Source: an uncultured Eubacteriales bacterium (lineage in GTDB: Bacteria > Bacillota > Clostridia > Oscillospirales > Oscillospiraceae). Taken from it: a stretch of 52,826 nucleotides of DNA. This document shows, piece by piece, positions 1 through 52,826 of the stretch. How positions within the stretch are numbered: the first letter of the stretch is position 1; every line of letters starts with the position of its first letter. Below the pieces are notes generated by a model, which was not told where the DNA came from, did not search any database, and worked only from the letters and a program-made list of their open reading frames with translations. The stretch spans positions 1 to 52,826 of the forward strand of contig ONVI01000008.1 of the NCBI GenBank assembly GCA_900321275.1. The letters are read 5' to 3'. A program made the translations under genes and the position numbers.

Positions 1-127
1 GAGCTCCTTTTGTTAGTGGTGTTGTGTGGTAGCTTCATTCTAACAAACTCAACCGCTTTTTTCTATTCCCTTAGTCTCACATCTATTGTAACGCTACAGT
101 TATCTTTTCCACAATCAAGATTTTCGG

Positions 128-156
128 TTGAATACCGGACTCTTTTCTGATAAAAT
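128..156 (+). promoter_or_regulatory. Promoter of glyS-nadE
   Basis: A -35 box TTGAAT (128-133) and a -10 box TAAAAT (151-156) are separated by 17 bases. This places transcription start near 163 and leaves a leader of about 80 nt before glyS. The leader carries a repeated TCGGACTCC (about 166-193) and a small CGGC/GCCG hairpin. It is too short for a T-box. Bases 1-127 are AT-rich and pyrimidine-rich, and I see no gene in them. Confidence 0.6.
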
Positions 157-243
157 ACCATTTTGTCGGACTCCGGCGAATGCATCGGACTCCAAAATAA
201 AAATCATCTCTGCGGCATCCAGCCGTGGGAAAGGAAGTACAAA

Positions 244-1668
244 ATGGAACACAACGAAAAGACAATGGACAAAATCGTTGCCCTGTGCAAGAATCGCGGC
301 TTCGTCTACGCGGGCAGCGAAATCTACGGCGGCTTGGCCAACTCCTGGGACTACGGCCCTCTCGGCGTGGAGTTCAAGAACAACGTGAAGAAGGCATGGC
401 TCAAGAAGTTCGTACAGGAGAGCGAGTACAACGTCGGCCTCGACGCGGCCATCATCATGAACCCCCAGACCTGGGTCACCACCGGCCACGTCTCCAGCTT
501 CTCCGATCCTCTGCTCGACTGCAAGGCCTGCAAGGCCCGCCACAGAGCCGACAAGCTCATCGGCGAGGAACATCCCGAGGTCAACGTTGACGCCATGAGC
601 TTCGACGAGATGGACGCGTTCATTGCCGAGCATAACGATATTATCTGCCCCATGTGCGGCAAGCATGACTTCACCCCCATCCGCAAGTTCAACCTCATGT
701 TCAAGACCGCCATCGGCGTGACCGAGGATTCCTCCGCCGTCTGCTATCTGCGTCCCGAAACCGCGCAGGGCATCTTTGTCAACTTTGCCAACATCCAGCG
801 CACCACCCGCCGCAAGCTGCCCTTCGGCGTCTGCCAGGTGGGCAAGGCCTTCCGCAATGAGATCACCCCGGGCAACTTCACCTTCCGCACCAGAGAGTTT
901 GAGCAGATGGAGTGCGAGTTCTTCTGCAAGCCCGGCACCGACCTTGAGTGGTTTGCCTATTGGAAGGACTACTGCAAGAAGTGGCTGCTGTCCCTCGGCA
1001 TCAGGGAGGAGCACCTGAGACTGCGCGATCATGAGCCTGCGGAGCTCGCCTTCTACTCCCGCGCCACCACCGATATCGAGTACGCCTTCCCGTTCACCGA
1101 CTGGGGCGAGCTGTGGGGCATCGCCGACCGCACCGATTATGACCTTGGCCGCCACCAGGAGGCCAGCGGCAAGGATCTGACCTATTACGATCAGGAGACC
1201 AACGAGCACTATATCCCCTACGTCATTGAGCCCTCCCTCGGCTGTGACCGCGTTGCCCTCGCTTTCCTGTGCGAGGCTTACGACGAAGAAGTTGTGGGTC
1301 AGGACAAAAAGGGCAATCCCGACGTGCGCACGGTGCTGCACCTGCACCCGGCCCTCGCGCCCTACAAGTGCGCCATCCTGCCGCTTTCCAAGAAGGACGT
1401 CCTCACCGGCCCCGCGATGGAGCTCTACAGAGAACTCAGCAAGGAGTTCATGTGCGACTACGACGAGACCGGCTCCATCGGCAAGCGCTACCGCCGCGAG
1501 GATGAGATCGGTACCCCGTTCTGCATCACCTTCGACTTCAACACCGTCGGCACCGAGACCGACGTCGCCGACCACTGCGTCACCATCCGTGAGCGCGACA
1601 CCATGCAGCAGGTCCGCATCCCCATCGCCGAGGTCAAGGACTATATCGCCGAAAGAGTGAAGTTCTGA
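244..1668 (+). CDS. glyS: Glycyl-tRNA synthetase, single-chain dimeric type
   Basis: This 474-residue class II synthetase charges tRNA-Gly with glycine in the cytoplasm. The N-terminus ([16 protein letters not shown]...SEIYGG) matches the eukaryote/archaeal-like single-chain GlyRS, not the two-subunit GlyQ/GlyS type. A Cys pair at CKACK and another at CPMCG look like a zinc-binding insertion. Motif 2 is seen as [20 protein letters not shown] and motif 3 as [14 protein letters not shown]. The C-terminal anticodon-binding domain starts near [12 protein letters not shown] chose ATG 244 over an upstream in-frame TTG at 163 because AAGGAAG lies 7 nt before it and the family begins here. The gap to nadE is only 25 nt, so the two are probably co-transcribed. 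Confidence 0.95.
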
Positions 1669-1693
1669 GAAAGCAGAAAGTAAGGTAAGCTCT

Positions 1694-3583
1694 GTGAAAA
1701 ACGGATTTATCAAGGTCGCCGCAGCCGCACCCGTGATCCGGGTGTGCGACTGCGACTACAACGCGGACAGAGTCATCGAGTGCATTGAAAAAGCCGACGC
1801 GCTCGGCGTCAAGGTGCTGGCCTTCCCGGCGCTGACGCTGAGCGGCGTGGAGTGCCGCGACCTGTTCCGCCACAAGGTTTTGCTCGACGGGGCGGAAAAG
1901 GCGCTTGCCAAGGTGGTCAAGGCCACCGAAGGGAAGGACATGCTGGTGCTGGTGGGGACGCCTGTCTCCCTCGGCCACGCGGTCAACAGCGCCGCCGCGG
2001 CGGTTTCAAACGGCAAGCTGCTGGCCTTTATCCCGCAGAGAGCGCAGACCGCGCAGTTTATCGGCGATGACGGTCAGCCCAGCGCCGTCGACAACGGGCA
2101 GACCGGCTTTGACGCTGTGCCCTACAGCGCCGATTCCATCATCTGGTGCCAGAGCCTGTCGGCCCTCGGCATCGCGGTAGAGCTGGGCCCCGATACGGAC
2201 AGCGTTTGGTCCCGTGAAGCCCGCAATGCCCGCGCAGGCGCGACGCTGATCGTCAAGATGGCGGACTTCCCGCAGACCGTGTACTCCACCCGGGACGCGG
2301 AACTGAACGCGAAGTACGAATCCCGCCACAATACGGCCGCCGTGATGCTCGCCGCCCCCGGCAAGGGCGAGAGCAGTACCGATAATTCCTATTCCGGCCT
2401 CTGCCTCGTTGCCGAAAACGGCGATATTCTTGCCGAGACCGAGGGCGAGGACAGCTTTGCCGTCACGGAGATCGACGTGGAATACCTCGAAAATCTCCGC
2501 CGCCAGAGCGGGAACTTCGACTGGATTGACGAGGACTATACCGCCGTTGCGTGGGACTGTGCCCCCGTCGACACCACCCTCACCCGCCGCTTCAACAGGC
2601 ACCCCCACCTGCCCGAAAACCCTGCGGACCTGCCCGCCTGCTGCGAGCGGATGCTGGACATCCAGGTCTCGGCTCTCATCAAGCGCATGACCTACGCCCA
2701 TCTCGACCACTGTGTCGTGGGCATCTCCGGCGGTGTGGACTCGACGCTCGCGGTCATGGTCTCCGCCATGGCGGTCAGACGCATGGGGCTTCCCTCCGCC
2801 AATGTCATCGCCTGCACCATGCCCTGCTTCGGCACGTCCAGCCGCACCAAGTCCAACGCGGTGGTGGTCGCCGAGCAGTGGGGCTGCGATGTGCGCGTCA
2901 TTGATATCACCAAGGCTGTTTTGCAGCACTTTGACGACATCGGTCACGCACACGACGACTATTCCCTCGCCTTTGAAAACGCCCAGGCGCGCGAACGGAC
3001 GCAGGTGCTCATGGACATCGCCAACAAGTGCAACGGTCTCGACGTCGGCACCGAGGATCTGAGTGAGTTCATCGACGGCTGGTGCACCTACAACGGCGAC
3101 CACACCAGTATGTACGACGTAAACCTCGGCCTCACGAAGACCCAGGTCCGCGCCAATGTCAGCCACATCGCCGCGACGACGGAGGACAAGGTCCTCAAGG
3201 CTGCGCTCTACGATGTGCTCGACTGCCCCGTGACCCCGGAACTCCTGCCCATCCATGACGACATGATCGAGCAGAAGAGCGAGGACGCGGTCGGTTCTTA
3301 CTCGCTCCAGGACTTCTTCACCTGGCACATTCTGGTCAACGGCTTTGCACCCTCCAAGGTTTTCCGACTGGCGAAGGCGGCCTACGGCGAAGAGTTCAGC
3401 GACGAGGAATTGAAGCGCTGGCTTGAGAGCTGGTGCAGACGCCTGTTCAGCCAGCAGTTCAAGCGCTCCTGCCTGATGGACGGACCGGCGGTCGGCGCCT
3501 TCACGGTCTCCCCGCGCACCGGTCTGCACATGCCATCCGACGGTGAAGCGACGCTGTTTCTGAAGGATTTGGAGAATATCTGA
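1694..3583 (+). CDS. nadE: NAD+ synthetase with a degenerate glutaminase domain
   Basis: This 629-residue protein has the two-domain layout of glutamine-dependent NAD+ synthetase: a nitrilase-type amidase (about 1-290) followed by an N-type ATP pyrophosphatase synthetase domain (about 320-629). The synthetase half looks intact, with the P-loop SGGVDS at 345-350, GTEDLSE, and the NLGLTKT stretch. The amidase half has the right length and keeps structural motifs (GKGESSTD, ENGDILAE), but all three catalytic positions differ. FPEL is FPAL (Ala46), the Lys of VPKxYL is Gln115, and the Cys of VEICED is Gly165 (VELGPD). Known family biochemistry then predicts no glutamine hydrolysis, so I infer ammonia-dependent NAD synthesis. 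The start is GTG 1694, preceded by AAGGTAAG. Confidence 0.9.
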   Translation: MKNGFIKVAAAAPVIRVCDCDYNADRVIECIEKADALGVKVLAFPALTLSGVECRDLFRHKVLLDGAEKALAKVVKATEGKDMLVLVGTPVSLGHAVNSAAAAVSNGKLLAFIPQRAQTAQFIGDDGQPSAVDNGQTGFDAVPYSADSIIWCQSLSALGIAVELGPDTDSVWSREARNARAGATLIVKMADFPQTVYSTRDAELNAKYESRHNTAAVMLAAPGKGESSTDNSYSGLCLVAENGDILAETEGEDSFAVTEIDVEYLENLRRQSGNFDWIDEDYTAVAWDCAPVDTTLTRRFNRHPHLPENPADLPACCERMLDIQVSALIKRMTYAHLDHCVVGISGGVDSTLAVMVSAMAVRRMGLPSANVIACTMPCFGTSSRTKSNAVVVAEQWGCDVRVIDITKAVLQHFDDIGHAHDDYSLAFENAQARERTQVLMDIANKCNGLDVGTEDLSEFIDGWCTYNGDHTSMYDVNLGLTKTQVRANVSHIAATTEDKVLKAALYDVLDCPVTPELLPIHDDMIEQKSEDAVGSYSLQDFFTWHILVNGFAPSKVFRLAKAAYGEEFSDEELKRWLESWCRRLFSQQFKRSCLMDGPAVGAFTVSPRTGLHMPSDGEATLFLKDLENI

Positions 3584-3589
3584 GCTGTG

Positions 3590-3623
3590 ACAGCCTCCTT
3601 TGCATCGAAGGAGGCTGTTTTTA
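3590..3623 (+). terminator. Rho-independent terminator after nadE
   Basis: A perfect 11-bp stem (ACAGCCTCCTT 3590-3600 with AAGGAGGCTGT 3608-3618) encloses a 7-nt loop and is followed by a T-run (3618-3622). It starts 7 nt after the nadE stop codon. Confidence 0.9.
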
Positions 3624-3644
3624 GCAGATTTTACACTTCTGCCG

Positions 3645-3673
3645 TTGAATGAAGCGGCATAAAATAGTAAACT
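3645..3673 (+). promoter_or_regulatory. Candidate promoter of the M13 peptidase gene
   Basis: TTGAAT (3645-3650) and TAAACT (3668-3673) are 17 bases apart, between the nadE terminator and the next gene. The -10 box matches consensus at only four of six positions. A nearby TAAAAT at 3660 is too close to the -35 to pair with it. Confidence 0.4.
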
Positions 3674-3719
3674 GACAATGTATCGACCAACGTCTATACG
3701 ACAGAAAGGAGAATTACGA

Positions 3720-7245
<3,526 letters not shown>

Positions 7246-7269
7246 TCCCACATAAGCGAATAAAAATCA

Positions 7270-7304
7270 AGCGGGGATACCGGAAACGGTACCCCCGCTG
7301 TTTT
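7270..7304. terminator. Shared terminator between gdhA and the aro operon
   Basis: The stem GCGGGGATACCG (7271-7282) pairs with CGGTACCCCCGC (7287-7298) with one A.C mismatch and a GAAA tetraloop. A T-run (7301-7305) follows on the plus strand and an A-run (7262-7266) precedes it, giving a U-tract for leftward transcripts as well. It sits between convergent genes. Confidence 0.85.
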
Positions 7305-7320
7305 TATGCCGTTGTTTTCA

Positions 7321-8487
7321 TCAGGCCATTTTCGCCTTGATATCCGCAAGCCGTTCGAGCGCGGCGTACAGGGTCTCGTCCTTCTTGGCGAAGTGGAGGC
7401 GGATGATGTTGTTGACGTTCTCCTTGAAGAAGGAGGTGCCGGGCACGGCGGCGACGCCGACCTTTTTGGCCATCTCCTCGCAGAACTCCACATCGGTCTG
7501 CCCCTTCTTGAGATAGGGCGCAATGTCGGCCAGGACGAAGTAGGTGCCCTCCGGATCGGTGAAGGGGATGCCAATGTCCCGCATACCCTCGGTGAAGATC
7601 TTCTTCATGTGGGCGTAGTGGGCGGTGAATTCCTCGTAGTAGCTGTCGGGCATTTCGAGACCCACGATGGCGGCCTCCATCAAGGGGGACGCAGCGCCGA
7701 CGGCGTTGAAGTCGTGGAACTGCTTGATCCTGTCCATGATGGGCTTCGGCGCGATGGCATAGCCGAGACGCCAGCCGGTGATGGAATAGGTCTTGGACAG
7801 GGAATTGCAGGTGACAGTGCGCTCCCACATGCCGGGGAGGTTCGCCATATAGGTGTGGACGTGCCCGTCGTAGATGATATGCTCGTACACCTCGTCTGTG
7901 ATGGCGTAGACGTCGTACTTGATGCAGAGATCGGCGATCAGCTTGAGCTCATCATAGGTGAACACACGGCCGCTGGGGTTGGAGGGGTTGCAGATGAGGA
8001 TGGCCTTGAGACCCTTCTTGAAGGCGTCCTCCAGCACGTTGGGATCAAAGCGGAACGTGGGCGGGATGAGCGGGATGAACACCGGCTCACAGTCGGCAAA
8101 GAGCGTCTGCGCGGAGTAGTTTTCAAAGTACGGGGAGAACATGGCAATCTTGTCTCCGGGATTGGTCAGGGCAAAGATGGTGTCCACCATGGCCTCGGTG
8201 GAGCCGATGGTCACGACGATCTCAGTCTCCGGGTCGATGTCGCGGCCCATGAAGCGCTTGGTCTTCGCGGCGACGGCGCGGCGGAAGTTGGGCGCGCCCA
8301 TGGTGATGGCGTACTGATGGGGGCCCGCGTTGGCGACCTCGATGAGGCGGTCGGTCATGGCCTTGGGCGGGTCAAAGTCCGGGAAGCCCTGGGCCAGGTT
8401 GATGGCGTTGTTGGCGATGGCGATGCGGGTCATCCGGCGGATGACGGAGTCGGTAAATAAGGCGCATTTTCTGTTCATTGGCTGCAT
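7321..8487 (-). CDS. PLP-dependent class I/II aminotransferase, probably aromatic
   Basis: This 388-residue fold-type I aminotransferase has the PLP lysine at Lys232 in SLSKTYSITGWRLGY. It also shows the NPSNPSG and ITDEVYEHI motifs and a C-terminal Arg in NIIRLHFAKKDE. Family members act on aspartate, methionine, kynurenine or aromatic substrates, and sequence alone does not settle which. Being the last gene of an operon that makes phenylpyruvate and 4-hydroxyphenylpyruvate, it most simply supplies the final transamination to Phe and Tyr with glutamate as donor (inference). ATG 8487 has GGAAGGGAG 8 nt upstream and follows the aroQ stop by 2 nt. A second ATG at 8478 is possible. Confidence 0.88.
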   Translation of the reverse strand: MQPMNRKCALFTDSVIRRMTRIAIANNAINLAQGFPDFDPPKAMTDRLIEVANAGPHQYAITMGAPNFRRAVAAKTKRFMGRDIDPETEIVVTIGSTEAMVDTIFALTNPGDKIAMFSPYFENYSAQTLFADCEPVFIPLIPPTFRFDPNVLEDAFKKGLKAILICNPSNPSGRVFTYDELKLIADLCIKYDVYAITDEVYEHIIYDGHVHTYMANLPGMWERTVTCNSLSKTYSITGWRLGYAIAPKPIMDRIKQFHDFNAVGAASPLMEAAIVGLEMPDSYYEEFTAHYAHMKKIFTEGMRDIGIPFTDPEGTYFVLADIAPYLKKGQTDVEFCEEMAKKVGVAAVPGTSFFKENVNNIIRLHFAKKDETLYAALERLADIKAKMA

Positions 8488-8489
8488 GG

Positions 8490-8930
8490 TTATATTCTCC
8501 CTTCCAAATAATCCTTGAGATACAGTACGGCCTGACGATATCCTTCAAAGCCGAGGCCGATAAAGCGCTTGATGCAGGCCATACCCGCATAGGAAACCTG
8601 CCGGAAGCTTTCCCGTTTGGAGATGTCCGAGATATGCACCTCCACGGCGGGGATGCTCACGGCCTTCAGCGCGTCGAGGATGGCGACGCTGGTGTGGGTA
8701 TAGGCCGCCGGGTTGATGACAATGCCGTCGTAGTTTCCGTATGCCTGCTGGATCACGTCGACGATGGCGCCCTCATGATTGGACTGAAAGAGCGTCGCTT
8801 CGACCCCCTCCGCCGCGCACGCGTCACGGATAAACTGCTCCAGCGCCTTGAAATCCTGCCTGCCGTAGATGTCCGGCTCACGCAGGCCCAGCATGTTCAG
8901 GTTCGGACCGTTGATGACCAGAAACTTCAT
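8490..8930 (-). CDS. aroQ: 3-dehydroquinate dehydratase, type II
   Basis: This 146-residue enzyme removes water from 3-dehydroquinate to give 3-dehydroshikimate, forming a dodecamer in known homologues. All signatures are visible: NGPNLNMLGLREPDIYG (with the catalytic Tyr in the flexible lid), FQSNHEGAIVD, INPAAYTHTS and VEVHISDISKRESFR. The length is typical. Its start overlaps the stop of the aroE-aroK gene by ATGA, which indicates translational coupling. Confidence 0.96.
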   Translation of the reverse strand: MKFLVINGPNLNMLGLREPDIYGRQDFKALEQFIRDACAAEGVEATLFQSNHEGAIVDVIQQAYGNYDGIVINPAAYTHTSVAILDALKAVSIPAVEVHISDISKRESFRQVSYAGMACIKRFIGLGFEGYRQAVLYLKDYLEGRI

Positions 8931-10147
8931 TGAAGCACCTCCAAAATCAAATTGACGGTATCCTCCGCATTCCCGTCGTTATCAACGGCGAAATCGGCAA
9001 AGCGCTCGTAAAGCGGCGCGCGCACGGCGTACATGGCGCTGAGATCGGCATTGAGCGACAGGGGCCGCCCCTCGCGGGCGAGACAGTTGAGATCGCGCCT
9101 GATCCAGACAATGACGCCGTTCTGGTGCAGCAGGGGATAGTTCTCTTCGCGGGTTACGCAGCCGCCGCCGGTGGAGATCACCGTCCCGGACTGCTTGCCC
9201 AGGTCGGAAAGAATCCTTGTCTCGCGTTTGCGAAAGCCCGCTTCGCCCTCGTTGGCAAAGATTACGGGAATGGACATGCCGGCGGCTTTTTCCAGCTCCT
9301 TGTCCGCTTCGAGAAGGGGACGGCCCAGCTTTTCCGCGAGAAGCCTGCCGACCGTGGACTTGCCGCTGCCGGGCATACCGATCAGGATAACATTCTGCAT
9401 CTGCCGCGCAAGCTGCCTGGTAATACGCGCGATCTCCCCGTCGGGGAGGGCGTGAGCGAGAAAGATCTCCGCGCTGCGCTTGGCCTGCGCCACCAGCATT
9501 GTCAGGCCGCCCGCGCAGGGAATGCCGCGCTTCTCCGCCTGCAGCAAAAGCGCGGTGCGGGCGGGATTGTATACCACATCCAGCACGGCCTCCAGCTTCG
9601 GAAAGACGCCGAGATCGACGAGGCTGGCGCCGTTTTTCGGGTACATGCCCACCGGCGTCGTGTTGACCAGGAGCTTTGCATCCCTGTGCCATTCAAGGTT
9701 CGTATAGTTATCCTTACCGCTGCGGGAGATGGGGACGACCTGCGCCCCGCGCTTTCTCAGCATCGCGCAGACCGTGACGGACGCGCCGCCGGTCCCCAGC
9801 ACCAGGGCTTTCCAACCGGAAATATCGGCCTTCAACGTCTGGGTCAGGAGCGTTTCAAACCCGAAAGCGTCCGTGTTGTCGCCGAAGATCGTCCCGTCCG
9901 GGCGCTTGAGCAGGGTGTTGACGCTGCCGATGGCCCGCGCCGTCTCCGAGAGTTCGTCACAGAAGGGAATCACGGTCTTCTTGTAAGGAATCGTGACGTT
10001 CAAACCGTGCCAGTCGCCGCGGCGGACGAAGTCTTCCACCTCGTCCGGGGCTTTTTCATAGAGCTTGTATTCGTAGTCAGCCAGCTCCGCGTGGATTTGC
10101 GGGGAATAGCTGTGGCCTAACTTTTCACCGAGCAGTCCGCATTTCAT
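8927..10147 (-). CDS. aroE-aroK: Shikimate dehydrogenase-shikimate kinase fusion
   Basis: This 406-residue bifunctional protein would reduce 3-dehydroshikimate with NADPH and then phosphorylate shikimate with ATP. Residues 1 to about 248 are AroE: GHSYSP, NVTIPYK with catalytic Lys56, GSVNTL, DNTDAFGF with Asp93, and the NADP-binding GTGGAS. Residues 251-406 are AroK: Walker A GMPGSGKST at 257-265, GMSIPVIFANEGEAGFRKRE, STGGGC, and a short lid around EGRPLS. The first Asp of the usual DxD shikimate/Mg site is Glu280 (LEAD), a conservative change. There is no stop or frameshift between the halves, and the join is a short Arg/Gln-rich linker. Transcription continues into aroQ with a 4-nt overlap. 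Confidence 0.93.
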   Translation of the reverse strand: MKCGLLGEKLGHSYSPQIHAELADYEYKLYEKAPDEVEDFVRRGDWHGLNVTIPYKKTVIPFCDELSETARAIGSVNTLLKRPDGTIFGDNTDAFGFETLLTQTLKADISGWKALVLGTGGASVTVCAMLRKRGAQVVPISRSGKDNYTNLEWHRDAKLLVNTTPVGMYPKNGASLVDLGVFPKLEAVLDVVYNPARTALLLQAEKRGIPCAGGLTMLVAQAKRSAEIFLAHALPDGEIARITRQLARQMQNVILIGMPGSGKSTVGRLLAEKLGRPLLEADKELEKAAGMSIPVIFANEGEAGFRKRETRILSDLGKQSGTVISTGGGCVTREENYPLLHQNGVIVWIRRDLNCLAREGRPLSLNADLSAMYAVRAPLYERFADFAVDNDGNAEDTVNLILEVLQ

Positions 10148-10148
10148 C

Positions 10149-11291
10149 TCAGATCACCTCGCTGTAGCTGCCGAGATACTCGTATTCCTCCGTGAGCTCT
10201 CCCAGCTCGCCCATGAGCTGGATAAAGCGCGGGGAGTAGACCGAGGTATCGAAGTCAAAGTAGAACATGAACTCAAAGCTGCGCTCCGGCATGGGGCGGC
10301 TTTCCAGTTTCGTGAGGTTGATGCCAAGGGCGTTGAAGCGCGAAAGCATCCGGTACAGGGAGCCCGGCTCATGCGGCAGCACCATCATGAGGCTGGTGCG
10401 GTTCGCGCCCGGATAGATCTCCAGATTCTTGGAAATGCAGAAAAAGCGCGTGTAGTTGTTGCCGGAATCCTGCACGTCGCTTTTGAGAATCTCCAGCCCG
10501 TAGAGTCTGCTGCACGTGCGGGAGGAGAGGGCGGCGATGCCGGGATCGTCAGACTCAGCGGCCTTCTTCGCGGCGACGGCGGTGTTCTCACAGGGGATGA
10601 CCTTGACGTTCGGCAGGGTCTGCAAAAATGCCGAGCACTGGGCGATGGCCTGGGCGTGGGAATAGATCTCGCGGATATCCTCAAGCTTGGTGCCGGGTTT
10701 TACCAGCAGGTTGTGGTCGACCTTCACCCGCACCGAACGCACAATGCGGAAGTCATGCCTGCGCATCAGATCGTACACCGCGTTGACGGTGCCGGCGGTG
10801 CTGTTCTCCACCGGGATCACGCCGTAGCGGCAGAGCCCCTTTTCAATCGCGGAGAATACTGCGTCGAAGGTGGAGAAGTAGAAGACACTGGGCCTTACAA
10901 AGAGCTTTTCGCACGCGATGCCGGAGTATGCGCCCTCCACGCCCTGACAGGCGACCGTCGCGGTCTCGGGGAAGAGCTGCGGTGTCTCCTTCAAGGCTTT
11001 CTCGATGGCGACGGTCTCCGGGCTCTCCGGGTGCAGGATGCGGTTTTGACGGCTGCGGGAGAGCTCCATGATCGTGGAGAAGAGGGAGACGGTGTATTCC
11101 TTCATGTCCTCCGGGCTCTTTTCCTCCAGCGTTTTGAGCTTTTCCTTTTCCCGCCGCAGGTCCAGCACGGGCATGTGGTTATCGCGTTTCCAGAGCGCGA
11201 TCTCCCCGACGATGTCCATCCGCCTGGCGAAGAGCTCCAGCATCCTGCTGTCGATCTCGTCAAGCTGCCCGCGGTAGTCTTTTAATTCCAT
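10149..11291 (-). CDS. pheA: Bifunctional chorismate mutase/prephenate dehydratase (P-protein)
   Basis: This 380-residue protein converts chorismate to prephenate and then to phenylpyruvate. Residues 1-85 are an AroQ-class chorismate mutase (LDEIDSRMLELFARRM...). Residues about 112-290 are prephenate dehydratase, with GVEGAYS, PVENSTAGTV and the catalytic TRF at 281-283. Residues about 299-380 are an ACT domain with ESRP (330-333), the usual site of phenylalanine feedback. The ATG overlaps the aroC stop by 10 nt. Because this is a fusion, no separate chorismate mutase is needed for the Tyr branch. Confidence 0.95.
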   Translation of the reverse strand: MELKDYRGQLDEIDSRMLELFARRMDIVGEIALWKRDNHMPVLDLRREKEKLKTLEEKSPEDMKEYTVSLFSTIMELSRSRQNRILHPESPETVAIEKALKETPQLFPETATVACQGVEGAYSGIACEKLFVRPSVFYFSTFDAVFSAIEKGLCRYGVIPVENSTAGTVNAVYDLMRRHDFRIVRSVRVKVDHNLLVKPGTKLEDIREIYSHAQAIAQCSAFLQTLPNVKVIPCENTAVAAKKAAESDDPGIAALSSRTCSRLYGLEILKSDVQDSGNNYTRFFCISKNLEIYPGANRTSLMMVLPHEPGSLYRMLSRFNALGINLTKLESRPMPERSFEFMFYFDFDTSVYSPRFIQLMGELGELTEEYEYLGSYSEVI

Positions 11292-12352
11292 GTAGATTCC
11301 CCCAGTATAAGATCGGTTATTGCAATAGCCGCCGCAGCCTCGATCACGGGTACCGCCCGCGGCACGATGCAGGGATCGTGTCTGCCCTCAATGCGGAGCG
11401 CTGAGGGCTCCATGCTGTTCAGATTGACGCTCTGCTGCTCCTTCGCGATGGACGGCGTGGGCTTGATCGCCGCGCGGAACACCACCGGCATACCGGTGGA
11501 GATCCCGCCTAAGATCCCGCCCGCGTTGTTGGTGACGGTTTCGATTCTCCCATCCTGAACGCAAAAGGCGTCGTTGTTCTCGCTCCCGCGCAAGCCCGCG
11601 GCGGCAAAACCGGCGCCGAACTCGATACCCTTCACGGCGGGAATGGCAAAGACCATGCGGGCAATCTGGTTTTCCAGCCCGTCAAACATCGGTTCCCCGA
11701 TCCCGGCGGGCAGGCCGCGCACAACGCACTCAACCACCCCGCCGACGGAATCGCCCTCCGCCCGGGCTTTCGCGATGGCCTCGCGCATCTGTTCGCCGAT
11801 TTTGTCGTCCGCGACGGGGAATTCCTTCCCGGCGACGGAAGCCGCGAACGGACTCACGTCCACAATCCCGGCAATGGCTTTGATCCGCGCGTCCACTGCT
11901 ATGCCGCGCTCTTTCAAAGCCTGCTTGACAATCCCGCCCGCAATGCAAAGCGGGGCGGTCAGGCGGCCCGAGAAATGCCCGCCGCCGCTGTAGTCCTGAA
12001 AGCCGCGGTACTTGACCTCCGCCGTGTAGTCGGCGTGGCCGGGGCGCGGCGTGATTTTCAATTGCGAATAGTCCTTCGGTCTTGTATTGCTGTTGCGAAT
12101 GATCGCGCTCAGCGGGGCACCGCAGGTGAAGCCGTCCTTCAGACCGCAGAGAAATTCCGGCCGATCCTCCTCCCTGCGGGGCGTGGACCAGTCGTTCCGT
12201 CCCGGGGCGCGCCGGTTGAGAAAGCTTTGCAGCTCGTCCAAGTCCACCGGAATCCCGGCGGGCAGGCCGTCGAGGGTCATGCCGACGGCCTCCGAATGAC
12301 TCTGCCCGAAGATGCTCAGGCGTAAATGCTGACCTGTAAAGGTACTGCTCAT
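11282..12352 (-). CDS. aroC: Chorismate synthase
   Basis: This 356-residue flavin-dependent enzyme makes chorismate from EPSP. The N-terminus carries FGQSHSEAVG, where many bacteria have FGESHG; from memory the GQSHS form is common in clostridial AroC. Further motifs are GRNDWSTPRREED, RPGHADY, DYSGGGHFSGRLTAP and NNAGGILGGISTG. ATG 12352 is preferred to an in-frame GTG at 12361 because GGAGG lies 8-9 nt before it and because it forms an ATGA overlap with the aroA stop. Confidence 0.95.
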   Translation of the reverse strand: MSSTFTGQHLRLSIFGQSHSEAVGMTLDGLPAGIPVDLDELQSFLNRRAPGRNDWSTPRREEDRPEFLCGLKDGFTCGAPLSAIIRNSNTRPKDYSQLKITPRPGHADYTAEVKYRGFQDYSGGGHFSGRLTAPLCIAGGIVKQALKERGIAVDARIKAIAGIVDVSPFAASVAGKEFPVADDKIGEQMREAIAKARAEGDSVGGVVECVVRGLPAGIGEPMFDGLENQIARMVFAIPAVKGIEFGAGFAAAGLRGSENNDAFCVQDGRIETVTNNAGGILGGISTGMPVVFRAAIKPTPSIAKEQQSVNLNSMEPSALRIEGRHDPCIVPRAVPVIEAAAAIAITDLILGESTWN

Positions 12353-13611
12353 CTTGCGCACCTCCAGAAGTCCTCCCAGAAGGCGGGATAGGATTTTCGC
12401 ACGCAGTCTGCGCCGCTGATCGTTACGCTCTCACGGCACAGGCCGGCAGCGACGGCGGCGCTCATGGCGATGCGGTGGTCGCTGCAGGAATCGACTGCGC
12501 CGCCGAAAAGGCTCCCCGTGCCGTGGATGACGAGGCCGTCCGGCAGCTCGTCCACGCTGCCGCCGAGATCGCGGATAAGCGCGGCGGTGCTCTGCAAGCG
12601 GTCGGATTCCTTCATCCGCAGACGACCCGCGTTTACAATATGCGTATCGCCGACAGCGCCGCAGGCAAGTACCGACAGCACCGGGATGAGATCGGGGATG
12701 GGCGCGGCGTCAATGGTGACGGGCCGCAGCTCGGCGTGATGCACGGTCACTGCGCCCTCGGAGGCTTCGACCGAAGCGCCGAACCGTCTGAGAATATCCA
12801 GCACGGCCATGTCGCCCTGAGAGGAGGACAGGTTCAATCCGTTTACCGTGACGCCCTGCTCGGACAGTGCGCCCATGCACAGGAAGAAGGCGGCGTTGGA
12901 CCAGTCGCCCTCCACGCGCAGAACGCCCGGAAGCGTAAAGCGCTGAGAGCCCGGAACGCGCCAGCTCTGCCCGTCCCTTGCAAAGCGTACACCTGAGAGC
13001 GCGAGCGCGTCTTCCGTCAGGCGGATGTAGCCTGCGGATTCGAGCATCCCCTCCGCCGTGACCGTGCTGTCGCCCGAAAGCCGCGGCAGGGCCATCAGCA
13101 GGCCGGAGAAGTACTGGCTGGACACATCCCCCGGCAGGCGATAGTCCCCGCTGCGGAGCTGTCCGCCGAAATGCAGCCAGCTTCCGTCCCGGGAAATCTC
13201 CATCCCGTGGGCGCGCAGGACATCTTCATAGACCTGCATGGGCCGCTCGGGCAGGCGGCCTTCCAATTTGAAATAACCCGAGACGCCCAGCGCCCCGGCG
13301 ACGGGGAGCAGAAAACGCAGGGTCGAGCCGCTCTCCCCGCAGGGGAGCAGGCCGCCGCTGACCGGCTTTTGAATGGGCGTGACACGGATGCGGCGTCCGT
13401 TCGTTTCGATCCCCGCGCCGAGTGCCCTCAGGCACTTCGCCGTGGCGAGGATGTCCCTGGAAAAGCCGTCGATCAGAAGTGTCGTTTTCTCCGTCCCCAG
13501 CGCGGCGCAGATCAGCAGGCGGTGGGCGACGGATTTGGAGGAGGGAATACAGACTTTGCCCGCGTAGGGACCCGGTGTCAGCCCGACAGAAAAACTGCGT
13601 TCCTTCTTCAT
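12349..13611 (-). CDS. aroA: 3-phosphoshikimate 1-carboxyvinyltransferase (EPSP synthase)
   Basis: This 420-residue enzyme joins PEP to shikimate-3-phosphate. Visible signatures are PSSKSVAHRLLI (substrate Lys/Ser), GESGSTLRFLLPV in place of the classical GNAGTxxR loop, and RMKESDRL near the C-terminus. The variant first loop resembles other clostridial sequences, and I draw no conclusion about glyphosate sensitivity. ATG 13611 is chosen because it overlaps the aroB stop as ATGA; a longer reading from 13638 would start inside aroB. Confidence 0.95.
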   Translation of the reverse strand: MKKERSFSVGLTPGPYAGKVCIPSSKSVAHRLLICAALGTEKTTLLIDGFSRDILATAKCLRALGAGIETNGRRIRVTPIQKPVSGGLLPCGESGSTLRFLLPVAGALGVSGYFKLEGRLPERPMQVYEDVLRAHGMEISRDGSWLHFGGQLRSGDYRLPGDVSSQYFSGLLMALPRLSGDSTVTAEGMLESAGYIRLTEDALALSGVRFARDGQSWRVPGSQRFTLPGVLRVEGDWSNAAFFLCMGALSEQGVTVNGLNLSSSQGDMAVLDILRRFGASVEASEGAVTVHHAELRPVTIDAAPIPDLIPVLSVLACGAVGDTHIVNAGRLRMKESDRLQSTAALIRDLGGSVDELPDGLVIHGTGSLFGGAVDSCSDHRIAMSAAVAAGLCRESVTISGADCVRKSYPAFWEDFWRCAR

Positions 13612-14660
13612 CTCAGCCCCGCCTCCAGCCAAAAACACAGCTCCTCGGGCGAGACGGCCATAATGTCGCAGCGCCCGATCTCGCGGGGCACGATCAGATG
13701 CATCTTACCGCCGGAGAACTTCTTGTCAATGAGCAGCGTGTCAAAAAGCTCCGCCGCCGTGTATGTCGTATTCGTCGGAAGTCCATAAGCCTCCAGCAGC
13801 GCGATCACCGCCTCGCAGTCCTCACGGGAGAGAAGCCCACGGCTCTGCGCGGCGCGGCAGATCATCGCCGTGCCGATGGCGACGGCCTCCCCGTGCAGGA
13901 GGGCGTATTGGCTGCGGCTCTCGACCGCGTGGCCAAAGCTGTGGCCGAGATTCAAAAGCCGCCGCTTGCCCGTGTCGCGCTCATCCTCGGCGACAACGGC
14001 GGCCTTGAGCTTTACACAGGTTTCAATAACAGACGGAAGATCAACTGCCCGATCCCGCAGCGCAGCGAAGAGCGCGGGATCAAAGAGAACGGCGTATTTG
14101 ATGACCTCGGCAAAGCCCGCGCGCAGCTCACGCTCCGGAAGCGTCGACAGGGTATCGGTATCGCAGAGCACCAGCGCGGGCTGATAGAACGCGCCCACCT
14201 GGTTTTTCCCCTGCGGCAGGTCGATGGCGGTCTTGCCCCCGACGGAGGAATCCACCGCCGCAAGCAGCGTCGTCGGAACCTGGACATAGCTCACGCCGCG
14301 CTGGTAGGTGGCCGCGGCGAAGCCGGACAGGTCGCCCGTCACGCCGCCGCCCAGGGCGATCACGCAATCGCTGCGGGTCAGGCGGTTTTCGGCCAGAAAT
14401 TCCAGCAGCTCCCCATAACGCAGGAGACACTTGGTCTGCTCCCCGGCGGGGAAGACCAGGGACACGGCTTCAAGCCCGGCGGAGCGCAGACTTTCCAGCG
14501 CCGCCTCGCCATATAGCGGGAAGACGTTTTCTCCCGCGATCACCGCGCAGCGTTTCGCTTTGGTGCAGGTGCGGACTTCCGCGCCCAGCGACGGCAGAAG
14601 CCCCGCGCCGATCTTCACTTCATACTGCCCGGAAGGGGCCTTTACCGTCACATTTTTCAT
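13608..14660 (-). CDS. aroB: 3-dehydroquinate synthase
   Basis: This 350-residue NAD- and metal-dependent enzyme cyclises DAHP to 3-dehydroquinate. NAD-binding residues lie in ALGGGVTGDLSGFAAATYQRG, followed by QVPTTLLAAVDSSVGGKTAI. The metal ligands are recognisable as Glu in AEVIKYA and His residues in LGHSFGHAVE and LHGEAVAIG. The true ATG (14660) overlaps the tyrA stop by 4 nt. The much longer upstream extension of the frame lacks family similarity. Confidence 0.96.
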   Translation of the reverse strand: MKNVTVKAPSGQYEVKIGAGLLPSLGAEVRTCTKAKRCAVIAGENVFPLYGEAALESLRSAGLEAVSLVFPAGEQTKCLLRYGELLEFLAENRLTRSDCVIALGGGVTGDLSGFAAATYQRGVSYVQVPTTLLAAVDSSVGGKTAIDLPQGKNQVGAFYQPALVLCDTDTLSTLPERELRAGFAEVIKYAVLFDPALFAALRDRAVDLPSVIETCVKLKAAVVAEDERDTGKRRLLNLGHSFGHAVESRSQYALLHGEAVAIGTAMICRAAQSRGLLSREDCEAVIALLEAYGLPTNTTYTAAELFDTLLIDKKFSGGKMHLIVPREIGRCDIMAVSPEELCFWLEAGLR

Positions 14661-15493
14661 CTGCCGTCGATTTCCTCCTTGAGGCGCTTGCCCTCGTCCA
14701 GCAGGGCGGTGAGGGTTTCCCGGTCGTTCTGTTCCATCGCGTCGCGGTAGGCGGTCAGACTGCCGATGATGCAGTCCACCTCGCGGATCAGGTTGTCCTT
14801 GTTTTCCAAAAACAGCTCCGCCCACATCGGGGCGTTGAGCCACGCGACGCGCGTCAAATCGCGGTAGCTTCCCGCGGAGAAGCCGTGGTGCTGCTTTGCC
14901 ATGGGACTCTTGACATAGGCGTTGGAGACAACATGCGCAAGCTGGGATGTGAACGCAATCATCTCATCGTGCGCCTCGGCGGTGGTCACGGCGTAGTGCG
15001 CAAAGCCCGCCGGGGAGAGCAGGGACTTGACCCTGTCCAGCAGGAAGATATCGTCAAAGCGCGGCGGGACGACAACCATCGGCTGCCCCTTGTACAGGGT
15101 GGCCCTGGCGTATTTATAGCCGGAGTACTGGGTGCCCGCCATCGGATGCCCGCCCACGAAGGTGAAGCCGTATTCCCCGGCGATGGGGAAGGCCGCCTCA
15201 CACACCGTGCGCTTGGTGCCGCAGCAGTCCATGACCAGCGGCTTTCCGCCGATATAGGGCGCAAACTCCCGCAGCGCTGCCACGGCGGCTTCGGGGTAGA
15301 TGGTCAGCAGCACGAGATCACATTCGCCGATGTTGTCTTTGGTAAGCTCCCCGTCCACATCACCGCTGAGCTTGGCAAATTCCAGTACGGACTTGCTCCT
15401 GTTGTGTGCAAGCACCGTCCAGCCCGCCGCGTGGTAGGCCTTGGCAAAGCTGCCGCCGATCAGGCCGAGACCGAAAATGCCGACCGTGCTCAT
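14657..15493 (-). CDS. tyrA: Prephenate (or arogenate) dehydrogenase
   Basis: This 278-residue NAD(P)-dependent enzyme oxidatively decarboxylates prephenate to 4-hydroxyphenylpyruvate. A Rossmann GLGLIGG lies at residues 8-14, and the family's catalytic His region reads GGHPMAGTQYSGY. There is no fused chorismate mutase and no C-terminal ACT domain, so feedback control must act elsewhere (aroF FL domain, leader attenuator). ATG 15493 overlaps the aroF stop by ATGA. Confidence 0.93.
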   Translation of the reverse strand: MSTVGIFGLGLIGGSFAKAYHAAGWTVLAHNRSKSVLEFAKLSGDVDGELTKDNIGECDLVLLTIYPEAAVAALREFAPYIGGKPLVMDCCGTKRTVCEAAFPIAGEYGFTFVGGHPMAGTQYSGYKYARATLYKGQPMVVVPPRFDDIFLLDRVKSLLSPAGFAHYAVTTAEAHDEMIAFTSQLAHVVSNAYVKSPMAKQHHGFSAGSYRDLTRVAWLNAPMWAELFLENKDNLIREVDCIIGSLTAYRDAMEQNDRETLTALLDEGKRLKEEIDGR

Positions 15494-16491
15494 GCGATGA
15501 CCTCCCGGATGGCGCGGACTTTCTCCGCCAGTGCCGCAAACTCCTCGGGCCGCAGACTCTGCGCTCCGTCGCACAGGGCGTGGATGGGATCGTTGTGCAC
15601 CTCGATAATCAGGCCGTCCGCCCCGCCCGCTGTGGCGGCGAGGGCCATGGGCGGGACGAGCTTTGCAATGCCGGTGGCGTGGCTCGGATCGACGATGACC
15701 GGCAGATGGCTCAGCTCATGCAGCATGGGCACCGCCGAGAGATCAAGGGTGTTGCGGGTATAGTCGGAGAAGGTGCGGATGCCGCGCTCGCAGAGCATGA
15801 CCTGTTCGTTGCCGCTGGCCATGATGTATTCCGCGCTCATCAACAGCTCCTTGAGCGTATTGGCAAGGCCGCGCTTGAGCAGGATGGGCTTGTCCACATG
15901 CCCAAGCTCCCGCAGCAGGTCAAAGTTCTGCATGTTGCGCGCGCCGATCTGGATGACGTCCACATCCTCAAAGAGGGGCAGATCGTTGATGTTCATAAGC
16001 TCCGTCACAATCGGCAGCCCCGTCTCCCGCCGGGCAATCTTCAGAAGCTCCAGCCCCTCGGCTTTCAAACCGGCAAAGTCATAGGGGGAGGTGCGGGGTT
16101 TGAACGCACCGCCGCGCATGAGCTTTGCGCCCGCCGCCTTGACGGCCTTCGCCACCGTCACGATCTGTTCCTCAGACTCCACCGAGCAGGGGCCCGCGAT
16201 CATGACGAAATTGCCCGCGCCGATCTTCACGTCGCCGACCTCGACGACCATGGATTCCGGGTGGAACTTCCGGTTGCACATCTTAAACGGCTCACTCACG
16301 CGCTTGACGCTGTCCACAATGTCCAGACTCTCCACGAGATCCATGTCGACCGAGGACGTGTCGCCCACAAGGCCGAGCACCGTCTGAAATTCTCCGTCCG
16401 AGATATGGATGCGCAGTCCAAGCGCCTGCAGCCAAGCGATCAGCTGCTGCTTCTTTTCTTCGGAAACGCCATGCTTCAATACAACGATCAT
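15490..16491 (-). CDS. aroF: DAHP synthase, type I-beta with N-terminal regulatory domain
   Basis: This 333-residue first enzyme of the shikimate pathway condenses PEP with erythrose-4-phosphate. Residues 1 to about 70 form a ferredoxin-like domain (MIVVLKHGVSEEKK...), as in the Thermotoga-type DAHP synthase, where it mediates Tyr/Phe inhibition. The TIM barrel shows IAGPCSVES (100-103 region), RGGAFKPRTSPY, LLKRGLANT and VDPSHATG. ATG 16491 has AGGAGG about 9 nt upstream, immediately after the attenuator U-tract. It is the first gene of a nine-gene operon whose leader encodes a Phe/Tyr-rich peptide. Confidence 0.96.
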   Translation of the reverse strand: MIVVLKHGVSEEKKQQLIAWLQALGLRIHISDGEFQTVLGLVGDTSSVDMDLVESLDIVDSVKRVSEPFKMCNRKFHPESMVVEVGDVKIGAGNFVMIAGPCSVESEEQIVTVAKAVKAAGAKLMRGGAFKPRTSPYDFAGLKAEGLELLKIARRETGLPIVTELMNINDLPLFEDVDVIQIGARNMQNFDLLRELGHVDKPILLKRGLANTLKELLMSAEYIMASGNEQVMLCERGIRTFSDYTRNTLDLSAVPMLHELSHLPVIVDPSHATGIAKLVPPMALAATAGGADGLIIEVHNDPIHALCDGAQSLRPEEFAALAEKVRAIREVIA

Positions 16492-16507
16492 CTTTCTGTC
16501 CCTCCTG

Positions 16508-16541
16508 AAAAAACGAAAACCGCACAGGATAACCTGCGCGG
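16508..16541 (-). terminator. Attenuator terminator of the aro operon leader
   Basis: On the minus strand CCGCGCAGG, a TTAT loop and CCTGTGCGG form a 9-bp stem with one G.U pair, followed by TTTTCGTTTTTT. It ends directly before the aroF ribosome-binding site, so read-through is required for expression. Its 3' half can instead pair with 16580-16595 (CCGC and AGGATAA blocks), which overlaps the stop codon of the leader peptide. The two structures are mutually exclusive. Confidence 0.88.
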
Positions 16542-16585
16542 CAAAAATCAGATTGCTGACCTCTTTTTTGCGCCACAAATTATCC

Positions 16586-16645
16586 TTACCTGCGGGAGCC
16601 GGTAAAGAAATAATAATAGGAAGCAAAAAAGAAAGCGGATTTCAT
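16586..16645 (-). CDS. Phe/Tyr-rich leader peptide of the aro operon
   Basis: A 19-codon ORF encodes MKSAFFFASYYYFFTGSRR: five Phe and three Tyr in a run of ten residues, then TAA. GGTGAT, a good match to the anti-Shine-Dalgarno, lies 6 nt before the ATG. The ORF starts about 25 nt after the predicted transcription start. It is followed by a candidate antiterminator (16580-16595) and a rho-independent terminator (16508-16541). By analogy with the pheL and pheST leaders of enterobacteria, ribosome stalling at Phe/Tyr codons would leave the antiterminator strand free and allow transcription of aroF onward. Rapid translation to the stop codon would mask that strand and permit termination. The peptide itself probably has no other function. 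Confidence 0.88.
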   Translation of the reverse strand: MKSAFFFASYYYFFTGSRR

Positions 16646-16676
16646 TCTATTATCACCCGTCTGATAGGATGACTGC

Positions 16677-16705
16677 ACTTTAGCACAATGCAGGGCAAAA
16701 GTCAA
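16677..16705 (-). promoter_or_regulatory. Promoter of the aro operon
   Basis: Minus-strand TTGACT (16700-16705) and TAAAGT (16677-16682) are separated by exactly 17 bases. Transcription should begin near 16670, giving a leader of about 180 nt that contains the leader peptide and the attenuator. Confidence 0.7.
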
Positions 16706-16921
16706 TCCGCACAATAATACGAAGAGAGAAGAGGTGAGAACAAGAATTTTATATATTTTTACCGTGCGGTACAGGCGTTCACGCGTGCGCATTTGCTTTC
16801 GCGTGCGCTTTTTTTCGCCCGGGGCTTGCGAAACGGCCAAACTTGTATTATTATTTTCAATTAGTTTATATATAGGTAAGAAAAGGAGAGCGTCGGCGCA
16901 AGCCGCGGATGCGTTGGTGTT
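16706..16921. other. Intergenic region between divergent operons
   Basis: This holds the upstream region of the aro promoter and a candidate rightward promoter. It contains a direct repeat of GCGTGCGC (near 16783 and 16801), the second copy followed by a T-run. I see no convincing gene. A rightward frame starting at 16734 is arginine-rich and lacks family features. Confidence 0.4.
16843..16872 (+). promoter_or_regulatory. Weak candidate promoter of the TrmH-family gene
   Basis: TTGTAT (16843-16848) and TATATA (16867-16872) have an 18-base spacer in an AT-rich patch upstream of the rightward operon. The match is modest, and other AT-rich registers are possible. Confidence 0.35.
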
Positions 16922-17692
16922 ATGCCTGTGGAAATCATTACATCGAGAAAGAATCCCCTGATTCAGCGTCTGCGCGCGCTGGCCTCAGACGGTGAATATC
17001 GCCGCGCGGAAGGGGAGTACCTCTGCGACGGGCATAAGCTCCTGGCGGAGGCGTTGGATAAGGGCGCGGAGATCCGGACAGTGCTCTGGAAGGAGAAGCC
17101 GGGCGACGCGAAGCTGCCGGATTCCGTGCGGCAGCATACCGCCCCGGCGGAGCTTTTTGACTATGCTTCTCCGATGAAAAACAGTCCCGGCCCGCTCTTC
17201 ACTTTGGCGCTCCCGGCGGAGCCGGAAGGCGTTTTCAACCGCGCGATCCTGCTGGAGAACGTGCAGGACCCCGGCAATGTGGGCACGGTGATCCGCACCG
17301 CCGCCGCCATGGGGGTGGACACGGTGCTGCTGTGCGGCGCGTGCGCGGATGTGTACAGCCCCAAGACCGCCCGCGCCACCATGGGCGCGATCTTTCGTGA
17401 GAAAATCCTTCACTGCACGCCGGACGAGGCGCGCGCCCTTGCGGACAAAAACGGCCTGAAGCTGTACGGTGCGGCGCTCTCGGACAGGGCTGCGGATATC
17501 CGGACGCTGACGCTGCAAAAGGCCGTCGTCGCCATCGGCAGCGAGGGGCGCGGCTTGTGTGAAGAGCTGCTGAGCTTATGCGACGGGGAACTCATCATCC
17601 CCATGTCGCCGGGCAGCGAGTCCCTCAACGCCGCCGTCGCCGCGGCAATTACATTATGGGAAATGCAAAACGCCGCTGCCGGGGGCAGATGA
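16922..17692 (+). CDS. TrmH/SpoU-family RNA 2'-O-methyltransferase
   Basis: This 256-residue SPOUT-fold methyltransferase transfers a methyl group from S-adenosylmethionine to a ribose 2'-OH of rRNA or tRNA. An N-terminal substrate-binding domain (about 1-95) starts ITSRKNPLIQRLRAL. The knotted catalytic domain follows with motif 1 NVQDPGNVGTVIRTA, motif 2 AIGSEGRGL and motif 3 IIPMSPGSESLNAAVA. The exact target is not determinable; relatives modify 23S rRNA. It is distinct from the RlmB-like gene at 44779. ATG 16922 is the only possible start in frame after a stop at 16877, although the ribosome-binding site is poor. Confidence 0.88.
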   Translation: MPVEIITSRKNPLIQRLRALASDGEYRRAEGEYLCDGHKLLAEALDKGAEIRTVLWKEKPGDAKLPDSVRQHTAPAELFDYASPMKNSPGPLFTLALPAEPEGVFNRAILLENVQDPGNVGTVIRTAAAMGVDTVLLCGACADVYSPKTARATMGAIFREKILHCTPDEARALADKNGLKLYGAALSDRAADIRTLTLQKAVVAIGSEGRGLCEELLSLCDGELIIPMSPGSESLNAAVAAAITLWEMQNAAAGGR

Positions 17693-17718
17693 AGGCGGTT
17701 TGCATTTTCCGCAGCCGC

Positions 17719-17757
17719 GCCATTTGCGGGCTGTTGTGAAGCAGGCCCGCAAATGGC
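17719..17757. repeat. Perfect 13-bp inverted repeat between the TrmH-family gene and dprA
   Basis: GCCATTTGCGGGC (17719-17731) and GCCCGCAAATGGC (17745-17757) flank a 13-nt loop. Outer CCGCA/TGCGG blocks could extend the structure. There is no T-run, so it is not a standard terminator. It may be a REP-like element or a protein-binding dyad. Confidence 0.6.
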
Positions 17758-17841
17758 AATGCGGCAAGGCGGGGAGCGCGGTAAGTACGACACACGGGAA
17801 AGAACGGTTTCATAATATTTGACAGAGAGAAGGTGAGCGCC

Positions 17842-19068
17842 ATGTCGTCACTCCGATATTGGGTGTGGTTATCCGGCGTGAGCTTTGCCAATCCCCGCGC
17901 CAGGGCCGCGCTCGTCGAACACTACGGCGACGCGGAGAACGCCTATCTTGCCCCGCCGGGGGAGTATAAGACGATCCCCGGCATCTCCGCCAACGAGGCG
18001 GAGATGTTTGAGAAGCGGGATCTTGGAGAGGCTGACCGCATTCTGGAGGCCTGCCGGCAGGAGCATATCAGCATCCTGACGCTTGCGGACGCGGCCTACC
18101 CCCGGCGGCTCCGGAATATCTTTGCCCCGCCTGTGGCATTGTACATCAAGGGGAGGCTCCCGGATGTGGACAGCATCCCCTCCGTCGCGGTGATCGGCAC
18201 CCGGAAGGCCACGCCATATGGTCTCAAGATGGGAAGGGACATCGCCTTTGAAATCGCCAAATGCGGCGGCATTGTCATCTCAGGCCTTACAGAGGGCATT
18301 GACCGTGCGGCGGCCAGAGGCTGCCTGCTGGCGGGCGGCTGCTGCATCGGCGTGCTCGGCACCGCGCACGGAAGAGACGGAGAGCTGCGCGAGGACGTGA
18401 TTGCGACCGGCGCGCTGGTTTCGGAGTACCCGCCGGGAACGAGGCCGCAGAACCGTTTCTTCCGCGACAGAAACCGTATCTCCGCAGGGCTCTCCCACGC
18501 GGTCTGCGTGGTGGAAGCGCCGGAGCAGAGCGGCAGCCTGCTTTTCGCCCGCGAGGCGCTGGAGCAGGGCAAGGAGATCTTTGCCGTCCCGGGAAACGCC
18601 GACGCCGAGAACAGCGCCGGGATCATGATCCTGCTCAAGCAGGGCGCCCGGCCCGCCGCCGGCGGATGGGATATCATGGAGGATTTCGCGGCCCTCTACC
18701 CGGATCGGGTATGCAGACCGAACGGGGGAAAAGCGGTGCCGCCTCCTGCGGCGAAGAGCGGAAATGCTCCCATAAATCCGCCCGCGCCGCCGCCGGAATT
18801 TCGGACAATAAACGCGCCTTCGACAAAAAAAGAGATTGACAAGCCAAAGGACGCGGGCTATATTGACGGGAAAGAGCAATTCACAGGCTTGAGCGCGGAC
18901 CAGCTTGAAATCGTCACGGCCATCGGCCGGGGCGAGACGCATATCGACGATATTATTGAAGCGACGGGCATGTCGGCGGCAAAGGTGCTCTCCCAGCTTA
19001 CGATCCTGGAGATCAAGGGCATCATCCGCCGCGCGGCCGGAAGGCGCGTCAGCCTGAATACCAAATAA
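17842..19068 (+). CDS. dprA: DNA-processing protein DprA
   Basis: This 408-residue protein binds single-stranded DNA and loads RecA during natural transformation in characterised species. The Rossmann-like core shows VIGTRKATPYG, SGLTEGIDRAAARG, GVLGTAHG, SEYPPGTRPQNRFFRDRNRI and EQSGSLLFAREA. A Pro/Ala-rich linker (about 300-335) leads to a C-terminal winged helix (LSADQLEIVTAIGRGETHIDDIIEATG). ATG 17842 has GAAGGTG upstream; an in-frame GTG at 17833 is the alternative. topA follows after 19 nt, an arrangement common in Firmicutes. Confidence 0.93.
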   Translation: MSSLRYWVWLSGVSFANPRARAALVEHYGDAENAYLAPPGEYKTIPGISANEAEMFEKRDLGEADRILEACRQEHISILTLADAAYPRRLRNIFAPPVALYIKGRLPDVDSIPSVAVIGTRKATPYGLKMGRDIAFEIAKCGGIVISGLTEGIDRAAARGCLLAGGCCIGVLGTAHGRDGELREDVIATGALVSEYPPGTRPQNRFFRDRNRISAGLSHAVCVVEAPEQSGSLLFAREALEQGKEIFAVPGNADAENSAGIMILLKQGARPAAGGWDIMEDFAALYPDRVCRPNGGKAVPPPAAKSGNAPINPPAPPPEFRTINAPSTKKEIDKPKDAGYIDGKEQFTGLSADQLEIVTAIGRGETHIDDIIEATGMSAAKVLSQLTILEIKGIIRRAAGRRVSLNTK

Positions 19069-19087
19069 GCAAAAGTGAGGAAAAACC

Positions 19088-21373
19088 ATGGCAAAAGCAA
19101 AGGATCTCGTGATCGTGGAGTCGCCCGCCAAGGCGAAGACGATTGAAAAATATCTGGGCAGCGGCTACAAGGTGACCGCGTCCATGGGACATTTGAGAGA
19201 TCTGCCCAAGAGCAAGATGGGCGTTGATATAGAAAACGGCTTTGAGCCGCAGTATATTCCCGTGCGCGACAAGCGGGAGCTTATCAATGAGCTCAAAAAG
19301 GAAGCGAAGGACGCAAAGACCGTCTTTCTCGCGACGGACCCTGACCGCGAGGGCGAGGCCATCTCCTGGCACCTCAAGGAGCTTTTGGAGCTGGACGACA
19401 GCAAGGCCAAGCGCGTGACCTTCAATGAGATTACGAAGAAGGTCGTCACCGAGAGCATTCAGAATCCCCGCAGCATCGACCAGGATCTGGTGGACGCCCA
19501 GCAGGCGCGCCGCATTCTGGACCGCATTGTGGGTTACGAGCTCTCGCCGCTGCTGTGGAAGAAGGTCAAGAAGGGGCTGAGCGCGGGCCGCGTCCAGTCC
19601 GTCGCCACACGCATGGTGGTGGACCGCGAGGAAGAGATTGAAGCCTTCCAGCCCCAGGAATACTGGCTGCTGGACGCGCGCCTCAACTGCGGGGTGGAGA
19701 ATTCCTCCTTCACCGCGCGCTTCCACGGCAAGGGCGACAAAAAGCAGGAGCTCCACTCGAAGGAGGAGGTCGACGCGGTGCTCGCCGCCGTGCAGAACGC
19801 GCCCTTTACGGTGGACGCCGTCAAGCGCGGCGAGAAGCAGAAATCCCCGGCGCCTCCGTTTATCACCTCCACGCTGCAGCAGGAGGCGTCCCGCAGACTC
19901 GGCATGACGCCGCGGCGCACCATGTCCATCGCCCAGCAGCTCTATGAGGGCGTGGAGATCAGCGGCCACGGCAGCATCGGCCTTATCACCTATATGCGTA
20001 CCGACTCCCTGCGGCTTTCGGAGGAAGCCCTCGCCGCCGCAAGAGACTTTATCACCGAACACTACGGCGAAGCATACTATCCCGGCAAGCCCCGCCGTTT
20101 CAAGACCAAGGCCGGCGCGCAGGATGCGCATGAGGCCATCCGTCCCACGGACATCACGCTCACGCCGGAGCTCGTGCGCAAGGATCTGACGCAGGAGCAG
20201 TACCGCCTCTACCGCCTGATCTGGGGCCGCTTCACCGCCTGCCAGATGGCAAACGCCGTGTACGACAACGTCTCGGTGGATATCGGCTCGACGGGTTACA
20301 CCTTCCGCGCCAATTACTCCGAGCTCAAATTCAAAGGCTATACCGCCGTCTATGAGGAATCCCGGGACGAGGAATCCAACGAGCTGGCAAATCCCCTCCC
20401 CAGCCTGAGCGAGGGGCAGGAGCTCGTACTGGAAAAACTGACGAGCGAGCAGCAGTTCACCCAGCCGCCCGCCCGCTATACCGAGGCGACCCTCATCCGC
20501 GCGATGGAGGAAAAGGGCATCGGCCGCCCCTCCACTTACGCGCCGACGATCTCCTCCATCACTGCCCGCGATTACGTCATCAAGGAGGGCAAGTATCTCA
20601 AACCCACGCCCCTCGGCCAAGTGGTCACCGGGCTCATGAAGGAGCGCTTCGCCGATATCGTCGACCTGAAGTTCACCAACCAGATGGAGTCTGAGCTGGA
20701 CGAGATCGAAAGCGGCAAGGCCAAATGGCGCGACGTGCTGGAGAGCTTCTACGGCGGCTTCAGCAAGGAACTGCACGAGGCCGAGGAGGCCCTGGACGGC
20801 GTGCGCCTCAAGGTGCCGGACATCCTCAGCGACGAGACCTGTGACGTGTGCGGGCGGCAGATGGTGGTCAAGAAGGGCAAGTTTGGCTACTTCCTGGCCT
20901 GCCCCGGTTTCCCGGAGTGCACCTTTACCAAGCCCATCGTGATCGAGATGCCCGGCAAATGCCCAAGGTGCGGCGGGCGCATCCTCAAGCGCACCAGCAA
21001 GAAGGGCTATGTCTTCTACGCCTGCGAGCGCGGCACCGACTGCGGCTTCATCACCTGGGACGTGCCCACCAAGGACTTCTGCCCGATCTGCGGCAAGACG
21101 ATGTTCAAGCACAGCGGCAGGGGCCCGCTCAAGTCCTTCTGCATCAACGAGAGCTGCCCGAACTTCGTTCCCGAGGACAAGCGCGTCTACAAGAAAAAGA
21201 CGCCCGAGGAAAAGGCCGCGGCCGAAGCCAAACGCGCCGAGAAGAAGGCCGCGGCAGAGGAAAAGAAAGCCGCCGCAAAGAAGACCGCAGCCAAGACTGC
21301 TGCCAAGAAAACAACAACGAAGACGACCTCCGGAAAGACCGCCGCCAGGAAGACGGCAAAGGCGGAGGAATAA
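19088..21373 (+). CDS. topA: DNA topoisomerase I
   Basis: This 761-residue type IA topoisomerase relaxes negative supercoils. The TOPRIM domain opens with VIVESPAKAKTIEKYLG and contains ATDPDREGEAISWHL. The catalytic tyrosine is Tyr302 in LITYMRTDS. Three C4 zinc ribbons follow (CDVCG...C...C, CPRCG...C...C, CPICG...C...C). The final 60 or so residues are a Lys/Ala/Thr-rich tail of repeated AAKKTA-like units, resembling histone H1-type DNA-binding tails. The ATG has a GTGAGGAAAA ribosome-binding region. Confidence 0.97.
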   Translation: MAKAKDLVIVESPAKAKTIEKYLGSGYKVTASMGHLRDLPKSKMGVDIENGFEPQYIPVRDKRELINELKKEAKDAKTVFLATDPDREGEAISWHLKELLELDDSKAKRVTFNEITKKVVTESIQNPRSIDQDLVDAQQARRILDRIVGYELSPLLWKKVKKGLSAGRVQSVATRMVVDREEEIEAFQPQEYWLLDARLNCGVENSSFTARFHGKGDKKQELHSKEEVDAVLAAVQNAPFTVDAVKRGEKQKSPAPPFITSTLQQEASRRLGMTPRRTMSIAQQLYEGVEISGHGSIGLITYMRTDSLRLSEEALAAARDFITEHYGEAYYPGKPRRFKTKAGAQDAHEAIRPTDITLTPELVRKDLTQEQYRLYRLIWGRFTACQMANAVYDNVSVDIGSTGYTFRANYSELKFKGYTAVYEESRDEESNELANPLPSLSEGQELVLEKLTSEQQFTQPPARYTEATLIRAMEEKGIGRPSTYAPTISSITARDYVIKEGKYLKPTPLGQVVTGLMKERFADIVDLKFTNQMESELDEIESGKAKWRDVLESFYGGFSKELHEAEEALDGVRLKVPDILSDETCDVCGRQMVVKKGKFGYFLACPGFPECTFTKPIVIEMPGKCPRCGGRILKRTSKKGYVFYACERGTDCGFITWDVPTKDFCPICGKTMFKHSGRGPLKSFCINESCPNFVPEDKRVYKKKTPEEKAAAEAKRAEKKAAAEEKKAAAKKTAAKTAAKKTTTKTTSGKTAARKTAKAEE

Positions 21374-21376
21374 GCC

Positions 21377-22702
21377 ATGGAGCAGGTAACGGTACTGGGC
21401 GCGGGCCTCGCGGGGAGCGAGTGCGCCTGGCAGCTGGCAAAGCGCGGCATACCCGTCAGACTCGTCGAGATGAAGCCGGAGAAGATGACCCCGGCGCATT
21501 CCTCCCCGTATTTCGGGGAGCTGGTCTGCTCCAATTCCCTGAGAAGCGACGAGCTGTCCAACGCCGTAGGACTTCTCAAGGCCGAAATGCGCGCCATGGA
21601 CTCGCTCATCATGGAGAGCGCGGACGCAAACCGCGTGGCGGCGGGCGGCGCGCTGGCCGTCGACCGCGTAGGCTTCGCACGCACGATCACCGAGAAGCTG
21701 GAAGCCCGGGAGAATATCGAGATCATCCGCGCCGAGGCGACCGAGATCCCGGACGGGGAAGTGGTTATAGCCACCGGTCCCCTCTCCAGCGACGCGATTG
21801 CAGAAAAAATCGCGGCTCTCTGCCCGGAGAGCGATCTGCACTTCTACGACGCGGTCGCCCCGATCGTCACGCTTGAGAGCGTAGACATGTCGAACGCCTT
21901 CTTCGCCTCCCGCTATGATAAAGGAACGGCGGATTATGTAAACTGCCCGATGGACAAGGACGAGTACCTGGCTTTCGTCAAGGAGCTGGTCTCCGCCAAA
22001 GAGGCGGAGGTGCACGGCTTTGACGACGGCGGCGTCTTCGAGGGCTGCATGCCGGTCGAGGTCATGGCCCGCCGGGGCGTGGACACCCTGCGCTACGGGC
22101 CGTTAAAGCCCGTCGGGCTTATAGATCCCCGCACGGGGAAGGCAAACTACGCGGTGGTACAGCTGAGGCGCGACAACGCGGACGGGACGCTCTACAACCT
22201 CGTCGGCTTCCAGACCCACCTGACCTGGGGCGAGCAGAAGCGCGTCTTCTCCATGATCCCCGCGCTCAAAGACGCGGAGTTCGTGCGCTACGGCGTCATG
22301 CATCGCAATACCTATCTCAACAGCCCGAAGCTGCTGGATCGCTGTTACCGCCTGAAATCCGATCCCCGCATCAGCTTCGCCGGACAGATGACCGGCGTGG
22401 AGGGCTATGTGGAATCGGCTGCCTCCGGGATGCTGGTGGGCATCGAAACCGCGGCCCGCGTGTTGGGGCTCGAGCCGGTGGATTTCCCGCAGGAGACGGC
22501 CATCGGCGCGCTGGGGCTCTACATCTCCGGCGGCAGCGTGGGCGATTTCCAGCCCATGAACGTAAACTTCGGCATTATCACGCCGCTGGATCACCGTGTA
22601 AAAGGAAAGCGAAACAAGAACGCCGAGATTTCGAAGCGTTCGCTTGAGATCATAGAGAACCTGAAACAGAAGGAGGTTTTCCGCATTGAGGATCATCGTT
22701 GA
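21377..22702 (+). CDS. trmFO: Folate/FAD-dependent tRNA m5U54 methyltransferase
   Basis: This 441-residue flavoprotein makes 5-methyluridine at tRNA position 54 using methylene-tetrahydrofolate. The N-terminal FAD site is VTVLGAGLAGSECAWQLAKRG. Family signatures include VCSNSLRSDELSNAVGLLKAEMR, FEGCMPVEVMARRG, RYGPLKPVGL and AGQMTGVEGYVESAASG. It starts 3 nt after the topA stop, matching the conserved topA-trmFO pairing in Firmicutes. Its 3' end overlaps plsX by 17 nt. Confidence 0.96.
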   Translation: MEQVTVLGAGLAGSECAWQLAKRGIPVRLVEMKPEKMTPAHSSPYFGELVCSNSLRSDELSNAVGLLKAEMRAMDSLIMESADANRVAAGGALAVDRVGFARTITEKLEARENIEIIRAEATEIPDGEVVIATGPLSSDAIAEKIAALCPESDLHFYDAVAPIVTLESVDMSNAFFASRYDKGTADYVNCPMDKDEYLAFVKELVSAKEAEVHGFDDGGVFEGCMPVEVMARRGVDTLRYGPLKPVGLIDPRTGKANYAVVQLRRDNADGTLYNLVGFQTHLTWGEQKRVFSMIPALKDAEFVRYGVMHRNTYLNSPKLLDRCYRLKSDPRISFAGQMTGVEGYVESAASGMLVGIETAARVLGLEPVDFPQETAIGALGLYISGGSVGDFQPMNVNFGIITPLDHRVKGKRNKNAEISKRSLEIIENLKQKEVFRIEDHR

Positions 22703-23699
22703 CGCCATGGGCGGCGACAATGCCCCCGGCGAAATCGTAAAAGGCGCGCTTCGCGCGAGAAAAGAGCTCGGCGTTGACGTCGTGCTTGTCGGTCGAAAGG
22801 AAGAGATCGAACGCTGCCTGAATCCGGACGATATCTGCCAGTTTGAGATCGTCGACGCCCGCGAGCTCGTCACCATGGAGGACGATCCCAGCACCGCCAC
22901 ACGCCGTAAGAAGGATTCTTCCATGACGGTGGCGCTGAACCTCCTGCGCGACGGAAAGGGCGACGCGGTTGTTTCCGCGGGCTCCACCGGCGCGCTGCTG
23001 ACCGGCGCGACGCTGATCGTCAAGCGCATTAAGGGTATCCGCCGCGCGGCGATGGCTCCGGTTCTGCCCGCTGGGGAGCACGGCATCATGCTTATCGACT
23101 GCGGCGCGAATGTGGAATGTACCCCCGAATACCTCCTGCAGTTTGCCTATATGGGCAGCTTCTACGCCAAAAAGATGATGGGCTGCGAGAACCCCCGCGT
23201 CGGCCTTCTGAACGTCGGCACCGAGGATACCAAGGGCGGCGAGCTCCAGCACCAGGCCTTCGCGCTTTTGAAGCAGGCCGCGGAAGAGGGGCGCATCAAC
23301 TTCGTCGGCAACGTCGAGGGCACCGGCGTCTTCATGGGCGCGGCCGACGTCGTCGTGACGGACGGCTTTACCGGCAACGTCCTGCTCAAGGGCACCGAGG
23401 GCGCGATCAACTTTATGATGGGCGCGCTCAAGGGCGTGTTCTACAAGAGTACGAAGAACAAGCTGGCCGCGGCGGTTCTGAAAAACGATCTCAAGGCCAT
23501 GAAGAAGTCCATGGATGTCAACGAGGTCGGCGGCACCGCCTTTGTCGGCATCTCCAAGCCTGTGATCAAGGCCCACGGTTCCTCGAAGGAAGCGGCCTTC
23601 TTCGCGGCGATTCGCCAGGCCATTGCCTTCGTCAACGCGGGCGTGGTGGAGGATATCGAAAACAACATCGAATACATGAAGCTGAAAGCAGAGAATTGA
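22686..23699 (+). CDS. plsX: Phosphate acyltransferase PlsX
   Basis: This 337-residue peripheral membrane enzyme makes acyl-phosphate from acyl-ACP for phosphatidic acid synthesis. Signatures are VDAMGGDNAPGEIVKGAL, SAGSTGALLTGAT, DCGANVECTPEYLLQFA, VGLLNVGTEDTKG and VTDGFTGNVLLK. The start is TTG 22686, with AAGGAGGT about 9 nt upstream inside the end of trmFO. No acpP gene sits between plsX and rnc, unlike the frequent Firmicute order. Confidence 0.95.
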   Translation: MRIIVDAMGGDNAPGEIVKGALRARKELGVDVVLVGRKEEIERCLNPDDICQFEIVDARELVTMEDDPSTATRRKKDSSMTVALNLLRDGKGDAVVSAGSTGALLTGATLIVKRIKGIRRAAMAPVLPAGEHGIMLIDCGANVECTPEYLLQFAYMGSFYAKKMMGCENPRVGLLNVGTEDTKGGELQHQAFALLKQAAEEGRINFVGNVEGTGVFMGAADVVVTDGFTGNVLLKGTEGAINFMMGALKGVFYKSTKNKLAAAVLKNDLKAMKKSMDVNEVGGTAFVGISKPVIKAHGSSKEAAFFAAIRQAIAFVNAGVVEDIENNIEYMKLKAEN

Positions 23700-24373
23700 T
23701 GGACAAGCTGGAAGATAAAATCGGATATCACTTTCATAACCGGGAGCTGCTTCAAACCGCATTGACCCACAGCTCCTACGCGAATGAAAGGCACGGCGAG
23801 ACGCAGAGCTACGAGCGCCTGGAGTTTCTGGGTGACTCCATCCTCGGCCTCGTGACGGCGGAATTTCTCTTCACCCATGAGCCGCAGCTTCCCGAAGGCC
23901 GCATGACCCGCCTGCGGGCCGAGCTGGTGTGCGAGGTCAGTTTACATAAAACCGCTCTCGCTCTCGGCCTCGGTGACTATATGCGCCTCGGCAAGGGGGA
24001 AGAGCACACCGGCGGACGGGAGAGACCGTCCATTCTGGCGGACATGGTGGAGTCAATCATCGCGGCGCTGTATCTTGATTCCGGCATGGATGAGGCGCGG
24101 CGCTTTATCATGGAGCATGTGCTCATGGACGCCCAACTGGACGACGCCCACCGCATCGCCGACTACAAGACCCGCTTCCAGGAGCTGGTACAGAAAAAGA
24201 GCAACCAGGTCATCGCCTACCGGTTGGTGGACGAGAGCGGCCCCGACCATGACAAGACCTTTACCTTTGAGGTCTCGGTCAACGGCGAGGTATACGGGCG
24301 CGGCAGCGGCAAGACCAAGAAGGAGGCCGAGCAGATGGCTGCCTGCAAAGCGCTGGAGAGCTATCGGGAATGA
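23699..24373 (+). CDS. rnc: Ribonuclease III
   Basis: This 224-residue double-strand-specific endonuclease matures rRNA and mRNA. The nuclease domain has ERLEFLGDSILGL (Glu42, Asp46) and DMVESIIAALYLDSG (Asp115, Glu118). The C-terminal double-stranded RNA-binding domain begins at DYKTRFQELVQKK and ends with KTKKEAEQMAACKALE. The ATG shares one base with the plsX stop (TGATG). The stop overlaps the next ATG by 4 nt. Confidence 0.96.
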   Translation: MDKLEDKIGYHFHNRELLQTALTHSSYANERHGETQSYERLEFLGDSILGLVTAEFLFTHEPQLPEGRMTRLRAELVCEVSLHKTALALGLGDYMRLGKGEEHTGGRERPSILADMVESIIAALYLDSGMDEARRFIMEHVLMDAQLDDAHRIADYKTRFQELVQKKSNQVIAYRLVDESGPDHDKTFTFEVSVNGEVYGRGSGKTKKEAEQMAACKALESYRE

Positions 24374-25392
24374 GCGCCCGCGCCAGTATTATTCCGGTTT
24401 TTGTGCCGCATCTCGGCTGCCCCCACGCCTGCGTGTTCTGCAACCAGCGCCGCATTTCCGGCGCGCAGCGGGCGGCGACGGCGGAGGACGTGAAAAACAG
24501 CATAGAACAGGCAGCCGCCTTCCTCCCCAAAGGAGGAAAGCGGCAACTGGCGTTTTATGGGGGCAGCTTCACCGCCATCCCCGGCGATCAGCAGGAGGCG
24601 CTTTTATCTGCGGCGAGGGAGGCTCTTGACCGGGGTGAGATCGACGCGACCCGCCTTTCCACCCGTCCGGACGCGATCGACGATGAGGTACTGGCGCGGC
24701 TCCGGCGCTTCGGGGTCGAGACCGTGGAGCTCGGCGCGCAGTCCATGGACGACAGCGTGCTGCGCCTGTCCGGGAGAGGACACACGGCTGCGGATGTGGA
24801 GCGGGCGTCAAAGCTGCTCCAGACAGCGGGCTTCCGGCTCGTTCTCCAGATGATGACCGGGCTTCCGGGGTCAACGGACGAAAAGGACATGGAGACCGCG
24901 CGTAAAATCATCGCCCTGCGCCCCGACGCCGTGCGTATCTATCCCACGGTCATTGTGAGGGACACGGCGCTGTATGACATGTGGCGGGCAGGGGAATACC
25001 GGGAACATACGGTGGAGGACGCGGTGCGCGTCTGCGCGGAAATCCTGCCGCTTTTTGAGACGGCGGAGATCCCGGTGATCCGCCTCGGCCTCAATCCGAC
25101 GGACGAGCTGTCAAACGGCGCGGCTGTCGCGGGGGCTTATCATCCCGCCCTGGGCGAGCTGGTCAAAAGCCGCATTCTGCTGAACAGGGCAAGGGAGCTT
25201 TTGCGCGGCGTCGGGCCCGGCAGCCGCGTTACACTCACGGTCGGGAGGGGAAAAACCTCCCAGATGACGGGCCGGCATCGGGAAAACATCCGGCGGCTTA
25301 CGGAGGAATTCGGTCTTGCGGAAATAAAAATCCGTGAAAATTCGGAATCGGGCGGCGAAATCCTCTCATTATCCGTTGAAAAAAGAGCATAG
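24370..25392 (+). CDS. Radical SAM protein, Elp3-like, of the rnc-smc locus
   Basis: This 340-residue protein has a radical SAM core. CPHACVFC (Cys17, Cys21, Cys24) binds the [4Fe-4S] cluster, followed by the GGSFTAIP and GLPGSTDEKDM stretches typical of Elp3/HemN-type proteins. The C-terminal acetyltransferase domain of true Elp3 is absent. Related genes occupy the same position between rnc and smc in clostridia; I know of no established function. A tRNA modification role is possible by family resemblance only. The smc promoter lies over its last codons. Confidence 0.85.
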   Translation: MSARASIIPVFVPHLGCPHACVFCNQRRISGAQRAATAEDVKNSIEQAAAFLPKGGKRQLAFYGGSFTAIPGDQQEALLSAAREALDRGEIDATRLSTRPDAIDDEVLARLRRFGVETVELGAQSMDDSVLRLSGRGHTAADVERASKLLQTAGFRLVLQMMTGLPGSTDEKDMETARKIIALRPDAVRIYPTVIVRDTALYDMWRAGEYREHTVEDAVRVCAEILPLFETAEIPVIRLGLNPTDELSNGAAVAGAYHPALGELVKSRILLNRARELLRGVGPGSRVTLTVGRGKTSQMTGRHRENIRRLTEEFGLAEIKIRENSESGGEILSLSVEKRA

Positions 25393-25404
25393 AAGGTTTA
25401 TAAT
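25376..25404 (+). promoter_or_regulatory. Promoter of smc-ftsY
   Basis: TTGAAA (25376-25381) and a perfect TATAAT (25399-25404) have a 17-base spacer. The -35 box lies inside the last codons of the radical SAM gene. The leader to the smc start is about 32 nt. Confidence 0.75.
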
Positions 25405-25442
25405 AAATCGGTTTATTTCAGAAAAAGACAGAGGTCATTGTT

Positions 25443-28400
25443 TTGTACTTAAAGGCACTGGAGATTCAGGGCTTCAAATCCTTCGCGGACAAGACGCGCC
25501 TGAGCTTTGAAAAAGACATCACCGCTATCGTGGGGCCGAACGGCTCCGGCAAATCAAATATCTCCGACGCGATCCTCTGGGTCATGGGCGAGCAGCGCTC
25601 CAAGGCCCTGCGCGGCAGCAAGATGGAGGACGTCATTTTCGGCGGCACGGAGAAGCGCGGGGCCATGGGCTACGCGCAGGTGTCGCTCATCATCGACAAC
25701 TCCGCCCGCATCTTCGATTCCGACAGCTCGGAGATCATGCTCACCCGCCGCTATTACCGCAGCGGCGAGAGCGAGTACTATATCAACAAAGAGGCCGTGC
25801 GCCTCAAGGACATCAACTCCCTGCTCATGGACACCGGCCTCGGGCGTGACGGCTATTCCATCATCGGCCAGGGCCGCATCGCGGAGATCGTCTCCTCCCG
25901 CAGCACCGACCGGCGCGACGTGTTTGAGGAGGCGGCGGGCATCTCCCGTTTCCGCTACCGCAAGGAAGAGGCCGAGCGCAAGCTGGAGCGCACCGAGGAA
26001 AACCTTGTGCGTATCAACGACAAGATCGAAGAGCTTGAAATGCAGGTCGGGCCCCTGAAAAAGCAGGCGGAGGTCGCCAAACAGTATCTGCTTCTGCGGG
26101 ATGAGCTGCGCGTGCAGGAGATCTCGCTGTGGATGGCTTCGCTCGACAAGCTGCACCAGCAGAATGAGTCCGTGCAGCTGGAATACGAGCAGGTGGCCAT
26201 GGAACTGGAAAAGGCCAGGGCCGAGCGCGAAGCGCTGTATGCTTCGTCCGAGGGAATCGGGGAGCGCATGCGCCGCAAGGATATCGAGACCGACCAGGCG
26301 CGTGAGCGTCTGTCCGCCGCCGAGGGGGAAGCCGCGAAATGCGAATCCCTCGCCGCCGTTCTGCAGGCCGACCGGAAGAGCACCGAGGAGAGCCTGGAGC
26401 GCATGCTGTCCGATATTGCCGAGCAGGAAAACCGCGTGCGCGAGGTGCGCAAAAACATCGACGAGGCCGAGGCCAAGCTCAGGGAGCTGGACGAGAGCCT
26501 TAAAAAGCTGAACGAAGACAACACCCGCAACCAGAATGCCCTTGAGGGCGCACGCATGAAGGTCAGCAGCCGCGAGACAAATGTGGAAGCTCTGACCGAG
26601 AAGGTCAACCGCCTGTCGGTGGACGCGCGCACGATGGATTCCCGTATTAAGCTCCTGGGCGATATGGAGCGGGATTTTGAGGGCTATTCCAAGGCGGTCA
26701 AAGGCGTCATGCGGGAATCCGCCCGCGGCAATCTCAAGGGCATCCACGCCCCGGTGGCAAACCTCATCCGCACGGACGACGAATTTGCCCTGGCCATCGA
26801 AACGGCCCTCGGCGCCTCCGCCCAGAACATCGTCACCGATACCATGGCCGACGGGCGCAGTGCCATTGAGTACCTCAAACGCACCGACGGCGGCCGCGCC
26901 ACCTTCCTGGCGCTGGACACCGTGCGCGGAAAAGTGATGAACAACGCGCCCGACCGCGATCCCGGCTTCGTCGGCGTAGCCTCGGATCTTGTAAAGTGCG
27001 AGGAGCGCTATGACGGCATTATAGCGGAGCTGCTGGGCCGCACGGTCGTGGCAGAAGGTCTCGGCGACGCGATCCGCATGTCGAAAAACAACCAGAACCG
27101 CCTGCGCATTGTGACGCTGGACGGGCAGCTCATCAGCCCCGGCGGCGCGATGACCGGCGGCAGCAGCGTCCGCGGCAGCGGTATTCTGTCCAGAGCCAAC
27201 GAGCTGGAGAAACTCCGCAAACAGCGCGAGAAAATGCGCGAGGACGAAAAGCGCAGCGCGCAGGAGCTGGAGCGGGCGAAGACCGATCTTGCCTCGGTGC
27301 GCTATCAGCTTGACATGTGCGTCGAGGAACAGAGTGAGCTGAAAAGCAGCATTTCCTCTGTGGAAGCCGAGAAACGCGCCACGCTCACCAACACCGCGCA
27401 GATGAAGCTGCTGCTCGAAAGTCTCACGGGCGACAGCCTGGAACGCCAGAAAACCGTGGACGCCTTCCGCGGCAGGATCGCGGATTTCGATACCCGCATT
27501 CAGGAGCGTGAAAAGGAGCTGGAGGGTTATCGCAGGAAGTGCGAGGCCATCCGCGCGGAGATCGCTGAAATCAGCAAGAGCAAGCTGGAGCTGGAGGGCA
27601 AGCGGACAAAGGCCGACAAGGAGGCACGTTCCCGCAGCGATGAGATTTCCGATCTCGAACGCCGCTCCGCAAAGATCGAACAGAAAAAGCTGGCCGCCGA
27701 GCTGGAGGAAAAGCAGCTTCTTGACAAGCTCTGGGAGAACTACGAGCTGAGCCATACTGCCGCGCAGTCCCAGCGCCGGCCGGTGGAGAGCATTCCGAAG
27801 ACAAGCAAGACCGTGTCCGAGCTGCGGGGGAAGATCAACGCCCTCGGCACGCCGAACCTCGGCGCGATCGAGGAATATGAGCGCGTGAATACCCGCTATG
27901 AATTTCTCTCGGAGCAGCGCGCCGACGTGGACAAGGCCAAGGCGGAGCTGCTGGATATCATCCGGGACATCACAAGTCAGATGGAGGAGGTCTTTGTCGA
28001 ACGCTTCAAGGAGATCGACGCATGCTTCCGCGAGACCTTCCTGGATCTCTTCGGCGGCGGCAAGGCGGCGCTGCGGCTCGAAGATGAGAACGACGTGCTT
28101 AACTGCGGCATCGAGATCAAGGTGCAGCCCCCCGGCAAGGCGCTTTCCAATATCAGCCTCCTGTCCGGCGGCGAGATGGCTTTTGTCGCCATCGCCCTGT
28201 ACTTTGCAATCCTCAAGGTTCGTCCGACGCCCTTCTGCGTCATGGACGAGATCGAGGCCGCCCTGGACGACGCGAACGTCAACCGCTACGCAAGCTATAT
28301 GCGCAAGATGTCCGAGAAAACACAGTTTCTGGTCATCACCCACCGCCGCGGCACCATGGAGGAGGCCGATATGCTGTATGGTGTGACCATGCAGGAAAAG

Positions 28401-28460
28401 GGCGTCTCCACGGTCATCGAGCTCGACCTTGAGACCGCGCAGAAAACAGCGGAAATTTAA
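25443..28460 (+). CDS. smc: Chromosome partition protein SMC, short-armed
   Basis: This 1005-residue ATPase forms a dimeric ring with ScpA/B and organises and segregates the chromosome. Walker A GPNGSGKS lies at 31-38, the hinge around 400-570 (YSKAVKGVM...LISPGGAMTGGS), and the signature LLSGGEM at 906-912 followed by Walker B FCVMDEIEAALDDAN. Two coiled coils connect heads and hinge, each roughly 230-240 residues. Bacillus SMC is about 1186 residues, so both arms look about 90-110 residues shorter. The start is TTG 25443 after AGAGGT. Confidence 0.95.
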   Translation: MYLKALEIQGFKSFADKTRLSFEKDITAIVGPNGSGKSNISDAILWVMGEQRSKALRGSKMEDVIFGGTEKRGAMGYAQVSLIIDNSARIFDSDSSEIMLTRRYYRSGESEYYINKEAVRLKDINSLLMDTGLGRDGYSIIGQGRIAEIVSSRSTDRRDVFEEAAGISRFRYRKEEAERKLERTEENLVRINDKIEELEMQVGPLKKQAEVAKQYLLLRDELRVQEISLWMASLDKLHQQNESVQLEYEQVAMELEKARAEREALYASSEGIGERMRRKDIETDQARERLSAAEGEAAKCESLAAVLQADRKSTEESLERMLSDIAEQENRVREVRKNIDEAEAKLRELDESLKKLNEDNTRNQNALEGARMKVSSRETNVEALTEKVNRLSVDARTMDSRIKLLGDMERDFEGYSKAVKGVMRESARGNLKGIHAPVANLIRTDDEFALAIETALGASAQNIVTDTMADGRSAIEYLKRTDGGRATFLALDTVRGKVMNNAPDRDPGFVGVASDLVKCEERYDGIIAELLGRTVVAEGLGDAIRMSKNNQNRLRIVTLDGQLISPGGAMTGGSSVRGSGILSRANELEKLRKQREKMREDEKRSAQELERAKTDLASVRYQLDMCVEEQSELKSSISSVEAEKRATLTNTAQMKLLLESLTGDSLERQKTVDAFRGRIADFDTRIQEREKELEGYRRKCEAIRAEIAEISKSKLELEGKRTKADKEARSRSDEISDLERRSAKIEQKKLAAELEEKQLLDKLWENYELSHTAAQSQRRPVESIPKTSKTVSELRGKINALGTPNLGAIEEYERVNTRYEFLSEQRADVDKAKAELLDIIRDITSQMEEVFVERFKEIDACFRETFLDLFGGGKAALRLEDENDVLNCGIEIKVQPPGKALSNISLLSGGEMAFVAIALYFAILKVRPTPFCVMDEIEAALDDANVNRYASYMRKMSEKTQFLVITHRRGTMEEADMLYGVTMQEKGVSTVIELDLETAQKTAEI

Positions 28461-28505
28461 TTCGGTTTTACCGAAAACGAAGCCCCCACAGGCAAAGGGG
28501 CCAAT

Positions 28506-28597
28506 GCCTCCCTCAGCCGCCTGCGGCGATAAGAGGGAGGGGGATCGCTTCAGCGGTGGAGGGAGCAGGACAGCTCCCACGGAGAGGGAGCTTATAA
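28506..28597 (+). repeat. CTCCCTC-type palindromic repeat, copy 1
   Basis: This lies between smc and ftsY. Nested inverted blocks (CCTCCCTC/GAGGGAGG, CGCTTCAGCGG, AGCTCCC/GGGAGCT) match the element at 52577-52713 in the same order. It ends at GGGAGCTTATAAGG, about 15 nt before ftsY. In both places it sits directly before the ribosome-binding site of a gene. Confidence 0.75.
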
Positions 28598-28611
28598 GGA
28601 AGGAGATTTGA

Positions 28612-29517
28612 ATGGGATTTTTTGATAAGATTTTCTCGGGGCTGACCAAGACCAGAGTCAAAATGGAGGATCTGGAGGAGATCTTCCGCAACTATCAGCC
28701 GGATGACGACGACTTCTTTGACGAGCTCGAAGAGCTGCTCATCATGGCGGACATGGGCGTGGACACGGTGGACCGTGTGGTCACTTCCATGCACTATCTC
28801 TGCTTCGACAAGAACATCCGCCACGGCGACAAGGCCAGAGAGGTACTGATCGACGAGCTCAAGAAGGAGTTGGACGCGGGTAATTCGGAGCTGAAGCTCG
28901 GGACGAAACCCAGCGTGATCCTCATGGTCGGCGTCAACGGCGTGGGAAAAACAACCACGATCGGAAAACTGGCGGCTTTATTGAAATCCCAGGGAAAGAG
29001 CGTCCTGCTCTGCGCGGGCGACACCTTCCGCGCCGCGGCTGCCGACCAGCTTGAGATCTGGGCTGATCGCGCGGGCGTCGACATCGTCCGCCACGAGGAG
29101 GGGAGCGATCCCGCCGCCGTGGTCTATGACGGCATCTGCGCCGGAAAGGCCAGAGGCACCGACGTCATTATCATCGACACTGCCGGCCGCCTCCACAACA
29201 AGGCCAACCTTATGAACGAGCTTTCCAAAATGCGCCGCATCATCGACCGGGAGCTGCCCGACGCGGATGTGGAGACGCTCATGGTGCTCGACGCCACCAC
29301 CGGGCAGAACGGTCTCATTCAGGCCGAGCAGTTCCTGGAGACCGCCGGCCTCACCGGCATCGTGCTCACCAAGCTCGACGGCACGGCCAAGGGCGGCGTG
29401 GTCTTCGCCATTGCCAACCGCCTCAAGCTGCCGGTCAAGTTCGTCGGCGTGGGCGAGGGGATCGACGATCTGATCCCCTTCAACCCCAAGGACTACATCG
29501 AGGCGCTGTTTAAATAA
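28612..29517 (+). CDS. ftsY: Signal recognition particle receptor FtsY
   Basis: This 301-residue SRP-type GTPase docks ribosome-SRP complexes at the membrane. The N-terminal N domain is short and lacks the long acidic A domain of E. coli. The G domain has GVNGVGKTT (from residue 107), [35 protein letters not shown] and [12 protein letters not shown]. The ATG has AAGGAGAT upstream. It follows smc across a repeat element. Confidence 0.97.
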
Positions 29518-29530
29518 AAAGGAGATTAGA

Positions 29531-29836
29531 ATGATAACAAGCAAACAACGCGCTCAGCTTCGGGGGCTGGCGATGAATGAGGATACGATCATCCAGATCG
29601 GCAAGGGCGGCATTACCGACAGCGTCGTGGAATCCGTGTCCGCCGCGCTCAAGGCAAGAGAGCTGGTCAAGGGCAAGGTGCTGGAAAACTCCATGCTCAC
29701 CGCCCGCGAGGCCTGCGACGCCCTGTGCGAAGCCTGCAAGGCAGAGCCTGTACAGGTAATCGGCACAAAATTTGTGCTCTTCAAGCGCAACCCGAACGAT
29801 ATAAAAATCGATCTGGTAAAGGATAAGAAGAGATGA
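29531..29836 (+). CDS. yhbY: YhbY/CRS1-type RNA-binding protein
   Basis: This 101-residue single-domain protein has the CRM fold: LTSKQR-like start, GKGGITDSVVESVSAALKARELVKGKVLEN, and a GTKFVLFKRN end. Homologues associate with pre-50S ribosomal particles. It overlaps nadD by ATGA, and the yhbY-nadD-yqeK-rsfS order is the one seen in Bacillus (yqeI-yqeL). Confidence 0.92.
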   Translation: MITSKQRAQLRGLAMNEDTIIQIGKGGITDSVVESVSAALKARELVKGKVLENSMLTAREACDALCEACKAEPVQVIGTKFVLFKRNPNDIKIDLVKDKKR

Positions 29837-30999
29837 GAATCGCCATCTACGGCGGCAGCTTCAACCCGCCGCATATCGGACACGTCGAGGCCGCCCGCGC
29901 GGCCGTCGAAACGCTGAAGCCGGACCGCTTTCTGGTCATTCCCGCCAATACCCCGCCCCACAAGGAACTGGAGGAGAACAGCCCCAGCCCCGAGCAGCGG
30001 CTGGAGTTCTGCCGCCTCGCCTTCGGGGATATCCCGGGGGTCGAGGTCTCCGATATGGAGCTCAGGCGCGAGGGGAAAAGCTATACCGCCGACACGGTCG
30101 ACGCCCTGCGCGAACAGTACCCTGACGCGGAAATCTGCATTGTAATAGGGACGGACATGTTTCTCTCCTTCCGCAGCTGGTACCGCTGGCAGCATATTCT
30201 GGAGAACGCGACCCTCGCGGTGCTGAGCCGGGAGGATTTCGACCGCCGGGAGATCGAGGAATTCAAGGCGGAACTGGAAGCGGAGAACGGCGCACGCGTC
30301 ATTGTGATTCCGCACACGCCGCTGCCCATGAGCTCCACGGAGATCCGTGAAAGGCTGCGCCGCGGCCTGGGCGCCGACGATCTCTGCCAGGGGGTCTATG
30401 AGTTAATTATACGCAACGGCTTCTATGACGCAAAGCCCGAGCTGCCCTGGCTGCGGCAGATGGTCAGGCCCTATCTGAAGGACGACCGCATCGCCCACGT
30501 CACCGGTGTGGAAAGTCAGGCGGTCATGCTTGCCATGCACTGGGGGGAGGACCCGGAAACTGCTGCCATTGCCGGTATCCTTCATGATATCACCAAGGCG
30601 ATGGGCAAAGAGAAACAGTTGAAACTGTGCCAGAAGTATGGTATCATTCTGGAAAAAGCCGAGCAGGACAACCCCTCGCTCCTGCACGCGCGCACCGGCG
30701 CGGCGCTGGCGCGGGATCGCTTCGGCATCTCGGATGAGATCTATGAGGCCATCCGCTGGCATACCACCGGCAGACCCGACATGACCCTGCTTGAAAAAAT
30801 CATTTACCTTGCCGACTATACCGAGCCGACGAGAGATTTCGACGGCGTGGAAGAGCTGCGGGAGCTCAGCTTTGAGGATCTGGACAAAGCCATGGCTCTG
30901 GGACTTGAGATGAGTATTGAGGACCTGCATAACCGCGGGAAAGAGGTTTTCCACGATACCCTGGACGCGTACAATTGGTATAAGAATGTGGCTGAGTAA
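29833..30999 (+). CDS. nadD-yqeK: NadD-YqeK fusion: nicotinate mononucleotide adenylyltransferase plus HD hydrolase
   Basis: This is a 388-residue fused protein. Residues 1 to about 200 are NadD, forming nicotinate adenine dinucleotide from NaMN and ATP: GGSFNPPHIGH at the N-terminus and SSTEIRERL near its end. Residues about 210-388 match the HD-domain YqeK family, whose members hydrolyse diadenosine tetraphosphate: His222 in AHVTGVE, His251-Asp252 in ILHDITK, HARTGAALA and IRWHTTGRP. In Bacillus these are adjacent separate genes. No stop or frameshift lies at the junction. Together with nadE this supplies the last two NAD steps within one window. Confidence 0.93.
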   Translation: MRIAIYGGSFNPPHIGHVEAARAAVETLKPDRFLVIPANTPPHKELEENSPSPEQRLEFCRLAFGDIPGVEVSDMELRREGKSYTADTVDALREQYPDAEICIVIGTDMFLSFRSWYRWQHILENATLAVLSREDFDRREIEEFKAELEAENGARVIVIPHTPLPMSSTEIRERLRRGLGADDLCQGVYELIIRNGFYDAKPELPWLRQMVRPYLKDDRIAHVTGVESQAVMLAMHWGEDPETAAIAGILHDITKAMGKEKQLKLCQKYGIILEKAEQDNPSLLHARTGAALARDRFGISDEIYEAIRWHTTGRPDMTLLEKIIYLADYTEPTRDFDGVEELRELSFEDLDKAMALGLEMSIEDLHNRGKEVFHDTLDAYNWYKNVAE

Positions 31000-31058
31000 A
31001 AGCCGTGCGCCGTAGAGGCCGATGCCCTCATTGGTCCGCTGACCGACAATTCGCTTTC

Positions 31059-31079
31059 GGGTCGATCAGGGATCGACCC
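31059..31079. repeat. Short GGGTCGATC palindrome between nadD-yqeK and rsfS
   Basis: GGGTCGATC (31059-31067) pairs with GATCGACCC (31071-31079) around AGG and is followed by CTGC. The same design recurs at 49130-49153, also followed by TGC. A half-copy appears near 41304. There is no T-run. Confidence 0.55.
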
Positions 31080-31123
31080 CTGCGGAAATGTCTATCGAAT
31101 CATAATTGACAGGAGGAAAAACT

Positions 31124-31486
31124 ATGCTTACTGCCGAACAGATCGCCGCGATCGCCGCGAAAGCCCTGGAAGACAAGAAGGCCAAGGACGTCAAAGTCCT
31201 CAGAACGACCGAGCATACCGTACTCGCCGACTATTTTGTTATCTGCAACGGTACCTCCTCCACGCACATCAAGGCGCTGGTTGACGAGGTGGACAAGCAG
31301 CTGTCCGAGGCGGGGGAGCCCCCCACGAGACGCGAGGGCCTGCGCTCCGATATCTGGGTGCTGATGGACTTCGGCTGCGTGATCGTACACGTCTTCACCG
31401 ACGAGGCCAGAAAGTTCTATGACCTGGAGCGCCTGTGGAGCGACGCCGCCGTCGTGGACCCCGCAGCATTGGTACCCGCTGAATAA
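31124..31486 (+). CDS. rsfS: Ribosomal silencing factor RsfS
   Basis: This 120-residue protein binds uL14 and blocks subunit joining during starvation. Signatures: AALEDKKAKDV-type start, VLADYFVICNGTSSTHIKALVDEV, and DIWVLMDFGCVIVHVFTDEARKFYDLERLW. ATG 31124 has AGGAGG (31111-31116) 7 nt upstream. leuS begins 36 nt downstream, as often in clostridia. Confidence 0.95.
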   Translation: MLTAEQIAAIAAKALEDKKAKDVKVLRTTEHTVLADYFVICNGTSSTHIKALVDEVDKQLSEAGEPPTRREGLRSDIWVLMDFGCVIVHVFTDEARKFYDLERLWSDAAVVDPAALVPAE

Positions 31487-31522
31487 TCTTTGTTATTTCA
31501 TCATAGGGAGAGAGCATCCAAC

Positions 31523-34030
31523 ATGAGATATGATTTCGCAGCCATTGAAAAGAAATGGCAGGACCGCTGGGAAGAATCCAAGCCCTACGCCGCCGAAACC
31601 GGGAGCGACAAGCCCAAGTTCTACGGCCTGATCGAGTTCCCGTACCCCTCGGCCGCCGGCCTGCATGTGGGCCATCCGCGCCCCTTCACCGCCATCGACA
31701 TCGTCACCAGAAAAAAACGCATGGAGGGCTACAACGTCCTGTATCCGATCGGCTTTGACGCCTTCGGCCTGCCGACGGAGAACTTCGCCATCAAGAACCA
31801 CATCCACCCCGCCATCGTCACGAAGCAGAACATCGAGAACTTCACCAGACAGCTCAAGATGCTCGGCTACGGCTTCGACTGGGATCGCGTGATCGACACC
31901 ACCGACCCCAAGTACTACAAGTGGACCCAGTGGATCTTCCTGCAGATGTTCAAGCATGACCTTGCCTACAAGACCACCATGCCCATCAACTGGTGCACAA
32001 GCTGCAAGTGCGGCCTTGCCAATGAAGAAGTCGTGGAAGGCGTGTGCGAGCGCTGCGGTTCCCCCGTCGTCCGCAAGGAGAAGAGCCAGTGGATGCTGCG
32101 CATCACGAAGTACGCCGACCGCCTGATCGACGATCTGGACGATCTGGATTTTATCGAGCGCGTCAAGGTGCAGCAGAAGAACTGGATCGGCCGCTCCACC
32201 GGCTGCGAGGTCACCTTCAAGACCAACACCCCCGACGATATCACCGTCTACACCACCCGCGCCGATACTCTCTTCGGCGTGAGCTATGTCGTCATCTCGC
32301 CCGAGCATCCGCTGCTGGACAAGTGGCATGCGCTTATCGGCAACTGGGACGCGGTCGACGCCTACCGCGAAGCCGCCTCCCGCAAGTCCGACTTTGAGCG
32401 CGGCGAGCTCAACAAGGAGAAGACCGGCGTGCGCCTGGAGGGGATCGAGGTCATCAATCCCGCCACCGGCGAGGCAGTCCCGATGTTCGTCTCCGACTAC
32501 GTCCTCATGGGCTACGGCACCGGCATCGTCATGGGCGTGCCCGGCCACGACCAGCGCGACTGGGAATTCGCCACCAAGTTCGGCCTGCCCATCATCGAGG
32601 TCGTCAAGGGCGGCGACATCACCAGGGAGGCCTTCGTCTCCAAGGATGAGGACGCCATCATGGTCAACTCCGGCTTCCTCAACGGGATGACCGTGAAAGA
32701 AGCCATCCCCGCCATGAAGAAATACGCGCAGGAGCAGGGCTGGGGCAAGGAAAAGGTCAACTACAAGCTGCGCGACTGGGTATTCTCCCGTCAGCGCTAC
32801 TGGGGAGAACCGATCCCCCTTGTCAACTGCGAGAAGTGCGGCTGGGTTCCCGTGCCGGAGGAAGAGCTGCCGCTGGTTTTGCCCAAGGTCGACAGCTATG
32901 AGCCTACCGACGACGGCGAATCCCCCCTCAGCAAGATGACCGACTGGGTCAACACCACCTGCCCCTGCTGCGGCGGCCCCGCCAGGCGCGAGACTGATAC
33001 CATGCCCAACTGGGCGGGCTCCTGCTGGTACTATCTGCGCTATATGGACCCGCACGACGATTTCGCGCCCGTCAGCCACGAGGCCGAGAACTACTGGGGG
33101 CCCGTCGACTGGTATAACGGCGGTATGGAGCACACCACGCTTCACCTGCTGTACAGCCGTTTCTGGCACAAGTTCCTGTACGACATCGGCGTCGTCCACA
33201 CCACGGAGCCTTACGCCAAGCGCACCTCTCACGGCATGATCCTCGGCAAGAACCCGCACTATGTCGGCAACGTCGAGACCGAGGAGGAAAAGCAGGCCCT
33301 GATCGAGAAGTACGGCAGCGAGGCCCTGCGCACCAGCGTCAAGATGTCCAAGTCCCTCGGCAACGTCGTCAACCCCGACGATGTGGTCAAGGCCTACGGC
33401 GCGGACACCATGCGCGTCTATATCATGTTCATCGGCGACTTTGAGAAGACCGCCACCTGGTCGGACGAGGCCGTGAAGGGCTCCAAGCGCTTCCTGGACC
33501 GCTGCTGGAACCTCATGGAGCTGGCAAAGGACGACGGGGAAGTCACCAAAAAGAACGAGCCCATCATCCACAAGAGCATCAAGAAGGTGGGCGAGGATAT
33601 CGACACCCTCAAGATGAACACCGCCATCGCCCAGCTCATGACCATGGTCAATGAGTTCTATGCCAACGGCTGCACCAGGGGTGATCTGGAATACCTGGTG
33701 AAGCTTCTCTCTCCCTTCGCCCCGCACATTGCCGAGGAGATGTGGGAGCAGCTCGGCTTTGCCGCCAAGTACGGCAAGATGGCCATGCAGATGGACTGGC
33801 CCAGGTATGACGAGGCCAAGACCGTCGACGCCGAGCGCGAAATGGCCGTGCAGGTCAACGGCAAGCTGCGCTCCACGATCATCGTCCCCGCCGACGCCGA
33901 TGAGGAGCATATCATCGCCGCCGCCTGCGCGGATGAGAAGATCCAGCGCCAGCTCCAGGGCATGCAGATTGTCAAGACCATCGTCGTCAAGAACAAAATC
34001 ATTAATTTGATCTTAAAGCCGGCAAAGTAA
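31523..34030 (+). CDS. leuS: Leucyl-tRNA synthetase
   Basis: This 835-residue class Ia synthetase charges tRNA-Leu. The HIGH motif reads HVGH (48-51), and KMSKS is intact in [18 protein letters not shown] zinc-type Cys cluster (CTSCKCG...CERCG) precedes the CP1 editing domain with TTRADTLFG and [20 protein letters not shown] second Cys cluster (CEKCG...CPCCG) lies before SCWYYLRY. The C-terminal anticodon domain is complete. The start is ATG 31523 after GGGAGAG, and there is no T-box because only a short gap separates it from rsfS. Confidence 0.97.
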
Positions 34031-34033
34031 TCA

Positions 34034-34062
34034 TTGACAATTGCCCCCTGAGCCGTTATAAT
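34034..34062 (+). promoter_or_regulatory. Consensus promoter of rpsU
   Basis: A perfect -35 TTGACA (34034-34039) and a perfect -10 TATAAT (34057-34062) have the ideal 17-base spacer, starting 4 nt after the leuS stop codon. This should be one of the strongest promoters in the window. Confidence 0.92.
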
Positions 34063-34075
34063 ACCAATGCTAAAA

Positions 34076-34110
34076 GCCAATTCATTGGCCCTTAAAGCGC
34101 CGCAAGGCGT
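34076..34110 (+). promoter_or_regulatory. Two small hairpins in the rpsU 5' leader
   Basis: GCCAA-TTCA-TTGGC (34076-34089) is followed by GCGCC-GCAA-GGCGT (34097-34110, a GNRA tetraloop). Both lie between the transcription start and the GGAGGGAGGG ribosome-binding site. They could stabilise the short mRNA or act as an autoregulatory site; nothing in the sequence decides this. Confidence 0.5.
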
Positions 34111-34130
34111 ATTTGGAGGGAGGGAAATAC

Positions 34131-34316
34131 ATGTCTGAAATTTACGTCAAGGAGAACGAGTCTCTGGACAACGCTCTGAAGAGATTCAAGCGCAGCTGCG
34201 CCAAGTCCGGCGTTCTGGCCGATCTTCGCAAGAAGGAGTACTACCAGAGCCCCAGCGTCAAGCGCCGCAAGAAATCCGAGGCCGCCCGCAAGAACAAGAA
34301 CAAGCGCTTCTATTGA
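34131..34316 (+). CDS. rpsU: 30S ribosomal protein bS21
   Basis: This 61-residue basic protein of the 30S subunit is involved in translation initiation. It shows the family pattern [23 protein letters not shown], then [24 protein letters not shown]-type basic residues. ATG 34131 is preceded by GGAGGGAGGG. It is a single-gene unit with its own consensus promoter and terminator. Confidence 0.97.
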
Positions 34317-34328
34317 TCTGACATGTAA

Positions 34329-34358
34329 AAAACCACCGGTCCTTCGACCAGTGGTTTT
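34329..34358. terminator. Terminator after rpsU, usable from both sides
   Basis: AAAACCACCGGTC (34329-34341) pairs with GACCAGTGGTTTT (34346-34358) around CTTC with one mismatch. The A-rich left arm gives a U-tract for leftward transcripts from the sortase gene. Confidence 0.85.
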
Positions 34359-34361
34359 CTA

Positions 34362-34416
34362 TTGTCTCCCTCGATGAGGGAGACAAGAATGATCCCGCCG
34401 CTTTCGCGGCGGGATC
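34362..34416. repeat. Two tandem perfect hairpins between rpsU and sortase
   Basis: TTGTCTCCCTC/GAGGGAGACAA (34362-34386, loop GAT) is followed by GATCCCGCCGC/GCGGCGGGATC (34391-34416, loop TTTC). They lie at the convergent 3' ends of rpsU and the sortase gene and probably reinforce termination or protect 3' ends. Confidence 0.7.
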
Positions 34417-34423
34417 AGGTTTA

Positions 34424-35254
34424 TCAGTGGATTCTTGTGAGCTTGGCAACCACAACGTAGCGGCCGTCGTCGCGCTCGTAGGTGCAGGTGGAGAGCGTGA
34501 CGATGTGGTCTGTCTCATTGACCTCAACGTCGGACTTGAAGGTGGACAGATCCTTGATGAGCTGAATGTGACCCATGAACTGCTCGGGCGAGTCGAAATT
34601 CATCGCGTAGGCGAAGGAGGTCGGCTCGGTAATGAAGCCCGCGATCAGGTCGAGGCGGTAATTGAAGTCCGGGGTGCTCAGATACATGACCGGGTGATCG
34701 GGATAAAAGCTCTCATCCCGGTAATTGCGCAGAGTCGCAAACATCGAACCGTCGTTCATGTTATGGCCGTAGACGCAGGTATTCTGATCGGAGAAGTCGG
34801 ACGCGTTGCGGCAGTCGATAAAGATCGTGCCGTTGGCGTTCTGGATCTCGCCCGGGATGTGGTCAAGATAGTAGAAGTTGTCGTCCGTATAGGCGACCGG
34901 ATAATTGATCTTGGTGTTCGGGCAGTAGATCCATGCAACGTAGTCGGTGCTCTGCGCGCGCAGCCCGTCAAAGTCAATGTTCAGGGGGCTGACCTCGGGA
35001 TCAATGCCGTCGCCCTGCGGTTTGTCGCTCTCCTCCGGTACAGGCGTGGGAGAGGCCACGACGGTGGCATACTGGTTTGCAACCTCGTTATAGGCTTTTT
35101 CCGCCTGCTTGTAGCCCAGAACAGTGGAAATGATTTTATAGCCGCTGTACGCAAAAACGCACAGCAGGATAATACAAAGCACGATCAGGATGATCCTGAC
35201 GGCATTGTTTTTCCTCCTCCTTCTTGAACTTCTCGGAGTTGTATTCTCGTCCAA
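34424..35254 (-). CDS. srtB: Class B sortase
   Basis: This 276-residue membrane transpeptidase would attach surface proteins to peptidoglycan. A basic N-terminus (RRRRK) and one transmembrane helix (about 20-37) anchor it with the catalytic domain outside. Catalytic residues are His164 in VYGHNMNDGSMF, Cys257 in TLSTC and Arg265 in DDGRYVVV; the long helix between them fits class B. No pilin or NPQTN/LPxTG protein is seen in the window, so its substrate is unknown. The start is TTG 35254 with AAGGAAGG 8 nt upstream. A TATAAT-like -10 lies at 35295-35300 on the same strand, but no clear -35. Confidence 0.9.
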   Translation of the reverse strand: MDENTTPRSSRRRRKNNAVRIILIVLCIILLCVFAYSGYKIISTVLGYKQAEKAYNEVANQYATVVASPTPVPEESDKPQGDGIDPEVSPLNIDFDGLRAQSTDYVAWIYCPNTKINYPVAYTDDNFYYLDHIPGEIQNANGTIFIDCRNASDFSDQNTCVYGHNMNDGSMFATLRNYRDESFYPDHPVMYLSTPDFNYRLDLIAGFITEPTSFAYAMNFDSPEQFMGHIQLIKDLSTFKSDVEVNETDHIVTLSTCTYERDDGRYVVVAKLTRIH

Positions 35255-35310
35255 ATAAATCGCCTTCCTTTGCTATCAGAGATTTCATTGTAATATTATA
35301 CCGCAATTTT

Positions 35311-35355
35311 TTAAAAAGGGAAGCCCCTGTTATAACAAGACGTTACAACAGGGGC
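35311..35355 (-). terminator. Terminator after metQ
   Basis: On the minus strand GCCCCTGTT (35347-35355) pairs with AACAGGGGC (35323-35331). A CCCTTTTT tract (35313-35320) follows. It lies about 30 nt after the metQ stop and just upstream of the sortase -10. Confidence 0.75.
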
Positions 35356-35387
35356 GATTGTTCCTTGCTTTTTTGAAATTACAAAAA

Positions 35388-36203
35388 TTACTTGATGGAG
35401 ACGATGCCGGCGCCGGTCTGCTCGTTGAAGGTTTCGACTGCACCGTCCTGCAGGGCCTCTACGAGAGCCTTGATCTCGGGACGGTTTTCATCACCGCGGC
35501 GGACGGCGACGAGGTTGGCATAGGTCTGGGCGGCGTTGCCGGCAGCATCCTCGATGGCGAGCGCGTCGGTGGTCTTGAAGCCCGCATTCAGCGCGTAGTT
35601 GTAGTTGATGACGGCGATGGTGCCCTTGGGGCTGTTGGTAAGCAGGGAGGGAACAGCGTCAGCCTGGGCGGCCTGAACGGTGTAGCCCTTGGCGTCCTTG
35701 ATGTCGAGTACGGAGGGGGCAGTCTCAACGGAGGCGTCCTCGGGCAGCTCAATCAGGCCCTCCTGCTGGAGCAGAAGCAGTGCGCGGGTCTGGTTGGAAA
35801 CGTCGTCGGGAACCAGAATGGTAGCGCCCTTCTCCAGATCCTTGAGATCCTTGAGGGTGGTGCTGTAGATGCCCATCGGCTCATAGTGGACGAGGCCGGC
35901 GGAGACAAGGTCGGTGCCGTTGGCTTCATTGAAGCTGTTCATGTAGGGGGCGTGCTGGAAGTAGTTGGCGTCCAGGGTGCCGTCCTGCAGGGCAGTGTTG
36001 GGCAGCACGTAGTCGTCATAGATCACGATATCGAGCTTGATGCCCTTCTCTTCGAGCTTGGGCTTGACGATCTCAAGCAGCTCGCCGTGGGGGGTGGAGC
36101 TGGCGCCGATCTTCAGGGTGACGGGAGCATCGGCGGCAAAGGCGGCGGCGGAAAGGCTTACAAGCAGAACCGCGCAGAGGATCAGAGCGAGTGTCTTTTT
36201 CAT
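35388..36203 (-). CDS. metQ: D-methionine-type ABC transporter substrate-binding protein, without lipobox
   Basis: This 271-residue NlpA-family protein captures methionine for MetNI: KIGASSTPHGELLE, then YFQHAPYMNSFNE, and the conserved end QTGAGIVSIK. Residues 1-23 form a signal peptide (KK, hydrophobic core, AAAFA). The only Cys is Cys10 inside the hydrophobic core, so there is no usable LxxC lipobox. Gram-positive MetQ proteins are normally lipoproteins, so its retention at the surface is unexplained. ATG 36203 is chosen because it exposes the signal peptide and follows an AGGAGAA-type site. It is the last gene of metNIQ. Confidence 0.92.
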   Translation of the reverse strand: MKKTLALILCAVLLVSLSAAAFAADAPVTLKIGASSTPHGELLEIVKPKLEEKGIKLDIVIYDDYVLPNTALQDGTLDANYFQHAPYMNSFNEANGTDLVSAGLVHYEPMGIYSTTLKDLKDLEKGATILVPDDVSNQTRALLLLQQEGLIELPEDASVETAPSVLDIKDAKGYTVQAAQADAVPSLLTNSPKGTIAVINYNYALNAGFKTTDALAIEDAAGNAAQTYANLVAVRRGDENRPEIKALVEALQDGAVETFNEQTGAGIVSIK

Positions 36204-36231
36204 TTCAGTGTTCTCCTTTTCAAAAAATTTT

Positions 36232-36912
36232 TTACTTTGTGATACGTTTATCGGTGCGGTGCGCAATGGCAGTCCCCACCTCCTGAATAATCTGGACGAT
36301 TATTACAGTCAGAAAAACACAGATCCACTTGATATCGGGATTGAAGCGCTGGTGGCCGTAGCTGATGGCGATCTGGCCGAGACCGGTGCCGCCGATCGTG
36401 GAGGACATGGCGGAGTAACCCAGAATGGTGACCATGGAGATCACCGCGCCCATGATGAGCGAGGGCCGGGCCTCCGGCAGGAGCACCTTGGTAATGATCT
36501 GGAAATTGTTCGCGCCCATGGACTGGGCGGCCTCGATCACCCCGGCGTCGACTTCCTTGAGGGAGGATTCCACCATACGGGCGATGTACGGCGAGGCCGC
36601 GATCACCAGCATGACGATCATGGCTTTGTTGCCGAGGGACGTGCCGACGATGAAGTTTGCCACCGGCAGCATGGCGACCATCAGGATGATAAAGGGAATG
36701 GAGCGGAAAAAGTTCACGATGATGCCCAGCAGGCGGTTGAGCCAGTGGATGGGACAGATGCCCTCACGGTCGGTGATGTTGAGGATCACACCCAGCGGCA
36801 GGCCGATCACATAGGAGATCGCGGTGGAGATCACGGTCATATAGATTGTCTCCCATACGCCGCGCTGGAGGATTCCGGCGTCCCAGAGCTTGTAAAAAGT
36901 TTCGGAGAGCAT
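36232..36912 (-). CDS. metI: Methionine ABC transporter permease
   Basis: This 226-residue inner membrane permease has about five hydrophobic helices and the EAA loop EAAQSMGANNFQIITKVLLPEA that contacts MetN. The motif GGTGLGQIAISYGHQRF near the C-terminus is typical of MetI. ATG 36912 shares one base with the metN stop (TGATG), so the two are coupled. Confidence 0.95.
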   Translation of the reverse strand: MLSETFYKLWDAGILQRGVWETIYMTVISTAISYVIGLPLGVILNITDREGICPIHWLNRLLGIIVNFFRSIPFIILMVAMLPVANFIVGTSLGNKAMIVMLVIAASPYIARMVESSLKEVDAGVIEAAQSMGANNFQIITKVLLPEARPSLIMGAVISMVTILGYSAMSSTIGGTGLGQIAISYGHQRFNPDIKWICVFLTVIIVQIIQEVGTAIAHRTDKRITK

Positions 36913-37901
36913 CAGGCTTCCTCCTTCCATTTGACCGGGCTGTTCTTGAGCCAGGACATGACCTTGGCGGCCTGGTTCTCGTCGGTGGGCAGCTCGATGA
37001 TCATGTGACCGTAAACGATGCCGTCAAAATCCTTCGTGTCGGCGAACATGATGTTGACCGGCGTCTGACAGTCAAGGGTCATTCGGGAAATGACCGGCTC
37101 CTTCGACTGCATACCGTCAAAGATCAGGCGGATCTTCTTGCCGCCGCTGGTTTCAAGCGCGGCGCGGTCCTGGGGAAGGATAAGCTCCCGCGCGATCTGC
37201 GACTTGGGATTCGTAAACACGTCGCTGACGCGGCCCTCTTCGGCGATACGGCTCTGATCGATGACGGCGACGCGGTCGCAGATCTGGTCGATGACCTTCA
37301 TCTCGTGAGTAATGACAATGATCGTGACGCCGAGCTCCTGATTGATCCGACGCAGCAGCTCAAGGATCGAGCGGGTGGTGTTCGGGTCGAGAGCGGAGGT
37401 GGCTTCGTCACAGAGGAGGTAGCGCGGATCGGAAGCGAGGGCGCGGGCGATGGCGACGCGCTGCTTCTGGCCGCCGGAGAGCTGTGCGGGATAGGCGGCG
37501 GCCTTCTCTTCAAGTCCGACCACCTTCAGAAGCCCCAGCGCTTTCTCACGTGCTTCCTGGCTTCCGACCCCGGCAATCTCCAGCGGGAAGGTGACATTCC
37601 GAAGAACGCTGCGCTGTTCCAAAAGGTTGAAGCCCTGGAAGATCATGGAGATCTTCCGGCGCATTTTCAGAAGCGCGGCGCGGGGAAGCGTGGTAATATC
37701 CTCGCCGTCGATGATGACGCTGCCGGAGGTCGGACGCTCCAGAAGATTGATGCAGCGGACGAGCGTGCTCTTGCCCGCGCCGGACAGGCCGATAATCCCG
37801 AAAATTTCGCCGTCCTGTATGGTGAGATTGATGTCCTTCAGCGCTTCCACATCGCCGGAGGCGGAGGAATAGGTTTTACACAGCTCTTTCAGTACGATCA
37901 T
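36912..37901 (-). CDS. metN: Methionine ABC transporter ATP-binding protein
   Basis: This 329-residue ATPase has Walker A GLSGAGKST, signature LSGGQKQRVAIARAL, Walker B YLLCDEATSALD and the H-loop THEMKV. The C-terminal region (about 255-329) is the NIL regulatory domain, where methionine binds to cause transinhibition in characterised transporters. The start is ATG 37901, with GAAAGGAAT upstream, just after the leader terminator. It is the first structural gene of metNIQ, controlled by the Met-rich leader. Confidence 0.95.
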   Translation of the reverse strand: MIVLKELCKTYSSASGDVEALKDINLTIQDGEIFGIIGLSGAGKSTLVRCINLLERPTSGSVIIDGEDITTLPRAALLKMRRKISMIFQGFNLLEQRSVLRNVTFPLEIAGVGSQEAREKALGLLKVVGLEEKAAAYPAQLSGGQKQRVAIARALASDPRYLLCDEATSALDPNTTRSILELLRRINQELGVTIIVITHEMKVIDQICDRVAVIDQSRIAEEGRVSDVFTNPKSQIARELILPQDRAALETSGGKKIRLIFDGMQSKEPVISRMTLDCQTPVNIMFADTKDFDGIVYGHMIIELPTDENQAAKVMSWLKNSPVKWKEEA

Positions 37902-37920
37902 TGGATGGGATTCCTTTCGG

Positions 37921-37963
37921 AAAAAGTGAAAAGGCCCGGAAAACTCGTACAGCTTTCCGAACC
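37921..37963 (-). terminator. Attenuator terminator of the metNIQ leader
   Basis: On the minus strand GGTTCGGAAAGCT (37951-37963) pairs with AGTTTTCCGGGCC (37933-37945) around a 5-nt loop, giving a 13-bp stem with some G.U pairs. TTTTCACTTTTT follows. It lies between the leader ORF and the metN ribosome-binding site. A weaker hairpin, TGATTG/CAATCA (37964-37985), immediately precedes it. Confidence 0.85.
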
Positions 37964-38007
37964 TGATTGAATACCGAAACAATCAAATGGAGAAAAGATC
38001 TGACGAG

Positions 38008-38088
38008 TCACTTTTGGGCGCGCATCATCATGCGCATGCCGCACATGCACATCCCCATCATCATGCTGTTGAGGGTGTTGAAACGCAT
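38008..38088 (-). CDS. Methionine-rich leader peptide of metNIQ
   Basis: A 26-codon ORF encodes MRFNTLN followed by SMMMGMCMCGMRMMM and RAQK, then TGA. Ten residues are Met and two are Cys. AAAGGAG (38099-38105) lies 10 nt before the ATG, and a perfect consensus promoter lies about 34 nt upstream. A strong terminator follows before metN. The stretch around the stop codon (38003-38015) can pair with the U-tract side and loop of that terminator, a possible antiterminator. The simplest reading is ribosome stalling at Met codons when charged tRNA-Met is scarce, which allows expression of the methionine importer. No SAM riboswitch or T-box features are visible in this leader. Confidence 0.87.
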   Translation of the reverse strand: MRFNTLNSMMMGMCMCGMRMMMRAQK

Positions 38089-38121
38089 CGTGACCCGGCT
38101 CCTTTCCTACAGGATGTCTGC

Positions 38122-38150
38122 ATTATAGACCCGCCCCGCCCCACTGTCAA
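38122..38150 (-). promoter_or_regulatory. Consensus promoter of metNIQ
   Basis: A perfect TTGACA (38145-38150) and a perfect TATAAT (38122-38127) have a 17-base GC-rich spacer. The -35 box lies in the loop of a 9-bp dyad (38133-38141 and 38154-38162), which could be an operator or the terminator of the upstream gene. Confidence 0.92.
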
Positions 38151-38162
38151 GCAGGGCGGGGC
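38133..38162. repeat. GC-rich inverted repeat around the metNIQ -35 box
   Basis: GCCCCGCCC (38133-38141) and GGGCGGGGC (38154-38162) are perfect arms with a 12-nt loop containing the -35 hexamer. No T-run follows on either strand. Confidence 0.6.
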
Positions 38163-38245
38163 AGATTCATGAATTTAACCATGCAAAGCGGCAAAGCGCT
38201 TTCACATTCCTGAGAATTTGCACAAAATGTTGAAACGGGCAGGAA

Positions 38246-39073
38246 TTACATGTAATGGCAGCGTAAATAATCCACAATCAGCGCGATGCCGGCCGCGGCA
38301 ATGCTCCGGCCGTCCGGTGTAAGGAACTCGTCGGAGAGGAAGCCCTGCTCATCGTTGACGATGGCGGCAATGTCGGCATAGTAAGCGCCGGTGTCGGTGC
38401 AGACCTGTCTGATCCAGCTGTTGGCGCTCGCGATGAGCTGGGGACTCAGCCCGTCGCCGCCCTGATAGTTGGAGCTGATAGAGCCGATGGAGCAGACAAT
38501 GATGTTGGTGCTGGGGGAGGCTTCGCGGATGCTGTTGATCAGCCGCGTATAGCCGTCTGTAAACTCCTGCTCCGTCGTATCGGCCAGCCCGTCGCCGCCG
38601 AGGTACAGAAGCACGGTGCGCGGGCGGGTGACCATGGCGGCGTTCGACGGCGTGATGAGCGACCCGTCCACAAAGACGATGGGCGACTCCGCCGCATTTT
38701 TCGCCATGAGGCCGCTGCCGTCATCCGTCCAGATCTGCGCGTTGACGCCGTCGCCGTAGTTGGTGACGTAGCTGCGCAGCCCCATCAGGGTCTTGTCAAG
38801 GAGGAAGGTCATGCCGAAAACGTCTTCCAGATTGCCCTTCTTCGTCTCGGGAACCGGCATGAGTTGGTTCGCTGTCGACTCAAGCCCGGCGAGATCGACG
38901 TCAACCGGTTTTTCACCGCGCTCGATATGTCCGAGAACAAGTGTCCCGTCCGCCCTGTTCCCGGTGTTTTTCTGGGACATGGCAAAAATCAGCGCGACCA
39001 GCATCGCCACCAGGCACAGCAGGATCCCCACCGCCCAGAGCAGATTGCGCGTATTGGACGCCCGGTTTTTCAT
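38246..39073 (-). CDS. Membrane-anchored SGNH-hydrolase-like protein lacking catalytic motifs
   Basis: This 275-residue protein has one N-terminal transmembrane helix (about 12-32) and an extracytoplasmic domain. The fold resembles SGNH/GDSL proteins: a VLLYLGGDGL strand, EFTDGYTRLINSIREASPSTNIIVCSI, and a late TPDGRSIAAAG segment. The nucleophile block GDS is not present (the equivalent region reads FLLDKTLMGLR), and the late Asp-x-x-His lacks its His. It may bind, not hydrolyse, cell-wall sugars or esters; this is inference. The ATG has GGGAGG upstream. Confidence 0.6.
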   Translation of the reverse strand: MKNRASNTRNLLWAVGILLCLVAMLVALIFAMSQKNTGNRADGTLVLGHIERGEKPVDVDLAGLESTANQLMPVPETKKGNLEDVFGMTFLLDKTLMGLRSYVTNYGDGVNAQIWTDDGSGLMAKNAAESPIVFVDGSLITPSNAAMVTRPRTVLLYLGGDGLADTTEQEFTDGYTRLINSIREASPSTNIIVCSIGSISSNYQGGDGLSPQLIASANSWIRQVCTDTGAYYADIAAIVNDEQGFLSDEFLTPDGRSIAAAGIALIVDYLRCHYM

Positions 39074-39094
39074 GACAAAACCTCCCTTTGCAAA

Positions 39095-39120
39095 TATGGG
39101 CGGCCGCAGGGCCGCCCATA
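39095..39120. repeat. Palindrome after the EF-G-like gene
   Basis: TATGGGCGGCC (39095-39105) and GGCCGCCCATA (39110-39120) form an 11-bp stem with a GCAG loop. It follows the EF-G-like gene by about 35 nt and could act as its terminator, although the U-tract on that side is weak (ATATTTG). Confidence 0.5.
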
Positions 39121-39154
39121 CAGCGTTTCTTTATGGTGAATGAAAGGTCCGGAA

Positions 39155-41170
39155 TTACTCCTGCTCGGCCAGAGCCTTGGCTTCCTCGATGACCTTCTGC
39201 TGAACGTTGCCGGGGGCTTCCTCGTAACGCACGAACTTGCAGGTGAAGGAGCCGGCACCCTGGGTCATGGAACGCAGGTCAATGGTGTAGGAGCTCATCT
39301 CGGCCAGGGGAACCTCGGCCTCAATGGTGGTCATGCCGTCCTCGGCGGGCATGGAGCCCATCATGGTGCCGCGGCGCTTGGAGTTGATGTCGCCGATGAT
39401 GGCGCCCTGGAACTCGTCGGGAATGGTGACGAACAGCTGACCGATCGGCTCAAGGATGGTGGGCTTGGCCTTGGGGATGCCGTCCTGGTACGCGAGACGC
39501 GCGGCGGTCTGGAAGGCCATATCGTTGGAGTCGACGGGGTGGTAGGAGCCGTCGTACAGGGTGGCCTTGAGGCCGACCAGCGGGTAACCGGCGAGAACGC
39601 CCTTCTGCACGGCGTTGCGCAGACCCTTTTCGACGGAGGGGAAGAAGTTCTTGGGGACGGAGCCGCCGAAGACTTCCTCGGCAAAGATCATGTCGTCCTG
39701 CTCATCCTGCGGCTCGAAACGAATCCAGACGTCGCCGAACTGACCGGAACCGCCGGACTGCTTCTTGTGACGGCCGTGGGCCTCGACCTTGCCCTTGATC
39801 TTCTCGCGGTAGGCGACGCGGGCGGGCTTGAGCTCGGTGTCGACATTGTAGAGGTTCTTGAGCTTGGAGCAGAGCACGCCGATCTGGATGTCGCCCGCGC
39901 CGGAGATGACCATCTGATGGGTCTCGGCGTTGTTGACGAGCGTGAAGGAGATGTCTTCCTCACCCAGCTTGTTCAGGCCGCCGGCGACCTTGTCGTCCTG
40001 ACCCTTGGTCTTGGGCGCGATGCACATGGAGTAGCAGGGCTCCGGAATGTCGATGGCGGGCAGCTCGATATCGTCCTTGGAATCGGTGACGGTGTCGCCG
40101 GTCTTCCAGTCCATCTTGCCGATGGCGACAATGTCGCCGCAGCAGGCCTCGGTGACCTCGGTGCTCTTCTTGCCGCACATGGTGTACATACGGCCGAGCT
40201 TATCGGTGGAGGAGGCGCGGACGTTGCGCAGGGACATGCCCGCGGCAATCTTGCCGGAGAGAACCTTGACGAAGCTGTACTTGCCGAACTTGTCGGACAC
40301 GGTCTTGAACACGAAGCCGATCACGCCGTCGTTCTTCTCCTCGGGGGCGGGGCAGTAGTCGGCGATGCCCTGCAGCATGGCGATGGTGCCGACATTGGTC
40401 ATGGCGTCGCTGGCGAACACGGGGACGACCGCGCGCTCCTTCACGCCGACCTTGAGACCTTCAATGATGTCGGCCTCGTCGAGCTCCATGGTCTCGAAGA
40501 ACTTCTCCATGAGCTCTTCGGTGGCGCCGGCGGCAGCCTCCATCAGCTCCGCGCGCAGATCCTCAACATGGCCTGCGTCGGCGGCGGGGACGGCGGTCTT
40601 GTCAACCTTGTTGCCCTTGGTGATGTAGGCGACGTTGTGGACAAGGTCGATAACACCCTTGCCGTCGGAGGTGGGGATCGTGACGGGGCAGACGATGGAG
40701 CCGTACTTGCCCTTCAGGGTCTCGAGAGCCTTGAAGTAATCGCCGTGCTCCTCATTGCACTTGGAGATGCAGAACATGACGGGGAGCTTCGCGTTCTTCA
40801 GGTAATTCCAGCTTCTCTGGCCGCCGACGGGCAGACCCTCGGCCGTGTCCTTGGCGGAGGTGACGATCATGCCGCACTCCACAGCGCGCAGGGCGCACAG
40901 CACGTCGCCCACGAAGTCGAAGTAGCCGGGGCAGTCGAGCACGTTCATCTTGACGCCGTTGTAGTTCACGGGGGCGACGGAGGTCGCGATGGTGATCTGG
41001 CGGCTGGTCTCTTCGGGATCGTAGTCGCAGACGGTGTTGCCCTCGGCGACCTTGCCCATACGGTCGATGGCGCCGGTGCAGTAGAGCATGCTCTCAGCGA
41101 GACTGGTCTTGCCGTTGTTGCCGTGGCCGATGAGGCAGATGTTGCGAATGTTTTTGGTTTCGTAGCTCAT
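39155..41170 (-). CDS. Elongation factor G paralogue (EF-G-like GTPase) with altered guanine-specificity motif
   Basis: This 671-residue protein has the five-domain EF-G layout. The P-loop is GHGNNGKT (15-22), switch I has RQITIATS with the conserved Thr, and G3 is DCPGYFDF (79-86), with Tyr in place of the usual catalytic His. The G4 motif NKxD, which reads the guanine base, is SKCN (136-139). Domains II-V follow with GRHKKQSGGSGQFGDVWIRFEP and NFFPSVEKGLRNAVQKG. Such paralogues differ from housekeeping EF-G, and their function is poorly known. The ATG has AGAGGAAA upstream. It is a single-gene unit with its own promoter. Confidence 0.88.
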   Translation of the reverse strand: MSYETKNIRNICLIGHGNNGKTSLAESMLYCTGAIDRMGKVAEGNTVCDYDPEETSRQITIATSVAPVNYNGVKMNVLDCPGYFDFVGDVLCALRAVECGMIVTSAKDTAEGLPVGGQRSWNYLKNAKLPVMFCISKCNEEHGDYFKALETLKGKYGSIVCPVTIPTSDGKGVIDLVHNVAYITKGNKVDKTAVPAADAGHVEDLRAELMEAAAGATEELMEKFFETMELDEADIIEGLKVGVKERAVVPVFASDAMTNVGTIAMLQGIADYCPAPEEKNDGVIGFVFKTVSDKFGKYSFVKVLSGKIAAGMSLRNVRASSTDKLGRMYTMCGKKSTEVTEACCGDIVAIGKMDWKTGDTVTDSKDDIELPAIDIPEPCYSMCIAPKTKGQDDKVAGGLNKLGEEDISFTLVNNAETHQMVISGAGDIQIGVLCSKLKNLYNVDTELKPARVAYREKIKGKVEAHGRHKKQSGGSGQFGDVWIRFEPQDEQDDMIFAEEVFGGSVPKNFFPSVEKGLRNAVQKGVLAGYPLVGLKATLYDGSYHPVDSNDMAFQTAARLAYQDGIPKAKPTILEPIGQLFVTIPDEFQGAIIGDINSKRRGTMMGSMPAEDGMTTIEAEVPLAEMSSYTIDLRSMTQGAGSFTCKFVRYEEAPGNVQQKVIEEAKALAEQE

Positions 41171-41246
41171 GTGACGTTTCCTCTCTGTTGAAGTATATGC
41201 AAAGATTAAGAATACGCGATCAAAGCGATCAATTTGCAATCAATTT

Positions 41247-41275
41247 ATTATATACTATGCTGCTTTCCTTGGCAA
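41247..41275 (-). promoter_or_regulatory. Promoter of the EF-G-like gene
   Basis: Minus-strand TTGCCA (41270-41275) and a perfect TATAAT (41247-41252) have a 17-base spacer. The leader is about 70 nt. Confidence 0.8.
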
Positions 41276-41344
41276 GAGCAAATTTTCATCGAAAATAAGA
41301 AAAAATGCAACAGGGGCCGATCGCTTGGATCACAGCAAAAAATG

Positions 41345-41420
41345 TGTCATCCTGAGCGGAGCGAAGGATCCCCCGGTATTACGTATCCACAGGGGATTCT
41401 TCGCTGTGTTCAGAATGACA
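41345..41420. repeat. TGTCATYCTGAG palindromic element, copy 1
   Basis: This 76-bp element has inverted ends, beginning TGTCATCCTGAGCGGAGCGA and finishing TTCAGAATGACA, with GGTATT near the centre. A second copy lies at 49166-49242. The layout is that of a short non-autonomous palindromic repeat, and it contains no ORF. Confidence 0.8.
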
Positions 41421-41473
41421 CGACAAATTTGAAATGACACAATAGGTTTGAAATGACGCGATAAATTTGAGGT
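41417..41473. repeat. Three tandem 19-bp repeats
   Basis: Three contiguous 19-bp units (41417-41435, 41436-41454, 41455-41473) share the pattern GACRCRAYARRTTTGARRT. The first overlaps the end of the palindromic element. They end 9 nt before the stop codon of the next leftward gene. Confidence 0.7.
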
Positions 41474-41481
41474 GTTCTGCT

Positions 41482-44400
41482 TTACCGCTTCACGCTTACG
41501 AAGAAGCTGACCAGAATGACCGGCAGCGTCCAGAAGAACAGGTACAGAAACAGGCTTGCCAGCGGGTTTGCGCCGGTGGTAAGAAAGCGGATGAAAACCA
41601 GCGCCACGCCCAGAACGGAGGCGAAGATGTTCAGCACAAGGTTGATGTTTGTGGCAAGGAACATGCTGCGCCCGATATCCGCCACGCTCGTCAGCGGGGC
41701 AAGACCCTCGTTGCAGAGGATGGCAGAGATGCGCTCGTCTTTTTCGTTGTCCGAGGGTTCGGAGAGACGGAAGCGCTCCACATAGGGCGGAAAGTCGTAG
41801 CCGTCGGTGGCGATGTCGAAGGTGTTGTGCAGCATCTCGGGATTGACGTTGAAGTCGCGCACGGCGAAGACCGGCGGGCGGGCGGTGCGGACAAGGTCGA
41901 CCAGCGCGCGGCGGATCTGCGGCTGCCCCTCGTACTTGAGGGAGAAAATGCCGTAGAGGATGCCGTCGATGGCCAGCAGTACGGTGGTCTTGTCGGTCAG
42001 GCGGAAGGGGATGCGCACGTTCATCAGGCGCATGAGATCCGTGCTGCCGCAGAGGACGACGTGACCTTCAATGACGCCCTTCATGCCGCCGCCGGGCATG
42101 ACCTCAAAGCCGGAAATCTGCTTGTCGGGGGAGTCGGTCTCCCGCATGAGCTCCCCAAAGCAGCCGGAAGCACAGCAGCCGGAGGCCTGCATCATGGAGC
42201 CCGCGTAGGAGATGACCTTCTGCGCGTCCTCGTCGGCGAAGATGCGGACGCTCTCAATGCTGACGGCACTCTCGGGGAAGAGGTCGCGGTCAGTGACGAT
42301 CAGGTTCTTGCTCGCGCCGATGTCGCACAGGCCCGACCAGCCCGCGATCGCCGCGCCGAATTTGAAGATCCTCGACGAGCCGAGGAAGAAGGGCAGGGCG
42401 AAGGAGAGCATCGCACCGAAGGGGACGGTCAGAACAAGCTGGGCCGAGAGAATGTAGATAAACTCGGGATAGCTCTTCTTTACGATTGTGACGATCAGAG
42501 ACAGGAGCAGTGTGACCACGAACAGGATCGGTGCCAAACGGGCATACAGCGTCTCGTCCGGCCCCGCTTCCTCTGTGCGGCGCACGAAGCCATGTACGGA
42601 GCGCAGGGATTTGAGCAGCGTGATCTGATCCTTCTCCAGCGTATTCTCACCGGTGACGGCGAAGAAGTGTTTGCCGATGGCGGGAACGCGCGTCGCCTTG
42701 CGCAGGCCCCGGGCCGAGAGATGGGACGCCAGCAGCAGCCCCACGATGACAGAGGAGGAGATCGCGCACAGCGGCATGTGCGGGGCCGCCGTTTTGGAAA
42801 GGGCGACGATCAGCGCGTCGATCCCGGTAAAGAGACAGGAGACGACGGCGAGGCTGTCCGCCCCGAAATGCAGATCAAAGGCGTTGGCGACGGCGTTTGC
42901 GACCACGTCGAGCGACAGGAGCATAATGAGCGCCTGCAGACCGAAGCAGAAAGCCGCGTCCACGGGCAGGGACTTCATCATCCCCGGCACGGGCATCTCC
43001 AGCGATATGTACAGCAGCACGGCCAGAACGCCCACGCTGATGCGGAGGCGGTATTTCATGGAGCGCAGGAAGGAACCGTAGTACTTCGACGCCTCGGCGG
43101 GCGTGAGCTCGGGGCCGAGATCCTCTTCGCTGTCGCGCATGGTCTCGGAGGTGCGCCCGCGCACAGTGCCGCGCAGCTTCAGCCATACGGAAGCGAGGAT
43201 GGACAGCAGATACTCCTTAAAGCTCGGCGGAACATACAGGTCGGATTCCCGGTACTTCCGACTGCCCTCGTCGTCGTAGTCGTCGAAGTCCTCATCTTCA
43301 TCGGTGCTGTCCATGCTCTCCGGCGCGGAGAGGTACTCGTCGTCCCGGCGTTCGGGATTGACGGCATAGATCGCGGGACCCGCGTCGCTGTCGCTGATTT
43401 CCGCTGCGCTCTCTTCCTCGGCGGGCGTTTGCTCTTCGGCGGCCTTTTCCGCGGCGCGGCGTCTTGACCTGCCGAAGAGGGAGCGGTGCTTTTTCCGCGG
43501 TTCTTCGTCCGTATCCTGCCGCTCGGCCAGGGGATCGTCATAATCCGGCGTCCACTGGGAGGGATTGTATTCGGTCTGCGGCACGGGGACATAATCCTCG
43601 TCGGCGCTCAGATCGACTTCCGTCTTTCCGTAAGCGATGGTTTTCTGCCTGTTCTCGCCGTCGAGATCAAAGCGTCCGTCGATTTCCGGCTCCTTTGCGT
43701 CGGGCGTGTAGACGGGCCTGTCCTTTCTCGGACGGTAACGCTGCACGTCGGCGTCGTAGTCAAGAGCCTCATCAAGGTCGAATTCGTATCTCTCCCCGGG
43801 CGCTTCTTCCGCCGGCGGGGCCGCTGCGGGAGCGGGAGCTTCCGTTTCCACGTTGAGCAGATCGTTCAGCTCCACATGGTAGCTGTCGGCGCTCGCGCGG
43901 TCACGCCGGGAGACGACGCCGGACTTGGCCTGCATAGTGGCGATCATCTCACGCGCCTCCTGCTCGGCTTTGCCGCGAGAGCCGCTGTGGAGCGCGTACA
44001 GCCGTCCGCTGTCCTCTTCATGTGCCGTCTCCGGCTCGTAGACGGCGTCGTCCGCGGCATCCTCCGCGCTGTAATCCGCGTCGGGGTAGTCGTCGGGCCC
44101 GCCCATGGGCGCGGCCTCAGAGGGATAGTCCTCAACATAGTCCCGGGGCTTCTCAGCCGCTGACACAGAGCCGCGCTTTTTCAGGAAAGAGAGAAAACCG
44201 CCTTTTTTCTTAGGCTCCGCCCCATCGCGCTCCCGCCTGCGGGCAGGCTCCGAGATCGCTTCCTCTTCCTGCTGCTTTTCATATTCGTCGCCGGAGAGAT
44301 ATTCGTCCAGATCCACGTCCGGTTTAAGAAAAGCGGCCTGCTCCTCCGCGTCCGGCTCAGAGCTCTCCTCCGCCGGCACACCGGCGTAAGGAGACGCTTC

Positions 44401-44742
44401 GCCGTTATCCGCGATGGTCTTATCGCCATACTCGTCGTATGAGTCTTTGAAATTCGGGGTGAGCGCCTCGCCGAAATGATAAGAGACATGCTCCTCCTCT
44501 GCAGACTGCGCCGCAGTTCTGGCCGGCAGCGCCGAAGCGTCAAACGGCGTGTCATATTTCGAGGAAAGCTCCGGCAGCTCTTCGTCCGGCGAAACAGGGG
44601 AAGCGTCAAGGGAAAAATTATGCTTTTCCTGCGCGGGGCGAACAGGCTCGGTGCGATGCAGCTCATCGAAACGCGCGTCATTCTTCTCCTTTTCAGGGGA
44701 GAGAGGCGCTCTTTCGTGGAGATCCCATCTGTTGTCATCCAT
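41482..44742 (-). CDS. P1B-ATPase-like membrane pseudoenzyme with long acidic N-terminus
   Basis: This is a 1086-residue protein. Residues 1 to about 540 are acidic, low in hydrophobic residues and probably disordered, with short basic patches (KKKGGF, RSRRRA). From about 560 on it follows the heavy-metal P-type ATPase plan: TM pairs, a remnant actuator motif TGEN at 697-700, a TM with VPF where CPC is expected, a phosphorylation loop at 818 reading DRDLF in place of DKTGT, an N-domain-like GGGMKGVIEGHVVLCGSTDLM, VLLAIDGILYGIFSLKYE, then two closing TMs. GDGxND and TGD are absent, so ATP-driven transport is unlikely. ATG 44742 suits the ribosome-binding site best; ATG 44748 is the alternative. 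It lies 36 nt downstream of rlmB. Confidence 0.72.
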   Translation of the reverse strand: MDDNRWDLHERAPLSPEKEKNDARFDELHRTEPVRPAQEKHNFSLDASPVSPDEELPELSSKYDTPFDASALPARTAAQSAEEEHVSYHFGEALTPNFKDSYDEYGDKTIADNGEASPYAGVPAEESSEPDAEEQAAFLKPDVDLDEYLSGDEYEKQQEEEAISEPARRRERDGAEPKKKGGFLSFLKKRGSVSAAEKPRDYVEDYPSEAAPMGGPDDYPDADYSAEDAADDAVYEPETAHEEDSGRLYALHSGSRGKAEQEAREMIATMQAKSGVVSRRDRASADSYHVELNDLLNVETEAPAPAAAPPAEEAPGERYEFDLDEALDYDADVQRYRPRKDRPVYTPDAKEPEIDGRFDLDGENRQKTIAYGKTEVDLSADEDYVPVPQTEYNPSQWTPDYDDPLAERQDTDEEPRKKHRSLFGRSRRRAAEKAAEEQTPAEEESAAEISDSDAGPAIYAVNPERRDDEYLSAPESMDSTDEDEDFDDYDDEGSRKYRESDLYVPPSFKEYLLSILASVWLKLRGTVRGRTSETMRDSEEDLGPELTPAEASKYYGSFLRSMKYRLRISVGVLAVLLYISLEMPVPGMMKSLPVDAAFCFGLQALIMLLSLDVVANAVANAFDLHFGADSLAVVSCLFTGIDALIVALSKTAAPHMPLCAISSSVIVGLLLASHLSARGLRKATRVPAIGKHFFAVTGENTLEKDQITLLKSLRSVHGFVRRTEEAGPDETLYARLAPILFVVTLLLSLIVTIVKKSYPEFIYILSAQLVLTVPFGAMLSFALPFFLGSSRIFKFGAAIAGWSGLCDIGASKNLIVTDRDLFPESAVSIESVRIFADEDAQKVISYAGSMMQASGCCASGCFGELMRETDSPDKQISGFEVMPGGGMKGVIEGHVVLCGSTDLMRLMNVRIPFRLTDKTTVLLAIDGILYGIFSLKYEGQPQIRRALVDLVRTARPPVFAVRDFNVNPEMLHNTFDIATDGYDFPPYVERFRLSEPSDNEKDERISAILCNEGLAPLTSVADIGRSMFLATNINLVLNIFASVLGVALVFIRFLTTGANPLASLFLYLFFWTLPVILVSFFVSVKR

Positions 44743-44778
44743 AATCATACCTGCCTTTTGTCTCTGTCGGAGAAAACC

Positions 44779-45549
44779 TCAATTGCTTCTCTGACGCAAA
44801 ACCTCGTACATGGTGACGGCTGCCGCCGCGGAGGCGTTGAGGGAGTTGAGCCGCCCTTTCATCGGGAGACTCAGCACAAAGTCGCAGCTCTCCCGCACCA
44901 GACGGCCCATGCCGTCCCCTTCGGAACCGATCACCAGCGCAATGGGCCCCTTCAGATCAGTGCTCCAAAGCCCGCAGGCTCCGTCGGCGGCTGTGCCGTA
45001 GACCCAGAGTCCGGCCTCTTTCAGCTCCTTGAGCGCGGCAGGGATATTTGCCACCCGGGCGATGGCCATGTATTCGGCGGCGCCGGCGGAGGCCTTGCCC
45101 ACGATGGCGGTCAGTCCCGCGCTGCGGCGCTTGGGGATCACGACGCCGTGCGCGCCCACGCATTCGGCGGTGCGGATGATCGCGCCCAGGTTGTGCGGAT
45201 CGCTGATCTCGTCGCAGACAATGACGAAGGGCGCCTCATTCCGCTCATTCGCGATTGTGAGGATATCCGCGATCTCGCAGTAATCCCGCACGGCGACGAG
45301 CGCCACCACGCCCTGGTGGGCCTTGGTCCGGCTCATAAAGTCCAGCTTGCGCCGGTCGGCCTCGACCACCACCACGCCCTGTTCCCGCGCTTTGGAGGCG
45401 ATATGCCCCAGCGTTTTGTCCACGTCGCCCTTGGCAATAAAAATTTTGTCGATGGGGCGCCCGGCGCGCAGGGCCTCAATGACGGCGTTTCGCCCCTCAA
45501 TCAGCTCGTTTTCAATGGCCTCGCGGCCGATGTCCTTTTCTTTTTCCAT
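44779..45549 (-). CDS. rlmB: 23S rRNA (guanosine-2'-O)-methyltransferase RlmB-like
   Basis: This 256-residue TrmH-family SPOUT methyltransferase has an N-terminal L30e-like RNA-binding domain starting IEGRNAVIEALRAGRPIDKIFIAKG, typical of RlmB/YacO. Catalytic motifs are DPHNLGAIIRTAECVGAHGVVIPKRRS, VIGSEGDGMGRLV and LPMKGRLNSLNASAAAAV. The probable target is the ribose of the 23S P-loop guanosine. The ATG has GAGGT upstream. It is divergent from the rhomboid-like gene. A leftward -10-like TATGAT/GATAAT lies upstream without a good -35. Confidence 0.92.
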   Translation of the reverse strand: MEKEKDIGREAIENELIEGRNAVIEALRAGRPIDKIFIAKGDVDKTLGHIASKAREQGVVVVEADRRKLDFMSRTKAHQGVVALVAVRDYCEIADILTIANERNEAPFVIVCDEISDPHNLGAIIRTAECVGAHGVVIPKRRSAGLTAIVGKASAGAAEYMAIARVANIPAALKELKEAGLWVYGTAADGACGLWSTDLKGPIALVIGSEGDGMGRLVRESCDFVLSLPMKGRLNSLNASAAAAVTMYEVLRQRSN

Positions 45550-45640
45550 AATTCAGACCTCATCCATAATCACTTGGTTTACATATTATCATAGACGTCC
45601 CTTTTTTGAAAGCCCCAGTTTGCAAATTTACAAATTTTTA

Positions 45641-45669
45641 TAGACATCCTCACGCCGAAAGGGTATATT
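45641..45669 (+). promoter_or_regulatory. Promoter of the rhomboid-like gene
   Basis: TAGACA (45641-45646) and TATATT (45664-45669) have a 17-base spacer; each box differs from consensus at one position. The leader is about 28 nt. Confidence 0.7.
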
Positions 45670-45703
45670 GATAGAAAACCATAAACTGTTCAGGAGAAAC
45701 GCC

Positions 45704-46552
45704 ATGAAAGACCCAAGAAGAAAAATCGAGCAATTCTGCTATCGCCATCCGAACTTCGGCATTCCGAATCTGATGCGCTATATTGTGATCGCCAGCGCCG
45801 CGTTCTGGCTGATAAACGCGGTTTACCGTCCATCGATGGGGCAGCTGCCGTTTCTGTACTATCTGCAGTTCGACCCGGCGCTGATCCTGCGGGGACAGAT
45901 CTGGCGCATCATCAGCTTTATTTTCATCCCCCCCTCGACGGGCCTCCTCGCTTTCATCGCGTTCTACTTTTATTATTGGATCGGCAGTACGCTTGAAAAT
46001 CAGTGGGGGACGGGACAGTTCACCATCTACTTTTTCACCGGCGTCATCCTCACGGTGATCTACGGCTTTCTGATCTATTTTATCACCGGCAGGTCTGTGG
46101 TTCTGAGCTCGACCTATATCTATCTGTCGATGTTCTTCTCCTTCGCGGCAATGTTCCCGGACATGCAGGTGCTGTTCATGTTCTTCATTCCGATAAAGAT
46201 GAAATACCTGGCGCTGGTGGACGCGGCCTTTTTCCTGCTTTCCGTGTTTACCACGCCCTTCCCGGAGAATCTGCTGCCGGTGGTGGCGGTGCTGAACTTC
46301 CTGATCTTCTGTGGCCCGGAGCTGAAAGCCATGCTGCCCCGCAAGCAGAGTCGGAGCACCATCAACTTTAAGCGTGAGTCCGCCCGCATCCGCCGCGAAC
46401 AGCAGGATAAGCTCTACAACCACAAGTGCGCGGTCTGCGGCAGGACGGATACGGAATACCCGGATCTGGAGTTCCGCTACTGCTCCCGCTGCGCAGGCTA
46501 CCACTGCTTCTGCGCCGATCATATCAACAATCATATTCACTTTACGGAGTGA
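45704..46552 (+). CDS. Rhomboid-like membrane protein, apparently inactive, with C-terminal zinc ribbon
   Basis: This 282-residue protein has about six hydrophobic helices. The rhomboid L1 region is recognisable (GQIWRIISFIFIPPSTG...YYWIGSTLENQWGTGQF), and later FPDMQVLFMFFIPIKMKYLALVD matches the post-Ser segment. The catalytic GxSx block before it reads SSTYIYLSMFF, and the TM6 His is missing, so it is a predicted pseudoprotease. The C-terminus (about 240-282) holds six Cys, with CAVC, CSRC and CFC pairs at 242/245, 260/263 and 268/270, and His-rich HINNHIH: a likely zinc-binding domain in the cytoplasm. ATG 45704 has AGGAGA upstream. Confidence 0.75.
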   Translation: MKDPRRKIEQFCYRHPNFGIPNLMRYIVIASAAFWLINAVYRPSMGQLPFLYYLQFDPALILRGQIWRIISFIFIPPSTGLLAFIAFYFYYWIGSTLENQWGTGQFTIYFFTGVILTVIYGFLIYFITGRSVVLSSTYIYLSMFFSFAAMFPDMQVLFMFFIPIKMKYLALVDAAFFLLSVFTTPFPENLLPVVAVLNFLIFCGPELKAMLPRKQSRSTINFKRESARIRREQQDKLYNHKCAVCGRTDTEYPDLEFRYCSRCAGYHCFCADHINNHIHFTE

Positions 46553-46577
46553 AAAAACGTCTTACGTCGGATTACAT

Positions 46578-46606
46578 TGCAGGGGGCGTCGCCCCCTGCA
46601 TTTTCA
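46578..46606 (+). terminator. Terminator after the rhomboid-like gene
   Basis: TGCAGGGGGC (46578-46587) pairs with GCCCCCTGCA (46591-46600) around GTC and is followed by TTTTC. It lies 26 nt after the stop codon. Confidence 0.65.
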
Positions 46607-46636
46607 AAACATCATGCATGTGAGAGGAGCGCAAGC

Positions 46637-47938
46637 TTGAGAGCAAAAGGATGGTTCCTGACATTATTCAGCCTTGCCGTGATGTTCGGCACGGTGCTGG
46701 GACTGCGGTATTACCAGCGCTTTGACCGGGCGGGGGAGGCCGACAGGCTCTATGCCGCGGGCGAATTTGAGGCGGCGGAGACGCTGTACCGTGAGCTTGA
46801 AAACGCGGAGGGCGTTCAGCGCTGCGAAGATGCCCTGCGTGAGCAGCGCTATCTCGAGGCGCAGCGCCTTCTGGAAGTCGGTGACTATGAGAACGCAGCG
46901 GCGCTGCTCAAGCCTCTCGGGGAGTATAAGGAGAGTAAGTCGCTGCTGCGCGACTGTGATTTTCTGCGCGCCAACGCTCTGGCAGAGAGCGGGGAAGTCG
47001 AACAGGCGCGGCGGATCTATCAGACGCTGGGGGACTACCCCGGCTGCGAAGAAGCGCTCAAGGCGCTGATCCCGGCCCTTTACGACAGGGCAATGGAGCT
47101 TGCAAAGGAGGGCGAGACGGAGCGCGCCTGCACCCTCTGGCGCGAGTGCGGCGACTACAAATACAGCAGGAAGTATTTCGAGAGAGGGGAGCGGGCACTG
47201 ACGCTTCTGGCTGACGGAAACCGCAAAAAGCTGAACGATCCCTTGCGCCGCTTTGACAATCCGTTCAACAAGAACACTTACCTCTGCGACGAGGCCTATA
47301 TCGTCTTCCCGGAGGAGCCGAATAAAGACACGCGCTTCTTCCTCTATTTCCCCGGCGGCCGGGACGAGGAGCTGTATACCGAATTCCTGTACTACTACCT
47401 TGCCAATCCAGCGCCGAATACCCTGGCGGTTTTCCTGATCCGCAATGATCTTCCGGATATGGAGGGCTGCTGCAAAAAGGGCCTGCGCGTTCTGGACGAG
47501 GCGGCGGCGGACTGCGGCCTCTTTGTCGCTGAGGCGCTTGCCGCAGGCTCCAGTCTCGGAGCTTATCCCGCCCTGCAATGCCCGATTGTTGCCCGGCGGG
47601 ACTATTCGATCAGGATTCCCTGCGTCCTCTCCCTCGACGCGGGCAACGCCTGGGACGAGCCGGACCTGATCCCGACTGTCGCCCAGTGCCAGGAGCTTGC
47701 GCAGATCGGGACGCATCTCTATCTCTTCCAGCCGATCTGGGTGGATATCAGTTATCCGCCGGTGGCCCGCATGGTCAACAGCGGCTGCTGGGTTATGCAC
47801 GCGGGCTGCCTGCACGACGATCACGAGCAGATCAGCTATGACGTGCTCGGCATGGGCGTCATCGACTGGGCCCTCGGCGACCGGGAAGGCCACTGCCCGG
47901 GCGAGATTTTCACGTTCCGGAGATTGAAGAGGGAGTAA
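46637..47938 (+). CDS. Membrane-anchored TPR-like protein with a serine-hydrolase-like domain
   Basis: This is a 433-residue protein that I do not recognise as a named family. A single N-terminal TM (about 5-23) is followed by four helical repeats of TPR type (about 30-190) such as ADRLYAAGEFEAAETLYREL and AQRLLEVGDYENAAALLKPL. The C-terminal half resembles an alpha/beta hydrolase: FFLYFPGGRD, then the nucleophile elbow GSSLG (304-308, Ser306), CVLSLDAGNAW and a late HDDHEQISYDVLGMG with candidate His. The start is TTG 46637 after GAGAGGAG, and no ATG in frame has a site. Only 22 nt separate it from the AlaX-like gene. Confidence 0.6.
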   Translation: MRAKGWFLTLFSLAVMFGTVLGLRYYQRFDRAGEADRLYAAGEFEAAETLYRELENAEGVQRCEDALREQRYLEAQRLLEVGDYENAAALLKPLGEYKESKSLLRDCDFLRANALAESGEVEQARRIYQTLGDYPGCEEALKALIPALYDRAMELAKEGETERACTLWRECGDYKYSRKYFERGERALTLLADGNRKKLNDPLRRFDNPFNKNTYLCDEAYIVFPEEPNKDTRFFLYFPGGRDEELYTEFLYYYLANPAPNTLAVFLIRNDLPDMEGCCKKGLRVLDEAAADCGLFVAEALAAGSSLGAYPALQCPIVARRDYSIRIPCVLSLDAGNAWDEPDLIPTVAQCQELAQIGTHLYLFQPIWVDISYPPVARMVNSGCWVMHAGCLHDDHEQISYDVLGMGVIDWALGDREGHCPGEIFTFRRLKRE

Positions 47939-47960
47939 ACCATCAGAAGGAGACACAATC

Positions 47961-49118
47961 ATGACCGAAAAGCTTTATTATCAGGACAGCCACCTTTTCA
48001 CCTTTGAGGCGGCGGTATTGGACTGCCGCAAGGAGAAAAAGGGTTACAGCGTTGCGCTTGACCGGACGGCGTTTTTCCCGGAGGGCGGGGGACAGCTTGC
48101 CGACACCGGCGTCCTCGGCGGCGTGCGCGTGCTGGACGTGCACGAGCGGGGCGGCGAGATCCGCCACTACACCGACGCGCCGCTGGAGATCGGGGCGCAT
48201 GTCGAGGGCTTTGTCGACGCCGAGCAGCGGCTTCGCAGGATGCAGAACCATTCGGGCGAGCACATTCTCTCCGGCCTTGTCCACAACGCATACGGCTTCG
48301 ACAATGTGGGCTTTCACATGGGCGCGGAGTGCATGATCATCGACTTCTCGGGCGAGCTCACATGGGAACAGCTCACAGAGCTGGAGACGCGGGCGAACGA
48401 GGTCGTGCGGCAAAACATCCCGCTGCACATCTGGTTCCCCGACGCAAGCGAGCTGCAGAGCATCGAATACCGCAGCAAGCTGGAGCTGACGGAAAACGTG
48501 CGCATCGTGGAGATCCCCGGCGTGGATCGCTGCGCCTGCTGCGCCCCGCATGCGGAGCGCACCGGGGAGGTGGGGATCGTCAAGATCCTCGACAGCCAGC
48601 GGCACCGCGGCGGCATTCGCGTGAGCGTCGTATGCGGCCTTGACGCGCTGGAGGACTACCGCGCGCGGCAGGAGAGCGTGACGGAGATTTCCCGCGCCCT
48701 CAGCGCCAAACGCGGCGAGGTGACCCGGGCGGTGCAGCGCGTCCTGAACGAACAGCAGAGCATGAAGGAGCGCTGCGACGCGCTCTCCCTCGCGCTTATC
48801 CGCTTCATGGCGGAGGCCGAGCCGGAGACAGCGGGGAATATCCTCGTCTTTGATGCGACCCTCGGGGAGATCGCCCAGCGGGAGCTTGTCAACCGGCTCA
48901 TGGAAAAGGCGGGCGGCTTCGCGGCGGTCTTCTGCGGCAGCAATGAGGACGGCTGGCGCTATATCATCGGCAGCAAACGTCTCGACCTGCGCGCCATGTC
49001 CCGGGAAATCAACGCCGCAATTCAGGGCCGCGGCGGCGGAACGCCGCAGATGATCCAGGGCAGCGCCCGCGCAGACAGAGCCGAAATCGAGGCCGGGCTG
49101 AGAGAACTGAAGGCGTAA
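47961..49118 (+). CDS. Alanyl-tRNA editing protein, AlaX-L type with DHHA1 domain
   Basis: This 385-residue free-standing homologue of the AlaRS editing domain hydrolyses mischarged Ser- or Gly-tRNA-Ala. PEGGGQLADTG opens the beta-barrel. Zinc ligands are His97 and His101 (NHSGEHILSG) with Cys193 and His197 (CACCAPHAERTGEVG). The C-terminal part (about 235-385) matches DHHA1 as in AlaRS and AlaX-L, ending with GRGGGTPQMIQGSA. ATG 47961 has AGAAGGAGA upstream. Confidence 0.92.
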   Translation: MTEKLYYQDSHLFTFEAAVLDCRKEKKGYSVALDRTAFFPEGGGQLADTGVLGGVRVLDVHERGGEIRHYTDAPLEIGAHVEGFVDAEQRLRRMQNHSGEHILSGLVHNAYGFDNVGFHMGAECMIIDFSGELTWEQLTELETRANEVVRQNIPLHIWFPDASELQSIEYRSKLELTENVRIVEIPGVDRCACCAPHAERTGEVGIVKILDSQRHRGGIRVSVVCGLDALEDYRARQESVTEISRALSAKRGEVTRAVQRVLNEQQSMKERCDALSLALIRFMAEAEPETAGNILVFDATLGEIAQRELVNRLMEKAGGFAAVFCGSNEDGWRYIIGSKRLDLRAMSREINAAIQGRGGGTPQMIQGSARADRAEIEAGLRELKA

Positions 49119-49165
49119 TAAAACCGAAGGGGGCCGATCAGAGGATCGGCCCCTGCCCATTACCG

Positions 49166-49242
49166 TGTCATTCTGAGCGAAGCGAAGAATCCGGTATTGC
49201 ACGCGCGATGCCGCGGGATCCTTCGCTGGCGCTCAGAATGAC
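49166..49242. repeat. TGTCATYCTGAG palindromic element, copy 2
   Basis: It begins TGTCATTCTGAGCGAAGCGA and finishes GCTCAGAATGAC, with GGTATT near the centre, as in copy 1 at 41345-41420. The two are the same length within one base, and the terminal arms are better conserved than the middle. Confidence 0.8.
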
Positions 49243-49389
49243 GCACATTCGGGGGTTACGGGAGAGCGCACACAGAAGGCCGGAAACTGTATAGCACATC
49301 TCGCGTAAATATCCTTACAATGTTATAGAAAATGTACAAAACCGAGCGGAATGTAAAACAATAACCCCGCAATTTTGACAAATTTCGAA

Positions 49390-49418
49390 TTGACAAGCTG
49401 TTCACGCTTTGTTAAAAT
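49390..49418 (+). promoter_or_regulatory. Promoter of the 2-hydroxyacyl-CoA dehydratase operon
   Basis: A perfect TTGACA (49390-49395) and TAAAAT (49413-49418) have a 17-base spacer. The leader of about 70 nt contains a GGGCG/CGCCC hairpin and GGAGGG before the GTG start. Confidence 0.85.
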
Positions 49419-49491
49419 AAAAGCATAAGTATGGGCGTATTGCGCCCAGCGAAACAACGGAAACCGGAAAATATATTTGGAGGGTTATCTT

Positions 49492-50703
49492 GTGAAAGAT
49501 CTCAAGCATCTGATCTACTTTGAGAATCTGCTTCAGGAAGCCAATAACGAGCTGGTACAGCAGGGCAAAAAAGAGGGCCTGCGCGCGATCGGCTATACCT
49601 GTTATTTCATGCCTGAAGTGCTTCTCGATCTGCCCGGCTGCTTCTCGGTCAGACTGAGAGCGCCGCGCTGCGTATCCCCCGACATTGCGACATACTATCT
49701 GTCCGGCCGTGTCTGCCACTATGCCCGCTCCCTGATGGAGCGCGCCCTTGAGGGCGGATACAATTTCCTCGACGCCCAGATGGCCACCGAGACCTGTACC
49801 GCCACCTGCCGCTTCCAGGAGCATATCCAGCAGAAGCACCTCGACTCCGTGGACGATATGCGCATCATCGACAACGATGATTTCTTCTGCGAGTTTACCG
49901 ACATCCCCTTCAAAAACACCGAGAACAGCTATCAGCATTTTGAAACACAGCTTCGCGCCCATGTGCTCACGCCCCTGCATGAGCATTTCGGCATCGACGT
50001 CTCGGACGAGGCGCTCGTCAAAGCGATCGAGGAGCATAACGAGGTCTGCCGCCTCATCAACGAGATCGGCGATTACCGCAAGCTGGACAATCCCACCATC
50101 ACCGGCTATGAGTTCCATGTCATCCAGCTCGTCTCTCTTACATGTCCCAAGCACCTGATCCTGCCCTATCTGCGCGAGACCGCAGAGGAGATGAAGACCC
50201 GCGAGCCCGATCTGAAGAAGAACTTCCGCTGCAAGGTGGTTCTCGCCGGCTCCGAGAACGACGACCCCGATTTCACCAAGCTCGTAGAAAGCTGCGGCGC
50301 CCTCGTCGTGTGCGACCGTTTCTGCTACGGCGCCGTGGAATCCCGCGTTCCCATCGTACTTGAGGAGGGCAAGAGCCCGCTGCGCTGCGTGGCTGAGCAC
50401 TATCTCAAGACCTCCAACTGCCCGCGCTTCATGCCGCAGGATGAAATGCGCGAGCGCAAAATGAGACTGGCAAATCTCGCGAAGGAATACCACGCCGACG
50501 GCATTATCATCGCCTCCAACAAGTTCTGCGAATACTGGAGCTATGAGCGCGTGATCGATACCTTCATCCTCAAGCGCGACTTCGGTCTGCCGGTCTGCTC
50601 CATCGAGAAGGAATACATCAACGCCGCCTCCGGCCAGCTTCGCACCCGCTTCCAGGCCTTTGTGGAGAGCGTCGAGATCAAGCACATCCAGGAGGGCAAA
50701 TAA
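49492..50703 (+). CDS. 2-hydroxyacyl-CoA dehydratase family subunit (smaller)
   Basis: This 403-residue iron-sulfur protein belongs to the HgdB/FldC family, part of the dehydratase that removes water from (R)-2-hydroxyacyl-CoA after one-electron activation. The family pattern is visible: AIGYTCYFMPEVLLDLPG with Cys37, GRVCHYARSLMERAL with Cys75, ATETCTATC, then CDRFCYGAVES and EYWSYERVID near the end. In known enzymes such Cys ligate a [4Fe-4S] cluster. The substrate (2-hydroxyglutarate, lactate or an aromatic acid) cannot be told. The start is GTG 49492 with GGAGGG 7 nt upstream. The next gene begins 1 nt after the stop. Confidence 0.88.
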   Translation: MKDLKHLIYFENLLQEANNELVQQGKKEGLRAIGYTCYFMPEVLLDLPGCFSVRLRAPRCVSPDIATYYLSGRVCHYARSLMERALEGGYNFLDAQMATETCTATCRFQEHIQQKHLDSVDDMRIIDNDDFFCEFTDIPFKNTENSYQHFETQLRAHVLTPLHEHFGIDVSDEALVKAIEEHNEVCRLINEIGDYRKLDNPTITGYEFHVIQLVSLTCPKHLILPYLRETAEEMKTREPDLKKNFRCKVVLAGSENDDPDFTKLVESCGALVVCDRFCYGAVESRVPIVLEEGKSPLRCVAEHYLKTSNCPRFMPQDEMRERKMRLANLAKEYHADGIIIASNKFCEYWSYERVIDTFILKRDFGLPVCSIEKEYINAASGQLRTRFQAFVESVEIKHIQEGK

Positions 50704-50704
50704 G

Positions 50705-52330
50705 ATGGCTAAAAAGACACTGGGCAAAGCATTCAGAGATTTCTGGTACGGCAAGCCCCACTCCGCCGAAGAGGGCGGCCGCCGCCTGGGCGAGCTGTAC
50801 GAGGACAAGACCGGCCTTCTCAAACACAGAGAATGGCGCGGCGTCAAGGACACTTTCTACTATATGTACATGATCTGGGGGTACAACTACCTCCACATGG
50901 TCACGGATATCCTCAAGTTCTCCAATAACCCGATTGACTTCGTCAAGGGCACCTGGCGCTACCGCTGGATGGGCCAGACCTATCTGCCCGTTATCCACTG
51001 GTTCGAGCGCGGCCTGCAGGGTATGCGCGGCGAGGCGCTCTATGCCTCCGCCTGGCACTACCGCGCCATGGTCAGCGCCTCCATCCATCAGATCTGCAAC
51101 TTCTTCAATGCCGACACCCGTCTCCACGGCGGCAAGCAGAACGACGCCTACCGCCACACCATCTACGCCAATGAGACGACCTGCGGCACGCTGTTCTATC
51201 CCTTTATGGACGACGGGTATCAGTATATCCCCATGGAGATGATCCCCTACTTCGTCACCTGCCACGTCAACTCCCACACGGTGCTCAACTATATTGACGC
51301 GGTGCAGTCCCTCGGTCTGCCGGGCGATCCCTGCCCGATGTGCCAGGCGGAGTCCGGCCTCTTCGTGCTTGACGACGTACCTGACGCCGCGCCCGTGATC
51401 ATCACCTGCAACGAGGCCTGCGACGCCTCTGTCTCCACCCACACCCTGCAGGACTGGTTCGCGGACAAGCCCCTGTTCGCCCTGCCCGTACCCATGCAGT
51501 TTGACGATCCCCTGGTCAAGAAATACTGCATGAAGGAAATCGAGGAGATGTGGCGCTTTGTCGAGGAACAGACCGGCGCCCGCTTCAGCTGGGAGTCTAT
51601 GGTCAAGCGGCTTGAGCGCCAGAACAAGCTCCAGCGCGACGAGTGGGAGAAATGGGAAGTTGCCTCCAAGACGAACAATTATCCGATCAACGGCGTTGCC
51701 CAGGCCCTTTTCCGTATCTACTCCACACAGTACGGCATCCAGGGCAGCTTCTGGGAGGAGGCCAGCGAGAAGGTCAAGCAGATCATGTACAAGTGCGTGC
51801 AGAAGAAGATCAATACCTTCCCGCAGACCCGCCACCGCGTGATCGCCTGGTCCTGCGCCCCGCTGTACTTCTCCAACTGGTGCACTTGGGCCTACAACTG
51901 CTGGGGCCTGAACGTCATCATCAACATGGACTCGCTGATGTTCGACATGGAGATCCGCACCGATTCCTACGATCATATGCTGGAGGATATGGTCACCTAC
52001 CACATGTGGGCGCCGATGCGCCGCATGGCTGTCGGCGGCATGCACCATATCTTCGAGCTGTGGGATTACATGGAACGCTTCAACTGCGACATGGTCGCCA
52101 TGTACGACCAGCTCCAGTGCAAGGGCATGCAGGGCGTGCACGGCCTGTTTGAGGACGAGTTCCGCAAGAGGAATATCAAGGCGTTCTGGATTCCCCATGC
52201 GCTGCCCGACTGCCGCACGGTCTCCCGCGCGGAGATCCGCCGCCAGATCAACGACTACATGACTACCGTTATGCATGAGGAGCCGCTGGACCCGTCGCTG
52301 CTTGACTTTGACGATTCTATGACCTGGTAA
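50705..52330 (+). CDS. 2-hydroxyacyl-CoA dehydratase family subunit (larger, divergent)
   Basis: This 541-residue partner subunit is longer than usual HgdA-type proteins (roughly 380-480 residues). The C-terminal half shows the family layout: an AWSCAPLYFSNW segment, FNCDMVAMYDQLQCKGMQG and a final HALPDCRTVSRAEIRRQINDYM. The N-terminal 200 residues are rich in Trp, Tyr and Met (FYYMYMIWGYNYLHM) and less familiar, with Cys at CPMCQ. It probably forms a heterodimer with the preceding product. It is translationally coupled, with AGGAGGG inside the preceding gene. Confidence 0.82.
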   Translation: MAKKTLGKAFRDFWYGKPHSAEEGGRRLGELYEDKTGLLKHREWRGVKDTFYYMYMIWGYNYLHMVTDILKFSNNPIDFVKGTWRYRWMGQTYLPVIHWFERGLQGMRGEALYASAWHYRAMVSASIHQICNFFNADTRLHGGKQNDAYRHTIYANETTCGTLFYPFMDDGYQYIPMEMIPYFVTCHVNSHTVLNYIDAVQSLGLPGDPCPMCQAESGLFVLDDVPDAAPVIITCNEACDASVSTHTLQDWFADKPLFALPVPMQFDDPLVKKYCMKEIEEMWRFVEEQTGARFSWESMVKRLERQNKLQRDEWEKWEVASKTNNYPINGVAQALFRIYSTQYGIQGSFWEEASEKVKQIMYKCVQKKINTFPQTRHRVIAWSCAPLYFSNWCTWAYNCWGLNVIINMDSLMFDMEIRTDSYDHMLEDMVTYHMWAPMRRMAVGGMHHIFELWDYMERFNCDMVAMYDQLQCKGMQGVHGLFEDEFRKRNIKAFWIPHALPDCRTVSRAEIRRQINDYMTTVMHEEPLDPSLLDFDDSMTW

Positions 52331-52345
52331 TAGGAGGATGACGAA

Positions 52346-52567
52346 ATGTTGAAATCACTCTGCAAGAAGCTCCTGAAGCTGCTGGGCGTGTTTTTCCTGG
52401 CCAACGCCGCCCTCTTTGTCGTGTTCTTCTTCGACCTGGACGGCAAGCTCATGTTCAACGTGGTGGAGCCTTTCCTGAAAAAGCATTATGACAATATGGA
52501 ACGCCGTGACGTCCTGAAGACACCTTACGATATCAACAAGTTCCCGACCTACAAATACGACACCTGA
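52346..52567 (+). CDS. Small membrane protein in the dehydratase operon
   Basis: This is a 73-residue protein of unknown family. A basic start (MLKSLCKKLLKLL) runs into one hydrophobic helix (about 12-29, GVFFLANAALFVVFFF), then a hydrophilic tail ending TPYDINKFPTYKYDT. A good ribosome-binding site (TAGGAGGATGACGAA) and its place 15 nt after the large subunit support it as a real gene. It might tether or accompany the dehydratase; this is inference. Confidence 0.7.
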   Translation: MLKSLCKKLLKLLGVFFLANAALFVVFFFDLDGKLMFNVVEPFLKKHYDNMERRDVLKTPYDINKFPTYKYDT

Positions 52568-52576
52568 TGTCAGCAG

Positions 52577-52713
52577 GCCTCCCTCTCTGAGGGAGGGGGA
52601 CCGCTTCAGCGGCGGAGGGAGTTTGATCCCACGAAATCTGACCGGGACGGAAGACTCCCTCAGTCACCAGTGTGCGCACTGGTGCCAGCTCCCTCAGGGA
52701 GGGAGCCTATAAA
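52577..52713 (+). repeat. CTCCCTC-type palindromic repeat, copy 2
   Basis: It shares the outer blocks of copy 1 (28506-28597): GCCTCCCTC, GAGGGAGGGGGACCGCTTCA, then AGCTCCCTC and GGGAGCCTATAA. It carries extra internal sequence, including a CACCAGTGTGCGCACTGGTG palindrome. It lies directly upstream of the activator gene's ribosome-binding site. Confidence 0.75.
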
Positions 52714-52734
52714 GAATTTACGGAGGCTTATTAC

Positions 52735-52826
52735 ATGAAATATTTCGGCGGTTGTGACGTAGGCTCCACCTACACGAAGGCAGTCATTCTGGACGAAAAC
52801 GGCAACATGCTTGCCGACACCACCAT
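52735..52826 (+). CDS. 2-hydroxyacyl-CoA dehydratase activator (BadF/HgdC-type ATPase), 5' end only
   Basis: The first 30 codons read MKYFGGCDVGSTYTKAVILD and continue ENGNMLADTT. DVGSTYTK is the phosphate-1 motif of the acetate/sugar kinase-Hsp70-actin fold in this activator family, which uses ATP to push one electron into the dehydratase. The rest lies beyond the right edge. ACGGAGG lies upstream of ATG 52735. It completes the dehydratase plus activator set. Confidence 0.85.
   Translation, partial: MKYFGGCDVGSTYTKAVILDENGNMLADTT

Follow-up and report, generated by a model that had tools for sequence, protein, structure and literature searches.

The window studied here, the whole 52,826-nucleotide stretch of contig ONVI01000008.1 from an uncultured Oscillospiraceae bacterium, encodes on its minus strand a predicted MetNIQ-type importer, and the operon is preceded, in this order, by a promoter, a Shine-Dalgarno sequence (SD), a methionine-rich open reading frame (ORF) and an intrinsic terminator. 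A sequence-only reading of this DNA had proposed ribosome-mediated attenuation that senses charged tRNA-Met. The features, listed in the direction of transcription, are as follows.

38145..38150, minus strand: -35 hexamer TTGACA
38122..38127, minus strand: -10 hexamer TATAAT, 17-nt spacer to the -35 hexamer
38099..38107, minus strand: SD GGAAAGGAG of the leader ORF; AAGGAG columns at least 90% conserved in the alignment of relatives
38090..38097, minus strand: R1 CGGGTCAC, lying between the SD and the start codon; possible partner of R2
38008..38088, minus strand: Met-rich leader ORF MRFNTLNSMMMGMCMCGMRMMMRAQK, followed by a stop codon; 26 codons, 10 Met, 2 Cys
37992..38011, minus strand: switch segment R2 GTGACTCGTCAGATCTTTTC, sharing bases with the stop codon of the leader; alternative partners R1 and R3
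37942..37958, minus strand: R3 GGAAAGCTGTACGAGTT, formed by the upper 5' arm, the loop and the first 3'-arm bases of the terminator; antiterminator partner of R2
37932..37964, minus strand: intrinsic terminator hairpin, 14 pairs, 5-nt loop
37921..37931, minus strand: T-rich tail of the terminator
36912..37901, minus strand: metN, ATPase with NIL domain (Pfam PF00005, ABC_tran; PF09383, NIL)
36232..36930, minus strand: metI, permease (Pfam BPD_transp_1)
35388..36203, minus strand: metQ, NlpA/MetQ-type lipoprotein (PF03180), start codon chosen by us

The perfect promoter noted by the sequence-only reading is borne out, with both hexamers matching the consensus (12/12 positions, 38150-38122, minus strand) across the 17-nt spacer, and so is the 26-codon ORF with ten Met codons, two Cys codons and a good ribosome-binding site. 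The terminator before metN is likewise present, with 14 pairs by our count and not the 13 first given. The ORF is enriched in codons for the regulated amino acid (10 Met in 26 codons), and its translation is predicted. Among ORFs of 15-60 residues starting with ATG, the best in the window has 10 Met, against 4-7 in each of 60 dinucleotide shuffles, and the motif ATGATGATGNNNATGTGYATG occurs once in the window with an expectation of 0.00. The leader is structured (z = -2.75); within the window, the folding energies are -21.9 kcal/mol for the antiterminator region taken by itself and -20.9 kcal/mol for the terminator. On the plus strand, 37987-38172 reads as an open frame rich in His (HHHAHAAHAHPHHH), which is the complement of the Met codons and probably a mere mirror of the ATG triplets; the five neighbouring genes tested all lie on the minus strand, opposite to this frame.

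As the earlier reading had it, metN follows the terminator (start at 37901, minus strand), and metI and metQ come next. MetI is the only one of the three proteins to score above its NCBIfam cut-off (NF008049 MetI, 214.3 bits, cut-off 212). The best match of MetN is TIGR02314 MetN at 359.2 bits, below the cut-off of 499.7, and the best name for MetQ is the MetQ/NlpA subfamily at 128 bits, below 228.85. Since MetN and MetQ fall short of these cut-offs, the substrate of the importer is only presumptive. In the operons of L071-L075, L108, L110, L113 and L118, a MetQ/NlpA-like lipoprotein has its halves swapped relative to the MetQ of the window, matching residues about 126-269 first and then 23-125. 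For L108 and L118, Pfam gives two PF03180 stretches with the second half of the profile first, and the arrangement looks like a circular permutation.

Conservation of the leader peptide

Homologues of MetN at E <= 1e-90 were found in 69 of 101 genomes of the same genus. A Met-rich ORF followed by a terminator stands upstream of 47 of these 69 loci, as had been expected of relatives from the window alone, with 12 loci carrying a T-box and 10 neither device. The leader test was 7 Met in 18 residues, and one locus (L011) was added at a lower threshold of 6. Alignment A1 holds 46 of the 47 leaders (L041, near a contig start, was left out), and alignment A2 the 43 distinct peptides. By script, promoter-like matches were found ahead of the leader for 43 of the 46 relatives; the three misses include L045, which is cut by a contig end, and L076, where the match lies outside the stretch searched.

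The reading frame is kept in all 46 aligned leaders, insertions and deletions included. The distinct peptides hold 7-12 Met each, and their alignment has four invariant columns, all of which are Met; three further columns are Met in 42, 42 and 37 of the 43. Between the Met columns the residues vary (Y/C/R/H, C/F/M/L, G/R/S/C/N), and this pattern of invariant Met with changing residues in between fits the prediction of codon sensing. Cysteine is also frequent, occupying alignment position 21, before the last Met run, in 38/43 peptides and position 18 in 22/43. The Flavobacteriia leaders described below are rich in both Met and Cys, and MetNIQ-type importers may carry other sulphur amino acids. 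The device might thus sense cysteine, or Cys and Met together, which we consider unlikely: the window peptide has Arg at position 21 and is left with two Cys codons only, Met codons outnumber Cys codons, and no invariant column is anything other than Met.

The same Cys before the last Met run, together with the residues behind it (Ala in 41/43 peptides, Gln in 36/43), could instead mark a nascent-chain arrest peptide, in which the conserved Cys and R/C-A-Q would stall the ribosome on a ligand (methionine, SAM or translation stress) and not on codon starvation. The conserved R/C-A-Q residues are indeed beyond the needs of Met sensing; the Ala-Gln stretch is also a nearly fixed spacer between the Met run and R2. 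An arrest peptide is quite improbable in view of the changing residues between the Met codons and of the leaders from other genera, where the C-terminal part differs (e.g. FRRVQNG, RRRALN) while the Met richness stays. Moreover, stalling on abundant Met would presumably free R2, the wrong sign for an importer.

Alternative pairings and ribosome geometry

Three pairings compete in the RNA: the terminator R3:R4, the antiterminator R2:R3, and R1:R2. Across the 46 sequences, the counterpart of the terminator helix (12 pairs counted) has 92.0% of its cells paired, against at most 61.6% in slid versions; 10 of the 12 pairs are doubly changed, and each of five covariation measures lies above at least 497 of 500 shuffles. 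For the antiterminator R2:R3, 82.1% of cells are paired (slid versions at most 53.0%) and 38 cells are changed on both sides, compared with 15.6 in shuffles, while two covariation measures do not rise above the shuffles, namely doubly changed pairs (5 vs 4.7) and pair types (14 vs 16.9). The pair counts for the antiterminator thus give a mixed picture that is favourable for the most part. The best R2:R3 duplex lies between -8.9 and -18.0 kcal/mol in 46/46 sequences. The mean cognate R1:R2 and R2:R3 duplexes of the 46 sequences are stronger than all 10,000 permutations; these permutation and shuffle controls ignore relatedness, apart from the thinned sets of 26, 17 and 10 representatives, in which 0, 0 and at most 2 of 20,000 permutations were as strong. 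For the 10 representatives, which share less than 65% identity, the numbers of permutations reaching the cognate strength were 1 and 2 in 20,000, and a control segment from the Met run had no effect (3358, 4934 and 3734 of 20,000). The R1:R2 pairing is absent or weak (above -5.5 kcal/mol) in five of the 46 (L012, L013, L042, L047 and L049).

Outside the ORF, the recurring stretches are the pairing arms, plus the SD and the spacer bases adjoining the ORF, and the stretch separating the stop codon from the terminator is variable among relatives, both in how long it is and in its bases. The sequence-only reading had suggested that AAAAGTGA, around the leader stop codon (38015-38003), pairs with the terminator loop (37948-37944) and the U-tract (37929-37922). 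Both complementarities are present in the window. The loop part, extended into the 5' arm of the terminator, recurs in relatives; pairing of AAAAGTGA with the U-tract is not regarded as the conserved antiterminator, most relatives carrying other bases there (e.g. AAAAACATGACTCG).

R2 (alignment column 126) follows the final codon column of the Met run at a distance of 15 nt in 36/46 leaders, with a range of 10-16; in the window, the last Met codon and the R3-pairing part of R2 are 13 nt apart. In 32/46 leaders the stop codon comes 24 nt after R2 begins; in five it overlaps the beginning of R2, as it does in the window, and nine leaders are intermediate. With the ribosome footprint length used for this geometry, a ribosome awaiting Met-tRNA would leave R2 free, and one at the stop codon would cover R2 or have passed it. 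Judged by these distances, the layout of Met run, R2 and stop codon is the classic arrangement of attenuation.

Distribution of leaders, T-boxes and riboswitches

The sequence-only reading saw neither a SAM riboswitch nor a T-box in the leader, and the Rfam searches agree. No family reached its gathering score within the window, and a permissive search of 37850-38250 gave only two snoRNA matches (E 0.46 and 0.9). The window leader matched none of the Rfam SAM families and had no match to the T-box model RF00230, the same model that finds T-boxes before metN in 12 relatives. Known riboswitches and T-boxes were accordingly rejected, for the window at gathering scores and for 37850-38250 at permissive settings too. 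A new kind of ligand-binding riboswitch or T-box, with the Met codons incidental, could be argued from the structured leader (z = -2.75) and from the use of T-boxes at some metN loci of the genus; we hold it to be highly improbable, given the lack of any Rfam match even under permissive settings, the restriction of conservation outside the ORF to pairing arms and SD or spacer bases, and the variable stop-terminator spacer. A reading of the Met-rich ORF as a common small gene or a product of chance, with a terminator that simply closes a transcript from upstream, is compatible with the single window taken alone and can practically be dismissed, the ORF having its own promoter directly upstream, the best Met count in 60 shuffled windows being 7 vs 10, the motif expectation being 0.00, and frame, spacing, pairing and downstream gene being conserved in many species.

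The T-boxes before metN (L046 and L058-L068) comprise ten above the RF00230 gathering score of 93 bits and two just below it (92.1 and 89.0). At the thresholds used, the 46 leader loci searched (all of the 47 but L009) gave no T-box; the search covered 68 of the 69 metN loci, part of them at E <= 0.01 and part at gathering scores only, so that weak T-boxes could be missed. The three T-boxes inspected carry GAAC-AUG in the specifier region, a stretch that we take to be the specifier. A motif quoted in the excerpts consulted of PMC5794164 supports this assignment.

Among the loci with neither device, L071-L075 have a metQ-like gene directly upstream of metN, L040 lies at a contig end in a genome that has a leader (L126) near another contig end, and L048, L051 and L052 show nothing recognisable upstream of metN, neither leader nor T-box. 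L054 is a degenerate leader, with promoter, start codon and terminator retained and the Met run lost. Retention of the Met run in relatives, one of the tests named by the sequence-only reading, holds for 47/69 loci; L054 is the one case among the 69 that this reading had named as refuting, and other loci have neither device. On a quick MetN tree, the distribution of leaders and T-boxes needs at least three state changes, and if only the starred branches are trusted, the T-box needs two. L046, with a T-box, falls inside a leader clade, and L069 and L070, with leaders, stand beside the T-box group. SAM-I riboswitches occur elsewhere in 55/61 same-genus genomes (at L264, the single locus examined with Pfam, the riboswitch precedes metK), giving three devices around one nutrient in one genus: SAM-I riboswitch, T-box and leader peptide.

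Searches with the peptide profile matched 57/101 genomes of the same genus and 10/300 of the family, in seven genera including its own (both searches include genomes that built the profile), 2/394 of the order (one besides the window's own), and in the class only the window's own (1/245). Of 13 further leader places in the genus, 11 have metN or metQ downstream, with L120, L124 and L128 containing just part of the operon, and L126 and L127 end after 441 and 73 nt. In six other genera of the family, related leaders precede met transporter genes; at each of these seven loci metN or metQ lies downstream, arranged as metN-metI or metQ-metN. Within the genus itself, L116, L117, L118, L119, L121, L122 and L125 have such a leader on another, divergent operon of the metNIQ type, behind which lies a presumed M20-type amidohydrolase gene (gene families were tested for L116 and L118, the amidohydrolase family for L118 only); a modified or acylated sulphur amino acid may be what this operon transports.

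In another family of the order, a Met-rich leader and terminator (L246:1492-1815, plus strand) precede an ORF, cut by the locus end, that we assign to metY because its best NCBIfam match is the O-acetylhomoserine sulfhydrylase TIGR01326 (474.8 bits, cut-off 495.1). This leader has its own pairings (R1:R2 at -18.1, R2:R3 at -16.9, plus the terminator), and its place before metY indicates that the device is not confined to transporters. A pattern scan of contigs gave at least 117 Met-rich stretches, 114 of which were parsed in frame. Among the matches listed, 52 have metN, metI or metQ within 3.5 kb downstream, two more (L210 and L235) are this leader truncated where the locus stops, six are of the Flavobacteriia type and 54 are other Met-rich matches (including L132, L136, L196 and L238). 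The clostridial leader, again among the matches listed, occurs in Oscillospiraceae/Ruminococcaceae, other clostridial MAGs and Candidatus Limivicinus, and many of the clostridial MAGs listed bear gut or rumen names.

In Flavobacteriia, leaders rich in Met and Cys (e.g. MRTTCNLMMTMCMDMMCMRHMTNYCQNRRI) are followed by a terminator and then metY (L131, L173, L209, L211, L217, L244, L266-L272, L274, L277, L279, L280 and L283; downstream gene families were tested for L131 and L209). Here, the YCQN or YYQ codons pair with the loop and 5' arm of the terminator. A search of the genus Flavobacterium matched 18/199 genomes at E <= 0.1. Of the 18 Flavobacterium loci read (L284 left out), 12 have a Met-rich ORF and a terminator followed by one and the same ORF, identified as metY by its N-terminal sequence, and six were without a Met-rich ORF. 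A family-wide search with the Flavobacteriia profile returned only the centre genome (1/199). At L131, L173, L209 and L217, a SAM-II riboswitch lies on the opposite strand near the Met leader, which suggests that a divergent met gene would be under a different sensor. The Flavobacteriia device is apparently a Met attenuator independent of the clostridial leaders, judged by phylum, regulated gene and surrounding sequence.

Proposed mechanism and related systems

The anatomy, its conservation, the competing pairings, the spacing, Met as the conserved residue and the downstream genes are all read directly from the DNA. We propose, with a probability of about 0.88, that the leader is a ribosome-mediated transcription attenuator that senses Met via charged tRNA-Met and controls metNIQ. 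The layout, found again in dozens of species, the coevolving alternative pairings and the near-fixed distance between Met run and switch support what the sequence-only reading had put forward. In the model, RNA polymerase would transcribe the leader while a ribosome begins the Met-rich ORF. When Met-tRNA is ample, the ribosome would pass the Met codons onto R2 and block R2:R3, whereupon the R3:R4 terminator would form and transcription would end before metN. When Met-tRNA is short, the ribosome would stall in the Met run with its front edge ending right before the R3-pairing part of R2; the R2:R3 antiterminator could then form ahead of synthesis of the terminator's 3' arm, and transcription would continue into the importer genes. 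With no translation, or once the ribosome has gone, R2 would pair with R1 upstream of the start codon, leaving R3 free to terminate and also blocking new initiation. Leader translation, stalling, the direction of the response and the role of R1 are thus predictions of the model. Among the points against it, R1 may recapture R2 behind the stalled ribosome, and a shortage of Met should also make ribosomes start more slowly on the leader ORF.

As Met serves for initiation too, the clostridial leader might couple two inputs. Elongation stalled on Met codons would free R2, and the R1 lock beside the SD would terminate a non-initiating leader, so that the importer would open only when Met is short but translation still starts. 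The joint proposal, that Met-codon attenuation arose at least twice independently (before metNIQ and metY in Oscillospirales-type clostridia and before metY in Flavobacteriia) and that the clostridial form has this two-input coupling, is tentative, and we regard it as somewhat more likely wrong than right.

The enteric attenuators trp, his, leu, thr and ilv combine a short ORF rich in the regulated amino acid with 1:2, 2:3 and 3:4 pairings and a terminator. The window leader resembles them in its amino-acid-rich ORF, alternating pairings, intrinsic terminator and matching operon. It differs in sensing Met, which is also the start residue of every protein, and in placing R1 upstream of the start codon, by the SD, and not within the peptide-coding part. 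T-boxes read the tRNA directly, without translation, and their output is termination or read-through. The Met T-box leaders of Firmicutes (RF00230) share with the window leader the operon, the probable signal (tRNA-Met charging) and the output, and replace the leader in relatives.

According to the parts of the literature consulted, leader-peptide attenuation where a T-box is usual has been described for other amino acids, namely the Leu-rich attenuator of ilv-leu in Staphylococcus aureus (PMC5794164) and the His leader peptides of Firmicutes that stand in place of T-boxes (PMC2965389, PMC9413887), and the window leader is like them in this respect. For Streptomyces lividans, the sections consulted of PMC8079986 propose a Met-containing leader peptide, metL, before metNIQ; it has 29 residues, three Met (MSTTSDRTPATEATTTPGARCMCRRMCAF), a leaderless start and no typical Rho-independent terminator. 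The operon is the same; those sections give no pairing or comparative evidence for metL, whereas the clostridial leader has 7-12 Met and a conserved switch. The sequence-only reading named no described Met leader of this kind for clostridia; the idea as such has a precedent in the S. lividans proposal (PMC8079986). The open-licence literature gave no clostridial or flavobacterial Met leader, subscription papers lying outside this scope, so that novelty is not proven; none appears in the parts consulted of PMC7366714, PMC8632094, PMC10219788 and PMC9373788.

Leader-peptide attenuators are known for many amino acids, and the usual explanations for methionine control in Firmicutes are SAM riboswitches, T-boxes or proteins. 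The features that look new are the use of Met in this phylum, the lock next to the start site of the leader, the exchange of leader and T-box, and a likely case of convergence in Bacteroidota. A Met leader poses a puzzle, as the ribosome is to report a shortage of Met though its own start needs Met. The changes between leader and T-box on the MetN tree make the genus a good natural experiment in regulator replacement, and the peptide profile and RNA layout can be used for annotating uncultured gut and rumen bacteria. Taken together, a gut clostridium appears to decide on methionine import through the translation of a peptide packed with methionine.
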